61,689 bases of DNA, from positions 1-61,689 of the forward strand of contig QZKQ01000124.1 of assembly GCA_003599535.1 (NCBI GenBank), in the 5' to 3' direction. Below the pieces are notes generated by a model. That model was not told the DNA's origin. It ran no database searches and saw nothing but the letters and a program-made list of their open reading frames with translations. Shown piece after piece: positions 1 through 61,689 of this stretch. Every line of letters starts with the position of its first letter. The first letter of the stretch is position 1. A program made the position numbers and the translations under genes. Origin of the DNA: Candidatus Zixiibacteriota bacterium. GTDB taxonomy: Bacteria; Electryoneota; B3-LCP.

Positions 1-2
1 CC

Positions 3-572
3 TTCGACGATTCCATCGCCTACGCGGCCACCAACCTGGGGCTGTACAAGACCTACCGGCGCAGCGACGGCACCTGGGCCGACTGGGAAGTCCTGCCCCA
101 GATCAACGAAGTGAACGACCTCACAGGGCAGGTGGTCACCCTGTACGATCCGGAAGTCTACAGCGTCCTGGCCCACCAGGGGATCCTGTGGGTGGGGACG
201 GGCAGCGGGTTGGCCTCCAGCGGCGACTACGGCAACACCTGGGACGTACACCGGGCCTTCGTGCCCACCAGCCAGGCCGGCCAGCCGGATACCTACGCCT
301 ACCCCAATCCTTTCAGCCCCCGCCTCTCGTTTGTGATCCGCTTCCAGTACGACCTGCCGGCGGAGGGCAATGTCACCCTGAAGATCTATGACTTCGCCAT
401 GGACGAGGTGGCCGTAGTGGTGGATAACGTCCTGCGCCTGGCGGGAGACAACACCGAGGAGTGGGACGGCCGCCGCGCCGACGGGTCGCCCGCGGCTACG
501 GGGGTGTACTACTACGTGGTGGAGCGGGGCGGCTCTGGAGAGGCGTGGGGCAAGTTCGCGGTAATACAGTAG
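3..572 (+). CDS. C-terminal part of a T9SS cargo protein
   Basis: The reading frame is open from the left edge, so the N-terminus lies outside the window; 189 residues are visible. The first part (about residues 1-85) looks like the end of a beta-propeller of the sensor/reporter type, with the phrase ILWVGTGSGLASS followed by GNTWD. The last 90 residues are a FlgD-like Ig fold starting at AYPNPFSP and ending GKFAVIQ, the pattern of type IX secretion sorting domains. This predicts export across the outer membrane and removal of the domain by a PorU-type sortase, which is encoded at 22767-26819. It is followed by two PorV/PorQ genes on the same strand. The cargo function cannot be told from this fragment. 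Confidence 0.8.
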   Translation, partial: FDDSIAYAATNLGLYKTYRRSDGTWADWEVLPQINEVNDLTGQVVTLYDPEVYSVLAHQGILWVGTGSGLASSGDYGNTWDVHRAFVPTSQAGQPDTYAYPNPFSPRLSFVIRFQYDLPAEGNVTLKIYDFAMDEVAVVVDNVLRLAGDNTEEWDGRRADGSPAATGVYYYVVERGGSGEAWGKFAVIQ

Positions 573-624
573 CGGTTCGCGGTTGGCAATTAGCGATTAG
601 CGTCCGGATCAATCGGTCTCATCC

Positions 625-1623
625 ATGAAATTATCGAAGAGAAAACGCGGCGGTGCCATTCTGGTAGCCGTACTGTGCCTGGGGCTGACGAGTCAATCCG
701 CTTATGCCGACGGAAATGCCGGCATGGCGGGGGCCTTCTTGCGCATGGGGCTGGGCGCCCGAAACCTGGCTCTGGGCGACGCCGGCACGGCCCTGCCCGG
801 TAACGGCTGGGGGATCTACTACAACCCCGCTTCCCTGCCTTTCCTGCAGGACCCCACCGTGCTGACCTCCTACAGCCACCTGTCCCTGGACCGGCACCTG
901 AACTTCGTGGGCTTCGCCGCGCCGCTGAAGCCTCCGGTGGGCGAAGGCCAGCGGCCGTTGACTGCCGGGCTGGGCGTGGGCTGGATCAACGCCGGACCGG
1001 GCGAAATCGAAGGCCGCGACAGCGACGGCAACCCCATCGGCGCCTTCGAGCAGGGGGAAAACGCCTTCTACTTCTCCTTCGCTCTGAAGCTGTCCGACCG
1101 TTTCGCCGCCGGGTTCTCGCCGGTGGTGCTGCACAACAGCTTTCCCGACCTGACCGACGGCGAATCCCTCTCTTCCACCCGGCTGGGCTTCGACGCCGGC
1201 CTGCTGGTAAACCCCTGGCGCGGCCTGACTCTGGGAGCCCAGGCGCGGCACATCAATGCCCAGTACCGCTGGGACACCAGCACGCTGTGGGGCGAAAGCG
1301 GCTCCACCGTGACGGACAAGTTCCCCCGCATCTACCGCTTCGGCGCGGCCTACGCCTTCGACTTCGGGCTGCTGCTGGTGGGGGACTACGAGACCAGCGA
1401 CCAGGATGACAACCAGATCCACATGGGCGGCGAATATACCCTGCAGAACATTGAACCCTACGATCTTAGCCTCCGGGCGGGCTACGACGACGAAGACTAC
1501 GCCCTGGGGTTGGGTTTCGGTTTCCCGGTATGGAAGGTGCGCGGGCAACTGGACTACGTCTACCAGATCCAGGAAGTGCCCCCCTTTGATACGCAAGTCA
1601 TTTCCTTTTCCGTGAGCTTCTGA
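625..1623 (+). CDS. PorV/PorQ family outer-membrane protein
   Basis: 332 residues. An N-terminal signal peptide ends near SAYA, followed by the family opening GAFLRMGLGARNLALGDAGTA and YYNPASLPF, where a GxxxxALGxAxTA element precedes an NPA motif. The rest alternates short hydrophobic and aromatic strands and ends in aromatic FSVSF, as expected of an outer-membrane beta-barrel of the FadL/PorV type. PorV in Porphyromonas is the T9SS shuttle and attachment-complex protein; PorQ-like paralogs are less understood. Its stop overlaps the start of the next gene (TGATG), so the two are translationally coupled, and both follow a T9SS cargo gene. Which paralog it is cannot be decided here. Confidence 0.85.
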   Translation: MKLSKRKRGGAILVAVLCLGLTSQSAYADGNAGMAGAFLRMGLGARNLALGDAGTALPGNGWGIYYNPASLPFLQDPTVLTSYSHLSLDRHLNFVGFAAPLKPPVGEGQRPLTAGLGVGWINAGPGEIEGRDSDGNPIGAFEQGENAFYFSFALKLSDRFAAGFSPVVLHNSFPDLTDGESLSSTRLGFDAGLLVNPWRGLTLGAQARHINAQYRWDTSTLWGESGSTVTDKFPRIYRFGAAYAFDFGLLLVGDYETSDQDDNQIHMGGEYTLQNIEPYDLSLRAGYDDEDYALGLGFGFPVWKVRGQLDYVYQIQEVPPFDTQVISFSVSF

Positions 1624-2528
1624 TGACCCGATACGGCTTTCTCGTCCCGGCGGTGCTGGCCGGGCTGCTGATAACCACCCTGGCGAGAGCGGAAACCGGC
1701 GGGTCGCTGCCGTCGCTGAAGATGGCCCCGGATGCCCGGTCCGCGGCCTTGGGGGAAGCTGGTACCGCCGGCGCCCGGGGTGCCATGGCCGCGTTCCACA
1801 ACCCCGCCCTGCTGAGCTTTTCCGACCGTAACCAGGCGGCCTTCGCCTACACCGACTGGTTGCTGGACCTCTCCCTGCAGACCGGCGCCCTGTTACTGCG
1901 CCAATCCGACTGGACGGTGGGGCTCTCCTTCAACGTCTTCTCCGTCCCCGACCTGGAACAGCGGATGTTGCCCTCAGACGACCCCCTGGGCCTGTTCGAC
2001 GCCCATGATCTGGCCGCCGGGCTGTCCCTGGCCTACCAGGTAACGGACCGACTCTCGCTGGGCGCCACCGGCCGCTACGTGTACCAGCAGATCTACGTGG
2101 AAAACGCTTCGGGCTTTTCCGGGGATTTCGGCGCGGCCTGGAAGCCCCGCGGCGTGGATCTGACGGTGGCCGCGGCCCTGCGCAACGTGGGCCGCATGGA
2201 ACCGCTGCAACAGGAACGGTCACCGCTGCCCACCAGCGCCAACCTGGGCTTGGCGGGGTTGATCCTGCAGGGACCGGACTTCGCCCTGCGCGGCCTGGCC
2301 GACGGACAGTACCTGTTCGACGACGACCTGCGCCTGCATGCCGGCCTGGAGGCGGCCTGGAAGGAGCTGTTCTTTCTGCGCGCCGGTTACCAGACAGGCA
2401 GTGAACTGCGCAGCCTCTCCGGAGGCGCGGGCCTGCAGTGGAAGCGCTTCGGCTTCGACTACGCCTATCAGCCGCTGGCGGAGGATTTCGGATCCAGCCA
2501 CCGGGTGGCGTTAAGCGTCAATTTCTGA
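1623..2528 (+). CDS. PorV/PorQ family outer-membrane protein (second tandem copy)
   Basis: 301 residues. Signal peptide (ends near ARA), then LKMAPDARSAALGEAGTA and AAFHNPALLSF, the same ALGEAGTA plus NPA signature as the gene upstream, and a C-terminal aromatic strand (HRVALSVNF). It is therefore a paralog of its neighbour and of the PorV next to PorU at 21558-22619. The start codon overlaps the previous stop by one base. It is probably an outer-membrane barrel working with type IX export. The two tandem copies may be cargo-specific partners of the truncated cargo gene at the left edge; that is inference from position only. Confidence 0.85.
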   Translation: MTRYGFLVPAVLAGLLITTLARAETGGSLPSLKMAPDARSAALGEAGTAGARGAMAAFHNPALLSFSDRNQAAFAYTDWLLDLSLQTGALLLRQSDWTVGLSFNVFSVPDLEQRMLPSDDPLGLFDAHDLAAGLSLAYQVTDRLSLGATGRYVYQQIYVENASGFSGDFGAAWKPRGVDLTVAAALRNVGRMEPLQQERSPLPTSANLGLAGLILQGPDFALRGLADGQYLFDDDLRLHAGLEAAWKELFFLRAGYQTGSELRSLSGGAGLQWKRFGFDYAYQPLAEDFGSSHRVALSVNF

Positions 2529-2599
2529 TCACGATAAACCAACCCGCCGGGGTCGGGCGACCCCGGCACTTCCCCCCAACAACCATCTTGAGGGATCGC

Positions 2600-3715
2600 A
2601 TGGCCAAGTACCGCATCGCCTGGCTGCCGGGTGACGGCGTGGGCAAAGAAGTCATGGAAGCCGCGCGTCTGGTGCTGGACGCGCTGAAAGTGGACGCGGA
2701 GTACATTCACGGTGATATCGGCTGGGAGTTCTGGATCAACGAAGGCGACGCGCTGCCGGAGCGCACACTGAAGCTGCTGAAGGAGACGGATTGCGCACTG
2801 TTCGGCGCCATCACCTCCAAGCCCAAGGAAGAGGCCGCCAAGGAACTGAAGCCGGAGCTGCAGGGCCAGGGCTATTCCTACTTCAGCCCCATCGTGCGCC
2901 TGCGCCAGGTGCTGAACCTGCACACCAATCAGCGCCCCTGCAAGGCCTATCCGGGCAACCCCCTGAACTTCAAGGACGACATTGACCTGGTGGTATTCCG
3001 CGAGAATACCGAGGGCATGTACGGCGGCGTGGAATTCTTCCCTCTGCCCCAGTCGGTGTTCGACGCCCTGTGCGTGCACCCCAAGATGAAACCGTTCGGC
3101 CGGGCCGGCCTGGAGAACATCGCCCTGTCCACCCGCATCATGACCCGCCAGGGGTGCGAGAACATCGTGCGGCAGGCCTTCGACTTCGCCCGCAAGTTCA
3201 AGCGCAAGTCCGTCACCGTGGTGGACAAGCCCAACGTGCTGCGGGAAACCGGCGGCCTGATGATCCGCTCCGCCCGGGCCGTGGCCAAGGATTACCCCGA
3301 CATCCCCCTCTACGAGACCAACATTGACGCCCAGTGCATGTGGCTGCTGAAGAACCCCTACGACTATGACGTGCTGGTGTCCGAAAACATGTTCGGGGAC
3401 ATCCTGAGCGACCTGTGCGCGCAGTTGGTGGGCGGCCTGGGCTTCGCCTGCGCCGGCAACATCGGCGACAACTACGCCGTATTCGAGCCGACGCACGGGT
3501 CCGCGCCCAAGTACGCCGGGATGTACAAGGTCAATCCCATCGCCACCATCCTCTCGGCCAAGATGATGCTGGACTGGCTGGGCGAGACGGTGAAAGGCGC
3601 GCGTATGGAAGCGGCCGTGTCCGCGGTCATCGCCGACGGCCGGGTCCGCACCTACGACATGGGCGGCAAGGCCACCACCATGGAGATGGCCCAGGCCGTG
3701 GTCGAGAAACTGTAG
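2600..3715 (+). CDS. Isocitrate/isopropylmalate-type beta-decarboxylating dehydrogenase
   Basis: 371 residues from ATG 2600, which has GAGG about 8 nt upstream; an upstream extension is open but overlaps the end of the preceding gene and is not family sequence. Opening YRIAWLPGDGVGKEV is the family start. Substrate-loop SPIVRLRQ and FRENTEGMYGGVEF (RENTEG, as in NAD-isocitrate and homoisocitrate dehydrogenases rather than the RELTGG of LeuB), catalytic K/Y region VVDKPNVLRETGG, and metal site SENMFGDILSD are all present. The cofactor loop HGSAPKYAGMYKVNP carries the Lys-Tyr...Val combination that gives E. coli Icd its NADP preference, so NADP use is inferred. Isocitrate dehydrogenase is the best guess; a leucine-pathway role is not excluded, as no leu genes are nearby. 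Confidence 0.85.
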   Translation: MAKYRIAWLPGDGVGKEVMEAARLVLDALKVDAEYIHGDIGWEFWINEGDALPERTLKLLKETDCALFGAITSKPKEEAAKELKPELQGQGYSYFSPIVRLRQVLNLHTNQRPCKAYPGNPLNFKDDIDLVVFRENTEGMYGGVEFFPLPQSVFDALCVHPKMKPFGRAGLENIALSTRIMTRQGCENIVRQAFDFARKFKRKSVTVVDKPNVLRETGGLMIRSARAVAKDYPDIPLYETNIDAQCMWLLKNPYDYDVLVSENMFGDILSDLCAQLVGGLGFACAGNIGDNYAVFEPTHGSAPKYAGMYKVNPIATILSAKMMLDWLGETVKGARMEAAVSAVIADGRVRTYDMGGKATTMEMAQAVVEKL

Positions 3716-3729
3716 AAGGCTCAAACGAG

Positions 3730-3773
3730 GCGGCAACCGGCCAAAAATCGCGCCGGTTGCCGCTTGCTTTTTG
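3730..3773 (+). terminator. Rho-independent terminator after the dehydrogenase
   Basis: A perfect 12-bp stem GCGGCAACCGGC / GCCGGTTGCCGC with a 10-nt loop is followed by TTGCTTTTTG. It lies 14 nt after the stop codon at 3715. Confidence 0.93.
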
Positions 3774-3799
3774 TGATACATTTGCTTATCTTATCTCTG

Positions 3800-4387
3800 A
3801 TGAAGGCGCGGCGAATCACGGTCTGGGCGCTGGGGGTGCTGCTCCTGGTTTCGGGATGCGACCTGTTCCGCACCCGGCCCACGGAACCGCCCCAGGACGG
3901 CGGCTCGCCCTGGATCTACCCCATCCAGGCCGACCAGGTGTTCGCCAACATGGTCCAGGCCATGGCCGAGCGCAACGCCGACCATTACCTGCGCTGCTTC
4001 TTCGCTCCCGACGATCCGGGCGGCACGTACCTGTTCGTGCCCAATCCCAACACCACCGGCTGGCCGCTGAGCCTCCCGTGGGGGTACGCCGAAGAGAGCC
4101 AGACCATCACCTATCTCTTTTCGCTGCTGCCGGACAAAAACCCGCCCTTCCTGACCTTCCAGGAAGAGAACCGGGTGGTCTACGGCAATAACGATTCGGT
4201 GCGGGTGCGGCAGGCCTACAACCTGGTGGTTCCTTTCGACGATCCCGGCCAGCCGCTGCCTTCGGAGGTGTCGGGCAAGTCGGAATTCCTGCTGGCCCAA
4301 AACGGCGACGGATATTGGGCCATCCTGCGCTGGGAAGACGTGGAAGGGTCGCCCTCGTGGACGGATCTAAAGGCGGGGTTGTATTGA
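3800..4387 (+). CDS. Lipoprotein of unknown function
   Basis: 195 residues. The signal sequence ends in the lipobox LVSGC with Cys20 as the predicted acylated residue. The start at ATG 3800 is chosen because an upstream TTG start would lie inside the terminator of the previous gene. The mature part has the form of a short periplasmic domain (residues about 45-70, MVQAMAERNADHYLRCF), resembling the NTF2-like lipoproteins in which a helix of this type opens the fold; this is a weak inference. Its last bases overlap the next gene by 4 nt, and that gene encodes a similar lipoprotein with an analogous NLQDSLRYSDVL helix, so the pair is probably a duplicated and diverged unit. Confidence 0.75.
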   Translation: MKARRITVWALGVLLLVSGCDLFRTRPTEPPQDGGSPWIYPIQADQVFANMVQAMAERNADHYLRCFFAPDDPGGTYLFVPNPNTTGWPLSLPWGYAEESQTITYLFSLLPDKNPPFLTFQEENRVVYGNNDSVRVRQAYNLVVPFDDPGQPLPSEVSGKSEFLLAQNGDGYWAILRWEDVEGSPSWTDLKAGLY

Positions 4388-4929
4388 ACGCGGGACCAAC
4401 GGCACGGTGGAGCCGGATTCGTTCTGCCGGCGCACTGGGTCTGGGATTGCTGCTGGGGATTACCGGCTGCCTGAACCCCTTCGCTCCGGAACTGGGGGAC
4501 CCGTCCGCCTCACTGTGGACCGACCAGCAGACCGTGGGCGAACTGCTGGACAATTTCCGCAATGCCTACAACCTGCAGGATTCCCTGCGCTATTCCGACG
4601 TGCTGGCGGATAATTTCGTGTTCGAGTACTATGACGTGGAGAACGAGCGCGAAGACCAGTGGGGCCGGGTCACCGACCTGCGGGCCACCGGCGGCCTGTT
4701 CCGCAGCTTCGACGAGGTGCACCTGACCTGGTACGCCGTCCCCGTGCCCATCGCCCAATACTCCGCGGCGGATACCAGCCTGGAATTCGACATCAGCTTC
4801 AACCTGTCGCTGTACGGATCCGGGGGGGAATCATCCTATGATTTTTACGGCTTCGCCCGCTTCACGGTGTTGAAAGAGATGGGCGACCGCTTCCGCATCC
4901 TGCGGTGGCGCGACAACACGGTCTTTTAA
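4384..4929 (+). CDS. Lipoprotein of unknown function, paralog-like partner
   Basis: 181 residues from TTG 4384, which overlaps the upstream stop as TTGA; a further upstream TTG at 4315 would embed more of the previous gene and is less likely. The signal sequence ends LGITGC. The following segment (LLDNFRNAYNLQDSLRYSDVLADNFVFEYYD) has the shape of an NTF2-like/SnoaL-like opening helix and strand, and the C-terminus (FRILRWRDN) mirrors the corresponding end of the previous gene (WAILRWED). The two are likely distant duplicates. The role is unknown; location at the inner face of the outer membrane is inferred from the lipobox. Confidence 0.7.
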   Translation: MNAGPTARWSRIRSAGALGLGLLLGITGCLNPFAPELGDPSASLWTDQQTVGELLDNFRNAYNLQDSLRYSDVLADNFVFEYYDVENEREDQWGRVTDLRATGGLFRSFDEVHLTWYAVPVPIAQYSAADTSLEFDISFNLSLYGSGGESSYDFYGFARFTVLKEMGDRFRILRWRDNTVF

Positions 4930-4989
4930 TCCCACCGTTGTTCATTCATGCGTTGGCTCACCAAATCCCCCAATTCCTTGAGAATCCCC

Positions 4990-5703
4990 ATGAAGCTGGG
5001 CGTGAACATTGACCATACCGCTACCCTGCGGCAGGCGCGGGGCGGCGTGGACCCGGACCCTGTGGCGGCGGCCATTCTGGCCACCCTGGCCGGCGCCGAC
5101 AGCGTCGTCTGCCATCTGCGCGAAGACCGCCGGCACCTGCAGGATCGCGATCTGCATATCCTGCGGCAGGTGGTCCACACCCGCCTGAACCTGGAGATGG
5201 CGGCCACCCAGGAGATGCTGGAAGTCGCCCTGATGATCAAGCCCGAGGTGGTGACCCTGGTCCCGGAGCGGCGCGAGGAACGCACCACCGAAGGAGGCCT
5301 GGACGTCTCCAGCCAGATCGGCAAGCTGAAGGATGCGGTGGAAACCCTGAACGCCTCCGGCATCGAAGTCAGCCTGTTCATCAACCCTAAGATTTCGGTG
5401 GTGCGGGAGGCGGCCAAAACCGGCGCACAAGCGGTGGAACTGCACACCGGCTTCTACGCCGACACCCGCGACGAAGCGGGCCGGGATTCCGCCCGGGAAG
5501 ACGTGCGTTCGGCCGCCATTGCCGCGACCAAATTGGGCTTTTTCGTGGCTGCCGGGCACGGGCTGAACTACCACAACGTCGCCTCCATCGCGGCCATCCC
5601 CGAAATCCAGGAACTGAACATCGGACACTCCATCATCGCCCGGGCGGTCATGGTGGGCCTGCCCAAGGCGGTGGAGGAGATGCGCTACCTGATGGAACGA
5701 TAA
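4990..5703 (+). CDS. pdxJ: Pyridoxine 5'-phosphate synthase
   Basis: 237 residues. PdxJ condenses 1-deoxy-D-xylulose 5-phosphate with 3-amino-2-oxopropyl phosphate to pyridoxine 5'-phosphate, the last ring-forming step of the DXP-dependent vitamin B6 pathway in the cytosol. Recognisable motifs in order are [15 protein letters not shown] at the N-terminus, [46 protein letters not shown] and [11 protein letters not shown], the complete TIM-barrel set with the catalytic His and Glu residues. The start at 4990 is set by homology (MKLGVNIDH); an in-frame ATG at 4948 would add an atypical tail. It is flanked by lipoprotein genes with no other B6 gene in view. Confidence 0.96.
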
Positions 5704-5734
5704 GATTCACCCACTTCACATACGAGGCACATTC

Positions 5735-6877
5735 ATGCGCGGGACTATGCTTCTGATCCTCCTGGCGGCGTGCCTGCCGCTGGTCATCGGGGGTTGCGGC
5801 AGTGACGGCGGAGTCACCCCTCCACCCTCCGGGTCCAATCCGCCCGAAGTCACCATCGTCTCGGCTCCGCCCGACTTGCTGCAGCCCGGCGAAGCGGCCG
5901 ACTTCATCTGGCGGGGCAGCGATCCGGACGGCGACCTGGCGCGGTACTACGCCGGCCTGAACGGCGCCTTTCAGTTTCATGAAGCCGACGACACCACGGC
6001 CTCCTTCACCGGCCTAATTCCCAACACCTTCTATACTTTCCGGGTCTTCGCGGTGGATGCGGCGAACCAGCATTCCGACACCGTGGAAGCCGAGTTCTCC
6101 ATTGATACCGCGCCACCGCCGGAAATTGACCTGGTCATTGACGGTCTGCCGGTGACCGACAGCGATGGGGACGATTACTGGTCCGAATACGCAGTTCTCT
6201 GGAGCCCGCGGGTGAACACCCCGTATCCGGTGGACATGTACCTATGGGTGTCTCTGCGCCCCACTTTCAACCTGGCGGGGGCGATCATCGCCGACAGCAG
6301 CGACCTGGTCACCCGGCAACCCAACGCGAGTGACACCCTGATCTTTACCTTGCCTTCGGTCGAAAAGGACTTTTACAGCGCGGAACTGGAGTTGCGCGAC
6401 GCCAACGATTCGGTGCTGGTGCACCTCCCCTACGATTCCATTGACGCCCTGTCGGGATTCGGTCTGGAACCGATAGAAGGGACTTCCGTGTGGGTTGACA
6501 GCGCCTGGACCGCCAACCGTGTGGACGCCCTGCCCGCCGGATCGCCCGACGGCGTGTACGAGTCCCTGGAAGTGTGGTGGGACGCCGACGCCTGGCCTGA
6601 TGCCGCGCGCATCAAGATGGTGGTGTACAAGCGCAATGCGGCCGAAGAGGAGTACTACGCCGGCGAATCTTTCCCCTACGAGGTCAGCGGCATCAATCCC
6701 GGGTCCGGCCAGGAGAACGTCGTGATCGAAGCGCAGCCGCAGGAAGGCCTGGATACCTGGGACTTCCGCCTGGTAGTCCTGGACGAAAACAACAACTTGC
6801 TGGACGAAGTGCCCTACGGACGGTTTGCCGGGCTGAATGATATTCCCATGGGCATTCCGACCGGTCTTCAACGATAA
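5735..6877 (+). CDS. Lipoprotein with fibronectin type III-like domain
   Basis: 380 residues, GAGG ribosome site 8 nt ahead of ATG 5735. The signal peptide ends at the lipobox VIGGC (Cys21). After a Pro/Ser linker, residues about 38-125 read as one Fn3/Ig-like domain (PPEVTIVSAPPDLLQPGE, then SDPDGDLARYYAGL and TFYTFRVFAVDAANQHSDT). The remaining 250 residues are strand-rich and contain no motif I recognise. It probably sits in the outer-membrane inner leaflet or on the surface; no enzymatic residues are apparent. Confidence 0.78.
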   Translation: MRGTMLLILLAACLPLVIGGCGSDGGVTPPPSGSNPPEVTIVSAPPDLLQPGEAADFIWRGSDPDGDLARYYAGLNGAFQFHEADDTTASFTGLIPNTFYTFRVFAVDAANQHSDTVEAEFSIDTAPPPEIDLVIDGLPVTDSDGDDYWSEYAVLWSPRVNTPYPVDMYLWVSLRPTFNLAGAIIADSSDLVTRQPNASDTLIFTLPSVEKDFYSAELELRDANDSVLVHLPYDSIDALSGFGLEPIEGTSVWVDSAWTANRVDALPAGSPDGVYESLEVWWDADAWPDAARIKMVVYKRNAAEEEYYAGESFPYEVSGINPGSGQENVVIEAQPQEGLDTWDFRLVVLDENNNLLDEVPYGRFAGLNDIPMGIPTGLQR

Positions 6878-7006
6878 TCTCGGGTCGAGCGTATCTCACA
6901 GTAAGCGCTGTTGACGCCCCGTCCGAACGATGCCTCCCGGCCGACAGCGAGGCAAAGAGGAGTTCCGGCTTCAGACAAGGATGTGACGTTTTCGAGGAGA
7001 TATGCG

Positions 7007-7342
7007 ATGAAGACATGGCAGAAAGTGGCCGTCGCGCTCATACCGTCGGCCATTGCCATTGCGGCGGTGGTACTGACATCGGATTGGTTCAGAAATCGGA
7101 GATCGCGAGCCACGGTGACGTTTACCGAATGGGAGGATTATCAGCAGCAACAGCACACCGGTGAGACCACTTCCCTGATCGCCTCCAAGTGGTCCGACGT
7201 GTATCACCGCTCCGACTGCAAGCTGGCTCGCGGCATCAAACAGGAGAACATCATCTACTTCGACAGTTCCGACGAAGCGCTGGAAGAGAACTTCAAACCC
7301 TGTCAACTGTGCCGGCCGGACCTGGTGGAGGCTACCGTGTAG
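7007..7342 (+). CDS. Membrane-anchored protein with Ada-like zinc-binding domain
   Basis: 111 residues from ATG 7007, with GAGGAGA just upstream. Residues about 5-25 form a single membrane segment (VAVALIPSAIAIAAVVLTS). The C-terminal half, YHRSDCKLARGIKQ followed by FKPCQLCRPD, matches the Cys4-type metal-binding fold known from the N-terminus of the Ada methyl-phosphotriester protein (one Cys after a conserved aromatic/His, then the CxxCRPD end), although one of the four Ada cysteines is replaced: the visible ligands are a His, C and CxxC. This domain also occurs alone or with nucleases in other proteins. Function unknown; a bound zinc at the membrane face is inferred. Confidence 0.7.
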   Translation: MKTWQKVAVALIPSAIAIAAVVLTSDWFRNRRSRATVTFTEWEDYQQQQHTGETTSLIASKWSDVYHRSDCKLARGIKQENIIYFDSSDEALEENFKPCQLCRPDLVEATV

Positions 7343-7403
7343 CCTCTCCTGCCGGCCATTCCATACACCGGCAACGCCAAATCCAAACCATCCTGACATT
7401 CCC

Positions 7404-7940
7404 ATGAAAGACGACCTGCTGCGTCTGTTCCCGGAAATTGGGCAGATCCGGGATGAGAACCTGCGCTCGAAAACCCTGGAAACCCTGGTGGAAGCGGTGC
7501 AACTGGGGGGGTGGACGCCCGGGCAACTGGACGACATCCCCTTCACTCTGCTGATCAAGGATACCCGCGTGTCCTTTGTGCAGCATACCCGCACCGTAAC
7601 CCAGACGGCCCTGGCCTGCGCCCGCCTCCTGGCCGAACAGTACGGCGCATACTTCCACCTGAACATGGATTACCTGGTGGCGGGCGGCATCCTGCACGAC
7701 GTGGGCAAACTGCTGGAATACCGCAAGATCGAGAGGGGGTACGCCAAGAGCCCTTCCGGCAAGCTGCTGCGCCACCCCTTCTCCGGGGCGGGCCTGTGCA
7801 CCAAGCACGGACTGCCGGATGAAGTCGTGCACATCGTGGCGGTGCACGCCAAAGAAGGCGACAGCGGGTACCGCTCCCCCGAGGCCATCATCGTCCACCA
7901 CGCGGATTTCATCAACTTCGAGCCCCTACGCGATCTGTGA
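7404..7940 (+). CDS. HD-domain phosphohydrolase
   Basis: 178 residues. The HD signature is present: FVQHTRTV, then VAGGILHDVGKLLEY (the His-Asp pair), then RHPFSGAGL, VVHIVAVHAKEG and IIVHHADFINFE. The set H...HD...H...H...D is typical of metal-dependent phosphohydrolases acting on nucleotides or signalling nucleotides. The size is small and there is no second domain, so the substrate cannot be named. Its stop overlaps the start of the HAD phosphatase gene as GTGA, so the two are translationally coupled; fbp follows 16 nt after that gene. Confidence 0.85.
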   Translation: MKDDLLRLFPEIGQIRDENLRSKTLETLVEAVQLGGWTPGQLDDIPFTLLIKDTRVSFVQHTRTVTQTALACARLLAEQYGAYFHLNMDYLVAGGILHDVGKLLEYRKIERGYAKSPSGKLLRHPFSGAGLCTKHGLPDEVVHIVAVHAKEGDSGYRSPEAIIVHHADFINFEPLRDL

Positions 7941-8608
7941 AACTACCGGAATCCCCCCACTACGACGCGGTCATCTTCGATTTCGACGGGGTGCTGATCG
8001 AGTCCATGCCGCAGCACGTCCGTTCCTGGCAGGCCATTTTCCGTCCTTTCGGAGTGGAACTCGAACCCCTGGAAATCTACGAACGCGAAGGCGAAAAGGC
8101 CAGCCTCACCACCCGCCTGCTGGTCGAACGGCACGGTTTGAGGTTAAGCGAAGCGGAAATGGATGAACTGGTGGTGCAGAAGCGGCTGCACTACCGCCGG
8201 CAGGCCCCCCGCGGCCTGCGGCCCCTGGCCCGCCGCACCGTGGAGGAGGTTCGCGCCAGCGGGTACCGCACCGCCATCGTCACCGGATCGGTGCTGCCCA
8301 ACCTGGAATGGACCCTGACCCCCGAAGAGCTGCGCCTGTTCGACGTCATCGTCACCTCCGAGATGGTGGCGATGGGCAAGCCGCACCCCGAGCCGTACCT
8401 CCTGGCGGCCAAACGTCTGGAACTGGACCCCACGCACTGCCTGGTGGTGGAAAACGCGCCCCTGGGCATTCACAGCGCCAAAGCGGCAGGCATGCGCGTC
8501 GTTGCCGTCACCACTACCCTGCCGAAGGAATCACTGGCGGAAGCGGATCACATTGTTTCCGACCTGGATCAACTATTACCCTTACCTGATGTCATCGAAA
8601 AATCTTAA
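7937..8608 (+). CDS. HAD-superfamily phosphatase / beta-phosphoglucomutase-like
   Basis: 223 residues from GTG 7937 (GTGA overlap with the HD gene). Motif I is intact ([13 protein letters not shown]), motif II is TAIVTGS, motif III Lys lies in [15 protein letters not shown], and motif IV reads [19 protein letters not shown], the VEDSxxGxxAAxAAGM pattern of the beta-PGM/phosphoglycolate phosphatase group with Glu-Asn replacing Glu-Asp. A small helical cap lies at residues about 20-95. It probably dephosphorylates a sugar phosphate; placement before fructose-1,6-bisphosphatase is consistent with carbohydrate metabolism. The exact substrate is unknown. Confidence 0.87.
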
Positions 8609-8624
8609 TTCGCGGAGGCGCTCC

Positions 8625-9650
8625 ATGGCACACCAAAGCCTCATCACCATCGAGCATCACATCATGATGCAGGAGCGGGAACACCCGGAAGCCACCGGCG
8701 TGTTCACCGGGTTGCTGATGGATATCGCCCTGGCCGGGAAAATCATCTCCCGGGAAGTCAATAAGGCCGGACTGGTTGAAATTCTGGGTTCCACGGGCAG
8801 CGTCAACGTGCAGGGCGAAGAAGTTCAGAAGCTGGACGAATTCGCCAACAGCACCCTGATAGACAGCCTGGACCACACCGGCCGAGTCTGCATCATGAGT
8901 TCGGAGGAGGATTCCAACGCCATCGAAATTCCTCCCCAATACCCCTGCGGCGGATACACCGCGGCCTTCGATCCGCTGGACGGATCGTCCAACATTGACG
9001 CCAACGTCCCCGTAGGCACCATCTTTTCCATCCACCGCAAGATTTCCAAGGGCCCGCGCGGGGACGAGGACGACCTGCTCCAGGTGGGCCGCCGGCAGGT
9101 GGCCGCCGGGTACATCATCTACGGCTCGTCCACCATGATGGTCTACACCACCGGCAACGGCGTACACGGCTTCACCCTGGACCCGTCGGTCGGGGAATTC
9201 CTGCTTTCGCACCCCAACATCCGCACTCCGCGCCGCGGACGGACCTATAGCGCCAACGAAAGCAATTACCATCACTGGTCGGAAGGCATCCGCCGCTACG
9301 TGGATCGCCTGAAGGAGACGGACAAGCCCAGCGGCAGGCCCTACAACGCCCGCTACATCGGTTCGCTGGTGGCCGATTTCCACCGCAACCTGCTGACCGG
9401 CGGAGTGTTCCTTTACCCGGCCGATGTGAAGGACCCCAAGAAGCCCACCGGCAAGCTGCGTCTGCTCTACGAAGCCGCGCCGCTGGCCTTCGTGGCGGAA
9501 CACGCCGGCGGGTACGCTTCCGACGGCTATCAGCCGATCCTGGACCTGGAGCCGATGTCCCTGCACCAGCGTGTGCCTCTGTTCATCGGCAGCCTGGATG
9601 ACGTGAAGGAAATCGAGCAGTATATCGCCGAGCACGACAAGCGAAGCTGA
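8625..9650 (+). CDS. fbp: Class I fructose-1,6-bisphosphatase
   Basis: 341 residues, with CGGAGG eight bases before ATG 8625. It hydrolyses fructose 1,6-bisphosphate to fructose 6-phosphate in gluconeogenesis. Class I landmarks are [21 protein letters not shown]-type N-terminal sequence, [34 protein letters not shown] (the metal-binding DPLDGSSN motif), [33 protein letters not shown] and [14 protein letters not shown]. Length is normal for the family. It ends the HD-HAD-fbp set and is followed by a strong bidirectional terminator shared with the convergent XdhC-like gene. Confidence 0.97.
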
Positions 9651-9673
9651 CCGTCTGCCGCAAGTGGAAATGG

Positions 9674-9703
9674 AAAAGCCCGGGAGGGATCTCCCGGGCT
9701 TTT
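9674..9703. terminator. Bidirectional terminator between fbp and the XdhC-like gene
   Basis: A perfect 13-bp stem AAAAGCCCGGGAG / CTCCCGGGCTTTT with a GGAT tetraloop. The A/T runs on both arms give a U-tract in either direction, fitting convergent genes ending at 9650 (+) and 9774 (-). Confidence 0.93.
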
Positions 9704-9773
9704 ACGTTTCTTCCGGCGGACATTCCGCCGCAGAGTTCATGGATACAGGTGACCGACGGCCCCCCTCGACGGC

Positions 9774-10550
9774 TCACCGGCGCGTGTGGGCCTTGAACTC
9801 GCGGATGATCTCGGCGATGATGCTGACGGCGATCTCCGGCGGGCTCTGCGACCCGATATCCAGCCCGATGGGGGCGTGCACGCGCTCCAGCTCCTCAGGC
9901 CTGGCTCCCTCCTCCGTCAGGAGGCGGAACATTTCCGCCTTCTTGGGCCGGCTGCAGATGACCCCCAGGTAGGCGCCGGGTTTGCGCAGGGTTTCGCGCA
10001 GGACTTCCAGGTCGGTGTCGTGGCAGCGGGTCAGGATGATGTAGTAGGCGGGTTGGACCGGTTCCAGGTCGCGGGCCATTTCCGAATAGGCCCCCACCCG
10101 CAGGCTGGCGGCCTGGGGGAAGCGTTCGGGGGTGGCGAAATCGGGGCGGTCTTCCAGCACGTGGCAGGGGTACTCCAGCTGCTCCGCCAGGCGCGCCAGA
10201 GCCAATCCCACATGGCCCCCGCCGAAGATATACAGTTGCGGCCGCGTGGCCAGCGGCTCGATCAGGAATTCCATTTTCCCGCCGCAGATCATGCCGGTGT
10301 CGGAAGTCCAGTCGGTCAGGTCGTGCTGTACCAGGCGCGGTTTGGCCTGCTGCATGACTTCCCGAGCTTCGCCGATGACCAGGGCTTCCACTGCCGATCC
10401 CCCGACGGTGCCCTTGATGCTCCCGTCGGGAAAGACGATCATGCGGGCGCCCACCTCGCGGGGGGTGGACCCCTGAGTACGGATCACCGTCACCAAGGCG
10501 GCCTGCCTCCCCTGGCGTTCCAGGCGCGCCAGTTCTTCCCAGATTTCCAC
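9774..10550 (-). CDS. XdhC/CoxI-family protein
   Basis: 258 residues from GTG 10550, preceded by AGGAG; a longer open frame upstream lacks family similarity. XdhC proteins bind molybdenum cofactor and support its maturation and insertion into xanthine-dehydrogenase-type enzymes. The N-terminal XdhC/CoxI domain shows ALVTVIRTQGSTPREVGARM, IKGTVGGSAVEALVI and TGMICGGKMEFLIEP, and the C-terminal Rossmann domain shows LYIFGGGHVGLALARLA and GVICSRPKKAEM. No molybdenum hydroxylase is in the window, so the client enzyme is unknown. Confidence 0.9.
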   Translation of the reverse strand: MEIWEELARLERQGRQAALVTVIRTQGSTPREVGARMIVFPDGSIKGTVGGSAVEALVIGEAREVMQQAKPRLVQHDLTDWTSDTGMICGGKMEFLIEPLATRPQLYIFGGGHVGLALARLAEQLEYPCHVLEDRPDFATPERFPQAASLRVGAYSEMARDLEPVQPAYYIILTRCHDTDLEVLRETLRKPGAYLGVICSRPKKAEMFRLLTEEGARPEELERVHAPIGLDIGSQSPPEIAVSIIAEIIREFKAHTRR

Positions 10551-10602
10551 GAAGTCTCCTGAGTTCTGTCTATGATCGGAATGGAGATGATTCGGATAAG
10601 CT

Positions 10603-11061
10603 CTAAGGCGCCACGTCCTCAGGTTGGCGGCGGGCGGCAACCGGCCGGGCACGCTCCCGGCGGCGGCGGAAGATCAGCCGATCCAGCGCCAGCGCTCCCG
10701 CCCCCGACAGAGCCAGCGACAGGGAGCCCAGAAACAGCATCAGTTCCAGCTCGTTGCCGTTATCTCCCGTCAGGGGGAGCTGCCCCAGTGGCCGGACCAC
10801 CAGCAGGATAATCAGAAACTGCACGGTTGCCAGGGCGGCGATGATCCGGGTAAACAGCCCCAGGATCAGCATCAGTCCGCCCACCACCTCCAGCAAGGCG
10901 ACACCGACGGCCAGGAACAGCGGCAGGGGAAAGCCCATCTGGTCCAGGGCGGCGCCGAACTGGTCAATCCCGCGGGCCCACTTGGGCAGGCCGTGCGCGA
11001 TCAAGACAATGCCCAAGGCCAGCCGCAGCGGCAGCGGCGCCCAATCCCGCAAACGATTCAT
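10603..11061 (-). CDS. DoxX family membrane protein
   Basis: 152 residues from ATG 11061. Four membrane segments (about 12-30, 50-70, 75-95, 108-128). The family opening LRLALGIVLIAHGLPKW and VALLEVVGGLMLILGLFTRIIA are typical of DoxX/DoxD-type proteins, which are quinone-associated or redox-stress membrane proteins of uncertain activity. The C-terminal tail is very Arg-rich and probably cytoplasmic. It lies between a PDZ protein and the XdhC-like gene on the same strand. Confidence 0.87.
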   Translation of the reverse strand: MNRLRDWAPLPLRLALGIVLIAHGLPKWARGIDQFGAALDQMGFPLPLFLAVGVALLEVVGGLMLILGLFTRIIAALATVQFLIILLVVRPLGQLPLTGDNGNELELMLFLGSLSLALSGAGALALDRLIFRRRRERARPVAARRQPEDVAP

Positions 11062-11107
11062 GAATTGCTCCAGGATGTGAAATAGTGGCTGTGGGGAATA
11101 ACAGGCA

Positions 11108-11133
11108 GGGCGGCCGGAATGATCCGGCCGCCC
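11108..11133 (-). terminator. GC-rich hairpin after the PDZ gene
   Basis: A 10-bp perfect stem GGGCGGCCGG / CCGGCCGCCC with a 6-nt loop just downstream of the PDZ gene stop. No U-run follows, so it is a weak terminator or an mRNA 3'-stabilising hairpin. Confidence 0.5.
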
Positions 11134-11143
11134 CGGGATTGCG

Positions 11144-12130
11144 TTACTGCTGGTTCTGCTGAATCTGGTTGCGCAGCTCCTCGACCTGCCGCTGGAGATC
11201 CTCGACCTGCCGCTGCAAGTCCTGGAACTCCTCCGCACTCATCATGTGAAAACGCATGGCCTCGCGGGAGTCCATGCCGCGCATGTCGCGGGGCGCTTCA
11301 CCGCCGTCGCCCATGCCGAAGCCTTCCATCATGGGCCGCTGGGCACGGTACTCCTCGGGGACTTCGGACAACTGGACCTTCAGATCCTTCTTTTTGCCGT
11401 CGCGGATGACGTTCACCGTGACTTCGTCGCCGGGGTTGCGGTCTTCCAACGCCTGCACGATGCTGCGGCGGCTGTTGATGTCTTCCCCATCCACCTGGAT
11501 GATGACGTCGCCGGCCCGGATCTCGGCCTTGGCGGCGGGGGAATTATCCACGACGGAATTGACCAGTACGCCCTGGTCATCTTCCACCTTGAAGTAATCG
11601 GCCAACTGGCCGCTCAGGCGCATGACTTCCACGCCCAACCAGGCGCGGTTAGGATCGGTCTGGTGCACCATCATGCGCTGCTGCCGGCGGCTCCGGTCCA
11701 TCTGTCCCAGGCGCGGGGCCTGGGCGGGATCGCCGAGTTCCACCGTGTAGCGTTCCATGTTGCCGGCGCGGAAGACCTGGAGATCCACCCGGTCGCCGGG
11801 ATTGGTCTGGCCGATCAATTCCCGCAGTCTGTTCTGGTCGTTAATCCGCTCGCCCTTGAACTGTACGATGACGTCGCCGTGCTGCAGGCCGGCCCGGTCG
11901 GCGGGACCGCCGCGCACCACATCATCCACCAGCACGCCGCCGGACTGGTCATAGTTCAGCGTTTCCCGCATCTGCTGGTCGAGGTCTTCCAGGTAAACGC
12001 CCAGGTATCCGCGCGGATTGTCATCCTGGGCCTGCGCGGGAAGGGCCCATCCCGCCAGAGCCAACAGGCCCAATACGGCCAGGGCATATCCGGCGCGCTG
12101 GAATTTGGTCGGTGTCTGAATGTGACTCAT
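11144..12130 (-). CDS. Exported protein with two PDZ domains and C-terminal coiled coil
   Basis: 328 residues, GGGGAG ahead of ATG 12130. A signal peptide ends near AQA. PDZ 1 covers about residues 40-130 (RGYLGVYLEDLD, GVLVDDVVRGGPADRAGLQHGDVIVQF) and PDZ 2 about 160-255 (RAWLGVEVMRL, GVLVNSVVDNSPAAKAEIRAGDVIIQV). A Met/Gly-rich linker is followed by a coiled coil from about 295 to the end with the repeated DLQRQVEDLQRQVEELRN pattern. The serine protease domain of DegP/HtrA is absent, so it is not a protease itself; a periplasmic adaptor or peptide-binding scaffold is inferred. Confidence 0.85.
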   Translation of the reverse strand: MSHIQTPTKFQRAGYALAVLGLLALAGWALPAQAQDDNPRGYLGVYLEDLDQQMRETLNYDQSGGVLVDDVVRGGPADRAGLQHGDVIVQFKGERINDQNRLRELIGQTNPGDRVDLQVFRAGNMERYTVELGDPAQAPRLGQMDRSRRQQRMMVHQTDPNRAWLGVEVMRLSGQLADYFKVEDDQGVLVNSVVDNSPAAKAEIRAGDVIIQVDGEDINSRRSIVQALEDRNPGDEVTVNVIRDGKKKDLKVQLSEVPEEYRAQRPMMEGFGMGDGGEAPRDMRGMDSREAMRFHMMSAEEFQDLQRQVEDLQRQVEELRNQIQQNQQ

Positions 12131-12415
12131 GCTATACTCCCCAATAGTTTGAAATACTCGAAGATTACCTTACTTTTTCTTACTCGCCATGCCTTCCGGA
12201 GTTCCTGCCGTGAGGGCAGATGATGTTTTTACACAACATAATACGAGGAAAGCTACTTATATGTACGTTCGGCGAGGGTAATCCGCACCGGGGCCGGCGT
12301 CAGGCTATGCTGCCGTGGTGAATCCCAGACGGCGCTTTCAGTACCGTCGTAACCGGCCTTCCCGCGGCTTATCCGTGACGCAACGGCCGTTTTCGCCCAA
12401 CGAGCACTTGATCGC

Positions 12416-13288
12416 TCAGGGGTACTCCAGCGCCAGGCCGTCGTCCAGGTTCAGCAGGGGCGTCTTCAGAATGCGGCGGGCCAGGGCCAGGTTGAAGGTG
12501 TTGTCGCGGGGATAGCGCACCGCGGGGGAAGCGGCGGAGGTGCTGGAAGGGATCAGCAGGGTAGGGTCCAGGCCCATCCGCTGCGCCAGCTTGCGGGCGA
12601 AGACCACGCGATCCGCCGGTTCGCTGCCGCCCAGGTGGATCAGCCCGGAGAAATCCCCCCGGGCGATTTCCCACAGGCAGGCGGCCAGGTTCTGCACCGA
12701 AAGGAAGGAGCGGCGCTGGTCGGCGAACAGGGAATAGGGTCGTCCCGCCCTTACCGTACGGATCACCTCTTCGGAAAAGGAGGAGCCGCCGTACCGGGGC
12801 GGGCCGTAGACCAGGTTCAGCCGCACGATGACCCCCAGCTCGCGCAGTTCCGCCACGAACCGCTCCGCGGCCAGCTTGGTGCGCCCGTAAAGGTTCAAGG
12901 GACGGGGTTCGTCCGTTTCACCGAAATGCCCCTTTTCCCCGTCGAACACCATGTCGCTGGAGAGGAAGATCAAGCGCAGCCTGCGCCGGCGGCAGATTTG
13001 GGCCAAGGTGGCGGTCACGCCGGTGTTCACTTCCCGGGCAGCGGCGGGATGGGCCTCGCAGAAGGCGACGCGAGACCAGGCGGCGGCATGGATGATGAGG
13101 TCGGGGCGCAGACCCGCCACGGCGGCTTCCAGGGCGAAGGCGTCGCGCAGGTCCAGGCGCAGGGCGCGGGCGGCATCCGGGCCGGGATCGGCGTTCAGGT
13201 ACGTCCCCCAGATCTCCCCTCCCGGCGGCGCGGAAGCGTACAGGTGGCCGCCGATGAAGCCGGATATTCCCGTGATCAGGGCACGCAT
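12416..13288 (-). CDS. RmlD-like NAD(P)-dependent sugar-nucleotide reductase (SDR)
   Basis: 290 residues from ATG 13288, with AAGGAG six bases upstream. The Rossmann opening ALITGISGFIGGHL, the strand HAAAWSRVAFCEAHP, the catalytic Ser in LIFLSSDMVFDG and the YxxxK pair in LNLYGRTKLAAE mark an extended SDR of the dTDP-4-dehydrorhamnose reductase (RmlD) type, with Asn/Val following YGPPRYGG. RmlD reduces dTDP-4-keto-L-rhamnose, but no other rhamnose gene is present, so the substrate may be another nucleotide sugar or a tRNA/MAT2B-like ligand. It is the last gene of the long minus-strand envelope cluster. Confidence 0.85.
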   Translation of the reverse strand: MRALITGISGFIGGHLYASAPPGGEIWGTYLNADPGPDAARALRLDLRDAFALEAAVAGLRPDLIIHAAAWSRVAFCEAHPAAAREVNTGVTATLAQICRRRRLRLIFLSSDMVFDGEKGHFGETDEPRPLNLYGRTKLAAERFVAELRELGVIVRLNLVYGPPRYGGSSFSEEVIRTVRAGRPYSLFADQRRSFLSVQNLAACLWEIARGDFSGLIHLGGSEPADRVVFARKLAQRMGLDPTLLIPSSTSAASPAVRYPRDNTFNLALARRILKTPLLNLDDGLALEYP

Positions 13289-13361
13289 GGGGTCTCCTTG
13301 GAGCGGCGAACACCGGACCGGGTCCGGTGCTCGCAGCGGTTCCATCCGAAGGAACGGCGAA

Positions 13362-14144
13362 TCAGGGTTGCAGGTGAGCGGTCACGACCAGCCGCACACC
13401 GTCGCGGGGGTCGTGGGGATCCGGGCTCAGGCTCACGTTTATCGCCGGCTGGGACCGGCCCAGCAGGTCGCTGGCCTTCTTGCCGGTATCCACCACGGAA
13501 ATCAGGCGGTTCAGGGCGGCCGCGCCCAGGAACAGGAAGACGCGGTTATGCGCCGCCCGGCTCTGAATGCGCATGTGATCGTAATCCAGCCGGTTCTGGT
13601 CGCTGTCCCAGGCCCAGAAGTAATCCGGGTTGGTGTAGAGGCCGTCGTAATCCCGGTTACGCAGCCTGGCTTCGTTGTACTCTTCGGTGCTCATGTAGTT
13701 GCCTATGTCGGCGTAGAAGCCGTCGTCCTTGCCTTCCATTTTGGCTCCGGCGTGGGCCGCCCCGTAAGACTGGAACTGATCTTCCTTCCACAGGCTGTAG
13801 GTCTCCAGGCCGATAACGGTGCTCCAGATGGCCACGTCTGCCCAGAAGAAGACCCGGGCAATACCGTGGTGCCCCAGGTAGGATTCCCCCCAGCCCGGGA
13901 CGATCAGCGAACGCAAAATGGCCCCGCCGCGGCTGACCTTGCGGCCTTCCGGGGAGGTGGCGGAGGCGGCTGGAGGCGCCGGCGCAGAAGTCTCCGGCGG
14001 GGAAGACAGTTCCGCCTTTAATTCGGCTGAAGCGTTTCCCGCGGGGAAAAGCCGCGACTGCAGGTCGCCGCAGCGCGCGGGAATCGCCAGGGCCAGGAGC
14101 AGCGCCGTTCCCAGGGCGCTGAGGCAGAGGTTTCGAAGGGTCAT
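13362..14144 (-). CDS. Exported small-barrel/DUF5683-like protein
   Basis: 260 residues. A signal peptide (ends near ARCGD) and a Pro/Ala-rich linker are followed by ILRSLIVPGWGESYLGHHGIARVFFWADVAIW, the PGWGxxYxG motif plus hydrophobic helix seen in DUF5683-type proteins of the FCB group. The middle (residues about 130-195) is rich in Tyr and Asp, and a second hydrophobic helix RVFLFLGAAALNRLISVVD follows. The neighbour at 14177-15133 has the same architecture, so the two are diverged duplicates. Function unknown; association with envelope export is inferred from the PorU/PorV cluster. Confidence 0.72.
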   Translation of the reverse strand: MTLRNLCLSALGTALLLALAIPARCGDLQSRLFPAGNASAELKAELSSPPETSAPAPPAASATSPEGRKVSRGGAILRSLIVPGWGESYLGHHGIARVFFWADVAIWSTVIGLETYSLWKEDQFQSYGAAHAGAKMEGKDDGFYADIGNYMSTEEYNEARLRNRDYDGLYTNPDYFWAWDSDQNRLDYDHMRIQSRAAHNRVFLFLGAAALNRLISVVDTGKKASDLLGRSQPAINVSLSPDPHDPRDGVRLVVTAHLQP

Positions 14145-14176
14145 GACGTCACCGGTGATCAGGAGGGGAAAAGCCC

Positions 14177-15133
14177 TTAAAAGCGAATCTGCAAGCCGGC
14201 CATGGTCACGTTTTCATTGTTGATGCGGCGCGGCTCGAGCTGCAGGGAGCCTTCGATCACCGTCTGCTCCCTGGCCATCTTGCGGTTGTGCATACTGACG
14301 GAGAATCCGGCGTGCAGCGCGGACAGCAGGTGGTTGCCCAGCACCGCCATGGTGAAGTTCTTGGACATGTCCAGGGCGTCGTTGGACTCCTTGCGCATGG
14401 TCAGGTACTTGTCCCGGGTGGTGTTGTAGGTGCCCCATTCCCAGGTTTCCGTCAGGGGATTGCCGGTGCGGTAACCGGACACTTCGTCGTCTTCAGCCGG
14501 CCAGCCCGCGCCGAACTGGTCGTACTTGCCGATCATTTCGTAGTACTGCTGATCCTTGTCGTCCGGGGTCAATTCGTGGGTAAAACCGCTGCTGGGCAGG
14601 TAGATGCCCTTATCTTCCCAGGAAAGCTCATCCCACTGTTCCGGGCTGCCGTCGAAGGTATCGGCGTTGCCGGTTTCTCCATCCACACCGAAGACGGTGG
14701 CGCAGTAGTATTCGTAATCCCAGTAGTCGGCGAATACGCCGCTGGTGTACACGCCGTCATCGTACGCCCAGTTGGCGTCGGCAAAGGCCTTGTACTCGTC
14801 CTCCTTGTCCATGCCCTGGCCGTGGTAGATGGCGACGCCGGTCCAGGCGCCGGCCTCCAGGGCCAGGAACAGGGCGCCCATCAGGGGGCTCTTGGCGTAG
14901 AGCTGCCCGGCGCCCGGCAGGATGGCCGAGAGCAGCAGGGCCTTGCCGGGAACCAGCCGGCCTTCAGGATTCAGCGGCTGGGCGGTGTCGGGGGCCGGTT
15001 CGGCGGGCGGCTGGGACAGTTCCTGAGCCAGCATGACCTTGCCGGAATCGTAACCGAATTTATCCCCGCCGGTCTGGGCCCATGCGGGGAGCGCCAGCAG
15101 CGCGGCTACCAGGATGATGCTCATCCAACGCAT
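14177..15133 (-). CDS. Exported small-barrel/DUF5683-like protein, second copy
   Basis: 318 residues, GAGGTGAG before ATG 15133. Signal peptide ends near AWA. The core LLSAILPGAGQLYAKSPLMGALFLALEAGAW matches the PGxGxxY plus helix pattern of the next gene downstream. A long Tyr/Asp/Glu-rich insertion follows (about residues 110-245), then AVLGNHLLSALHAGFSV, corresponding to the second helix of the paralog. It is placed directly after the HExxH-propeller-barrel gene, with which it may be cotranscribed. No catalytic residues seen. Confidence 0.72.
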   Translation of the reverse strand: MRWMSIILVAALLALPAWAQTGGDKFGYDSGKVMLAQELSQPPAEPAPDTAQPLNPEGRLVPGKALLLSAILPGAGQLYAKSPLMGALFLALEAGAWTGVAIYHGQGMDKEDEYKAFADANWAYDDGVYTSGVFADYWDYEYYCATVFGVDGETGNADTFDGSPEQWDELSWEDKGIYLPSSGFTHELTPDDKDQQYYEMIGKYDQFGAGWPAEDDEVSGYRTGNPLTETWEWGTYNTTRDKYLTMRKESNDALDMSKNFTMAVLGNHLLSALHAGFSVSMHNRKMAREQTVIEGSLQLEPRRINNENVTMAGLQIRF

Positions 15134-15262
15134 TTCTCACCTCGTCTCTTCGGATGTCGGAGGCCCTCTGACCGGGAGGCTTCGCCGGCCGGTCTTGCAG
15201 CTTCCGGGTTCACTTCTATTACCACGCCGCCCCGGGGGAAAGATCCCGCCGGGACGATAGAA

Positions 15263-18200
15263 TTATCGCCAGGCCTTGGGCAGGAAACTCTGCCGCAAGT
15301 TGAAATTAAACAGCAGGGTCATGTAGTACCGCCACTCCTGGCCGTACTCATGGACGCCGTTGGCGTCCACGATATTAAACCGGTCGAAGCCGTAGGCCGC
15401 ATCCAGGGTCAGGGCCGTGGGGAAGGTGGTGAAGCTGTAGAACTGCACGCGCAGCCCTGCCCCGGCGTCCTTCTTCAGGTCATCGGCATCGAAGTCCCCC
15501 GTCCAGGCGTTACCGATGTCCCCATAGGCATGGAGGAATACCTTGTCCAGGTTCAGGAACAGGAAACGCTGCCCGGCGTCGCGCCACAACGGCACCACGT
15601 AAGCGGCCCGGGCGATGGCCTTGCGGGTGCCGCCCAGGCTGTAGTAGGAGTATCCCCGCATCCCGTCCAGGCCGCCGGCGTTCAGGTAGAAGAAGTCGTC
15701 CACCGGCTTGTCAATGTACCCGAGATCGGCGGTCAGGGTCAGGCTGTGGCTGGACTTCAGGGGAGACTTCAGGTAAAGATCCCCGATGCCCTGCAGGCGG
15801 TTGTAATTGTAATTGGTGTAAACTTCCTGGATCATTCCGCCGGTGGTGGAGAAGCTGTCAATGAAGGCGTTGAATTCCCGGGCGACTTCCAACTGCAGGT
15901 AGAATCCGGAACTGGGCGCGATGTCCTGATCGCGGCCGGGGGTGCGCAGGTCAGCCGTCAGGGTGGCCTCGACGGCTTTTCCCTTGAAATAGGTGTAGCC
16001 GAAGACCGGACCCTCCAGCAGGGTTACGTTGGTGCGGTAGCGCGACAGGATGCCGGTCAGGCGCAGACTCACGGGGTCCTGAAGCTTTATCCGGGCACCG
16101 ACGTCCACTTCCAGCAAATTGAAGTTGTACTTGTAAGAGTCCTGCTTGTAGAGAGGCACGGCGTTGGCGCCGGACCCCACCTCCCCCACGATGGTGAAGT
16201 TGTCCTCGAGACTCTGCTCGGTGTGGCGCACCACGTTGTAGGCTTCCAGAAACAGGGTGGGATGCAGCTTCTTGTATTCGAGCAGGGCGAAGAGGTCGTA
16301 ATCCCCCTTGGTGTTGATGGCAAGGCCACCGAAGGCGCTGAGCTGCTCCAGGACGTCCTGGAAGTAGAAGTACAATCCCGGCTTAAAGGTGCCGAAATCG
16401 AAAGCCAGGCGCGGCAGGATGAAGGTCTTGTCGAAGGTCGGCTTGTACTCCCGGGCGGCCATCTCCTCCGCCGGGGCGGGGTCGTAGGCCACCGGGGGCA
16501 GCGAAGCGGAGTAATCCGGCAGGTACGTCACCAGGGCCGGGTCCACCGCCGCGGCGGAATCCATAAGCGCCACCTTGTAGCCGGAGGCCCGGTAGTCGGC
16601 GTAGGCCACCCGGCCGGACGCGTCCCGGTCGGGCATGAAAGCTCCGCCGGTAACGTTGGACAGCGGCTCGACCCTGCCGCTTTTCAGGTCCAGGCGGTAC
16701 AGGTTGAAGATGCCGGTGCGGTCGCTGGAAAACATCAGAGTCTGTTCGTTCATCCAGGAGGGATCGCGTTCATCCGCCGGAGTGGCCGCCAGGAGGGTCT
16801 CCCGCCCGCTTTCCACGTCCAGCAGGATGAGGTCGCGGTTGTTGTCCCGATGGAAGGCGTAGACGATGGATCTGCCGTCGGGCGACCAGCGCGGAGTGTG
16901 CACCTGTTCGCCGTCCTGGAAATGGGTCAGCGCCGTTTCGCCGGTCAGGCGCTCGTCGCTCTTGCCTTCATGCCACCCTTCCGGCAGCCCGGCGATCCAC
17001 AGGTTTTCCGTGCCGTCGTGATTGACCACGAAACAGAGCTTTTGCCCGTCAGGCGACACGTCCACCTGGGCGGCGCGACGCTCCCGGGTCAAACGCAGGG
17101 TTTTCTTCCGCTCGCGGTCCCAGGCGGCCAGATCGTCGAAGTGCGATCCGTTCTTGCCTCTTCCGAACTGCTTATGGTGGAAGATGAAGCGCCCGTCGGA
17201 ACTGAAGGCCAGGGGTGAAGCGACCCCGCCGGCCAGTACCTCCGCCTCCCCCTTCTCCAGGTCATAGAGGTACAGGGCGGAATTCATGAAGTAGTCGCCG
17301 CCCTTGTTGGAGGTGAAGGCGATGAATTTACCGTCAGGGCTGAAGCGGGGATAAAGGTTGGCGAAGCCTTCGCCATCCAGCGGGCGTCCCTTGACCTCAT
17401 GGGCGCGGATGGTCTCGGTGCGGGCGGCATAGGTCTGGCGCAGGTGCTCGGCCCATTGGTCATAGAGTTCCTGCCCGGACAGTCCCAGGTGCGTCCGCAG
17501 CGCCTGGTCAAAGGACCAGGTGAACGGCCCCCGCATGGCGCTGGAGAGATCCCGAAGCACCTCTTCCCCCCACCGTTCCACGATGTAACCCACCAGCGAA
17601 TAGCCCTGGTTGTACACCGCCTCGGAATTCAGGCTGATCTTGCCGTAGTACCCCATCTCGTTGTAGGACAGCAGCTGGTTTTCCAGTACCTTGGCGCGGA
17701 GCAGCATGTCGCGATGGGAGTCCCAGTGGTCGTAGCCCATCCCCGGCTTCTGGGTCTGGGCGGTGCCTTCGGCGAACCACGGGGGGATGATGGTGCCGGG
17801 CAGGGGATAGGAACTCAGGACGTTGGGGTAGCCATAGAGGACGTCGGGACGCTTCTCTTCCTCGTAGGCGATCCACTGGAAGTACATGGCGGGGAGCCAG
17901 CGCGGGCCTTTGCGGGAAGCGCCCAACTGGATCATGTGGGTGAACTCGTGGGTCATCACGTTGCGCAGCCAATGGTGTGTGCCGCGTAGCTCGAAATCCA
18001 GGGCCGTTGACCAGATGACGATCTTGTTATCGTAGTAGTAGGCGCCGCCGTTGGAATAGTCGTCGGTATCCCGCACGATCACGCGGATCTTGCCGTCGGG
18101 CTGGTAATCATACAGCGAGGTGATGGGCTCGTAGATCTCCTCGGCGATGACCGCAAGTTCCCGGGCGGTGCGCTCCGTCCCCTGGTGAAACATGATCTGG

Positions 18201-18352
18201 AAGTGCTCGGTATCGTGCACCATCCAGTTCAGTTCCGGGTGGTTGTATTCTTCCGGCTGGGCCGACAGGAGCAGCGGAAGAAGCAGCAGGGCCGGCAGCG
18301 CCAGGCGGCGCAGGGGAAGCATCCAGGCAGGGGTATTTCCGCGATTCATCAT
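15263..18352 (-). CDS. HExxH metallopeptidase - TolB-type propeller - outer-membrane barrel fusion
   Basis: 1029 residues. After a signal peptide (about 1-31) comes a gluzincin-like domain: HEFTH at 135-139 and WFAEG at 192-196 supply the usual two His, catalytic Glu and third-ligand Glu, in the arrangement of the peptidase MA-like family. Residues about 325-640 contain repeated FSPDGKFIAFTSN, VSPDGQKLCFVVN, WSPDGRSIVYAF and SDRTGIFNLYRLD units, a PD40/TolB beta-propeller. From about 680 to the end the strands alternate in polarity, with LNAGGLDGMRGYSYYSLGG and a C-terminal aromatic strand, resembling Omp85/surface-antigen barrels. It should be anchored in the outer membrane. It starts 10 nt after the M6-like gene and lies in the PorU/PorV cluster. 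The substrate is unknown. Confidence 0.83.
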   Translation of the reverse strand: MMNRGNTPAWMLPLRRLALPALLLLPLLLSAQPEEYNHPELNWMVHDTEHFQIMFHQGTERTARELAVIAEEIYEPITSLYDYQPDGKIRVIVRDTDDYSNGGAYYYDNKIVIWSTALDFELRGTHHWLRNVMTHEFTHMIQLGASRKGPRWLPAMYFQWIAYEEEKRPDVLYGYPNVLSSYPLPGTIIPPWFAEGTAQTQKPGMGYDHWDSHRDMLLRAKVLENQLLSYNEMGYYGKISLNSEAVYNQGYSLVGYIVERWGEEVLRDLSSAMRGPFTWSFDQALRTHLGLSGQELYDQWAEHLRQTYAARTETIRAHEVKGRPLDGEGFANLYPRFSPDGKFIAFTSNKGGDYFMNSALYLYDLEKGEAEVLAGGVASPLAFSSDGRFIFHHKQFGRGKNGSHFDDLAAWDRERKKTLRLTRERRAAQVDVSPDGQKLCFVVNHDGTENLWIAGLPEGWHEGKSDERLTGETALTHFQDGEQVHTPRWSPDGRSIVYAFHRDNNRDLILLDVESGRETLLAATPADERDPSWMNEQTLMFSSDRTGIFNLYRLDLKSGRVEPLSNVTGGAFMPDRDASGRVAYADYRASGYKVALMDSAAAVDPALVTYLPDYSASLPPVAYDPAPAEEMAAREYKPTFDKTFILPRLAFDFGTFKPGLYFYFQDVLEQLSAFGGLAINTKGDYDLFALLEYKKLHPTLFLEAYNVVRHTEQSLEDNFTIVGEVGSGANAVPLYKQDSYKYNFNLLEVDVGARIKLQDPVSLRLTGILSRYRTNVTLLEGPVFGYTYFKGKAVEATLTADLRTPGRDQDIAPSSGFYLQLEVAREFNAFIDSFSTTGGMIQEVYTNYNYNRLQGIGDLYLKSPLKSSHSLTLTADLGYIDKPVDDFFYLNAGGLDGMRGYSYYSLGGTRKAIARAAYVVPLWRDAGQRFLFLNLDKVFLHAYGDIGNAWTGDFDADDLKKDAGAGLRVQFYSFTTFPTALTLDAAYGFDRFNIVDANGVHEYGQEWRYYMTLLFNFNLRQSFLPKAWR

Positions 18353-18362
18353 GGCAGCGTTT

Positions 18363-21300
18363 CTATTTCACCACGGCGATTTTTATGAAGGTGGTCTCGG
18401 TGCGGCCGCCGGCCTGGGCTTCCACGCGGCCCAGGTACACGCCGGAGGTCACGTCCGCCAGGTCCCACACCAGCTCGCCTTCCAGCCCCGCCTGGGCCGG
18501 GCCGGACAGCTCTTTCACCAGGTCGCCGGCGCCGTCGAAGATGCGCACGGTGACGGTGCCGGACTCTTCCATGCGATAGCGAATGTGGGAGACCTCCCCG
18601 GCGGGATTGGGCCAGGGGTAGACTTTGGCGGTTACCAGTAACTCCGGCCCCGCCGGAGCCAGGTCTGCGGCGCCCAGGGCCAGCCCGGTGCGGGCATTCC
18701 CGTTCTGCAATCCGTTCCAGGGGCGCAACTGCCCGTCGAACCCGCCCAACTGTTCCAGGTGCCAGCAGTACAGGCCGCCGCTCTTGTCCAGGGCCAGCAG
18801 CTCGGACTCCTCGTCGCCGTCCAGTTGCAGCAGCAGCGGAGCGGCCTTCACCGTCGTCCCGGTGGAGAGGGTGAAGCCGTTGGGCGCCTCTCCTTCACGA
18901 TTGCGGGCGTCCACCGACCCACCGGGCCAGCCGAACACCACGCGCAGCTCGTTGGCCAGCTCCGTAACGGCCGGCGGCGACAGGATGGATTCAAGAGGAT
19001 AATGCGCGTCCATCACCAGGGGCCAGTTGGCCGCCAGTACGCCGTTGGAAGCCACCCCCAGAATGCGGTTGTCCCCGGCCAGGATCAGCTCCAGGCGACC
19101 GTCGCGGTCGAAGTCGGCGGCGGCCGGCGGAGCGGTCACGGCCATGCCCGTCTGGAAGGGAAAGCCGGGGCGAAGGGATCCGTCCGCCGGGTCCAGCAGC
19201 GCCACCTCTCCCCCATTCCCCACCACCGCCAGGTCGCGGCGGCGGTCGGCGGGCAGATCCGCCGCGTGCTCCAGGGCCACGGGCGGTAAGGACACCGTGA
19301 AGGGGAGCTGGGTCTTCCAGGCCGGCGGCTGAGCGCCGGACAGTAGGTCCACCAGTACCGCCTCGCCGCTGTGGGATACGGCGAAGAACTGACGGGACGT
19401 GGCCTCGGCGCTGTCCAACCGGCAGAAGCCCGCGACCGGGGCGTTCAGCAGGCCTGCGTAGGCGAAGACGGAATCGCCTTCCAGATCGTAGATGAAAATG
19501 CGTCCCGCAGCGTCTCCAATGTACCACCAGCCCTCTTCCATGCCGGGGATCATCGGCAGGCAGGAAGCTTCCGCCGGCAGCGCCACGCTGTCCAAAATGA
19601 CGGTGAAGTTGACCGAATCCAGGAATCCGACGTGCAGCAGGTATACCTTCCCTCCGGCGGCCGGGATGACGGCGGTCAGCCCCCCCGGATTCTCGGTCAG
19701 CGCGGGGGTGAGGATGATGGAATCGAGCCGGGCCAGGAGAGTATCGGTCACCTGAGAACTGTCGCCCAGCAGGTTCACCGTCCAGCGCGTTTCCAGCACT
19801 TCGCCCTGGGCCCGGCCCAGGCTGTCGAAGGCCTGGACAGCGCCGCCGGGCGTGACGGTCAGGATCCAATCGGTGCGGCCGTCGGCGTCGAAGTCCACGG
19901 CGGAGGGGGACAGGCTGGCCGTGCCGCCCGCCGTCTGCCGGGGGAAGCCGGTCTGCGCCCACTGGTTCTGCACGGAAAAGCGCATCACCGTGTCGGGCAG
20001 CGAGAAGGCGGCCAGGCGCAGGCCGGTGGACGACCCGTCCCGGGTGCGGGTGCCGGGATGGGAATCGTCGTAGAAGATCACGCTGCGAATCTGGGGATTG
20101 GCGGCCAGGAACTGGGAATTGCCGGAGAAGAAGAAATCCCCCGCCCAGCCCAGGTCCGTGCCGTACCCTATATCCAGGAAACCGTAGCCCTGGCCGATGT
20201 CCGGGGCGCCGTCGGCTTCCACCACGGTCACGCCAAGGCGGCCGGGGTCGGTGTTGACCCGGTTGGTGGCGTACCCCTGGGCGATGGCATTCTCATCCAC
20301 GTGCCAGATCAGGATACCTTCGCCGGGCAGCCCGAAGTCCCAGTTATCCACCCGGGTGATCACGCCAAAGTCCCCGTCCAGCACTTCCAGATCGTAGTTT
20401 TCATGGATTTTCAGCCGGCGGCCCTGGGCGTCCCAGGCGATGGTGTACCCCAGGGAATCGGGGTCCCAGGAGCGGTTCTCGATCAGGTAGTACTCGCTCT
20501 GGTCAAGGTTGAGGCGGTAGATCTCGTGCAGGGTGTCGGCGGCCGGGGAGACGCCCGGCATGGTCACCCAGAAGGTATCGGCCTGGGCTCCGGGTTCGAT
20601 CAACCTCGGGTCGGCCCAGCCCATGAAGGCCCGCGACCAGGCGCCCGGGAGCGCCGGCACCATTCCGGCGAAATTGCCCGATCCCTGATCCATCAGATCA
20701 AAGCGGCCCACCCCGGAACTGCCGTCTTCGGTGTCGTAGAGGGCCGGCAGCCCCAGGGAATGCGCGAACAGCAGCGCCTCGGTGCCGTTCATGGCGATTT
20801 CCACGTCCACCTCGCTCTGCCGCTCGGATTCCGGCAGCAGCAGCCCACGGTGAAGGTAGATCCCGGCGGCGGTGTCCACCAGCACCCCGTTGAAGTCCGG
20901 GTCGCCTAGGGACTCGCGCAGGTCGTCCAGGGTGAAGAAAGCTGAAGGGATGTCGTGGGGGGTTTCCGAGAAGCCTACTTCGAAGTCCTGCCCCACGCCG
21001 GCGTGGTAGATGATGAAGGTGTCCCACTGCGAGAAGTCAATGGCAGGGTCCTGGGCGGCGGCGGTCCAGGCGTCCACGAACAGCTCGCTCAGCTGGCGGT
21101 CCAACTCTTCGGGGGTGGCGTTGTAGTTGTAGTGCCACATCTGGTGCGGCATGCGGTAGGCGGCTTCGCTCTCCAGCGGGTACACGGCGAATTCTTCCAC
21201 CGTAGCCCGTCCCCCGGAGACTTCCGTGAAGTAGTTGTCCAGGAAGGCCAGGTGCGCCTCGAAATAGGCGCGGTCGTGGGGCAGGGGATCCACGACGGCG

Positions 21301-21542
21301 TCCGCCGGGAGGCCGGAGCCGAAGGCACCGGTTCCGGTGGTGGTGGAGAGGGTGTCGGGCACGAAGTCCACGCGGATGGCCAGAATGCGGGCATGCACCT
21401 CGCCGTCCGGGGCGGGAGACAGCCGGGAATCATCCAGGCGCCGCGGCAGGGTGGACTTCAGGGACGGGAGGGGGGCGGCGGCCGAAGCCACAGCGGACAG
21501 GAAAAACCCCCAAAGAATGGGGGTTATCAGGATTCGCTTCAA
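18363..21542 (-). CDS. M6-like exported protein with degenerate peptidase site and T9SS sorting domain
   Basis: 1059 residues; the start is TTG 21542, with GGGGAAA nine bases upstream. A signal peptide is followed by the M6 (immune-inhibitor A-like) fold: AIRVDFVPDT, DNYFTEVSGGRATVEEFAVYP, then LLFAHSLGLPALYDT (257-271) and GRFDLMDQG. The canonical HEFGHxLGLPDLYD is altered: the first His and the catalytic Glu are both Leu, while the second His261 and the GLPxLYD tail remain. It is therefore likely catalytically dead. Residues about 520-950 form an FG-GAP/VCBS-like propeller (VDFDADGRTDWIL, ADFDRDGRLELILAG, LQLDGDEESELLAL). The last 85 residues (VYPWPNPAGEV to IKIAVVK) are a type IX sorting domain. 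Probably a surface-bound adhesin or binding protein derived from a protease. Confidence 0.82.
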   Translation of the reverse strand: MKRILITPILWGFFLSAVASAAAPLPSLKSTLPRRLDDSRLSPAPDGEVHARILAIRVDFVPDTLSTTTGTGAFGSGLPADAVVDPLPHDRAYFEAHLAFLDNYFTEVSGGRATVEEFAVYPLESEAAYRMPHQMWHYNYNATPEELDRQLSELFVDAWTAAAQDPAIDFSQWDTFIIYHAGVGQDFEVGFSETPHDIPSAFFTLDDLRESLGDPDFNGVLVDTAAGIYLHRGLLLPESERQSEVDVEIAMNGTEALLFAHSLGLPALYDTEDGSSGVGRFDLMDQGSGNFAGMVPALPGAWSRAFMGWADPRLIEPGAQADTFWVTMPGVSPAADTLHEIYRLNLDQSEYYLIENRSWDPDSLGYTIAWDAQGRRLKIHENYDLEVLDGDFGVITRVDNWDFGLPGEGILIWHVDENAIAQGYATNRVNTDPGRLGVTVVEADGAPDIGQGYGFLDIGYGTDLGWAGDFFFSGNSQFLAANPQIRSVIFYDDSHPGTRTRDGSSTGLRLAAFSLPDTVMRFSVQNQWAQTGFPRQTAGGTASLSPSAVDFDADGRTDWILTVTPGGAVQAFDSLGRAQGEVLETRWTVNLLGDSSQVTDTLLARLDSIILTPALTENPGGLTAVIPAAGGKVYLLHVGFLDSVNFTVILDSVALPAEASCLPMIPGMEEGWWYIGDAAGRIFIYDLEGDSVFAYAGLLNAPVAGFCRLDSAEATSRQFFAVSHSGEAVLVDLLSGAQPPAWKTQLPFTVSLPPVALEHAADLPADRRRDLAVVGNGGEVALLDPADGSLRPGFPFQTGMAVTAPPAAADFDRDGRLELILAGDNRILGVASNGVLAANWPLVMDAHYPLESILSPPAVTELANELRVVFGWPGGSVDARNREGEAPNGFTLSTGTTVKAAPLLLQLDGDEESELLALDKSGGLYCWHLEQLGGFDGQLRPWNGLQNGNARTGLALGAADLAPAGPELLVTAKVYPWPNPAGEVSHIRYRMEESGTVTVRIFDGAGDLVKELSGPAQAGLEGELVWDLADVTSGVYLGRVEAQAGGRTETTFIKIAVVK

Positions 21543-21557
21543 GCGAGATTTCCCCGG

Positions 21558-22619
21558 TTACAAGCCAAGATTCAAACTGAACATCATGGTGTCCGTCAAC
21601 GGATGCCCTTCCCCGGCGGAGACGTAGCCGAAATCGAAGCGGTAGGAGGCGTAGGCCAGGGAGAAGCCGAAGGTCACCGGCTTGCGCTCGCCCAGCTCGT
21701 CCCAGTAGCCGCCCAGGCGCAGCCCCACCATGTTCGAGTACCAGTACTCGACGCCCAGGTTGGGGATGATGCCTTCGATTTCGTTCTGCAGGGGATTATT
21801 GCTCCAGGAGGTGAACATGGCCAGGTAGAACGGCATGGCGCGGCCGTCGTCGTAGCGGTCCACCAGCTCCTTCTGCAGGTCCAAGTTGACGGTCAGCTTG
21901 TTGAATTCGTCGTCCAGAATTTTGTAGGCCGTCCCCACGCGGATGGTCATGGGCAGGGGGTCGGCCTGGGCGCGGTCAATGTAGGAGATGGCCGGGCCCA
22001 TGTTGGTCAGAGTGGCGCCGAAAGAGAGCCCGCGGGTGAAGGCGTTGCGGTACATGGCGCCCACGTCAATGGCCAGGGTGGTGCCGACGCCGGAACCCTT
22101 CTCCGCCCCCGCCCCCTGGTCGGCCAGGTGGCTGTAGATGAACTTGGCGCCTACGCCGATGCCCAGGTTGTTGTCCACCGGAGACCCGTAGGCCCCGGTA
22201 AAGGCCACGTCGTAGCTGTGAAAGGTGCCGGTGGGATTGTCGTTCTCATCACGGCCTTCGGTCTTGCCGTAGTTGGTGAAGATGATGTTGCCGCCCACGG
22301 TGCCCCAGTCAGGGACGTTCTGGACGTAGGAGATGAAACTGTAGTACAGGTCGTCCAGGTGAAACTGCGGGAGCAACTGGACGTACATGAGAGACAGCTC
22401 CTGGCGCTCAATGAAAGCCATGCCGCCTGGATTCCACCAGGTGGCGGTGGCATCATCGGCCGTGGCCACGAAAGCTTCTCCCATGCCCGCAGGCCGTGCG
22501 CCCGGCACGAGCTTAAGGAAGATGACGCCCGCTTCGGACGGCCCGTCCGCCTTCGCTGCCGGCACGATGATGATCGCGACCAACAGCGCCAGAATCAATC
22601 CGGCCCTACGCCAATTCAT
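21558..22619 (-). CDS. porV: PorV-like T9SS outer-membrane protein
   Basis: 353 residues with GGAGG ahead of ATG 22619. Signal peptide ends near AAKA. The PorV/LptO opening GVIFLKLVPGARPAGMGEAFVATADDATATWWNPGGMAF (read in parts) and the C-terminal strand MMFSLNLGL are present, with many amphipathic strands between. In Porphyromonas PorV (LptO) brings cargo from the translocon to the PorU sortase in the attachment complex; the gene here lies directly downstream of porU, supporting the same role. Of the three PorV-family genes in this window this has the best claim to be the real PorV. Confidence 0.88.
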   Translation of the reverse strand: MNWRRAGLILALLVAIIIVPAAKADGPSEAGVIFLKLVPGARPAGMGEAFVATADDATATWWNPGGMAFIERQELSLMYVQLLPQFHLDDLYYSFISYVQNVPDWGTVGGNIIFTNYGKTEGRDENDNPTGTFHSYDVAFTGAYGSPVDNNLGIGVGAKFIYSHLADQGAGAEKGSGVGTTLAIDVGAMYRNAFTRGLSFGATLTNMGPAISYIDRAQADPLPMTIRVGTAYKILDDEFNKLTVNLDLQKELVDRYDDGRAMPFYLAMFTSWSNNPLQNEIEGIIPNLGVEYWYSNMVGLRLGGYWDELGERKPVTFGFSLAYASYRFDFGYVSAGEGHPLTDTMMFSLNLGL

Positions 22620-22766
22620 AGTATTCCTCCGCTACACTGTCGTGGTATGGGCAAAGCAGGCGCTGATCAATTCCGGCGCCACCTTGCAAGCTACTTATTT
22701 AATCGAAATTTCCCCGCGCAGGTTTCACGTAAATTAAATTTTTTGCGATCTTTTTCAGGGCTCCGG

Positions 22767-25700
22767 TCATCTCATGAATACGAGTTTGCCCGTCTCCTCG
22801 GCAGTGCGCCCATCGGGAGTGACGGCGGTCACCTTATAGAGGTACACGCCATTGGAGATCAGGTCGCCCTGCTGATCGCGCCCGTCCCACACCAGCGTCG
22901 GGTTATCGTAGGTGAATTCCTGGGCGGGGACGTCGCGGATGACCTTCACCAGCTTGCCGGACACGGTGTAGACCTTGATGGTGGCCACCGCCGGTTCGGT
23001 CACCCAGAAGGTGAAATTGGTGGTCCGGTGGAAGGGGTTGGGGTAATTCAGCACATCGGTGACCCGCAACTCCCCGCTGCCGATGACCTCGAAGCTGATT
23101 TCCGCGGTGTTGGGATTGTTGGCCGCGTCCCAGGCGGTGGCCAGGGCGGTATGCGGCCCGGGCGCCAGCTCTCCGGGGGTCAACTGGTAGGCCGCCCGTC
23201 CCGTGGTGTAGCTGTCCAGGTCATAGGTGAAGGCGTTGGTCAGGTCAAGGGGATTCTGGCCGTCGAAGGAGACGGTAATGCCGTGCCCCACGCTGCCCGT
23301 CAGGTTCACGCCGTTGCTGTCGGCCACCTGGACGAAGACGATGGCGTCGGAGGCCACGGGCGCACCCGGCCGGTAGGCGGGCGAATCGAAGTAGAGGCTG
23401 ACCGCCGGCGGCAGCGAATCGGACAGGTTCGCGGCGGTCTGGGCGAAGATCACGTTGTCGTCAGCGCCTCCGGCGGTGGCGGCCTCAGAATAGGCGAACA
23501 CCGAGAAGCGCCCGCCCGCGCCGCCGTAGTTGATATCCACGGGAACGACGAAGCTGGATTCGAAGCGACCGTCCGTCACGCTGCTGTTGCCCCGGAAGAT
23601 CAGGCTCCCCGGCAGTTTATACGTGGTCGTGCTTTCATTGGGGAAGATGTACGTCACCAGCACCCGGGTATCGTACACCTGCAGGTTGGCGGTCCCGTCG
23701 AAGTCCGGCACGGGCGTGCCGCTCGTGGTGCGCACCTCGCCCGACACGGTGACCCGTTCCAGGGCATGGAGAGTATCGGTGGCGGCGGAGTCGAATTGCA
23801 CGGCCAGTTGCGGCATGGCCAGCTTCAGCGTGGGGTCGCCCAGCAGGTGGTAGCGCTCGTTATTGTAATTGGACGGATTGACATTGGGAGCCTTGTGCTG
23901 GTAGACGCTGGCCTTGGCCTGCATCAGCGCCTGCCCCACGGGGAGGCCGCCGGGCTGGGAGAAGAGCTGCGTGAAGAACTTGTTGGCCAGCACTTCGTTG
24001 GCCCCTGAGTACGTCTCCCGGGTGGCCGCCAGGGTCATGATGGCGCCGCCTCCCGGCATGGTCAGCAGGGCTTCCGGCATGCTCTGGTCGTAGGGGCTGT
24101 CCCAGTAGGCCCACTCGCAGGTCCAGGCGACGAACAGGGATAGTTTGTCGCCGTTGTTGACCAGCGGCATATCGCGGCTCTGCAACAGCACCTGCTCGTG
24201 CGCCCACACGGTGGGATTGCCGTGGCCGATGTAGTTGACGATCAGGGTCCCGTCGTTGATCGTCTGAATCAATTCTTCGTTGGCGCCCGGTTTGCGCCGC
24301 CCGCCGCCGGCTGGATCCCAGGTGACGGGGTATTCTGTCAGGTAAATCTTCTTTTTGTTCAGCACCCCCGGGATATAGTTTTCCGCGATGTACTCCAGGT
24401 CAATCGTGTGGTTTTTCTCCCACACGGAGAAGACGCCGCCGTCCCCGTACTCATCATCGGCTACGAAGGTCGCAAGGTCCTGCCAGGGGCCGGCCGCGGA
24501 GAGGCTCTCGTAAGTCCGGACGCGGTCAATCATTTCCTGGATGTCGTCCACCGAACGCGCCGGCCACCGCCCGGTGACCAGTTGCGGGTAGGCGCTGCCG
24601 TTGTCCGTGGGGGTGAAGTAGGAGTACCAGTCGTCGGTGCAGCGTGACCCGGAGACGAAGGGGATGACCCAGTTGGCGTCGGCGCTGGAGAGCCGGTTCT
24701 TATAGTCGAAATCGCCGTCCCCAGCGAAAATCACATACAGGGGAGAGACCGCCCAGTTGTAGAGCGGGAGCGTGCTCTTCAGGAAGTCGCGGATGGCGGC
24801 CGGGTCCACCAGGCCCCAGCCGTACTCGTCGAAGATGTCGCTGATCCGCACCCGCAGCACGTCCATCGGCTGGGGCGATTCGACCTCCCGGTATGTCTCG
24901 TACTCTTCCATGGCCGCGTAGAATTCGTCGGCGCAGATAATCAGCAGGTCGGCGCCCAGGGTGCTGCGCAGGCTGGTGTACTCGTCCCCGCCGCGCACGT
25001 CCCTGGTGATGGACATGGGGGAGCGGAATTCCGCCGGCGTGACCGCCATGTAGCGCCGGGGCTGGTCCGTATGGCTGGAATCCTTGAAGCTCGAGGCCTG
25101 CACTGCGCGGAGGTTGTCGAAGCTGGTAACGTCGAAAATCCAGGGGTTGGCCAGGCCACTGATCTGGTAACCGGCCAATCCCGTCGCCGCGGGGCTGATG
25201 AAGGCCAATTCGCCGCCCGAGGCGTTCAGGTTGCGGGTGTACTCGATCTCGTACCAGTCCAGGTAGGCGGTGCCGGGGTCGGTGTGCACGATCTTCAGCA
25301 CGTTGTTGCCGGTGTGCAGGAGGCCGGCGGGCAGCACCTTTTCATAGGTGGTGCTGCTGGTGGTGAAGAGAACTTCGTTGTTCAGGTATACGGTGAAGTG
25401 GGTCGTGCCGGAATAGTACTTGAACTTGATGGACAGCAATCCCGGGGTAGCGGAATTGACGTCTTCCAGGAAGAAGCTGAAGGTGCGCTGCGTGTCGTTG
25501 GTGAAGGCGTCGCCGAAGAAATCGGGCATATTCTGGGGCAGAGCCAGGCTGCTATAGGTGATATAGATTTCCTTCTCATCGTACAGGTAGGCCCGGGTGG
25601 TGGCCGGATTCAGGGTGGGAGTCCCGGCCATCCCCAGCGTGGCCATGCGCTTGCCCGGCGTGCCGCCGGGGTTGACGTTCAGCCAGTAAATATTATAATC

Positions 25701-26819
25701 GGTGTAGGGGTTGCGGTAGTGGGTGAAGCGTTCCTTCAGGGTGTTCCATTCCCAGTCATGCACCGAGCGGCCGTAGAACCAGATTTCGTCGCCGGGATCG
25801 AAGGAGCCGTCCTCCTCGCCCTTCACCAGGATGGCATTTTCGAGGGGTGCTTCGGCGCGGGGCTCGTTCATGTTCTTGGGCAGGGTGCGGCCGCCGTTGT
25901 TGAACAGGCGCAAGGTGCGGGGATCCAGGGCGTCCACGTCAATACCGGCGTCGTCCAGATCCTGGTAGGTCAGCCGGTACATGCCGCTGCCGTTGATCTG
26001 TACCTTGTAGAGATCCCCCTCCGGCCAGGAGTCGCCGGCCTGCGTCTGAAAGGCGCGGGGCAGCTTCCAGGACTGCGCCGGGCCGCTCCAGTTGGCGATC
26101 AGCCCCTGGTAGAACTGGTCATCCAGGGGGCGGGAAAATTTCCCCGCGCCGGCCGATCCGCCTTCCAGGTGAATCTGCACTTCCACGGAATCGAGGAACA
26201 GTATCTGCCCCTCGGCAGGGGAAAAGCGGTAGGGATAGAGGGCGACGCGCACGACGTAAAGGTCGCGGAACGGTTCCGGGGCCTCCAGCTCCGCCCAGGC
26301 GGCGGGGAAAACCGTTGTCCCCGCGTAGTATTGCGGGTCTTCCTCGTAAACGTCCCGGCCGCTGCTCTCGTCCCGGCGGGGTACCGGAGCGGGAAGGCCG
26401 GGGGAGGTTTCCACGGAGAAGGGGGTTACGGACGTCAGGGTGGGGACGGATCCCGCGGGAATGGCCAGCCAGATCACGCGGGCCGGCAGGTTCGGAGTGC
26501 CGGAGGCCCAATCCGCTTCGGCCAGTCCCACGAGGGGAGTTTTGTACGTTTGCTGGGGGGTGCTGAGCGTCTTCCAGGCGGGCGCCTGGGGGGTATAACG
26601 CAGGGTGACGCCTTGAGCGTCGTTGCGCAGGATGGTGACGTCGTCCGGAAAGTCAGCGGCCGCGGGGCCGGCAGCCAGTAGCAGCGCGGCCAGGATCACG
26701 GCCCATGCCGGGATTGCCGACCGGGTCTGGAAGGAGGATGGCGTGAAGTTCCGCCAGGCGCGGCGGCCCGGCCCGGCCGTGGACCGGCGGGTTTCCCGAG
26801 CAGGTAGTCGTTCCGGCAT
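22767..26819 (-). CDS. porU: PorU-type T9SS C-terminal signal peptidase/sortase (C25 family)
   Basis: 1350 residues. PorU removes the C-terminal signal of T9SS cargo and attaches the product to surface lipopolysaccharide. A signal sequence (AWAVILAALLLAAGPAAAD) lies after an unusually long 40-residue n-region; no better start is visible. A beta-rich N-terminal part (about 60-650) is followed by the C25 gingipain-type domain: VIFAGDGDFDYKN, PQLVTGRWPARSVDDI, NYIGHGNPTVWAHE with catalytic His866 and FVAWTCEWAYWDSP with Cys901, then NNERYHLLGDPTLKL. Ig-like domains follow and the protein ends in its own sorting-type domain (NYPNPFHRTTNFTF to GKLVFMR), as is known for PorU. It is cotranscribed with porV. 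Confidence 0.92.
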   Translation of the reverse strand: MPERLPARETRRSTAGPGRRAWRNFTPSSFQTRSAIPAWAVILAALLLAAGPAAADFPDDVTILRNDAQGVTLRYTPQAPAWKTLSTPQQTYKTPLVGLAEADWASGTPNLPARVIWLAIPAGSVPTLTSVTPFSVETSPGLPAPVPRRDESSGRDVYEEDPQYYAGTTVFPAAWAELEAPEPFRDLYVVRVALYPYRFSPAEGQILFLDSVEVQIHLEGGSAGAGKFSRPLDDQFYQGLIANWSGPAQSWKLPRAFQTQAGDSWPEGDLYKVQINGSGMYRLTYQDLDDAGIDVDALDPRTLRLFNNGGRTLPKNMNEPRAEAPLENAILVKGEEDGSFDPGDEIWFYGRSVHDWEWNTLKERFTHYRNPYTDYNIYWLNVNPGGTPGKRMATLGMAGTPTLNPATTRAYLYDEKEIYITYSSLALPQNMPDFFGDAFTNDTQRTFSFFLEDVNSATPGLLSIKFKYYSGTTHFTVYLNNEVLFTTSSTTYEKVLPAGLLHTGNNVLKIVHTDPGTAYLDWYEIEYTRNLNASGGELAFISPAATGLAGYQISGLANPWIFDVTSFDNLRAVQASSFKDSSHTDQPRRYMAVTPAEFRSPMSITRDVRGGDEYTSLRSTLGADLLIICADEFYAAMEEYETYREVESPQPMDVLRVRISDIFDEYGWGLVDPAAIRDFLKSTLPLYNWAVSPLYVIFAGDGDFDYKNRLSSADANWVIPFVSGSRCTDDWYSYFTPTDNGSAYPQLVTGRWPARSVDDIQEMIDRVRTYESLSAAGPWQDLATFVADDEYGDGGVFSVWEKNHTIDLEYIAENYIPGVLNKKKIYLTEYPVTWDPAGGGRRKPGANEELIQTINDGTLIVNYIGHGNPTVWAHEQVLLQSRDMPLVNNGDKLSLFVAWTCEWAYWDSPYDQSMPEALLTMPGGGAIMTLAATRETYSGANEVLANKFFTQLFSQPGGLPVGQALMQAKASVYQHKAPNVNPSNYNNERYHLLGDPTLKLAMPQLAVQFDSAATDTLHALERVTVSGEVRTTSGTPVPDFDGTANLQVYDTRVLVTYIFPNESTTTYKLPGSLIFRGNSSVTDGRFESSFVVPVDINYGGAGGRFSVFAYSEAATAGGADDNVIFAQTAANLSDSLPPAVSLYFDSPAYRPGAPVASDAIVFVQVADSNGVNLTGSVGHGITVSFDGQNPLDLTNAFTYDLDSYTTGRAAYQLTPGELAPGPHTALATAWDAANNPNTAEISFEVIGSGELRVTDVLNYPNPFHRTTNFTFWVTEPAVATIKVYTVSGKLVKVIRDVPAQEFTYDNPTLVWDGRDQQGDLISNGVYLYKVTAVTPDGRTAEETGKLVFMR

Positions 26820-26836
26820 AACCGTCTGGTGTGGCG

Positions 26837-27001
26837 TTAGAAAGGTTCCGCTTCCTCGATCAGGAAGTTGGGAATGTCGTCCTTGACGCTGTACTTGAGC
26901 CGGCAGCGATGACAGATCAACTGGTGCGGCTCCGTCTGGTATTCCAGCTCACCCTTGCACTTGGGGCAGGCCAGGATTTCCAACAGTTCTGGTGACAGCA
27001 T
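26837..27001 (-). CDS. Trm112 family (YcaR-like) zinc protein
   Basis: 54 residues from ATG 27001, with GGAGAAGG upstream. It reads LLEILACPKCKGELEY, then LICHRCRLKYSVKDDIPNFL, the CPxC ... CxxC zinc ribbon followed by Y.I.DGIP/DDIPN of the Trm112/YcaR family, small activators of methyltransferases in eukaryotes and proteins of unknown role in bacteria. It ends 17 nt before porU, so the two are probably cotranscribed, though a functional link is not evident. Confidence 0.9.
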   Translation of the reverse strand: MLSPELLEILACPKCKGELEYQTEPHQLICHRCRLKYSVKDDIPNFLIEEAEPF

Positions 27002-27068
27002 GCCTTCTCCTTGCGTGTAATGCGTCATGACTTCGGCCTTTGCGCAGAACGGTACGAAATCCTAATTA

Positions 27069-27098
27069 GGGAACTCCCGCCGCCAAGGGCGGGTTCCC
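27069..27098 (-). terminator. Hairpin downstream of the 160-aa gene
   Basis: An 11-bp stem GGGAACCCGCCC-type pairing with one bulged base (27069-27081 with 27087-27098), 25 nt after the stop of the 160-aa gene on the minus strand. Only TAATTAGGATTT follows, so termination strength is uncertain. Confidence 0.5.
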
Positions 27099-27123
27099 CT
27101 GCATTTCGAAATTCCATCCCGTT

Positions 27124-27606
27124 TCACACGCGTCCGAAGAGCACGGTCTTGTTGCCGCCGCGCTGCTTTTCGCACTTGGGACAGGTGACCTGCCAAAAAT
27201 ATATCCGGACCGGATCAATGTGCGCCCGGTCCTGGGTGAATGCCTTCAGCTCGCTGATGGCGTCGCCCAGCCGTTTCCTGGCCCCACGAAATACGCGGGA
27301 CAACATCCGGGCGTTGTCAAACTGCTCCACGTTAGCATCCAACTGTTCCGGATCCTTGATCTCCATCATCACCCGGCCCTGGAACGTGCCGGGCAGGTAC
27401 AGCACCATGTCCGGGTTGACAGGCTGATATCCCTTGCGCTGGATATCCGCCTTCATCTGCTGCAGCTTCTTGTCATAGCCTACCGGGACATTGAAGACAT
27501 GGGGGATGTCTTCAAAGTAAAAAAACTTGCCGGTCCAGTTCTGGTCCATGTTGTGCCAGTCCTGGTCATTGATTTCCGGGCAAGTGCAGGGGGTGGCCTC
27601 AGCCAT
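27124..27606 (-). CDS. Uncharacterised protein with N- and C-terminal cysteine motifs
   Basis: 160 residues from ATG 27606, preceded by GAGGAGA. I do not recognise the family. The N-terminus reads ATPCTCPEINDQDW (CxC) and the C-terminus VTCPKCEKQRGG (CxxC); between them are FFYFEDIPHVFNVPVGY and a central helix-rich part (ANVEQFDNARMLSRVFRGARKRLGDAISELKAF, in pieces). The four cysteines could together hold one metal or cluster. No signal peptide or membrane segment is present, so it is cytosolic. It lies 80 nt after der on the same strand and may belong to the same transcript. Confidence 0.75.
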   Translation of the reverse strand: MAEATPCTCPEINDQDWHNMDQNWTGKFFYFEDIPHVFNVPVGYDKKLQQMKADIQRKGYQPVNPDMVLYLPGTFQGRVMMEIKDPEQLDANVEQFDNARMLSRVFRGARKRLGDAISELKAFTQDRAHIDPVRIYFWQVTCPKCEKQRGGNKTVLFGRV

Positions 27607-27686
27607 AGGATCTCCTCGGGAGAGTTGGGGGTAGCCGGCAGCGTTGGGCCCCGGCCGTAGAATGGAAGGCATGAACAGGAATGGGT

Positions 27687-28991
27687 TTACTTCTTGCGGA
27701 AAACCAGGCGCAACGGCACGCCGGAAAAACCGAATTGCTGTCGAATGGTCTTTTCCAGGAAGCGGCGGTACGAATGGGCCACTCCAGCGGGGATGTTGCA
27801 GAAAAAGCCGATCAGTGGCGGAGCGGTACGCAACTGGGTGATGTACTTGATCTTGATGAATCGCCCATTGTAGGAGGGCGGCGGAGTGCGTGCGATGACC
27901 GGCAGCAGGGCGTTGTTCAACTGGGATGTGGTCAGGCGGCGGACGCGATCCTGGCCGATCTGCAGGCTGAGGTCCAGGGCTTTCAGCAGGCGCTGGCGCT
28001 CGAGGGCCGAGACGAACAGCATCGGTAAATGGCCATACTCGCCCAGCAGCACCCGCAGGCGTTTCTCCCAATCTACCATGGTGGTGTGATCCTTGGTCAC
28101 GGCGTCCCATTTGTTCATCAACAGGAGCACCCCTTTGCCCTCTTCATAGGCCTCGGATATGATCCGCTGATCTTCACTGACCAAGCCGATGGTGGCGTCC
28201 ATGACCACCCAGACTACCTCGGCCCGCTCCAGCGCCCGGGAGGTGCGCAACTGGCTGTAAAAATCCACCGCCTCCTTGGTTTTGCCCCGGCGCTTCAACC
28301 CGGCGGTGTCCACCAGGATGATGTCCTGCTTCTGGTAACGCAGGGGGGTATCGGTGGAATCGCGCGTGGTGCCGGCGATTTCCGACACCACCACGGTCTT
28401 CTGACCGGTCAGGGCGTTGACCATGGATGACTTGCCCACGTTGGGCCGCCCCACGATGGCGATGCGCAGCGCCTCGGCCGGTTCTCCGGCTTTCGCTTCA
28501 GGAAAATCCACGGCGGCGTCCAGCAGGTCGCCGATGCCGTACCCACGCATGGCCGAGACGAAGTGGATCTGGTCGAAGCCCAGTTTGGGGAAGTTCTGCG
28601 GGTCGCGCTCCCGGACTTCGGTATCGGCCTTATTGATGACCACCAGCACGTCCTTTTTCAGCCGGTGCAGGTAGCGGGCGATGGTCTGGTCCAGGTCGGT
28701 CACGCCCGTCTCCCAATCCACCACGAAGAGGATGCGGGTGGCTTCCTGGGCGGCGAATTCCACCTGTTCGCGAACCGCCTCAATGATGGGGTCCTTGGTT
28801 CCCGGCAGCATGCCCCCGGTGTCAATCAGGGCGAAGGGGCGGCCGCGCCACTCCGTCTGGGCGTAGATGCGGTCGCGGGTGATGCCGGGCGCATCGTCCA
28901 CGATGGCCTGGCGCCGCCCCAAAATGCGGTTGAACAGCGAGGACTTGCCCACATTGGGCCGCCCCAGGATGACGACGGAAGGCAGGTTCAT
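27687..28991 (-). CDS. der: Ribosome-assembly GTPase Der (EngA)
   Basis: 434 residues. Der is the double-GTPase needed for 50S ribosome maturation. Two G domains are visible: GRPNVGKSSLFNRI, DTGG and NKAD in the first half, GRPNVGKSSMVNAL, DTAG and NKWD in the second, followed by the KH-like C-terminal domain (RTPPPSYNGRFIKIKYITQ) and the basic end FRKK. Length is normal. Its ATG overlaps the stop of the DUF512 gene upstream (ATGA), so the two are translationally coupled, a pairing known in other bacteria. Confidence 0.97.
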   Translation of the reverse strand: MNLPSVVILGRPNVGKSSLFNRILGRRQAIVDDAPGITRDRIYAQTEWRGRPFALIDTGGMLPGTKDPIIEAVREQVEFAAQEATRILFVVDWETGVTDLDQTIARYLHRLKKDVLVVINKADTEVRERDPQNFPKLGFDQIHFVSAMRGYGIGDLLDAAVDFPEAKAGEPAEALRIAIVGRPNVGKSSMVNALTGQKTVVVSEIAGTTRDSTDTPLRYQKQDIILVDTAGLKRRGKTKEAVDFYSQLRTSRALERAEVVWVVMDATIGLVSEDQRIISEAYEEGKGVLLLMNKWDAVTKDHTTMVDWEKRLRVLLGEYGHLPMLFVSALERQRLLKALDLSLQIGQDRVRRLTTSQLNNALLPVIARTPPPSYNGRFIKIKYITQLRTAPPLIGFFCNIPAGVAHSYRRFLEKTIRQQFGFSGVPLRLVFRKK

Positions 28992-30295
28992 GACCTCTCC
29001 CCGGTTAACATGGCCCGCCAGTCGCCGTCGAAGGTCTCCACCGGCAAACCGAGGCGCTCGGCCACCCCGTCCACGGTCCAGTCATCCAGCAGCAGGCCGT
29101 CCGCGTTCAGGCAGTCAGGCGGCAGAAACACGCCGTAATCCCCGTTTTCCCGTCCTTCCAGGTGCGCTTTGACCGCTTTTACCACGTCATGGCCTCCCAG
29201 GAGCCCCGCCACGGTTACGCTTTCCCCCAGCAGCTCGTTGGATGCTGCCAGAATTTCGATCTCCAGGCCCTTCACCCGCCGCTGGAAGTCTTTGGCCAGG
29301 GAGCGCAACACCGTCGCGGCGGACCGGCCGGTAACCCACAGCAGCCTCCGCGGTGCGGGAAGCTCGACCGGCAGGCTGTCCCGGGCGGCGCGGGCCTGTT
29401 CGAGGGTCCAGCGCACCAGCCCCACGCCGTTTTCCAGTTGGGGGTAGCCTTCGTAGGCTTCCTCCGGGGGAAAATCGTCCCCCGCCAGAAGGATTAACTC
29501 GTCGGCGGGATACACCCAGCGGCTGCCCTGCCGGCTATGCATGCGTTCCTGCCATGACCGGACCTGCGCCAGCGCCGCGGCGGCCTCGGCCCCGATCAGG
29601 CGGCGCAGATCGGGCAACTTCCGGCGGTGGCCGGTCAGGCCCACGGGCACGACGGACAGCGAGGCCAGGCCGGGGTACAGGGGCGCGAGATCCCGCAGGG
29701 TCTCTTCCAGCACCGGGCCGTCGTTCATGCCGGCCACCAGGACGATCTGTCCGTGGATTTCCAGGCCGGCGTCGGTCAGCTCTTTTAATATCGGCAGGAT
29801 GGGGGCGCGCTTGACCCCCAACAGGCCGCCCCGGATCAGCGGGTCGGTGGCGTGGATGGAGACGTATAACGGCGACAGGCGTAACCGCTTGACCCGTTCC
29901 AGATCCCGGGAGGTGAACCCCACCAGGGTCAGGTAGCTGCCGAAGAGAAACGAGAAGCGGTAATCCTCATCTTTGACGTAGAGGGTGGGGCGCAGGCCTT
30001 CGGGCAGTTGCTGCACGAAGCAGAACTTGCAGTCGCAGTGGCAGGAACGCACCGACAGCGGTTCGATTTCCCAGCCGGGGTCCTGCCCCGGTTCCAGGTC
30101 CAGGTCCAGTTCCAGCAGGGCGCCGTCGCGCTGCACTTCCAGAGTGGCCGGGCCGTGGGCGTAAAACCGCACGTCCAGGGCGTCCTCCAGGGTCTGGCCG
30201 TTGATCTTGCGCAGCAGATCACCGGGTCTCATGCCGGCGCGCTGCGCCGCCGATCCGGGTTCCACCGCCATAAGGTGCACACCGATGCGCTTCAC
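28988..30295 (-). CDS. DUF512-family PDZ/radical-SAM-like protein
   Basis: 435 residues. The start is taken as GTG 30295 because the PDZ-like opening KRIGVHLMAVEPGSAAQRAGMRPGDLLRKING begins there and longer frames would run into the tRNA gene. The PDZ part covers residues about 1-70. Then VRSCHCDCKFCFVQQLP carries the cysteine cluster, followed by YRFSFLFGSYLTLVGF, LSPLYVSIHATDP, IHGQIVLVAGMNDG and LSVVPVGLTGHR, all DUF512 landmarks of the family that binds an iron-sulfur cluster and resembles radical-SAM enzymes. Its reaction is not established. Overlaps der by 4 nt. Confidence 0.92.
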   Translation of the reverse strand: MKRIGVHLMAVEPGSAAQRAGMRPGDLLRKINGQTLEDALDVRFYAHGPATLEVQRDGALLELDLDLEPGQDPGWEIEPLSVRSCHCDCKFCFVQQLPEGLRPTLYVKDEDYRFSFLFGSYLTLVGFTSRDLERVKRLRLSPLYVSIHATDPLIRGGLLGVKRAPILPILKELTDAGLEIHGQIVLVAGMNDGPVLEETLRDLAPLYPGLASLSVVPVGLTGHRRKLPDLRRLIGAEAAAALAQVRSWQERMHSRQGSRWVYPADELILLAGDDFPPEEAYEGYPQLENGVGLVRWTLEQARAARDSLPVELPAPRRLLWVTGRSAATVLRSLAKDFQRRVKGLEIEILAASNELLGESVTVAGLLGGHDVVKAVKAHLEGRENGDYGVFLPPDCLNADGLLLDDWTVDGVAERLGLPVETFDGDWRAMLTGERS

Positions 30296-30330
30296 TGTAT
30301 ATTCCGGCCCTCGCGGCCTTCCCTTCAATG

Positions 30331-30354
30331 ACAAACCCCCGACGGCGCCGGGGG
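30331..30354 (-). terminator. Terminator of the tRNA-Gly gene
   Basis: A CCCCCG / CGGGGG stem with a 7-nt loop, followed on the minus strand by TTTGT. It is 10 nt past the tRNA 3' end. Confidence 0.75.
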
Positions 30355-30364
30355 AAAACCTGTG

Positions 30365-30437
30365 AGCGGCTGACGGGGCTCGAACCCGCAACACTTGGCT
30401 TGGGAAGCCAATACGCTACCAATTGCGTCACAGCCGC
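30365..30437 (-). tRNA. tRNA-Gly (anticodon CCC)
   Basis: 73-nt cloverleaf on the minus strand: acceptor GCGGCTG / CAGCCGC with discriminator U, D arm ACGC / GCGT around AATTGGTA, anticodon arm TTGGC / GCCAA around TTCCCAA (anticodon CCC, reading GGG), variable loop GTGTT, and T arm GCGGG TTCGAGC CCCGT. A U discriminator fits glycine. CCA is not encoded; the next bases are CAC. It is a stand-alone gene with its own promoter and terminator. Confidence 0.97.
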
Positions 30438-30465
30438 TGGTCTCGTCTGTTTCTCTGACGGGCCT

Positions 30466-30494
30466 ATGATACAAAATTTTAACGCCAAAGTCAA
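30466..30494 (-). promoter_or_regulatory. Promoter of the tRNA-Gly gene
   Basis: On the minus strand TTGACT (30494-30489), a 17-nt spacer and TATCAT (30471-30466). The expected start of transcription lies about 20 nt before the tRNA 5' end at 30437. Confidence 0.85.
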
Positions 30495-30554
30495 GGAATT
30501 GTTTCGCCATTGTGGCATCGGCGCTTCCGCCGAAGCGATACGGCCGCGCCGGCG

Positions 30555-31037
30555 TCACAGTTTTGGCTGGATTTCCGCCATGAGGGTTTCCAGTCCCTCG
30601 CAGTCCTCATCGCTGAAGGCGTCCAGTTCGGTGGCGTCCACGTCGAAGACGGCGAAAAGCTTTCCGTCACCGCCGTACACCGGCACCACGATCTCGGAGG
30701 CGGACCGGGAATCGCAGGCGATGTGGTCCTCGAAGTCGTTCACGTTGGGGACGATGACGGGCAGTTCCCGCGCCGCGCACAGGCCGCACACCCCACGTCC
30801 GAAGGGGATGCGCAGGCAGCCGAAGGTCCCCTGGTAGGGCCCCACGACCAGCTCGTCCGGCTTCTGGGGATCCACGCGGTAAAAGCCCACCCAGAAGAAA
30901 TGCGGCAGGTTGGTCTTCAGGATGCAGACCACGCTGGACATCACCGCCAGCGGGTCGGACTCTTCGCGCAACACCTCGCGGAGCTGCGCCAGGCTCAGGG
31001 CATACAGTTCGGCTTTTTCTTCGGGGGGAGGGATCAT
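30555..31037 (-). CDS. msrC: Free methionine-(R)-sulfoxide reductase (GAF domain)
   Basis: 160 residues. fRMsr reduces free methionine-R-sulfoxide using a GAF-fold active site. VVGPYQGTFGCLRIPFGRGVCG and FEDHIACDSRSASEIVVPV contain the three functional cysteines, here Cys74, Cys84 and Cys108, spaced exactly as Cys84, Cys94 and Cys118 in the E. coli enzyme (YebR). ATG 31037 gives a typical length, although no good ribosome site precedes it and an upstream start at 31097 is possible. It is a cytosolic oxidative-damage repair enzyme, isolated from other stress genes. Confidence 0.93.
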   Translation of the reverse strand: MIPPPEEKAELYALSLAQLREVLREESDPLAVMSSVVCILKTNLPHFFWVGFYRVDPQKPDELVVGPYQGTFGCLRIPFGRGVCGLCAARELPVIVPNVNDFEDHIACDSRSASEIVVPVYGGDGKLFAVFDVDATELDAFSDEDCEGLETLMAEIQPKL

Positions 31038-31110
31038 GGGGGGATCACGGTTAACGGCAACTTCCCTTATTATACGGAAAAGACGGGGGATTTGCAATGG
31101 GATTGTGGGG

Positions 31111-31164
31111 GAAGTGAGGATGGAAAAAGGAAAATGGAAAGATGGGAAGATGGAAGGATGGAAG
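31111..31164. repeat. Purine-rich low-complexity tract
   Basis: A run of degenerate GGAARATGGAA-like units, almost entirely A and G, between msrC and the VCBS gene. It borders directly on the first copy of the dispersed repeat at 31166 and looks like slipped-strand expansion; no coding signal. Confidence 0.6.
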
Positions 31165-31165
31165 T

Positions 31166-31188
31166 AGCGCCGGCGTCCCTGCCGGTGG
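31166..31188 (+). repeat. Dispersed repeat, copy A
   Basis: A 23-nt core beginning AGCGCCGGCGTCCC and ending GCCGGTGG recurs with one mismatch in inverted orientation at 33730-33752. The two copies bracket the VCBS gene and the orphan sorting domain. Confidence 0.75.
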
Positions 31189-31193
31189 AGGCC

Positions 31194-33224
31194 TTACTGG
31201 ATGGTCACCAGCTTGCGCGTGAGCGTCCCGGTTTCCGTCGCCAGCCGCACGAAGTAGATCCCCGAGGCGTATCCGGACGATTCCCACGGTAGGGAATAGC
31301 TGCCCGCGTTCATCCTCCCCGAGGCCAAAGTGGCGACCCTGGCACCCAAGAGATTGTACACCGCCAAGTCCACCTCCTGGGAGTAAGGCAGTTGGAAGGA
31401 GATGGCGGTGGTGGGGTTGCCCGGCTGGGGCGACAGCGACAGATCCATCACCCGTTGCAGATGAGGACGGGTGTAGGGGGAGACGGAGACGGTGTCGGTG
31501 GTGTTGCGAAAGAAGTAGATGCCGCCTTCGCTGCAACCCACCCATAGATCCACATCGCCATCGGCGTCCACATCCCCGCCGGTGGGTTTGGGGGAACCGA
31601 TCACCAGGTCGCATAGATTGGAATCGGTTCGCACCATCTGGGGGCTTTGCGGAGTGCCGACATTGTCCCACAGCTCGACGTGTCCCCAGGTGTTGACCCC
31701 GGTCAGGAGATCCACATCCCCGTCCAGATCAAAGTCGCAGAAGCGGGGATTTCTCCCCCCCGAGATGCCCTGCCAATTCTCACTCAGCAGCACAAAACTG
31801 GGCTGCTGGGGCGTGCCCTGGTTCTGGTAGTACACCAGTCCCTGGCCCCAAGCCCCCAACAGCATGTCTCCATCCCCGTCCCCATCCATGTCCGCCAGCG
31901 TCACGGTACCCAAGGCATCGTAGGGGGTCTGAATCATAAACATGCTGATGAAGGAGGGATTCTGCGGTGTGCCCACGTTGCGATAAAAGGTGATCTCTCC
32001 GTTGAAGAGCTGACCGTTGGCGCGGACCAGATCCTTATCTCCATCAGCATCCAGGTCGTACAGATCCACGGCGTGGGCGGCCACGCCCGGCAGCATGTCC
32101 GGATAGGCCAGGGAGAAGGCCGGCGCCGCAATGGTGCCGGTGTTCCGGTACACCCTTAATTCTTGGCCATTGCTGACCCACAGATCCAACCTTTGATCAC
32201 CGTCGTCATCCACGAGGATCGGTTTGCTGTAGGCGCCCTCGTCGAAGGTCAGGCTGTTGACCCTCACCAACTGCATCTGCGGGGCTGGTGGCGAGCCCAG
32301 GTTTTGATAGTAAAACACGTCCCCAAGATCGTTGTCTGATCCCGTCTGATACGCCTCCCGCCCCACCCACAGGTCGAAGTCTCCATCAGAGTCCAGGTCG
32401 GCGAACTCGGGGGCGGCGCAGTCCCCCACGTCAATGCCCTGCCATTGATTTGTCACCCAAGAAAAGCTGGCCTGCTGGGAGGTGCCGTCGTTGCGCCAGT
32501 GGCGGAGGCGGCCGTAGTAATCCCCGATGAAGAGGTCGTAGTCCCCATCGGCATCTATATCGCAGAATTCCGGGGTGCACCACTGCCCGGTGGAGATGCC
32601 GAAGTAACTGCTGCTGGCCAGTGAATAGGCGTACTGGCTGGAATCCCCCACATTCTGGTAATACTTCAATTGCCCTGAAGTGAAGGTGCCGATGAACAGA
32701 TCCTGGTCCCCATCAGCATCGGTGTCGCACAAGGTGGGATCAAACCCATAGATGGGATTACCCTGGATGTCATGGAGGGCGGAATCCACCCACACGAAAT
32801 TGGGCGCCGTGCTATTGCCAGTATTTTCATACACGCGCAGCCCGAAGCAATATAAAAACAGATCGTAATCCCCATCTGCATCCATATCCCAGAACTCCGG
32901 GAAAGTGGCTTGATCAAAGGTTTCAATGTTTTGAAAGGTCTGGGCCTGAAGGTGAAAAGCAGGATCATGGCTGGTGCCGATATTCTGGTAATAGGGGAAC
33001 TGGCCATTCCAAGTTCCAAGGAATAGCTCCAAATCCCCATCACCGTCAATGTCACAAGCATCCGGCACCGAGCGGCTGTAGCCCCCGGTCCAGGCCGCCG
33101 GCAGGGTGTAGCCGTCTATCTCCACCTGCACGCTGTCCCATTCGCGGGTGAACTGGTAGTCTTGGGCGTGCGCCCCCGCAGGGACAAGCAGGGAAGGAAT
33201 CAGCAGTATCAGCAGCCATCGCAT
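31194..33224 (-). CDS. VCBS/FG-GAP repeat protein with T9SS sorting domain
   Basis: 676 residues; ATG 33224 is chosen since GGAG lies 8 nt upstream and the signal peptide MRWLLILLIPSLLVPAGAHA starts there. The mature protein is built of about ten repeats of 45-55 residues with calcium-loop motifs of the type DIDGDGDLELFLG, DMDADGDYDLFL, DIDADGDYDLFIGD and DMDGDGDGDMLLGA, alternating with YYQNIG-type strands, a VCBS/integrin-like propeller. The last 85 residues from LSLSPQPGNPTTAISFQ to RKLVTIQ are a sorting domain lacking the usual YPNPF. A secreted, calcium-binding structural or adhesion protein is inferred. Its codon composition is visibly less GC-rich than its neighbours. Confidence 0.85.
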   Translation of the reverse strand: MRWLLILLIPSLLVPAGAHAQDYQFTREWDSVQVEIDGYTLPAAWTGGYSRSVPDACDIDGDGDLELFLGTWNGQFPYYQNIGTSHDPAFHLQAQTFQNIETFDQATFPEFWDMDADGDYDLFLYCFGLRVYENTGNSTAPNFVWVDSALHDIQGNPIYGFDPTLCDTDADGDQDLFIGTFTSGQLKYYQNVGDSSQYAYSLASSSYFGISTGQWCTPEFCDIDADGDYDLFIGDYYGRLRHWRNDGTSQQASFSWVTNQWQGIDVGDCAAPEFADLDSDGDFDLWVGREAYQTGSDNDLGDVFYYQNLGSPPAPQMQLVRVNSLTFDEGAYSKPILVDDDGDQRLDLWVSNGQELRVYRNTGTIAAPAFSLAYPDMLPGVAAHAVDLYDLDADGDKDLVRANGQLFNGEITFYRNVGTPQNPSFISMFMIQTPYDALGTVTLADMDGDGDGDMLLGAWGQGLVYYQNQGTPQQPSFVLLSENWQGISGGRNPRFCDFDLDGDVDLLTGVNTWGHVELWDNVGTPQSPQMVRTDSNLCDLVIGSPKPTGGDVDADGDVDLWVGCSEGGIYFFRNTTDTVSVSPYTRPHLQRVMDLSLSPQPGNPTTAISFQLPYSQEVDLAVYNLLGARVATLASGRMNAGSYSLPWESSGYASGIYFVRLATETGTLTRKLVTIQ

Positions 33225-33241
33225 GATCGGCTCCATCGGAG

Positions 33242-33270
33242 GGGAGGGCGGGACAAAGCCCCGCCCTCCC
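33242..33270. repeat. Intergenic hairpin upstream of the VCBS gene
   Basis: Perfect 11-bp stem GGGAGGGCGGG / CCCGCCCTCCC with a 7-nt loop, between the orphan sorting domain and the VCBS gene. It might end transcription of the former, but no U-run follows. Confidence 0.55.
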
Positions 33271-33288
33271 AATATAACCTCTTGCCAC

Positions 33289-33714
33289 TCACTTCAGCAA
33301 GAGCATTTTGCCCACATTCTGATACATGCCGCCCTTCTCCAGACCTTCGGCCGTCACCCTGTAGAAATAGACCCCGGAAGAGAGGGCTGAAGCATTGTAG
33401 CGGATCCGGGGCCATCCGGCGTTCTCGATCCCTTCATGGATCACTCCCAGCGACTGCCCCCGCAGATTGAACAGCTCGATCTTCACACGGGAACGCTGCG
33501 GCAGTTCCAACGGGATCACCGTCTGGGCGTTGAAGGGGTTGGGATAGTTCTGGCCCAGGCGAAACGTCTGCAACAGTTGGATCACAGCCTGCACTCCTAT
33601 TGATGAGCCCCCCTCCAGGTCCTTTCCTGTATTGGATATAGTCCGGTCATTGAGGGCCGGGCGAGGGTGGGCGGGGCATGAGATTGCTTCGCCCTTGCGG
33701 GCTCGCAATGACAC
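33289..33714 (-). pseudogene. Orphan T9SS sorting domain, remnant of a lost cargo gene
   Basis: The last 95 residues (LGQNYPNPFNAQTVIPLEL ... SGVYFYRV ... VGKMLLLK) are a complete sorting domain, but there is no signal peptide and no cargo in front of it. The upstream 45 residues are not protein-like: the only ATG (33714) falls inside a dispersed GAGATTGCTTCG-type repeat, so the open frame begins in repeat DNA. I read this as the 3' remnant of a deleted gene, cut close to residue 45. Real expression would give a domain without an export signal. Confidence 0.7.
33681..33712. repeat. Short dispersed palindromic repeat (ATTGCTTCG ... CGCAAT type)
   Basis: ATTGC (33683-33687) pairs with GCAAT (33705-33709), enclosing a second GCCC / GGGC stem. 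The sequence resembles a repetitive palindrome found in many unrelated bacterial genomes (recalled, not searched). It provides the spurious start of the orphan sorting-domain frame. Confidence 0.6.
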
Positions 33715-33729
33715 TTCAAGAGGGGATTT

Positions 33730-33752
33730 CCACCGGCGGGGACGCCGGCGCT
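33730..33752 (-). repeat. Dispersed repeat, copy B (inverted)
   Basis: Inverted copy of the 23-nt core at 31166-31188 with a single mismatch. Core partly self-complementary (CCGGC / GCCGG). Confidence 0.75.
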
Positions 33753-33787
33753 GCCTTCCACCTCATAGGAGCGAAGCGCTACTAATC

Positions 33788-33812
33788 AAAAAGGGCGCAA
33801 ACCCTCGCGCCC
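33788..33812 (-). terminator. Terminator of the malic enzyme gene
   Basis: GGGCGC / GCGCCC stem with an 8-nt loop followed on the minus strand by TTTTT, 35 nt after the maeA stop. Between them lies a small direct repeat of GTTCCCTGTTCC (33818-33844). Confidence 0.8.
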
Positions 33813-33847
33813 TCTCCTGTTCCCTGTTCCTCGTTCCCTGTTCCACC

Positions 33848-35572
33848 CTACGGGGTGCGGGCGAAGCGGTAGGGGTAGTACTGCGGTTCCCACATGGCAT
33901 TCTGGATGACTTCGCGCAGCCGCTCGTCCGGGACGTTGATCCCCAGGCCGTCTTCGCGCGCCTGTTGGGCCACGGCGAAGGCCGTTTCCAGCGACACCCG
34001 GCGGATGTCGCACAGGGGCGGCAGCAACAGCCCGTGCGACCGCATTTCGGCGGTGACCATGTCGGACACCGCGCAGGAAGCGGCGTGGAACATGCGGTGC
34101 GTGATGCGCGTCGCCTGGCTCATGATGGCCCCCAGCCCCATGCCCGGGAAAATGTAGAGGTTGTTGCACTGGGAGATGATCATCTCCCGGCCCGTGGGGC
34201 TCATGACCGAGGGGAAGGGGCTGCCGGTGCACATCAGGAAGCGGCCGCCGGTGGCAGCGTTCACCTCGTCGGGGGTGCATTCGCTGCGCGAGGTGGGGTT
34301 GGACAGAGCCAGCACGATGGGGCGGTCGCTGTTGGCCGCCAGCGCCGCCAGCATCTCCCGGTCGAAGGCGCCGGGCTGGGCCGACAGGCCGATCAGCGCC
34401 GTGATCTTCGCGTGGCGCACCACTTCGGCCAACTGCGGAGCCCGGGTTTTGGGCACGTCCCAGCCTTCCAGGGCTTCCCGCGGCTGGAGGAAATTGGCCT
34501 GGTACGGTTCCACCGTCATGCCTTCCAGCAGCAGTCCGTCAATGTCCACCGCCCAGATGCGGCGGCGGGCCTCCTCTTCTGAGATGCCCTCGTCGGCGCA
34601 CATCATGGTCACGATGGCGTTGGCCACGCCCGACCCTGCCTGCCCGAAGCCCAGGATGGCTATGCGCTCGTCCGACAGCCGGGTGCCCTTGACTTTCATG
34701 GCGGTGCGCAGAGCGGAGGCGGCGGTGGCTCCGGTCCCCTGGATGTCGTCGTTGAAGCTCAGGAGGCGATCCTTGTAGCTTTCCAGCAGATTGAAGGCGT
34801 GCTGCTTGCCGAAATCTTCCCACTGCAGCAAGGCCCGGGGGAAGACCCGGCGCACCCCCTGCACGAAACGTTCGATGACGGCGTAGTAGGCGTCGCCGGT
34901 CAGGCGCTCGTGGCGGTAACCCAGGTAGAGCGGGTCCTTCAGCAGGCGTTCGGTGTTGGTGCCCACGTCAATGCAGACCGGCAGGGTGGACGCGGGGTGG
35001 ATGCCGGCGGCGGCCACGTACAGGGCGATCTTGCCGATGGGAATCCCCATGCCGTCGGATCCCAGGTCGCCCAGCCCCAGGATGCGCTCGCCGTCGGTGG
35101 CCACCAGCAGCGAAATATTGGGCAGGCCGATGTTCTGCAGGCAGCCTTCGATGTAATTCACGTTATTGGGATTGACGTACAGGCCCCGCCAGCGGCGCAG
35201 AATGTGGGACATCTGCAGACAGGCCTGACCCACCGTGGGGGTGTAGACGATGGGCAGCATCTCTTCCAGGTAGCGGGTCAGGACGGCGTAGAAGATGGTC
35301 TCGCTGCGGTCCAGCAGTGCCATCATCATGACGTATTTGTCCAGGTCGGTGGTTTTACCCTTGAAGTGCCCGTAGTTTCGCGCGATCTGGTCTTCCAGGG
35401 TGCCGACGGTATCGGGCATTAACCCGGAGAGGTATAATTCCCGCCGCTCTTCCTTGCTGAAGGCGTAGCCCTTGTTCAGCAGCGGATCGGACATCAACTG
35501 GTAGCTCTTGCAGTAGACCTCGTAGTACACTTCCTGCGTCAGCGGGTCCATGCGCATTTCGAAGCGTTTCAT
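33848..35572 (-). CDS. maeA: NAD-dependent malic enzyme
   Basis: 574 residues from ATG 35572, with GGAG ten bases upstream. It oxidatively decarboxylates malate to pyruvate. Landmarks: MLPIVYTPTVGQACLQMS (Tyr in YTPTVG), ILGLGDLGSDGMGIPIGKIALYVAAAGI with the catalytic Lys, FEDFGK-like QWEDFGKQHAF, FNDDIQGTGA (metal site), AILGFGQAGSGVANAIV (NAD Rossmann), LSNPTSRSECTPDE and NNLYIFPGMGLGA. Length and motifs match the large E. coli MaeA/SfcA-type enzyme, not the short MaeB form. It is expressed from its own promoter. Confidence 0.96.
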   Translation of the reverse strand: MKRFEMRMDPLTQEVYYEVYCKSYQLMSDPLLNKGYAFSKEERRELYLSGLMPDTVGTLEDQIARNYGHFKGKTTDLDKYVMMMALLDRSETIFYAVLTRYLEEMLPIVYTPTVGQACLQMSHILRRWRGLYVNPNNVNYIEGCLQNIGLPNISLLVATDGERILGLGDLGSDGMGIPIGKIALYVAAAGIHPASTLPVCIDVGTNTERLLKDPLYLGYRHERLTGDAYYAVIERFVQGVRRVFPRALLQWEDFGKQHAFNLLESYKDRLLSFNDDIQGTGATAASALRTAMKVKGTRLSDERIAILGFGQAGSGVANAIVTMMCADEGISEEEARRRIWAVDIDGLLLEGMTVEPYQANFLQPREALEGWDVPKTRAPQLAEVVRHAKITALIGLSAQPGAFDREMLAALAANSDRPIVLALSNPTSRSECTPDEVNAATGGRFLMCTGSPFPSVMSPTGREMIISQCNNLYIFPGMGLGAIMSQATRITHRMFHAASCAVSDMVTAEMRSHGLLLPPLCDIRRVSLETAFAVAQQAREDGLGINVPDERLREVIQNAMWEPQYYPYRFARTP

Positions 35573-35673
35573 CAGCGGTTCTCCGGAACTTGACCGAGGT
35601 AAATAGGGGCGGCATTCGTCAGCCGGCAAACAACGGCCGGCGGAGTATGTTCATTTATTCACAAGGATACCCC

Positions 35674-35702
35674 AATATACTGCGGAAATTCGGCCTTGTC
35701 AA
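35674..35702 (-). promoter_or_regulatory. Promoter of the malic enzyme gene
   Basis: On the minus strand TTGACA (35702-35697), 17-nt spacer, TATATT (35679-35674). Transcription should begin about 35667, giving a leader of some 95 nt. Confidence 0.88.
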
Positions 35703-35963
35703 CTAAAATCTCCGGGGGTTGTGATGGACAAAGATGTTAAAGTGGTAACAGTTCGTCTTCATCCGGGCGTAAACCTAAGCGGTCTGTTCATCCGATGAAT
35801 TTACGGCAGGAACCCGGCGCTGGTGGATAATGAAATAAGTACAGACCAGGCGGAAGAGGTGGTTCCGGCATGATTCGCCTTCATGTGTTGCAGCCCGGTC
35901 GTCTGAACCGGGCTGCGTCACTGGTGCGGGTATCGAAGCCAAGATAGCATGCATTTAACAGGA
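35703..35963. other. Intergenic region without a gene
   Basis: Together with the promoter and leader of maeA this makes a 390-bp stretch without a coding signal. It contains a perfect 10-bp hairpin GCAGCCCGGT / ACCGGGCTGC (35890-35916, 7-nt loop) downstream of the small membrane-protein genes, without a U-run, and a short TTCAT / ATGAA palindrome near 35795. Nothing else is recognised. Confidence 0.6.
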
Positions 35964-36257
35964 CTACAACACCCTGGGCGCCAGCGCCCGCCACAGGCCC
36001 ACGAGGTAGGCAATCCCGGGCAAAATGAACCACACCGGGTCCCATTGCGAGGACACCGGCACGACGCTGATGAAGAGCAGCTCGGCCAGCGCCAAGCCCC
36101 CGGCGAGGCGAAACCAGAGGTCCTCCAGAATGACCGGCCGGGTGCCGGTCGGCCGGGCACGCACTTTCCAAATGGGGCTGCCGGTGATGACCAGGTAGAG
36201 GGGGTAAAGCGAGTACAGCAGCAATTGCGCCAGAGAGAGGGTCGCAGGGGCATCCAT
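35964..36257 (-). CDS. Small integral membrane protein, paralog of the next upstream gene
   Basis: 97 residues with three hydrophobic stretches (about 8-27, 48-68, 74-93). The phrase LVITGSPIWKVRARPTGTRPVILEDLWFRLAGG aligns with LIFTGSPILPVSHRPAGRPVILEGGWWRVAG of the 84-residue protein at 36266-36520: TGSPI, a basic Pro-rich loop, RPVILE and W/R-AG are shared in order. The two are tandem duplicates separated by 8 nt. No known family recognised; function unknown. Confidence 0.7.
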   Translation of the reverse strand: MDAPATLSLAQLLLYSLYPLYLVITGSPIWKVRARPTGTRPVILEDLWFRLAGGLALAELLFISVVPVSSQWDPVWFILPGIAYLVGLWRALAPRVL

Positions 36258-36265
36258 GTTCAGGC

Positions 36266-36520
36266 CTATCGGTCCAGGAAAGATCGCACCAGCGCCAGAG
36301 CGAAAACGCCCCCGGCGGCCAGCAGCAGGGCCAGACGCAGTTCCAGTGAAGCTTTAAGCAGATCGGCCATACTGGCGGCCAGCAGGGTAATTCCGGCCAC
36401 ACGCCACCAGCCGCCTTCCAGGATCACCGGACGGCCGGCAGGCCGATGGCTGACGGGCAGGATCGGGCTGCCGGTGAAGATCAGCCAGAGAGACAATACC
36501 GCTGCAGCCAAGGAAAACAT
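36266..36520 (-). CDS. Small integral membrane protein, paralog of the next downstream gene
   Basis: 84 residues with three likely membrane segments (about 3-19, 41-56, 60-79). It carries the shared TGSPI...RPVILE signature. It starts 6 nt after the stop of the GxxExxY gene, so the three genes form one transcript. Function unknown. Confidence 0.7.
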   Translation of the reverse strand: MFSLAAAVLSLWLIFTGSPILPVSHRPAGRPVILEGGWWRVAGITLLAASMADLLKASLELRLALLLAAGGVFALALVRSFLDR

Positions 36521-36526
36521 CGCCGC

Positions 36527-36943
36527 CTATTCCACCGCCCGGGCCGGCGGCGGTTCTTTATGGGTCTTGACAAAGCGCTTCCACTTCAGGCTCTTTTCCC
36601 CGAAATTGAATAGCAGGCCGGTCTCCATCTGGTAGGCGTGGAGGTCATTGATCATCGCCGTCAGGTGGTACTGATCCAGCGCCGGGATAGCTTTCAGGCA
36701 TACCATGACGCGCTCTTCCACCAGGAAATCCGCGTGGCGCGCGCCCACCTCGATCTCATCGTAGAGGATGGGTTGGTCCACGTCGCGGCTGAAGGCCAGT
36801 CCCGCTTTCTCCAGTTCCAGGGCCAGGGCTCGCTGGTAGATGATCTCCTCGAATCCCCATCCCAGTATGGAATGCACGGTGCGGGCGCATTCCACGATCC
36901 GGTCGGTCAGATCCGCCGGTTTGGCGATCGGTTCGTCCTCCAT
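36527..36943 (-). CDS. GxxExxY family protein (PD-(D/E)XK-like)
   Basis: 138 residues from ATG 36943, preceded by GGAGGGC. The family motif reads GWGFEEIIYQRALALELEKAGL (normally GxGxxExxY followed by AL..EL...G), then RHADFLVEERVMVCLKAI, corresponding to the DFLV...V.ELKA nuclease-like core with Glu replaced by Cys-Leu before Lys. The end is MINDLHAYQMETGLLFNFGEKSLKWKRF, the invariant NYL...G.L.NFG..L..KR ending. The family has a PD-(D/E)XK nuclease-like fold and unknown function. First gene of a three-gene unit. Confidence 0.88.
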   Translation of the reverse strand: MEDEPIAKPADLTDRIVECARTVHSILGWGFEEIIYQRALALELEKAGLAFSRDVDQPILYDEIEVGARHADFLVEERVMVCLKAIPALDQYHLTAMINDLHAYQMETGLLFNFGEKSLKWKRFVKTHKEPPPARAVE

Positions 36944-36965
36944 GAAACTGCCCTCCAGCTTGGGG

Positions 36966-36994
36966 AAAACGAAAAGCGGGGGAATGCCCCCCGC
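36966..36994 (-). terminator. Terminator-like hairpin in the leader of the GxxExxY gene
   Basis: On the minus strand GCGGGGG / CCCCCGC with a 5-nt loop is followed by TTTTCGTTTT. It lies between the promoter (37030-37002) and ATG 36943, so it could act as an attenuator rather than the end of a gene. Confidence 0.6.
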
Positions 36995-37001
36995 GGATGG
37001 T

Positions 37002-37030
37002 ATTTTACTGCATAACATGGAATAATGCAA
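37002..37030 (-). promoter_or_regulatory. Promoter of the GxxExxY unit
   Basis: On the minus strand TTGCAT (37030-37025), 17-nt spacer, TAAAAT (37007-37002). Confidence 0.7.
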
Positions 37031-37126
37031 GGAGAATTGGAGATATTTTCCATCAGGGGCCGCAGGAAGCGGCTCGCATTCCCCTCCGGATACCGCATAT
37101 TAATACCGGCGGTGGCATAAATAGTC

Positions 37127-37151
37127 AAGGGCGCGAAACGATCGCGCCCTT
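37127..37151 (-). terminator. Hairpin after the ribonucleotide reductase gene
   Basis: Perfect 10-bp stem AAGGGCGCGA / TCGCGCCCTT with a 5-nt loop, 25 nt past the nrdJ stop. On the minus strand only GACTATTT follows, so it is a moderate terminator. Confidence 0.65.
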
Positions 37152-37176
37152 ATTTTTCCGATTCATTAAACCAATC

Positions 37177-39612
37177 TCATCCGCACCGCGTGAATCCGCA
37201 CGAATGGCAGATCAGGCACCCCTCCTCCATGGCGATACGATCACCGCAGTCGGGGCACTGGTCGGGTATTTCCGCCAGACCGGTGTCCTTCACCCGGACG
37301 CCGGGCTTGGGCACAGAGGCGGCCACCGTGGGTTCCGGCCGGGCGGCGCCCGATTCCTTCTCCAGGCGCTCGGTGCGGCGTTCCATGTAGCGCTCCATGG
37401 CCTTGGCGATGGCGTCGGGCGCGGAGGTGACCAAAGTGCCGTTCTCCCACATGGGATTGGGCCCGGAAATGCCCTTCAGTTGCTTGATGATGCTCTGCGG
37501 TTCCACCCCCGAACGCAACGCCAGGGAGATCAGCCGGGAGATGGCTTCCGACTGCGCCGCCAGGTTGCCTCCCGCTTTGCCGATCGAAGTGAACACCTCG
37601 CAAATGCCCTGGTCGTCCTCGTTGATGGTGATGTACATGGGTCCGTCGCCGGTGTTGATGCGCTCGGTCATGCCGTAGGTCACGGCCGGGCGCTTGCGGG
37701 GAGTCCGCTTGGCGGTGACCTCCTCCCCACCCTTCTTGGCGGCCGACGTGCCCCGGTGCAGCACCTGCTCCTGGCGCGACCCGTCGCGGTAGATGGTCAG
37801 CCCCTTGCACCCCAGGTCGTAAGCCAGCAGGTAAGCCCGCTTGACGTCCTGCACCGTAGCGTTGTGGGGGAAGTTGATGGTCTTGGAGACGGCGTTGTCG
37901 GTGCACTTCTGGAAGCTGGCCTGCATGCGTACGTGCCATTCGGGCGTAATGTCGAAGGCAGTGACGAAAATGCGGCGCAACTGGGAAGGCACTTCCGGCA
38001 CCTCTTCCAGCGATTTGCTGGCGGCGATCTTTTCCAGCAACTCGTCCGACTTCAGCCCCGCGCGCGCCAGGGCATGCTCGAAATGGCGGTTGACGTAGAG
38101 CAGTTCCTGGCCGTCCATGACCTTCTTCACGTACACCAGGCTGAAGGCCGGTTCGATACCCCCGGAACAGTCCGCAATCATGGACAGCGTGCCGGTGGGC
38201 GCCACCGTGGTCACGGTGGAATTGCGGATGGGGGTCTCGAAGGTGGAGGCGGCGAAGTTGGGGAACGGGCCGCGTTCTTCGGCCAGGTCTTCGGAGGCCT
38301 TATGGCTCTTCTTCTGAATGACGGCCATCACCTCTTCGCCCCGCTGGATGCCCTCAGTGGAATTGTAGGGAATGTTCAGTTGAAAGAGCATATCGGCGAA
38401 GCCCATCACCCCCAGGCCGATCTTGCGGTTGGCCTTGGTCATGGCTTCGATCTGGGGCAGCGGATAGCGGTTCACCTCGATGACGTCGTCCAGGAAGCGG
38501 ACGGCCAGGCGCACGGTGCGTTCCAGCTTGTCCCAGTCAAAGACGCCCTCCTCCGACACCATGTGATCCAGGTTGATGGACCCCAGGTTGCACGACTCGA
38601 AGGGCAGCAGCGGCTGTTCGCCGCAGGGGTTGGTGGATTCGATGGCTCCCACGCCGGGGGTGGGATTGGAGCGGTTGATCTGGTCAATGAAGACCACGCC
38701 CGGTTCGCCGTTGGACCAGGCATTTTCCACGATGCGGTCGAACAGCTTCTCCGCCACCACCTGCTTGATGACATTGCCGGTGCGGGGATCGCGCAGATCG
38801 AACTTCTCCCGGTTCTTGACCGCGTCCATGAACTCGTCGGTCACGGCTACGGAGATATTGAAGTTGTTCAGCGCGCTCTCGCCCCTCTTACTGTTGATGA
38901 ACTGCTCCACGTCGGGGTGGTCAACCCGCAGAATGCCCATGTTGGCGCCGCGTCGGGTGCCCCCCTGCTTGACCGTCTCAGTGGCCGCGTTGAACACGCT
39001 CATAAAGGACACCGGTCCGGAGGCCGTACCTGCGGTGGACCGCACCATACTCGCGCGGGGGCGCAGGCGGGAAAAGGAAAAACCGGTCCCTCCGCCGCTC
39101 TTGTGGATCAGGGCGGTGTACTTCAGCGCGTCGAAGATGCCGTCCATGCTGTCTTCCACCGGCAACACAAAGCAGGCGGAAAGCTGGCCCAGGTCGCGGC
39201 CCGCGTTCATCAGCGTGGGGGAATTGGGGAGGAAGTCAAGAGAAGCCATCAGGTTGTAGAATTCCTCTTCAATTTCCTCAAGCTCGAGGTCGGTCAGCTC
39301 CGGGTTGAAAATCCGTTCCGCCGAGGCGATGTGGCGAGCCACCCGGCGGAACATCTGCTCGGGCGTCTCGATGGGTGTGCCGTTCTCGTCCTTGGCCAGA
39401 TAGCGGCGCCGCAGCACCGCCAGGCAGTTATCGCTGTACGTGTACTCGCGGGGACGTTCCGGCGCCGCACGGTGCAGCGTCTCCGTCTCTGCGCTGGTGT
39501 TCACCACGGCTTCGTGCTTCGCACTCTTGCCGTTCCCGCCCTGTGCCGCCTGCCTCGCATTGGTGAATAGATCCCCTCCGTTTTTGGGTCCTTCCATTCG
39601 GGATAAAGACAT
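37177..39612 (-). CDS. nrdJ: Adenosylcobalamin-dependent (class II) ribonucleotide reductase
   Basis: 811 residues. It reduces ribonucleotides to deoxyribonucleotides with coenzyme B12 as radical source. Landmarks: LPNSPTLMNAGRDLGQLSACFVLP (first active-site Cys), GGGTGFSFSRLRPR, VKQGGTRRGANMGIL, ESTNPCGEQPLLPFESCNLGSIN (catalytic Asn, Cys and Glu), and VAPTGTLSMIADCSGGIEP. The C-terminus holds the redox/zinc tail CPDCG ... CHSCGFTRCG. Length is in the usual range of the B12-type enzyme. It has its own promoter with a leader of about 30 nt. No nrdAB or nrdD is present here, so DNA synthesis may depend on cobalamin. Confidence 0.97.
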   Translation of the reverse strand: MSLSRMEGPKNGGDLFTNARQAAQGGNGKSAKHEAVVNTSAETETLHRAAPERPREYTYSDNCLAVLRRRYLAKDENGTPIETPEQMFRRVARHIASAERIFNPELTDLELEEIEEEFYNLMASLDFLPNSPTLMNAGRDLGQLSACFVLPVEDSMDGIFDALKYTALIHKSGGGTGFSFSRLRPRASMVRSTAGTASGPVSFMSVFNAATETVKQGGTRRGANMGILRVDHPDVEQFINSKRGESALNNFNISVAVTDEFMDAVKNREKFDLRDPRTGNVIKQVVAEKLFDRIVENAWSNGEPGVVFIDQINRSNPTPGVGAIESTNPCGEQPLLPFESCNLGSINLDHMVSEEGVFDWDKLERTVRLAVRFLDDVIEVNRYPLPQIEAMTKANRKIGLGVMGFADMLFQLNIPYNSTEGIQRGEEVMAVIQKKSHKASEDLAEERGPFPNFAASTFETPIRNSTVTTVAPTGTLSMIADCSGGIEPAFSLVYVKKVMDGQELLYVNRHFEHALARAGLKSDELLEKIAASKSLEEVPEVPSQLRRIFVTAFDITPEWHVRMQASFQKCTDNAVSKTINFPHNATVQDVKRAYLLAYDLGCKGLTIYRDGSRQEQVLHRGTSAAKKGGEEVTAKRTPRKRPAVTYGMTERINTGDGPMYITINEDDQGICEVFTSIGKAGGNLAAQSEAISRLISLALRSGVEPQSIIKQLKGISGPNPMWENGTLVTSAPDAIAKAMERYMERRTERLEKESGAARPEPTVAASVPKPGVRVKDTGLAEIPDQCPDCGDRIAMEEGCLICHSCGFTRCG

Positions 39613-39647
39613 GGTAACTCCCTGTATGTGGTCTGTAGAATTAAACT

Positions 39648-39676
39648 AATATAAGGCTTTTGAGGTTTCCAGTCAA
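39648..39676 (-). promoter_or_regulatory. Promoter of nrdJ
   Basis: On the minus strand TTGACT (39676-39671), 17-nt spacer, TATATT (39653-39648); start of transcription expected near 39641. Confidence 0.9.
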
Positions 39677-39980
39677 GGGGTATTTTGCCGCAATTCGTTG
39701 GGACTTGAACATCTGTATATACAACGCGTGGTAAGCATCCGCGTTTAGGAAGTGTTACGGAAGAAAATGGGAATCGAGGGCGCAAGGGGAATATATTGGA
39801 TTTAGCGCAACTGGAAAGCGAAAGGAGTTGTGTCGTGTTGGCCTGGGCGATTTTCCTGGGAATAATGGCATGAATAAATTATTGCTCCCCTCTGACATCG
39901 CCCGGGAATTCATTCCCGGGCGGGGCCGGGGACGCGTCGCGGCCATTCCCGGGCGGGGCCGGCGTGTACATAAGATTTCG
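39677..39980. other. Intergenic region with direct repeat and hairpin
   Basis: No coding signal in the 368 bp between nrdJ and the sirtuin gene. A perfect 10-bp stem GCCCGGGAAT / ATTCCCGGGC occurs at 39900-39921, and a 19-bp direct repeat CATTCCCGGGCGGGGCCGG at 39911-39929 and 39944-39962. The hairpin may serve the sirtuin transcript, though it lacks a U-run. Confidence 0.6.
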
Positions 39981-40739
39981 TCACGCAGGGGGCTTCTCCC
40001 TCACCAACTCCGGCATCACCTCCCCCGCCTTGCCACGGACGATCCAGTCGGCCAGGTCATCGGCCGGAGTAGGTTCGTCGTTGACCAGGGCCAGGCGAGC
40101 GCCGGAGGTCTTGGCGATCAGGGGAATCTGCGCCGCGGGGTAGACCACCAGCGAGCTGCCGATGACCAGCAGCAGCCGGGCGCGGCGGGCCAGGTCGTGG
40201 GCTTCATCCACAGCCCGGGCGGGCAGCATCTCCCCGAAAAAGACGATGCCCGGACGCAGGACCCCGCCGCACTCCCCGCAGCGCGGCGGCAGTTCTTTTT
40301 CCAGGGCGGCTTCAGCTTCAGCCAGGGCGTACTCCCGGCCACAGTCCAGGCAGGAAAAGCGGCGGTTGGACCCGTGCAACTCGATCACCCGCCGCGACCC
40401 GGCCGCCTGGTGCAGGCCGTCAATGTTCTGAGTGATGACCGCCTCCAGCAGGCCGCGGCGCTCCATTTCGGCCAGGGCGGTATGCGCGGGATTGGGCCGG
40501 GCCTTGTGCAGCAGATCCCGGCGCACGTCGCGGAAGAAGCTCCAGTAGTAGGAGGGGTCGGTCAGGAAGTAGTCAATGGCGGCGTACTTGTCGGGGTCGT
40601 ACTGGGTCCAGAAGCCGCCGGTACCGCGGTAGGTGGGGATGCCGGATTCGGCCGAGACTCCGGCGCCGGTGAAGGCCACCACGCCTCCGGCGGCCACGGC
40701 CTCTTTCAGGCCGGCCATCAGTATGTCATTGGATTTCAT
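39981..40739 (-). CDS. Sirtuin NAD-dependent protein deacylase
   Basis: 252 residues. Sirtuins remove acyl groups from lysine using NAD. All core motifs are visible: VVAFTGAGVSAESGIPTYRG (NAD binding), VITQNIDGLHQAAGS, the catalytic His in IELHGSN, two zinc pairs CLDC and CGEC, RPGIVFFGEMLP, VIGSSLVVYPAAQIP and LALVNDEPT. The Ala-Tyr-Arg determinants of the desuccinylase subclass are not obvious (FFRDVRRDLL region), so class III versus a general deacetylase is left open. Single gene, minus strand. Confidence 0.95.
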   Translation of the reverse strand: MKSNDILMAGLKEAVAAGGVVAFTGAGVSAESGIPTYRGTGGFWTQYDPDKYAAIDYFLTDPSYYWSFFRDVRRDLLHKARPNPAHTALAEMERRGLLEAVITQNIDGLHQAAGSRRVIELHGSNRRFSCLDCGREYALAEAEAALEKELPPRCGECGGVLRPGIVFFGEMLPARAVDEAHDLARRARLLLVIGSSLVVYPAAQIPLIAKTSGARLALVNDEPTPADDLADWIVRGKAGEVMPELVREKPPA

Positions 40740-40880
40740 AGATCGGGGGAAGGGTCACAGGGAGGGTTTTAGTCTACCCCCGAGGATACGGGAAAAAAGG
40801 TGGCGAGGCAAGAGGTTTTTGGGGGAGGTTTTGATGAGGAGCGACAAGGGTGAAATGAAATAGCAGAGGGCAGGATAGGC

Positions 40881-40966
40881 ACTTGTCCGTCTCCCGACGG
40901 ATTTCTGCCTGTCGGTGGGACAGACATTCTTGTCTGTCAGTGGTACAGGCATTCCTGCCTATCCCT
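40881..40966. repeat. Cluster of short palindromes
   Basis: Three hairpins in tandem: CCGTC / GACGG (40887-40900), GACAGACA / TGTCTGTC (40919-40938) and AGGCA / TGCCT (40947-40960). All have 4-nt loops and related CTGTC/AGGCA-type sequences. It resembles dispersed non-coding palindromes rather than a CRISPR array, as unit length and spacing vary. Confidence 0.65.
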
Positions 40967-40972
40967 CCCATA

Positions 40973-41002
40973 GAAAAGGGGCGGCCACGCCGGGCCGCCC
41001 CT
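40973..41002 (-). terminator. Terminator of the M14 carboxypeptidase gene
   Basis: Perfect 10-bp stem AGGGGCGGCC / GGCCGCCCCT with a 6-nt loop, followed on the minus strand by TTTTCTATGG, 30 nt past the stop at 41032. Confidence 0.82.
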
Positions 41003-41031
41003 ACAGGCAACGAACGATCAAAGACGAACGG

Positions 41032-43851
41032 CTATTTCACCAGCACCGCCTTCTGAGTCAGCGTCTTCCCGCCCGCCTCCAGCCGGTAAAGGTACAGCCC
41101 CGTAGCCAGACCGGAAGCGTCCCAGGTGACCCGGTGCCAACCGGCTTCGAAGCGGCCGTCGGCCAGCACGGCCACGGCCTGCCCCGCGGTGTTATAGACG
41201 GTCAGGCGCCCCCGGCCCGCTTCGGGCAGGGCGAAGTGGATTTCGGTCGAAGGATTGAACGGATTGGGGAAATTCTGCGACAGGAGGTATTCCTGCGGCA
41301 GCGACACGACGGGGCTCGTTCCTCCGACCTCTCCCGGGAAGGGTTCGCCGGTGCAGGCCCAGTCGTGCACCATCGCTTCCCCGTCGCCGGAGAGTTTGGT
41401 GTAGGTGAAATAACTGGAATCCCACTTCACCCCGGAAGCATACTGCCCGGTGTAGCCCACGTAGGTATACGTCCCCGCTGCGGCGGTGGACGGCACGTTC
41501 TGGAAACGGCTGCGGGTGACGTTGGCTCCCGCAGGCATGCCCACGGTCACCGGCCCCAGCATGGGCCCCTGCCAGGTACCGCCGGGAATCTGCTGCATGA
41601 TCCAGGCGTTGACCGTCTGGTACATCCCGGAGACGTTCGCGAGCTGGGCGTTGTAGGTGAACTGCCCGCCGCCGGGGGGGATCTGAATGGGGGCGCCCAC
41701 CGGCGTCAGAGTGATTTCCACCGGAGCGCCCGGCCCGCCGACGGGGGTCAGGCTGGCCGCGCTCAAGCGCACTTCGTCCAGGAAGCCGCCGTCGCGGGTG
41801 ACGCTGGCGTCGGTCCACAGGCGGTAGCGCAGGCGCAGGGCGGTGGCGGACCCGGCGTAGGCCGACAGGTCATGGCTTTCCAGTGACCATCCGTCCTGGC
41901 GGCTGTTGTGCGCCGCCACCGGGGTCCAGTTCGTGCCGTTGGTGGACACTTCGGCGAACAGGGTGTCGTAGTTGGTTTCGCAGTTGAAGCGGGTGCGATA
42001 GGACAGGGTGGCGAAATCGAAGTCCGCCAGGTTGACGGTATTGTTGTAGGTGCAGGAGATGTTCAGGCTGCTGCCGTAGCTGCCGCCGGGGCTGTCGGAC
42101 AGCGATTGGCTGCCGGAATAGGCATTGCCGGACAGCCCCCAGGTTCCCTGTGGCGTCCAGGCGCCCAGGCCGGTTTCGAAGCCGTCGTTGACCAGGGGCT
42201 GCGGGCCGTAGAGCACGAAGGGGGCCATGCCCGACGTCAGCACCACCGGAATATCCACCAGCGCCCCGGTCAGGAACGATCTGACCCGCAGGGTGTATTC
42301 GCCTTCGTACACGTTGGGGAAGGAGAAAATCCCCATGGCGTTGGTCACGGCGGTGTCGTAGGGGGTGTCCAACAGGATCAACTGGGCGCTCATGTATCCG
42401 CCCCCCACGTTGTGAATCGTGCCGTAGAAATTCATCAGGTCCGCCGGTTCCAGGGCCGCGTCCACCCGGGTGGGAGCCCCCTGGGCCACCGTCACGCCGG
42501 TCACGTGCTTGGGCCAGTAGCCCCAACTGGCGATATCCACATTGTAGGTCCCCGGCATCAGGGGATAATGCCAGTCGCCCACGTCGGGATCGGTGAAGAC
42601 GGCGTGGTCGTCGCGCCCCTGGATCATGACCGTGGCGTCCAGCGGCTGACCGGTCAGGGTATCGGTCACCAGCCCGCGCAGGCCCCGGTGCGCGAATTGC
42701 ATGTAGTTCAGCATGGACTGCCGGTTATCGTTCCAGAAGCCGGGCAGGGTGGTGGCGGAAGGCCATTTGATGGTGGAAATCTCCATGGTGATGTCCATGT
42801 CCCCCATCCAGTGGTAGCTCCAGTCCTGCAGGCCGCCGTTCAACTGGTACCAGTCCACCCCGTTGACCGTGCCGTGGAAGAACCCGCCGCTGTTGTTGTT
42901 CCACATGGGCAGGTTGGTGGCGGTATAGGTCAGGGCCGATTCCGAGATCCAGTCGTTGTTGTCAGTCAGGAACTTGTTGGCCTGGGGATCCCAGCAGGCA
43001 TCCCAGGGGTAATTGGCCACCAGGGCGCCGCCGTGGAAGTTGGCCGACATGACCGGGTAGTGGGCGAAGCCCCAGTTCATGACGTCTGCCGTCTCGATCT
43101 GTCGCCCGGCGGTGGTGTTGACGGGGTCGTCCACCCGGTCGGGGAAGTTGCGGTTCAGGTCCACTCCGTTGGCGTTGTAGCGGCTGCCGGCGGCGGTGCC
43201 GTCGGGGTTCATGGACGGCAGGATCCAGATCTCGGTGTCGTCCACCAACTGGGTAACCTGGGGGTCAACGCCGTAGTTGCTCACCAGGTGATTGATCAGG
43301 TACATGCACATTTCCTTGCCCACCACCTCGTCGCCGTGCATGGCCGCGACGTAGCGGAATTCCAGCTCGTCCTCTTCGGCCGCCACGTTATCGGAGATCT
43401 TCATGAACCACAGCGCCCGCCCCTGCACCGTGGGGCCGATGTTGTACAGTTGGCAGAGGCTGGGGTGGGCCGCGGCGAGGCCTTGCAGCTCGGCCACCAT
43501 GGTTTCGTAGGTGTGGTAGTCGTCGGTTTCGTCCAGCACGCCGGCGGCGCGTTCGGCCTGCCAGCGGAGGAAGCCTTCGTATCCTTCGTTGGGGATGGCC
43601 TCCAGCCGGTAGCCCAGCGAGCGCAGCAGGTTGACCTCATCGAGGTTCAGGTAGACCTCCACCGTGGGCCGGCCCTCGGCCACCGAAGCGCGGTCCACCT
43701 CCAGGTTCAGGGCGGCCAGTTCGCGCAGGGCGGCTTCATCGGGCAGATGGACCCGGTGCGGAGTGCGGTCGAAGAAGCGGGTATCGGCGGCCTGGGCAGC
43801 AAGGCTCAGCAGGCCGAGGGCGAGAAGAACGGTAAGAACAAGACGCGGCAT
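41032..43851 (-). CDS. Exported M14 zinc carboxypeptidase with T9SS sorting domain
   Basis: 939 residues, GGAGGAG ahead of ATG 43851; signal peptide ends near AAQA. The M14 domain (about 105-385) has zinc ligands His172 and Glu175 (AAMHGDEVVG), His273 (SANFHGG), the substrate-binding NGVDLNRNFPD, and the catalytic Glu357 in DITMEIST. A CarboxypepD_reg-like domain follows (about 390-480, GLRGLVTDTLTGQPL), then a second regulatory beta-sandwich, a carbohydrate-binding or MAM-like jelly roll (about 570-705, NDGFETGLGAW ... GGFLDEVRLSA), the shared module 711-841 described in the findings, and a sorting domain from 849 (NFPNPFNPSTEI to QKAVLVK). It should digest peptides outside the cell or at the surface. 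Confidence 0.92.
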   Translation of the reverse strand: MPRLVLTVLLALGLLSLAAQAADTRFFDRTPHRVHLPDEAALRELAALNLEVDRASVAEGRPTVEVYLNLDEVNLLRSLGYRLEAIPNEGYEGFLRWQAERAAGVLDETDDYHTYETMVAELQGLAAAHPSLCQLYNIGPTVQGRALWFMKISDNVAAEEDELEFRYVAAMHGDEVVGKEMCMYLINHLVSNYGVDPQVTQLVDDTEIWILPSMNPDGTAAGSRYNANGVDLNRNFPDRVDDPVNTTAGRQIETADVMNWGFAHYPVMSANFHGGALVANYPWDACWDPQANKFLTDNNDWISESALTYTATNLPMWNNNSGGFFHGTVNGVDWYQLNGGLQDWSYHWMGDMDITMEISTIKWPSATTLPGFWNDNRQSMLNYMQFAHRGLRGLVTDTLTGQPLDATVMIQGRDDHAVFTDPDVGDWHYPLMPGTYNVDIASWGYWPKHVTGVTVAQGAPTRVDAALEPADLMNFYGTIHNVGGGYMSAQLILLDTPYDTAVTNAMGIFSFPNVYEGEYTLRVRSFLTGALVDIPVVLTSGMAPFVLYGPQPLVNDGFETGLGAWTPQGTWGLSGNAYSGSQSLSDSPGGSYGSSLNISCTYNNTVNLADFDFATLSYRTRFNCETNYDTLFAEVSTNGTNWTPVAAHNSRQDGWSLESHDLSAYAGSATALRLRYRLWTDASVTRDGGFLDEVRLSAASLTPVGGPGAPVEITLTPVGAPIQIPPGGGQFTYNAQLANVSGMYQTVNAWIMQQIPGGTWQGPMLGPVTVGMPAGANVTRSRFQNVPSTAAAGTYTYVGYTGQYASGVKWDSSYFTYTKLSGDGEAMVHDWACTGEPFPGEVGGTSPVVSLPQEYLLSQNFPNPFNPSTEIHFALPEAGRGRLTVYNTAGQAVAVLADGRFEAGWHRVTWDASGLATGLYLYRLEAGGKTLTQKAVLVK

Positions 43852-43987
43852 GGCTCCTCCGAGCGTTAAGAGCAGTCAGGGAAGGGGTTGGAAGGATATA
43901 ATATAGCAAAAGAAACGGGGGAAGGCAAGAGGAAAGTCTGGCGTAGAAAGAATTACAGGGTGATGACAGTACCGTTTGCAGGAACGG

Positions 43988-44017
43988 AAAACCCGGCTCG
44001 CGACTGAGTCGGGTTTT
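43988..44017 (-). terminator. Terminator of katE
   Basis: AAAACCCG / CGGGTTTT with additional CTC / GAG pairing around a short loop, 25 nt past the katE stop. The A/T arms give a U-tract in both directions; the plus-strand side is longer (CGCTTTTTT). Confidence 0.8.
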
Positions 44018-44042
44018 CGCTTTTTTCCATCCCTCGACGATC

Positions 44043-46166
44043 TCACGCCGGGACCTGCTCCTTTTTCTCCCGGTCCCAGTGCCGGTGACGGGCAATGGCG
44101 AAAGTGAATTCCTGTTTGAATTCGTCCATTTTCCCGGTGTTGCGGGTGGTAACCACGCCCATGTCGGCCACTACCGGTCCGTTGGGATCGGCGCCGGCAA
44201 TTTTCACTCCGGTGATGCTGGAGGCCTCCAGCAGCATGCACCCTTCGCCGTTGGCTGCGATGGGCTTGCAATGCTTGTATGCCTCACTGACGAAGTGCAG
44301 GGCGTAACCCTGTTGCTTCAGGGTATCCACGTGTTGGCCGCCGGGGATGTACACCGCGTCGAACACGATGGAGCCGGTGGTGATGTAGCTCTTATCCACC
44401 TCCATCTCCTGCCCGTCCGCCGCCTTGACCATGCCCAGGTGCTGCGAGATGATCTGGGCTTTGGCCCCACCGTTCTTCAGGGCTTCCTTCACCTGCATGA
44501 CTTCGTCGTGATTGTACCCTTCGGCCAGCAGCACCGCCACCTTTCGGGATTTTATGGTATCCTTAACCGTGTTCTCCTGGCTCAAGTTGGGGGATTTCTT
44601 CGTCCCGCCGGTGGGCCCTTTCTGCGCCGGGGGAGGCACGCCGATGCCATCGGCCACGCGCACGGCCATGTCGCCGTCCACATTGTTGAAAAGCTCCACC
44701 ACTCGCTTGCGGATTTCGGGGTCCATAACCTTGCCCAGTTCGAAGTGCAAAGCCTTGATGATGTGCTCCTTTTCCGGGTCGGACATGCTGTTCCAGAAGA
44801 GCCTGGCCTGGCTGAAGTGATCGTTGAACTTGTCACTGCGGTTGCGGATCTTCTGCCCTTCCACCTTCTCCATGTAGTGCTCGTAGCCACCCTCGTCCAC
44901 CGCCGCCGGGCGTGGTTTGTTGTCGCCCAAAGCGTTGGGGAAGTAGCTGATCTCCCCGCGATTAATGGTGGTGCGGTGATAGCCTTCGCGCTGGTTGTTG
45001 CTGATGGGCGCCACCGGCCTATTGATGGGAATTTCGTGGAAATTGGGGCCACCCAGGCGGATCAATTGTGTATCCAGGTAGGAGAACAGTCGCCCTTGCA
45101 GCAGGGGATCGTTGGAGAAGTCAATCCCCGGCACCACGTTGGCGGGGCAGAAGGCCACCTGTTCGGTTTCGGCGAAGAAATTTTCCGGATTGCGGTTCAG
45201 GGTCATCTTCCCGATCCAGCGAATCGGCACGTCCTCTTCCGGCCAGATCTTGGTGGCGTCGAGGATGTCAAAATCGAACTTGTGTTCATCTTCCTCTTCC
45301 AGCAGTTGCACGCCCAGCTCGAATTCCGGGTAATCTCCCATCTCGATGGCTTCCCACAAGTCGCGACGATTGAAGTCGGGATCCTTTCCCGCGATCTTCT
45401 GGGTTTCATCCCAGGTCAGGGAATGGACTCCCAGCAGCGGCCGCCAGTGGAATTTTACGAAGCGGCCCTTGCCTTGGGCGTTGACGAAACGGAAGGTGTT
45501 GACCCCGAACCCTTCCATCATGCGGAAGCTGCGGGGCAGCGCCCGGTCGGACAGCAGCCACATCATCATATGGGTGACTTCCGGCAAGTTACCGACGAAA
45601 TCCCAGAAGGTGTCGTGGGCCGCCGAAGCCTGGGGCATCTGGTGGTGCTGTTCGGGCTTGATGGAATGCACCAGGTCGGGGAACTTGATGGCATCCACGA
45701 TGAAGAACACGGGGATGTTGTTGCCCACCAAGTCGTAGTTGCCCTCTTCGGTGTAAAACTTGGTGGCGAAGCCGCGCACATCGCGCACGGTGTCCGCCGA
45801 ACCCCGGAACCCCACCACCGTGGAGAAACGGACGAACACCGGGGTTTTCTTTCCGGGATCCTGAAGAAATGCCGCCCGGGTGTACTCCGTCATCGGCTCA
45901 TACACTTGAAAATAGCCGTGTGCCCCCGACCCCCGGGCGTGCACCACTCGTTCAGGGATGCGCTCGTGGTCGAAATGCGTCAACTTTTCGCGGAAGTGAA
46001 AATCCTCCAGCAGAGTTGGCCCGCGGACTCCGGCCTTAAGGGAATTATCGGTGTGGCTGACGCGCACCCCCTGATTCGTGGTGAGAAATTCCCGTTCCGG
46101 ATCCTCGCGGACTTCGTCCAACTGATCCTGCTTGCTATTCTCGTCAATAGTCCTTCTGTCGCTCAT
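44043..46166 (-). CDS. katE: Large-subunit catalase (HPII type)
   Basis: 707 residues, AGGAGG before the start. It dismutates hydrogen peroxide. The catalase core contains [14 protein letters not shown] with the distal His, [19 protein letters not shown] with the distal Asn, and [18 protein letters not shown] with the proximal heme Tyr. Residues about 545-700 form the flavodoxin/DJ-1-like domain specific to the large-subunit clade ([38 protein letters not shown]). It stands alone between a terminator and a divergent sugar-dehydrogenase unit. Confidence 0.97.
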
Positions 46167-46428
46167 GGCTAGGAGCCCTCCTGATATATAGGGTTTATGT
46201 CATGAAAGGTATGTGCCGGCAAATCCCAAGGAATATCTGTGGGAAGAGGGCGGGATGGTGTGCTCCGCAGGAGGTGGAATATCGAAGGTGTACGAAATCA
46301 AGAGGGAGTACGGCAGGGTGGATCTAAAGTTGGCAAGCGAAAGATCAGCCAACCTCCTCCCCCCTCCCCCGTATCACCCTCATCTTGTGAAGCATTTCCC
46401 GCAGTATTACTTCGGAAAGGAGACCGCC

Positions 46429-47913
46429 ATGAGGCCCTTTCGTGGTTTGATCGCTGGATTATTCATTCCCCTGTTGCTGCTTTCCGGCTGCTATTTCATT
46501 CGCGGCACCGAAGGCGGGGGCCAAGCCGAGTTCGACGCCCCCCGGGACATTGACCCCGACGACGTCGCCCTGCCGGAAGGCTACCGCATCGAAGCTGTGG
46601 CCGCCAACCTCACCTACCCCACCGGCGTCGCCTTCGACGACCAGGGAGGCGTCTACGTGGTGGAATCGGGCTATTCGTACGGCGAGGACTGGACTGAACC
46701 GCGCCTGCTGCAGATTGGCGACAACGGCCAATTCCGGCAGATCGCCCGGGGGGACAGCGACGGCCCCTGGACCGCGGTCACCTTCCATGACGGCGACTTC
46801 TTCATCTCTTCGGGCAATGTGCTGCACGGCGGGCGCATTCTGCGGATTTCACCCGACGGCCGCATGCGGGCCATCGTGGAAGACCTGCCCAGCTACGGCG
46901 ACCACCACACCAACGGCGCCACCGCCGGGCCGGGCGGCTGGATCTACTTCGGCCAGGGCACGGCCACCAATTCCGGCGTGGTGGGCCCGGACAACGCCGA
47001 ATTCGGCTGGCTGCACCGCTTCCCCGGCTTCCACGACATCCCGGGCCAGGACATCGTCCTCTCCGGCGTGAACTATACCTCGGAGAATCCCCTGACGCCG
47101 GAGGATGACGAGGTCACTACCGGGGCTTACGTACCCTTCGGCACCCCCACGGAACCGGGGCAGGTCATCCCCGGGCGGCTCCCCTGCAACGGTTCCATCA
47201 TGCGGGTGCGGCCTGACGGCAGCGGCCTGGAACTGGTGGCCTGGGGATTCCGCAACCCCTTCGGCCTGGCTTTCACCGCGGACGGGCAGCTCTACTGCAC
47301 CGACAACATGTACGACCTGCGCGGCAGCCGCCCCCTGTTCGGCGCCGGCGACCTGCTGTGGAAGGTGGAATCAGGCAAATGGTACGGCTGGCCCGACTTC
47401 CACGGCCATCACAAGCTGACCATGGACGAACGCTACAAGCCCCAGGGCGACGACCCGGTGCAGGCGCTGCTGGCTGAACCGCCCAACGAACCGCCCGACC
47501 CGGCCGCCATCCTGGCGGTGCACTCTTCCTCGGATGGTTTCGACTTCTCCCGCAATCCGGCCTTCGGATATGTAGGCCAGGCGTTCATCGCCCAGTTGGG
47601 GGATGAGACGCCCGGCACGGGCAAGGTGTTCGATCCGGTCGGTTTCAAGGTCGTGCGGGTGGAGGTGGATGAAGGCATCATCCACGACTTCGCCGTCAAC
47701 CGGGGGGATCACAATGGGCCGGCTTCATTCCTGAACCGCGGCGGCCTGGAACGGCCCGTGGCCTGCCGCTTCGATCCTTCCGGCACGGCCCTGTACGTGG
47801 TGGACTTCGGCGTCCTGTTGCAGGACGAGGCGGGGCCGCATCCCCAGCCCAACACCGGAGTCCTGTGGCGCATCACGTCGGCGTCCCACCAACGCGATCA
47901 GGCGGGGAGGTGA
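46429..47913 (+). CDS. Lipoprotein sorbosone/PQQ-type sugar dehydrogenase
   Basis: 494 residues from ATG 46429, preceded by AAGGAGA; lipobox LLLSGC with Cys21. The mature protein is a six-bladed propeller of the soluble glucose/sorbosone dehydrogenase family: LPEGYRIEAVAANLTYPTGVAFD, YGDHHTNGATAGPGGWIYFGQG (catalytic-His blade), AWGFRNPFGLAF and RPVACRFDPSGTALYVVDFG. Members oxidise aldoses or sorbosone, many with PQQ. A c-type cytochrome gene follows immediately and is the likely electron acceptor. Anchoring as a lipoprotein implies periplasmic or surface oxidation of sugars. Confidence 0.88.
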   Translation: MRPFRGLIAGLFIPLLLLSGCYFIRGTEGGGQAEFDAPRDIDPDDVALPEGYRIEAVAANLTYPTGVAFDDQGGVYVVESGYSYGEDWTEPRLLQIGDNGQFRQIARGDSDGPWTAVTFHDGDFFISSGNVLHGGRILRISPDGRMRAIVEDLPSYGDHHTNGATAGPGGWIYFGQGTATNSGVVGPDNAEFGWLHRFPGFHDIPGQDIVLSGVNYTSENPLTPEDDEVTTGAYVPFGTPTEPGQVIPGRLPCNGSIMRVRPDGSGLELVAWGFRNPFGLAFTADGQLYCTDNMYDLRGSRPLFGAGDLLWKVESGKWYGWPDFHGHHKLTMDERYKPQGDDPVQALLAEPPNEPPDPAAILAVHSSSDGFDFSRNPAFGYVGQAFIAQLGDETPGTGKVFDPVGFKVVRVEVDEGIIHDFAVNRGDHNGPASFLNRGGLERPVACRFDPSGTALYVVDFGVLLQDEAGPHPQPNTGVLWRITSASHQRDQAGR

Positions 47914-47915
47914 GC

Positions 47916-48257
47916 ATGAAAGCCTATCACATGGCGCTGGCGGCCGCCGCGCTGATCCTCCTGTCGGGATGCGGTTCCGGCCGCCGCACCGAACCGCTGC
48001 GCGGCCCGCTGCAGATCGAATCCCAGGAGGTGGCCCAGGGGCAGAAGCATTTCATGGACCATTGCCACCAGTGCCATCCCCAAGGTTCGGGAGGGGTGGG
48101 GCCATCCATCGTGGACAAGCCGCTGCCGGACATTGCCATCCGCACGCAGATTCGCCAGGGGGTGGGGGCCATGCCCGCCTTCAGTGAAGAGCACCTCAGC
48201 GATTCGGCAGTAGACCAGATTCTCGCCTACATCAACGCGCTGCAGGATAACGAATAA
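47916..48257 (+). CDS. Lipoprotein c-type cytochrome
   Basis: 113 residues. Lipobox LLSGC (Cys19), heme motif CHQCH at 50-54 and likely distal Met in VGAMPAFSE, so a single class-I heme c attached to the membrane. Its start is 3 nt past the stop of the sugar dehydrogenase, so the two form one operon and the cytochrome should take electrons from the enzyme. A clear terminator follows. Confidence 0.92.
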   Translation: MKAYHMALAAAALILLSGCGSGRRTEPLRGPLQIESQEVAQGQKHFMDHCHQCHPQGSGGVGPSIVDKPLPDIAIRTQIRQGVGAMPAFSEEHLSDSAVDQILAYINALQDNE

Positions 48258-48303
48258 CCGTCGAGTCCCCGCCCTACCGTGGCGGCTGGGGAAGCCTTCG
48301 ACG

Positions 48304-48340
48304 ACGGCCGGAGCGACCCTCCGGCCGTTCTTCTGCTTCC
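48304..48340 (+). terminator. Terminator of the sugar dehydrogenase/cytochrome operon
   Basis: ACGGCCGGA / TCCGGCCGT 9-bp stem, 7-nt loop, then a pyrimidine tail TCTTCTGCTTCC. Confidence 0.78.
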
Positions 48341-48383
48341 ACCCGACAAGGCGAAAATATCAGCATGAAGCCCACAATATCTC

Positions 48384-48412
48384 TTGACTTCAGGTCAAAA
48401 ATGGAGTATATT
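48384..48412 (+). promoter_or_regulatory. Promoter of the 549-aa exported protein gene
   Basis: TTGACT (48384-48389), 17-nt spacer, TATATT (48407-48412); leader of about 85 nt to the start at 48504. Confidence 0.9.
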
Positions 48413-48503
48413 GCAATGGCTCTCTGACGCACTGATTCGCTTCCACCTGCGACGATCATGGGGGATCATTCATAGTCACCTACATTAGCCCGAGGAGGTA
48501 GCG

Positions 48504-50153
48504 ATGAGAGTTTGGCATTCCTGTATCATCTTCGGCCTGGCGGCGCTGCTGCTGGGTCTCTCCCCACAGGCATCCGCCCAGATTGTCCAGAGCGGCAACT
48601 TCATCCTGGACCTGGCGCAGGCCCAGGGCCAGAATCCCCAGGGCGTCATCCTGGAAACCGACGTCGAGCTGCTGTCCAACACCGGCTTCGAGACCGGCTC
48701 ATTCCCACCCTGGACCCACGACGGCGCCTGGACCATCTCCACCACCACTCCCCACACCGGCACCTACTGCGCTTACGACGTCGGCAACCACTGGGTGCGC
48801 CAGGAAATCACCCCCACGCCGGCGGACCAGATCGTCTCCGCCACCCTGTGGATGCGGCAGCCGGAAGACCAGATTTCGGCCATTGATTTCTTCTACAGCA
48901 ACGGCACCTATTCCGAGGACTTGATCTGGCCGACGCCCAACTGGACGCAGTTCAACGTGACCAGCTTCATTGATCCCGGCACGGTGGTTACCGCCATCCG
49001 CATCTGGGGGTACTCGGGCGGCGGCGGCCTCCCGGATGAAACCTTCATTGATGACGTCTCCATCCAGACCGCGGGCGGCATCCCCAATGTCCAGGTGACG
49101 CTGACACCCGTCAACCCGCCCATTCAGATCCCGGCGGGGGGCGGCACCTTCACCTTCTCGGCGCAGCTTCAGAATCTATCCGGCGCATTCCAGTCGGTGA
49201 ACGCCTGGATCATGCAGCAGACTCCCTCGGGCGTGTGGCAGGGGCCGCTGCTGGGACCGCTGGTGATTGACATGCCGGCGGGCGCCAATGTAACCCGGGA
49301 ACGCTTCCAGAATGTCCCTTCCACTGCCGCCCCGGGAACCTACACCTACTGCGGATTCGTGGGCACCTACAACCCGACGGTGGTGTACGACAGCAGCTAC
49401 TTCACTTACGTCAAGCTCTCCGGCGACGGGGAGACCCTGGTGGGCGACTGGAATTGCGCCGGGCAGGCTTTCCCGGGCGAAACCATCGCCGGGATCACGG
49501 AAGGCGCGGTGGCCGTTCCCGATGACGATCCCTTCGACGTGATTGACACGCTGTGGTGGACGGGCCCCATTGACCAGCATATCTTCAGCGGACAGACCCT
49601 GAGCTGGACTACGGACCTGTCCCAGATCGCCGCGGCCCGGCTGCAGATCAAGTACGGCCTGTGGAACAGCCCGGACCTGGCCATGGACGTCTATGTCAAC
49701 AATAACTACGTCGGCACGGTGATCGCGGACCAGGGCTACATCTCCCCCGGCCCGGAATATGCCCTCTGGGGCATCGGCAACTATATCGTGGCAGGACCGG
49801 ACGTCATCGAGGTGCGCGCCCAGACCGGCGGCGAGGCGGTCGTCGGCCACGTGGGAGTCGGGTACAAACCGTCCCTGGGTGAGGCGGTCGAGGCGCCCGC
49901 CCGCCTGAGCTTGACGCCCAACCCCTTCAATCCCACCACCACGCTACGCTTCGAGGTGCCGCAGGCCGAACGGGTCACACTGAGCATCTTCGATATCGCC
50001 GGCCGGGAGGTGGCGACGCTGGTGGACGGCATGCAGCAGCCGGGAAGCCACACGGTGACTTTCGACGCCAATGGATTGCCCTCTGGGGTCTACCTCTGCC
50101 GCCTGCAGGTCGGAGCGCAGACCACCACCGGAAAAATGGTGTTGATGAAGTAA
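48504..50153 (+). CDS. Exported T9SS protein with CBM-like domain and shared module
   Basis: 549 residues, GAGGAGGTAG upstream of ATG 48504; signal peptide ends near ASA. Residues about 55-190 look like a carbohydrate-binding jelly roll (LLSNTGFETGSFPPW ... FIDDVSIQTAG). Residues 196-326 are the shared module (VQVTLTPVNPPIQIP ... SSYFTYVKL ... GQAFPGE). Residues about 340-460 form a further beta-sandwich (VIDTLWWTGPIDQHIFSG ... NNYVGTVIADQGY). From about 467 a sorting domain (LTPNPFNPTTTLRFEV ... SGVYLCRL ... GKMVLMK). It carries no visible catalytic residues. Strong promoter and terminator; the next gene shares the same module and promoter type. Confidence 0.88.
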   Translation: MRVWHSCIIFGLAALLLGLSPQASAQIVQSGNFILDLAQAQGQNPQGVILETDVELLSNTGFETGSFPPWTHDGAWTISTTTPHTGTYCAYDVGNHWVRQEITPTPADQIVSATLWMRQPEDQISAIDFFYSNGTYSEDLIWPTPNWTQFNVTSFIDPGTVVTAIRIWGYSGGGGLPDETFIDDVSIQTAGGIPNVQVTLTPVNPPIQIPAGGGTFTFSAQLQNLSGAFQSVNAWIMQQTPSGVWQGPLLGPLVIDMPAGANVTRERFQNVPSTAAPGTYTYCGFVGTYNPTVVYDSSYFTYVKLSGDGETLVGDWNCAGQAFPGETIAGITEGAVAVPDDDPFDVIDTLWWTGPIDQHIFSGQTLSWTTDLSQIAAARLQIKYGLWNSPDLAMDVYVNNNYVGTVIADQGYISPGPEYALWGIGNYIVAGPDVIEVRAQTGGEAVVGHVGVGYKPSLGEAVEAPARLSLTPNPFNPTTTLRFEVPQAERVTLSIFDIAGREVATLVDGMQQPGSHTVTFDANGLPSGVYLCRLQVGAQTTTGKMVLMK

Positions 50154-50171
50154 AACGACAGATTTGCAATC

Positions 50172-50206
50172 AGGGCGGGCCTTGCGGTCCGCCCTCTTTC
50201 TTTTTA
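50172..50206 (+). terminator. Terminator of the 549-aa exported protein gene
   Basis: AGGGCGGGCC / GGTCCGCCCT stem (one G-T pair), TTGC loop, then CTTTCTTTTT. Confidence 0.9.
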
Positions 50207-50257
50207 ACCCGAGCCAATGTCAACAATTCAACAATTCAGAATTTTTCGAGGGAGTCC

Positions 50258-50286
50258 TTGACTTGGCGAAAAATTTGTGATATATT
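50258..50286 (+). promoter_or_regulatory. Promoter of the candidate selenoprotein gene
   Basis: TTGACT (50258-50263), 17-nt spacer, TATATT (50281-50286), the same boxes and spacing as the gene upstream. Leader of about 74 nt with GGAGGA before ATG 50367. Confidence 0.9.
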
Positions 50287-50366
50287 ATCCTATCTTGCCG
50301 GATTACTCCATCACTGCGCGATCTGTACCGAGCCATAACCGCCACTCTCAACGCACCGGAGGAGAC

Positions 50367-52793
50367 ATGCGCAAAATCTTGAGCATTCTGGGCACTACCG
50401 CCTTCCTGCTGGCGCTCCTGGCCAACCTGGCCCTGGGGTACCCGCGGACCGTGATGGTGGAAGACTTCACCAATTGGGGCTGACCGGGGTGCGCGACGAC
50501 CGATCCCGGTCTTCACGCTGCCCTGCTGAATGTAGGGTATACCAATAACGCGTTCGACATCTCCTATCACATGAGTTGGCCGGCCTCCAACGATCCTTTC
50601 TACCTGGCCAACACGACGGAGAATACCGCCCGGCGGACCTATTACGGGGTCAACTCCGTACCGCACATGAAGTGCGACGGGGCCACGCTGTCATATTCCA
50701 CCCCGCAGCCCGGAATCCAGGCCCGGTTGGCGGTCCCTTCCCCACTGTGGATGGATCTCATCCCCCAGGTAAACGGCAGCACGCTGAACCTGACCGTCAA
50801 GGTGGTGTCCGAACAGAACATCACCAGCGGTCACGTGCTGCACATGGTATTGCTGGATCGCTACACCTACCTGCCGGCCTCGCCCAACGGTCAGCCGCAT
50901 CACTACCACGCCATGCTGAAGATGGCGCCGTCGTCCAGCGGTCAGAACTTCACCGCCACAGTGGGCGACACCATGGTCTACACCGGGAGCTTCGCTCTTA
51001 GCCCCTCGTGGCTGATCACCAACCTGGACGTGTCCGCCTTCGTGCAGAACAACAGTTCGCGCGACGTGCTGCAGGCGCGCTGCGAACAGCTTCCGGTGAA
51101 CATCCCCGGCCTGTATTACGCCAGCTACACCCTGCAGGACAACGGCAACAATGACGGCCGCGCCGAGCCGGGCGAGACGGCGTCCATGTTCATCACCCTG
51201 GGCAACCAGGAACCGTTCCAGACGGCCACCAACGTGGTGGGGACGCTGTCCACCACCGATCCCACTCTGACCATCACCACTCCCACGGTAAGCTTCCCCA
51301 ACATCCCCAACGGCGGCACCGGCGCCAACACCAGCCCGATGCAGTTCGTGGTCAGTTCCACGGCCGCGCCGCACCCCTCCACGCTGCACCTGCACGTGGT
51401 AGCCGACCCGGGAGCGACCCAGATGGATGTGGACATCCCCATCTATATCGGCTGGCCCGATGTCCTGCTGGTGGATGACGATAATGGCGGCATTTTCGAG
51501 CAGTACTACGAGCCGGTCGTCGCCGCCTTGGGCGCCTCCTACGAGTTGTGGAATACCAGCACCCAGGGAACCCCGCTGCCCGCCAACGTCACCGGCTACG
51601 GTGCCATGATCTGGTGGACCGGATTCGTGCAGGATACCTGCATTTCGGTCAACGAGCAGAACCTGATCAATGCCTATCTGAACGGCGGCGGCAAGCTGTT
51701 TATCAGCGGGCAGAACCTGGCCGCGGGCCTGAACGTGTCCGCCCCGACCTTCCTGCAGAACACCCTGCACGCCACCTACAATGTGAACAACACCATGGTG
51801 AAGATCCTGAACGGCGTTGCGGGCAATCCGGTGGGCGACGGGCTGATCCTGAACTGCAATCCGGGCGGCACCGGATCGGGATCCTGCACCTCCCCGGACG
51901 GCATCAGCGTGCTGGCTCCGGCCAGTTCCGCCTTCACCTATCAGGGCCTGACCCATAGCGGCGGATTGACCTACTCGGGCACCAACAATTCCAAGCTGGT
52001 GCTGCTGTCCGTGCCCTTCGAAGCGATCAGCGGGCAGAGTGGATCGGCCACCCGCCAGCAGGTCCTGGAAACTATCTTTGACTTCTTCGGCTTCAGCGGA
52101 CCGACGTACCCCAACGTGCAGGTGACCCTGACTCCGGTCAATCCGCCCATCATTATCCCGGCGGCCGGCGGGCAGTTCACCTACAACGCCCAGTTGCAGA
52201 ACCTGTCGGGGGCGACCCAGACGGTCAATGCCTGGATCATGCAGCGCCTGCCCAACGGCACCTGGCAGGGACCCCTGCTGGGCCCGGTGAGCCTGGTCAT
52301 GCCCAACGGCGCCAACGTCACCCGCAGCCGCTTCCAGAACGTGCCCGGCACGGCTGCGTCCGGCGTTTACCTGTACTGCGGTTACGTGGGGACCTACAGC
52401 CCCATGGCCAAGTGGGACTCCAGCTACTTCAACTACACCAAGACCGCCACCGACGGGGCGGAAATTCTGGTGCATGACTGGGCCAACTGGGGCGAGTCCT
52501 TTGAGGACCTGAACCTGGTGGAGACCCCGGCGGATTACGCCCTGCTGGGCGCCTTCCCCAACCCGTTCAACCCCAGCACCACCATCCGCTTCGATCTGCC
52601 GGAAGCCTCCGACGTGACCCTGACGGTCTTCGACCTGACCGGGCGCGCCGTGGCCAACCTGGTCAGCGGTCACCGCGAAGCCGGTACGCACACCGCGACC
52701 TTCGACGCCGCCCACCTGGCTTCGGGGATGTACGTGTACTGCCTGCAGGCGGGCGACTTCACCGCCACCGGCAAGATGATGCTGCTGAAGTGA
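50367..52793 (+). CDS. Candidate exported selenoprotein: thioredoxin-like (UPGC) T9SS protein with in-frame TGA
   Basis: 808 residues if the TGA at 50481-50483 is read as selenocysteine (Sec39). The signal peptide ends near LALG, then RTVMVEDFTNWG-U-PGC: Sec39 occupies the first position and Cys42 the second of a CxxC motif in the EDFTNxxCxxC setting of exported thioredoxin-like (Omp28-type) proteins. The frame runs on without another stop through FDISYHMSWPASNDPFY and RRTYYGVNSVPHMKCDG, the body of that fold. Later come a CARDB-like sandwich (about 275-370), a DVLLVDDDNGG Rossmann-like domain (about 375-580), the shared module 584-714, and a sorting domain (FPNPFNPSTTIRFDL to GKMMLLK). The terminal stop is also TGA, and TGA ends many neighbours, so the code is standard. 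Alternatives: a nonsense mutation or base-call error. Confidence 0.85.
50481..50518 (+). promoter_or_regulatory. Candidate bacterial SECIS element after the internal TGA
   Basis: A hairpin GCGcGAcGACCG / CGGTCtTCaCGC (50491-50502 with 50507-50518; lower case unpaired) closes an ATCC loop that begins 19 nt after the TGA, inside the spacing known for bacterial SECIS hairpins. The apical loop lacks the usual leading G unless the top G-C pair opens. A competing stem ACCGGG / CCCGGT (50483-50488 with 50505-50510) includes the A of the TGA. Confidence 0.5.
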
Positions 52794-52847
52794 CGCAGTC
52801 ACTCTTATCGCCTGTTCGGCGGTAGGGTATTAACTGGTGTAAAGCGT

Positions 52848-52880
52848 ACGGGGCGCGAGAAATCGCGCCCCGTTTTATTT
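52848..52880 (+). terminator. Terminator of the candidate selenoprotein gene
   Basis: Perfect 11-bp stem ACGGGGCGCGA / TCGCGCCCCGT with a GAAA tetraloop, followed by TTTATTTG. Confidence 0.93.
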
Positions 52881-52929
52881 GCTCTGGGGATATTCGCGTG
52901 TGCCGGAGACAGCGCACCGCTCCGGAGGG

Positions 52930-54057
52930 TCAGCGGCGCAGGAGGAGTTGCTCCAGGAAGGCGTGCACGCGGGTGCGCATCTGCCCCGCGGCGTTGTTGG
53001 ACAGGTCGTGGTCCAGGTGGAGGAAGGGAAGTCCCAGGGCTTCCTTGAAGCGCACCGCTTCGAAGCCCCAGGGATGGCAGAATTTCAGGGTTTTGAAGAT
53101 GACCCCCTGAACGCCGCGGCGCTGCAGGTCCCGGGCCACGGTCTCCAGCAGCCGGTCGTTGGGGCGGCGGTGGGGGCAGAGGATTTCATCGTGGCGCACG
53201 GTCAGCAGGGCTTCGAAGGAGTCGTCCGGCAGCGGTCCCGCATCCCCCAGCGCCCGGCGGCCGGTGCACAGGGCGTCGTACACTATGGCGGCGCGGCCGT
53301 TCTCTTCCGCCAGGTCCACGATCTGGCCGTCCCCGTCGCCCAGACAGCTGCCCAGCAGCGCCAGGCGCAGCGGCGGGCGGCGGTAGGGCGAGCCGCGGTC
53401 TTGAACCCAGGCTTCGATTTCCGGCAGGCAGGAGGCGAAGTAATCCGCCGGCGTTGTCAGAAACAGGCGCGCCAGGGCCAGGAATTCCCCCCCGGATAGC
53501 GCCGGGCGCCCCTCGATCTCCCGGTCCGCCAGATCGCGCATCCGGCGCTGAATTTCGCGCCGCCGGAGGAGCGCTTCGCGTAACCTCGCGGCGTCGAAAG
53601 GCACGCCGGACCAGGCGGCCAGCTTGGCAGCCAGACGGCGCAGCTCTTCCCGGGCGAAATCGCGGGCCAGGGGGTTTTCCATGGTGCGGGGGGCGTTGAA
53701 GGTGAAGACGGGCCGGCCCAGGTCCCGGGCGACGATTTCCAGGCTGCGGCGCATCTGGTCGCAGGTGGTGGCGCCCAGGACGGCATCGGGTGGATCGGCG
53801 GTCCGGTGCAGGCCGCCCAGCAGGGATTTGCAGAAGGAGCAGGTATCGGAAGCCAGGAAGCGGCCGCCGCGCAGCTCGTCCTCGAGCCCGGCGGACAGCA
53901 GGCGCACCGGGACGGCGCCCACTGCCTCGGCCAGCTCCACCGGGGCGCCCAGGCAGATGGTCCCCACGACGGGGCGACTCCTGGGCAGCTCGCGGTACTC
54001 CCGCGCCAGGCGGTCAAGAATAGTGAGAAGTTCTATGCGGGGGGGCAATACTTCCAT
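52930..54057 (-). CDS. 2-hydroxyacyl-CoA dehydratase (HgdB/HgdC-D type)-like protein
   Basis: 375 residues. Family features are VGTICLGAPVELAEAVGAVPVRL near the N-terminus, ASDTCSFCKSLLGG, GATTCDQMRRSLEI, FTFNAPRT, and the C-terminal LGSCLGDGDGQIVDLAE and IFKTLKFCHPWGFEAVRFKEAL, whose cysteines would ligate an iron-sulfur cluster. Such proteins form dehydratases or reductases of 2-hydroxyacyl- or aryl-CoA substrates, usually as two similar subunits plus an ATP-driven activator. Here only one subunit and no activator is present, so it may be a single-subunit relative of unknown substrate. It follows engB by 24 nt, so the two are probably cotranscribed. Confidence 0.82.
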   Translation of the reverse strand: MEVLPPRIELLTILDRLAREYRELPRSRPVVGTICLGAPVELAEAVGAVPVRLLSAGLEDELRGGRFLASDTCSFCKSLLGGLHRTADPPDAVLGATTCDQMRRSLEIVARDLGRPVFTFNAPRTMENPLARDFAREELRRLAAKLAAWSGVPFDAARLREALLRRREIQRRMRDLADREIEGRPALSGGEFLALARLFLTTPADYFASCLPEIEAWVQDRGSPYRRPPLRLALLGSCLGDGDGQIVDLAEENGRAAIVYDALCTGRRALGDAGPLPDDSFEALLTVRHDEILCPHRRPNDRLLETVARDLQRRGVQGVIFKTLKFCHPWGFEAVRFKEALGLPFLHLDHDLSNNAAGQMRTRVHAFLEQLLLRR

Positions 54058-54081
54058 GGGATCGCGATTCGGAGGGCGACC

Positions 54082-54702
54082 TTACTTGACGAGAATCTTC
54101 TGGCGCTGTTTCTCTTCCTCCATCCACCCGTTCAGCACCGCCCAAAGCTCTTTGCGGCCGTCCTGGTTCTGGGCGGAAAAGGGGATGATATCCCCGGCGT
54201 GGGGGAAGGTCAGTTCGCCGGCCACCCGGGCCAGCGCCTGGTTGCGCTGGTTGCGGTTCAGTTTGTCGGCCTTGTTCAGGACGTAGACGGCGGGAATTTG
54301 GCTTTCTGCCAGCCATTCGGCCATTTCAGTGTCAATGGCCATGGGAGCATGGCGGATGTCCATGATCAGCACCACCCCGATCAGGGTTTCGGACTTGCGG
54401 AAGTAGCGCTCCATCTCCCGGACCCAATTGTCGCGTTCGGCCTGGGCCACCTTGGCATAGCCGTAACCGGGGGGATCCACGAACAGCAGACGATTGTCCA
54501 CTTCGTAAAAAAAGAACTGGCGCGTCTTGCCCGGGGTCGAGCTGGTGCGCGCCAGGTTCTTCTGGTTCAGCAGAGTGTTGATGAGCGAGGACTTGCCCAC
54601 GTTGGAGCGGCCCAGGAAGATGACTTCCGGCAGCGGGTTACGCTTCAGCTTCAGGGGGTCGGGAATCCCGCCGATGAACCGGGCTGCTATCCGTTCGCCC
54701 AT
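54082..54702 (-). CDS. engB: Ribosome-biogenesis GTPase EngB (YsxC/YihA)
   Basis: 206 residues. EngB is an essential TRAFAC GTPase for 50S subunit assembly. G1 is FLGRSNVGKSSLINTLL, G2 region TSSTPGKTRQ, G3 FVDPPGYGYAKV, G4 VLNKADKL and G5 FSAQN. It starts 6 nt after the stop of lon on the minus strand, an arrangement (lon-engB) seen in other bacteria. Confidence 0.97.
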   Translation of the reverse strand: MGERIAARFIGGIPDPLKLKRNPLPEVIFLGRSNVGKSSLINTLLNQKNLARTSSTPGKTRQFFFYEVDNRLLFVDPPGYGYAKVAQAERDNWVREMERYFRKSETLIGVVLIMDIRHAPMAIDTEMAEWLAESQIPAVYVLNKADKLNRNQRNQALARVAGELTFPHAGDIIPFSAQNQDGRKELWAVLNGWMEEEKQRQKILVK

Positions 54703-54708
54703 GGCCGG

Positions 54709-57072
54709 CTATCCGTTGACGTTCAGGATGGCCCAGACCTGGTCCAGGTTGTCCACCGGCATGACTTTCAACCCCCGGCGGACCTCCGGGGAAATTTCCG
54801 ACAACTGGGGCAGGTTTTCCCGCGGAATCAGGACCTTCTTGACCTTGTGGCGCTTGGCCGCGATCAGTTTTTCCGGCAACCCGCCGATGGCCAGCACTTC
54901 GCCGCGCAGGGTGATTTCCCCGGTCATGGCGATATCCTGGGGCAGCGGCTTGCCGGACACGGCGGAATAGAGCGCCGCAGCGATGGTGATGCCGGCGGAA
55001 GGACCGTCCTTGGGCACCGCGCCTTCGGGAATGTGCAGGTGGATTTCCCGGCCGCGGAAGAAGTCGTTGTCCAGGCCCAAGTGCTCGGCCCGGTCGCGCA
55101 GGTAGGAGAGGGCGGCGCGGGCTGATTCCTTCATCACGTCCCCCAACTGGCCGGTCAGTACCAATTCGCCGCGCCCGCGCATCAGGGTAACGTCAATCGA
55201 GAGGATGTCGCCCCCGGCCGAAGTCCAGGCCAGGCCGGTGGCCCGGCCCACGGTCTTCTCGCGCCGCAGATGGCGGTCGGGATACGGCGGCACTCCCAGC
55301 AGGCCCTTCAGGCCCGTCGCGGAGACGTGCACCGGAGCCTTGGTCTTGCCTTCCACCGCCATGCGCGCCACCTTGCGGCAGATACGGGCGATGTGCCGTT
55401 CCAGCTCGCGCACCCCCGATTCCCGGGTGTACTCGTCAATGATGCGGAGGAGGGCTTCCCGGGACAGGATCAACTGGTCGCCCAGCAGGCCGTTGTTCTT
55501 CAGTTGCTTGGGCAGGAGGAACTTTTGGGCGATGTGCAGCTTCTCAGTGCGCAGGTACCCCGGCAGGCGGATGACCTCCATGCGGTCGAGCAGCGGAGCG
55601 GGAATGTTCTCCTCGTGGTTGGCCGTGGTGATGAACATGACTTCCGAGAGGTCGTAGTCCACGTCCAGGTAATGATCCAGGAAGGTGGTGTTCTGCTCGG
55701 GATCCAGGGCTTCCAGCAGGGCGGCGGCCGGGTCGCCCCGGAAGTCGGCGTTCATCTTGTCCACTTCGTCCAGCAGGAAGACCGGGTTGCGGCTGCCCGC
55801 CTTGCGCATGCACTGGATGATGCGTCCGGGCAGGGCGCCGATGTAGGTGCGCCGGTGCCCGCGGATTTCCGCCTCGTCGCGCACCCCACCCAGGGAGACG
55901 CGCACGAACTTGCGGCCCATGGCCCGGGCGATGGAATGCCCCAGGCTGGTCTTCCCCACTCCGGGCGGCCCCACAAAGCAGAGGATGGGCCCTTTCATGC
56001 GCTCGACCAGCTTCAGCACCGACAGGTGCTCCAGGATGCGTTCCTTGGGCTTTTCCAGGCCGTAGTGATCCTCGTCCAGGATCTGCCGGGCGCGTTCGAT
56101 GTCCAGGGTCTCCTTGCTGCGCTTGGCCCAGGGCAGGGCGCACATCCAGTCGAGGTAGGTGCGGACCACGGTGGCCTCGGGCGACAGTTCGGCCATGCCG
56201 CCCAGCCGTTCGAGCTCCTCGTAAGCCTTCTCGCGCACGTCCTTGGGCATGCGGGCCTTGCGGATCTTCTCCCGATACTCGACGAAGGGGTCGTCCTCTT
56301 CATCCTCCTCCTCGCCCAGTTCCCGCCGTATTACCTTCATCTGTTCCTGCAGGTAATATACTCGCTGCGACCGGGCCATCTTGTCCCGGGTCAGGCGGTC
56401 AATGGACTTCTCGAGCTTCAGAATTTCGATCTCTTCCTTCAGCAGCCGGGTGATGGCCAGGAACTGCTGGTACAACTCGCCGATCTCCAGGATCTCCTGC
56501 TTGCGGCGGTAATCGCACTCGATGTAGGTGCAGATGTAGTCGGCCACCTGCTGCGGGTCCGGCAGGTGTTCCACGTGCGCCACCAACTCGTCCGGCAAGC
56601 TCTGATGGTAGGTGACGTATTCCCGGAAGGTGGACAGGGAACGGCGCAGCGCCGCTTCGGTTCGCCGGCTGCTTTCCGGCAGCGGAGAAAAGGCGGTGAT
56701 CGCCGCGTTCAACATCTGGTTGCGGCGGCTCAGGCGCACCACCGTGGCGCGGCTCAAGCCTTCCACCAGCACCTTGGTCATGCCGTTGGGCAGGCGCAGA
56801 ATCTGGTTGACGCGGGCCACCACTCCGACGGTGTAAAGGTTTTCGGGCGCGACCTCGTCAATGCCGGGGTCCCGTTGCGCCAACAGCAGGATCCGCTTGG
56901 TGGAATCCGCGATTTCGTCCAGGACCTTCAGGCTGTTCGGCCGCCCGATCAGGAGCGGGTATACCGTGCCGGGAAACACCACCACGTCCCTCAGGGGAAT
57001 GACGGGCAGTTCGGCGGGAGATTCAACGGTGCGGCGCCGATCCGGCGCGGGACTTTTAATTTTGCTTGGCAT
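54709..57072 (-). CDS. lon: ATP-dependent protease La
   Basis: 787 residues. Lon degrades misfolded and regulatory proteins. An N-terminal LON domain ([23 protein letters not shown]) is followed by a coiled-coil linker, the AAA+ domain with Walker [21 protein letters not shown] and Walker [12 protein letters not shown], and the protease domain with the Ser-Lys dyad: Ser in [17 protein letters not shown] and Lys in [20 protein letters not shown]. Length is normal. It heads the lon-engB-dehydratase-like unit. Confidence 0.97.
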
Positions 57073-57113
57073 ATATCTTTGCAGGACTCTCTGCGGTCGT
57101 TTGTGATGGGCTT

Positions 57114-57142
57114 AAGTTACCAAATTTTTGGCAGGTGAGCAA
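57114..57142 (-). promoter_or_regulatory. Possible promoter of lon
   Basis: On the minus strand TTGCTC (57142-57137), 17-nt spacer, TAACTT (57119-57114). Both boxes deviate from consensus. Confidence 0.4.
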
Positions 57143-57203
57143 GCGTTATTTGACGCGATTGCCGTGACAACCCCGTTTTCAAAGGGAAAACGGAAGGAAA
57201 CGC

Positions 57204-57231
57204 TTGATTTCAGGAGCAAATTGATTAGATT
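57204..57231 (+). promoter_or_regulatory. Possible promoter of the HAD phosphatase-like/hypA unit
   Basis: TTGATT (57204-57209), 16-nt spacer, TAGATT (57226-57231), about 60 nt before ATG 57292. Confidence 0.4.
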
Positions 57232-57291
57232 ATGGATGTCCGGGCGGAAATGTACCGAAGCCATTCAACTTTTCCTTGCGGCGAGACGGCC

Positions 57292-58134
57292 ATGACGGCT
57301 AATCCCGAGCAAATCATCGTTTTCACCGGGCTGGACGGATCCCTGATCCAGGCGGCAGCCGCGGACGCGCCAGAGATCCTTCCCGCCCTGGAACTGCTCC
57401 GCAGCCGGGACATTCCGCTGATCCTGACCACCATCCGCCCGGCGGCCGAAGCGTTGCCCCTGGCGCAGGGCCTGGACGGCTCCGACCCCCTGATCGTCGA
57501 GCACGGCGCGGCCATTTACGTACCGAAAGGGGCCCTGAAACTCGACCTGCAACACCAACGCGTCGAACAAGGGTACCTCATCATCGAAATCGGCCTGGGC
57601 CGCGGCGACCTGGTGGGTCACCTGGTTCACCTGCGGGAGGAATTCAACTTCCTGCTGTGGGGCTACTCGGAACTGACCCCGGAACAGGCGGCAGAGATGG
57701 GCGCCACACTCACCGGTGACGACCTCCGGGCAGCGCAGCCGTTGGAATACATGGAACCGGTCGTTTACCTGGGGCCGGAAAGCGAGCTGATCCGCGTGCA
57801 GGAAGAATTAGAAAACCGGCAACTCCGCTGGACTCCGCTGGACGGCCGGATCTTCGTGACCGGCGACCACGACCCGGGCATCGCCGTGCGTCTGCTGATC
57901 CAGTTCTACCGCGAGGCCTTTCCCGATCGTGACGTGAAGAGCATCGGCCTGGGCGACAGCATTCTGGATGCGGCCATGCTGCACGCGGTGGACCAGCCGG
58001 TCCTGGTGCGGCGCCCGGACGGCGGCTTCGACCAACGGGTGGGCCGCCGCGGGTTGCTGTTCACCAAGCACAGCGACGGGCAAGGCTGGAGTCAGGCGGT
58101 GATTGCCTTGGTGACGCACGACAAGGAGGCTTGA
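57292..58134 (+). CDS. HAD-IIB (mannosyl-3-phosphoglycerate phosphatase-like) protein lacking the nucleophile
   Basis: 280 residues from ATG 57292 (57250 and 57232 are other in-frame starts, but 57232 would leave almost no leader behind the proposed promoter). The fold of the MPGP/Cof family is recognisable: IIVFTGLDGSLI (motif I), PLILTTIRPAAE (motif II), LIVEHGAAIYVP and IGLGDSILDAAML (motif IV). In motif I the nucleophilic Asp (FTDLDGTL in the family) is Gly13, although Asp15 remains; in motif IV the usual Asn is Leu. Catalysis by the normal mechanism is therefore unlikely. A binding or regulatory role is inferred. Coupled to hypA, which starts 3 nt downstream. Confidence 0.8.
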   Translation: MTANPEQIIVFTGLDGSLIQAAAADAPEILPALELLRSRDIPLILTTIRPAAEALPLAQGLDGSDPLIVEHGAAIYVPKGALKLDLQHQRVEQGYLIIEIGLGRGDLVGHLVHLREEFNFLLWGYSELTPEQAAEMGATLTGDDLRAAQPLEYMEPVVYLGPESELIRVQEELENRQLRWTPLDGRIFVTGDHDPGIAVRLLIQFYREAFPDRDVKSIGLGDSILDAAMLHAVDQPVLVRRPDGGFDQRVGRRGLLFTKHSDGQGWSQAVIALVTHDKEA

Positions 58135-58136
58135 GC

Positions 58137-58490
58137 GTGCACGAACCCACCATCGCCGCGGCGTTGATCTCATTGGCACAGGAGGAAGCTGCCCGCGCCG
58201 GTCATCCCGGCGCCGCCATCACCTCGGTCACGGTGCGCGTGGGGGCGCTGCGCGCCGTGGTGGAAGAGAGCCTGCGACTGGCCTTCGACGTGTTGAAGGC
58301 GAATACCCCTCTTGAGAACGCTGAACTTATCATCCAGGGTTCCCCGGTCCGGGGAACGTGCCGCCACTGCGGCGCACCGTTCGAGCCGCCGGAAGCGATT
58401 TTCCTCTGCTCCGCCTGCGGTTCCGGTGATGTAGCCCTGGCCGGCGGCGACGAACTCGATCTCGTCACCATGATCATTGAAGGGGAATGA
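58137..58490 (+). CDS. hypA: Hydrogenase nickel-incorporation protein HypA
   Basis: 117 residues. GTG 58137 is chosen because it gives the N-terminal MHE needed for nickel binding (His2) and has GGAGG just upstream; a TTG at 58131 would bury it. Zinc is held by the CRHC and CSAC pairs. HypA delivers nickel to [NiFe]-hydrogenase large subunits (and urease in some bacteria). VTVRVGALRAVVEESLRLAFDVL is the conserved core. Followed at a distance by hypB, but no hydrogenase or hypCDEF is in the window. Confidence 0.95.
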   Translation: MHEPTIAAALISLAQEEAARAGHPGAAITSVTVRVGALRAVVEESLRLAFDVLKANTPLENAELIIQGSPVRGTCRHCGAPFEPPEAIFLCSACGSGDVALAGGDELDLVTMIIEGE

Positions 58491-58500
58491 AACCTGCCTC

Positions 58501-58529
58501 TTGCTTTTTCCGCCGGAATTGGGTATCTT
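58501..58529 (+). promoter_or_regulatory. Promoter in front of hypB
   Basis: TTGCTT (58501-58506), 17-nt spacer, TATCTT (58524-58529), starting 10 nt past the hypA stop. It would produce a leader of about 155 nt. Confidence 0.65.
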
Positions 58530-58540
58530 AATGAACTACC

Positions 58541-58578
58541 TGTACTGGCCTGTGGTTGTAACAAGCGAGGTCAGTACA
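58541..58578 (+). other. Structured leader of hypB
   Basis: A 10-bp stem TGTACTGGCC / GGTCAGTACA (one G-T pair) with an 18-nt loop that itself contains TTGTAACAA, near the predicted transcript start. A CTCG / CGAG pairing follows. No known riboswitch motif recognised. Confidence 0.5.
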
Positions 58579-58691
58579 TCTCGTCCCGAGCAAAAACGGC
58601 TGTAGCTTCTGTTCAGATCAATCTGCCCTGCCAATCCAACTTATCGTCCTGGCATAGCCCACAGAAAACCAAAAACGTTACCGGGATCACC

Positions 58692-59354
58692 ATGGAAATC
58701 AATGTCGTCCGCCATATCCTGCACGCCAACAACCAGGTCGCCGCGGAAAACCGCCGGGACCTGGCTACGCATCATATCACCGCCGTCAACCTGATGTCCT
58801 CGCCCGGCGCGGGCAAGACCGCCATCCTGGAGCGCACCCTGGAGGCGCTGCGCGGCCGGGTGCGGGCCGGCATCATCGAAGGGGACATCACCACCACCCT
58901 GGACGCCGAGCGTTTGGCCCGCTTCGACTTTCCCACCGTGCAGATCAACACCGAACCCTTCGGCGGGGACTGCCACCTGAGCGCTTCGGCCATTCGCGGG
59001 GCCCTGGCGCAACTGCCCCTGCCTGACCTCGAGCTGCTGTTCATTGAGAACGTCGGCAACCTGGTCTGCCCGGCGGAATTCGACATCGGCGAGACCGCCA
59101 AGGTCGTGGTGCTTTCGCTGCCCGAAGGCGAAGACAAGCCGCTGAAGTACCCTTTGATGTTCCGCGAATCAAAGGCATGCCTGCTGAATAAAATGGACCT
59201 GGCCACGGTGCTGGGAACCGACGTGGACCGCCTCCGGGAACACCTCCGCCGCGTCAATCCCGGCCTGAAAGTGATTCCGGTATCCGCCCGCACCGGGGAA
59301 GGCATGACCGAGTGGCTGGCCTGGCTGGATGATCTTCGAGCCGGTAAGGCATAA
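58692..59354 (+). CDS. hypB: Hydrogenase nickel-incorporation GTPase HypB
   Basis: 220 residues. HypB is the SIMIBI GTPase that works with HypA in nickel insertion. Walker A is SSPGAGKTAILE, switch regions are IIEGDITTTLDAERL and FIENVGNLVCPAEFDIGE, and the guanine motif is LLNKMDLA. The metal-binding residues in ECHLSA-type sequence are here GGDCHLSA. No N-terminal CxxCGC or His-rich nickel-storage stretch is present, so this is the plain form of HypB. Has its own predicted promoter and a structured leader. Confidence 0.95.
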   Translation: MEINVVRHILHANNQVAAENRRDLATHHITAVNLMSSPGAGKTAILERTLEALRGRVRAGIIEGDITTTLDAERLARFDFPTVQINTEPFGGDCHLSASAIRGALAQLPLPDLELLFIENVGNLVCPAEFDIGETAKVVVLSLPEGEDKPLKYPLMFRESKACLLNKMDLATVLGTDVDRLREHLRRVNPGLKVIPVSARTGEGMTEWLAWLDDLRAGKA

Positions 59355-59407
59355 CCCGCACCCCTGAACTACGAACACAACCATTCTTCCGGCATCCGGA
59401 GGTTCCC

Positions 59408-61689
59408 ATGCGCGCCCCACTCTGGATCACTCTCCTCGTAATGTTTTGGGCTGCTGCCTCGACCGCTGCCACTGTCACGCACCTGGAAGTCCACCCCAAA
59501 CCGGCCCGCGCCGGACAACCGGCCTGGTTCCGGGTGACGGTGGAAGACGGCGGCGCCGTCCTGCCTTCCGACCGGTTCACGATTTTCGTCCTGGGCGATC
59601 CGCTCCCGGCCCGTTACGAGGGGCGGATCGCCCGTTCTGAATCTACCGCGGACTACTTCTTCACCGCCACCGCGCCCGGGGATTTCGACTGGCGCCGGGT
59701 CCGCGTCCGCCTGGACGGGCAGGATTATCCCGCCGGGCTGGACGACCCCTACATGATCTGCGACGCCCCCTTCCGGGTTAAATCCGCCACCGCCATCCTG
59801 CCGCTTTGTGTCTCTTTCCATGATGCCGACAACGACGACGTGCAACTTCAATTCGTGGAGGTCTTTAACGACGCCACCGGACAACTGGTCGCCTCCTATC
59901 CCGTGTGGCAGTGGATTTCCGCCCCCTTCCGTTCCTTCCTGTTCGATAGTCTCACCGCCACCGCCTTCAACTGCGCCGCCGGCGACACCGCCTGGACCCG
60001 CCTGGTGCTGCACTGCGACGACCACGACTGGCCCTGGATCCCGGAAGAGTACACTTTCACCCAGCATCTGAAGGTGCGGGTGGGCCGCGACCTGCCTGCG
60101 CCGCCGGGTTGGTACTATGGCGACGTGCACACTCACAGCCGCTACACCGACAACACCTACGAGTACGGCGGGCCACTGGAAATGTACGCCGCGGCCACCC
60201 AGGCGGTGGGCCTGAGCTTCGCGGCGGTCACCGACCACTCCAGCGATTTTGACGCCGCGGGCAATCTGTGGCAAGAGATGGCGGATTCCTGCCTGGCGCA
60301 TTCCACCCCCGCCGTCCACCTCTACCCCGGCGAAGAGATTACGCTGGATGACAACGAAGTCAACAACCCGGTGGACAGCCGCATCCACTTCCTGAGCCAC
60401 GCCGGGTTCTTCCTCCGCGGCCCGGAAGCGCCCATCACCGGCTGCCGGGACACGTCCGAGGAATTCACCCGGCTGTCTTCCGCCCTGGAACAGATGGAAG
60501 CGGCCGGAGGGTTCGGGTACGCGGCCCATCCCTTCCAGCCCGCCGATCCCTTCGCCCAGATGTTCGGCCTGGCCATGATGCCGTGGTCGGGGGAAAATTA
60601 CACCCTGGCCCGGGCCTCCTCCGCCTTCGCCGGGCTGGAATGGTGGAACGAACGCAACCGCTACCGCAGGGATGTGGATTACTGGTACGAGTTGAACCCC
60701 TTCCCCTGGCAGGACAACCCCAACTGGGGGCCGGAGAATCTCTGGATCACCCAGGGGCTGGCGCAGTGGGATTCCTTCCTGTCCCAGGGCCTGTCTCAGA
60801 ACCTGGTGACGCCCGCCCTGCTGCCTCAGAAACTGTTCATCTCAGCCGGATCCGACTGCCACGGGGACTTCAACTACCGCACCTACAACGTGGATCCCAT
60901 TTTCTATGACGTTCAGGCCACGGACAACGCCTTCGGCGCTCTGCGCACCGCAGTGTACGTCCCGGGGTACGGCCCCGGGCAACTGCCGCCCCTGGAGGAG
61001 ATCATGACGGCCTACCGCCTGGGACGCAGCACCGCCACGGACGGGTTCTTCCTGGAAATCGGGGTGGACGTCAACGGCGACGGCGACCTGGATGATCCCG
61101 GCGACCTGCGCCAGGGCGATGACGGGGTGATCTACACCGGCCTGACGCTAAACGCAAACCTGCTGATCCGCTGGGAATCCACCGAAGATTGGGGCGCCGT
61201 GGACTCCATGACCGTCTTCCGGGGAACATGGGGCACAGGGTCGAATCCCACCGTAGCCTGGTGGGGGACGCCGGGGGGGTATACCGGACAGCAAAGCCTC
61301 CCGCTGGGCTCGGTGGCGCCGGTACCGACGGTAAATTGGATTTACTTCCGCGCCACCGCCACCGGATCCCCGCTCCCGGACGGCGCCCGGCGGGCTTTCA
61401 CCAACCCGGTATGGGTGAAGGTCGAATCCGCGCCCACGGCCTCCGTCAGCCTGCAACCAGCTCAGCCGCTGGTCATGGTCCCCGCCGCCGGAGGCAGCTT
61501 TGATTACACCATCGGCGTCACCAACCACACCGCTGCGCCCGTGACCGCCACCCTGTGGATCGAAGCCGTGCTGCCCAATGGCCAGGTCTATCCCCTGCTC
61601 AGCGCCCCGCTGACCCTGCCGCCCGGCATCTCCCTGCAGCGGCTGAAGACCCAGACCGTACCCGCCGGGGCTCCGGCCGGACGGACCGT
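59408..61689 (+). CDS. Exported PHP-domain protein, N-terminal part (runs off the window)
   Basis: 760 codons are visible without a stop; GGAGG lies 5 nt before ATG 59408. A signal peptide ends near ASTAA. Residues about 20-225 form two Ig-like sandwiches. The PHP phosphoesterase-like domain follows: GDVHTHSRYTDN (HxH), AAVTDHSSDF, YPGEEIT, GYAAHPFQP and SAGSDCHGDF give most metal ligands of the trinuclear site. Beta-rich domains follow, and at the window edge a copy of the shared module starts (from 61439, VSLQPAQPLVMVPAAGG). This predicts a T9SS sorting domain beyond the window. Substrate unknown; exported PHP proteins are uncommon compared with the polymerase- and HisJ-type cytosolic ones. 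Confidence 0.85.
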   Translation, partial: MRAPLWITLLVMFWAAASTAATVTHLEVHPKPARAGQPAWFRVTVEDGGAVLPSDRFTIFVLGDPLPARYEGRIARSESTADYFFTATAPGDFDWRRVRVRLDGQDYPAGLDDPYMICDAPFRVKSATAILPLCVSFHDADNDDVQLQFVEVFNDATGQLVASYPVWQWISAPFRSFLFDSLTATAFNCAAGDTAWTRLVLHCDDHDWPWIPEEYTFTQHLKVRVGRDLPAPPGWYYGDVHTHSRYTDNTYEYGGPLEMYAAATQAVGLSFAAVTDHSSDFDAAGNLWQEMADSCLAHSTPAVHLYPGEEITLDDNEVNNPVDSRIHFLSHAGFFLRGPEAPITGCRDTSEEFTRLSSALEQMEAAGGFGYAAHPFQPADPFAQMFGLAMMPWSGENYTLARASSAFAGLEWWNERNRYRRDVDYWYELNPFPWQDNPNWGPENLWITQGLAQWDSFLSQGLSQNLVTPALLPQKLFISAGSDCHGDFNYRTYNVDPIFYDVQATDNAFGALRTAVYVPGYGPGQLPPLEEIMTAYRLGRSTATDGFFLEIGVDVNGDGDLDDPGDLRQGDDGVIYTGLTLNANLLIRWESTEDWGAVDSMTVFRGTWGTGSNPTVAWWGTPGGYTGQQSLPLGSVAPVPTVNWIYFRATATGSPLPDGARRAFTNPVWVKVESAPTASVSLQPAQPLVMVPAAGGSFDYTIGVTNHTAAPVTATLWIEAVLPNGQVYPLLSAPLTLPPGISLQRLKTQTVPAGAPAGRT

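Follow-up and report, generated by a model that had tools for sequence, protein, structure and literature searches.

The window, that is the whole stretch of 61,689 nucleotides of contig QZKQ01000124.1 analysed here, contains a reading frame that extends from an ATG at position 50367 to a TGA at positions 52791-52793 and comprises 809 codons including the stop (Table 1). Re-reading of this frame confirmed one internal stop only, a TGA at codon 39 in the context FTNWG-U-PGC, which is followed by 769 open codons. The GC contents of the three codon positions are the same before (0.55/0.42/0.87) and after (0.56/0.47/0.88) this TGA, and the upstream promoter and ribosome-binding site that the original prediction had described were found as well. 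A search of the window at the Rfam gathering thresholds returned tRNA only. Two neighbouring genes, at 48504-50153 (encoding a 549-residue protein) and at 41032-43851 (encoding an M14 zinc carboxypeptidase), also carry type IX sorting tails, and the frame is adjoined by a gene for a 2-hydroxyglutaryl-CoA dehydratase D-component family protein (52930-54057, minus strand). Among the neighbouring genes inspected, no redox partner gene adjoins the frame.

Table 1. Coordinates of the predicted selenoprotein gene, its parts and its flanking signals in the window.
Feature	Position	Strand	Basis
Putative sigma-70-like promoter, TTGACT-17-TATATT	50258..50286	+	consensus match 10/12, 17-nt spacer, 0.2 expected by chance
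Ribosome-binding site GGAGGAG, before ATG	50358..50364	+	sequence reading
Predicted selenoprotein gene, 808 residues, Sec at position 39	50367..52793	+	frame and homologs
Predicted signal peptide, residues 1-24 (MRKILSILGTTAFLLALLANLALG)	50367..50438	+	read off the translation
Predicted Sec codon TGA at the first position of UxxC (U-P-G-C)	50481..50483	+	conserved Sec/Cys column
SECIS-like hairpin immediately 3' of TGA	50485..50525	+	folding energy; covariation in relatives
Omp28-related, thioredoxin-like domain, residues 27-240	50445..51086	+	NF045500, Omp28 and structure-profile matches
Por_Secre_tail, type IX secretion sorting domain, residues 730-805	52554..52781	+	TIGR04183 match
Probable terminator, hairpin GGGGCGCGA-GAAA-TCGCGCCCC followed by T-rich stretch	52850..52872	+	sequence reading

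The original prediction had considered it unlikely that a chance nonsense mutation would produce such a frame. A loose rule of one TGA in a long frame is, however, satisfied by 12 frames of the GC-rich window, so that the bare pattern is not rare and proves little. The weight instead rests on the relatives: what raises the TGA at codon 39 above chance is its position, which recurs in paralogs, at the TGA sites of the phylum and in homologs outside it.

Two paralogs in the same genome, on contigs C131 (62% identical) and C7 (52% identical), both carry TGA at the same codon, with the paralog motifs reading FTNWG-U-PGC and FTNWG-U-VDC. A scan of genome contigs with the protein as query yielded only two distant loci, which match the middle region. 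Within the phylum, homologs were found in 38 of 39 genomes, and TGA occurs at 25 homologous sites in 13 genomes, two of these sites being fragments cut by contig ends, both in G011. All 25 correspond to the first Cys of a CxxC motif. About 50 homologs of the phylum have Cys at that column, and a few (e.g., L074 and L085) have neither Sec nor Cys. These observations bear out the original proposal that the TGA stands at the redox-active first Cys and that homologs should carry Cys or TGA at position 39, as both forms occur at exactly that column. On a tree of 74 domains, calculated with Sec masked, at least eight switches between Sec and Cys are required. In G011, the contigs are interrupted some 45 bases past the TGA or shortly downstream (C22 end 17017, C46 end 12253, C23 start, C20 end 38122), as if two paralogs shared near-identical DNA around the Sec codon.

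A wider search covering 386 genomes detected TGA copies outside the phylum too, including three in one single-contig genome of 5.04 Mb. Of 19 TGA homologs examined in nine genomes outside the phylum, 18 carry U in place of that Cys. The exception, L186 (G172 C176:178755-179408), is an Omp28 homolog with the motif CGUAAC, in which the usual Cys is kept and U follows two residues later; its TGA is followed by a hairpin (z -2.25). That an ordinary Cys-type Omp28 gene has acquired its TGA through a nonsense mutation or a sequencing error could be argued on the grounds that the assembly is a draft of 140 contigs and that a single base separates TGA from the Cys codons TGC and TGT. However, TGA recurs at this codon in the two paralogs as well as in 12 further genomes within the phylum and nine beyond it, among them the single-contig one, and protein identity to the nearest relatives stays at 50-67% downstream of the TGA. 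A sequencing error is very unlikely because the copies stem from independent metagenome-assembled genomes and, threefold, from a single-contig genome. In practice, the repeated occurrence of TGA in precisely this column refutes a pseudogene or artefact, an explanation that we regard as extremely improbable.

The machinery for Sec insertion, for which the original prediction had called as a check, was found in the genome of the window (G000) with all four components, selA, selB, selC and selD. This genome contains two SelA (C12:21512-22879 and C2:74575-75933), two SelB (C31:14036-15889 and C79:2665-4557), two divergent tRNA-Sec with the anticodon UCA (C49:23177-23269 and C95:11612-11703) and one SelD (L103, C49:23609-24535). 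SelD has an in-frame TGA of its own (VACAG-U-ASK) and is itself a selenoprotein, encoded about 340 bases from one of the tRNA-Sec genes. All 13 TGA-bearing genomes of the phylum contain SelA and SelB, and tRNA-Sec was found in 12 of them; it was not found in G023 though TGA copies are present there, perhaps due to an assembly gap. The four genomes without SelA (G002, G009, G021, and G036) are also without tRNA-Sec and have Cys copies only.

Duplication of this machinery characterizes the family of the window (f1), in which SelA and tRNA-Sec each occur twice in all six genomes and full-length SelB twice in five, the SelB of the sixth (G012) consisting of one full copy plus fragments. In a SelB tree, the two f1 copies fall into two well-separated groups. 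In both f7 and f8, SelA as well as SelB is present in two copies, whereas the search detected one tRNA-Sec for each of them. No more than one Sec set occurs in families f2 to f6, with the exceptions of G020 (SelA split over contigs) and G024 (a second, weaker tRNA-Sec match). A single bacterium with two complete Sec operons has been reported, Photobacterium profundum 3TCK (PMC5330540); a family-wide duplication of the Sec machinery may be new.

In bacterial selenoproteins, the Sec codon is expected to be followed by a SECIS hairpin, and the 41 bases after the TGA fold into a long hairpin of -24.1 kcal/mol (z -3.99), with none of 200 shuffles being as stable. Across the family, downstream 42-mers fold better in TGA than in Cys homologs (mean z -1.65 vs. 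-0.18, p = 2e-5, the related sequences not being fully independent), and upstream 42-mers show no folding difference between the two forms. For family f3, a stem of eight pairs was found that is capped by a 3-base loop whose first base is G, with compensatory changes in all eight pairs and none of 500 shuffles as good. In f1, 79% of cells pair compared to 27-49% when slid, which is weaker support than the covariation in f3. Support for the SECIS element is uneven across the Sec homologs, the hairpin being strong in f1 and f3 and weak in several members (e.g., L062, L069, and L038).

These data also bear on the possibility that UGA specifies another amino acid, either Cys via a tRNA-Cys(UCA) or Trp via code reassignment. 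The location of the codon in a Cys column would be compatible with such a reading, but the full Sec machinery and the covarying hairpins speak against it, as do the homologs, in which each matched domain contains at most one TGA, always at the redox motif. Furthermore, the genes for SelA, SelB, and SprA are devoid of in-frame TGA. We therefore give this alternative hardly any credence. Decoding of the UGA at codon 39 as selenocysteine is, by comparison, very probable, and it is indicated as firmly as sequence can indicate it. SelB and tRNA-Sec(UCA) would carry out this decoding, guided by the hairpin just 3' of the codon.

Regarding the nature of the product, residues 27-240 match the NCBIfam family NF045500 ('Omp28-related selenoprotein'; E 3e-11, 43.2 bits, curated cut-off 200), and residues 91-238 pass the gathering score of Pfam PF11551 (Omp28; 36.2 vs. 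34.9 bits), with the latter match starting downstream of UxxC. Residues 730-805 were identified as a type IX type A sorting tail (TIGR04183, 39.3 bits, cut-off 23; Por_Secre_tail, 37 bits, cut-off 27), and 19 of 20 Sec homologs have a type IX tail. The presence of type IX machinery in the genome was judged by SprA, the type IX translocon, which was found as one frame of 2189 residues (E 4e-160). The predicted export and type IX sorting are thus supported by the domain matches and by SprA, and it is likely that the product is exported. The signal peptide would take it across the inner membrane, and the C-terminal tail would direct it to the type IX secretion system for passage across the outer membrane.

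A profile of the family matches HBP35 (5y1a, E 9e-7) and thioredoxins (1fo5, E 1e-5) with CxxC in register; a phmmer search of the PDB with the domain alone gave nothing useful, and a solved Omp28 structure (2r2c) matches the second half of the family profile only, not significantly. A single-sequence AlphaFold model of residues 24-243 was set aside (pLDDT 38.5). The Omp28-type domain is therefore expected from the profile matches to fold in a thioredoxin-like manner, with UxxC as its active site. HBP35 of Porphyromonas gingivalis, described as a secreted type IX cargo with reported thioredoxin activity and heme binding (PMC2907840; PMC10202324), is the closest functional analogue. Its N-terminal thioredoxin motif FTAEWCGYC aligns with FTNWG-U-PGC and the similarity extends over the following region, but it has Cys instead of Sec and comprises 344 residues. 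Going by these descriptions, HBP35 implies that such type IX-secreted proteins of the thioredoxin type exist with Cys.

By analogy with the thioredoxin domain of HBP35, the product is probably a cell-surface oxidoreductase of the thiol/disulfide or peroxide-reducing type, in which Sec would be the attacking nucleophile, although we hold this role with less assurance than the export. It is also conceivable, if rather unlikely, that the Sec protein is made but has no oxidoreductase role at the surface, being anchored by its type IX tail and using Sec to bind heme or a metal, or that the UGA is mainly a selenium-status switch truncating the protein under selenium scarcity. HBP35, the nearest relative for which a structure has been solved, is described as a heme-binding type IX cargo (PMC10202324; PMC2907840), which would fit binding. 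However, thioredoxin activity is reported for HBP35 itself (PMC2907840), and thiol redox chemistry is suggested by the retention of UxxC, by the second Cys, which is nearly invariant among the homologs, and by an invariant Pro in the cis-Pro-like region, where Asp-Gly is likewise invariant or nearly so.

The original prediction had put the protein forward as a candidate new selenoprotein, exported and type IX-sorted; the word 'new' goes too far, since a related UxxC selenoprotein has been described before. This protein, GOS_C, was recognized in ocean metagenomes by Zhang and Gladyshev in 2008 as a UxxC selenoprotein of the thioredoxin fold, represented by 74 Sec sequences (PMC2398784), and a 2026 review assigns it to NF045500 (PMC13188914). 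As far as these accounts describe it, the present protein shares with GOS_C/NF045500 the Omp28-related domain, the thioredoxin-like fold, UxxC with Sec in first position, the SECIS-like hairpin and the coexistence of Sec with Cys forms. In the present protein, an extended stretch and then a type IX tail come after the domain, whereas the passages on GOS_C compared here mention no tail. With 43.2 bits the protein scores far under the cut-off of NF045500, which was reached in none of the 39 genomes of the phylum and by none of ten tested TGA homologs outside it. As GOS_C/NF045500 has been described, yet neither the phylum members nor these ten homologs pass the cut-off, the protein is best regarded as a divergent, type IX-tailed variant of the Omp28-related UxxC selenoproteins. 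In a literature search, no paper was found that joins 'Omp28' with 'selenoprotein', and 'selenoprotein' and 'type IX secretion' were joined only in an unrelated rabbit feeding study.

The bacterial selenoproteins known so far have mostly been regarded as intracellular or periplasmic redox enzymes. The gene described here belongs to a large and mostly overlooked group that is related to one named selenoprotein family. A much broader reading, which we consider improbable as a whole, is that an entire class of type IX-exported surface selenoproteins, extending well beyond one phylum, has been missed because standard gene prediction begins such genes downstream of the UGA or ends them there, and that in the family of the window this class is decoded by two coexisting Sec systems (two SelA, two SelB, and two tRNA-Sec), each perhaps serving different SECIS hairpins. 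On the main reading, selenoproteins directed to the surface by type IX secretion and present in multiple copies would mean that bacteria spend selenium beyond the outer membrane. For many of the relatives with TGA, gene models would have to be corrected, as annotation with the standard code leaves the proteins without signal peptide and active site. The GOS_C kind would be widened well past its named family, and the group would supply many natural Sec/Cys pairs for asking why Sec stays or goes.
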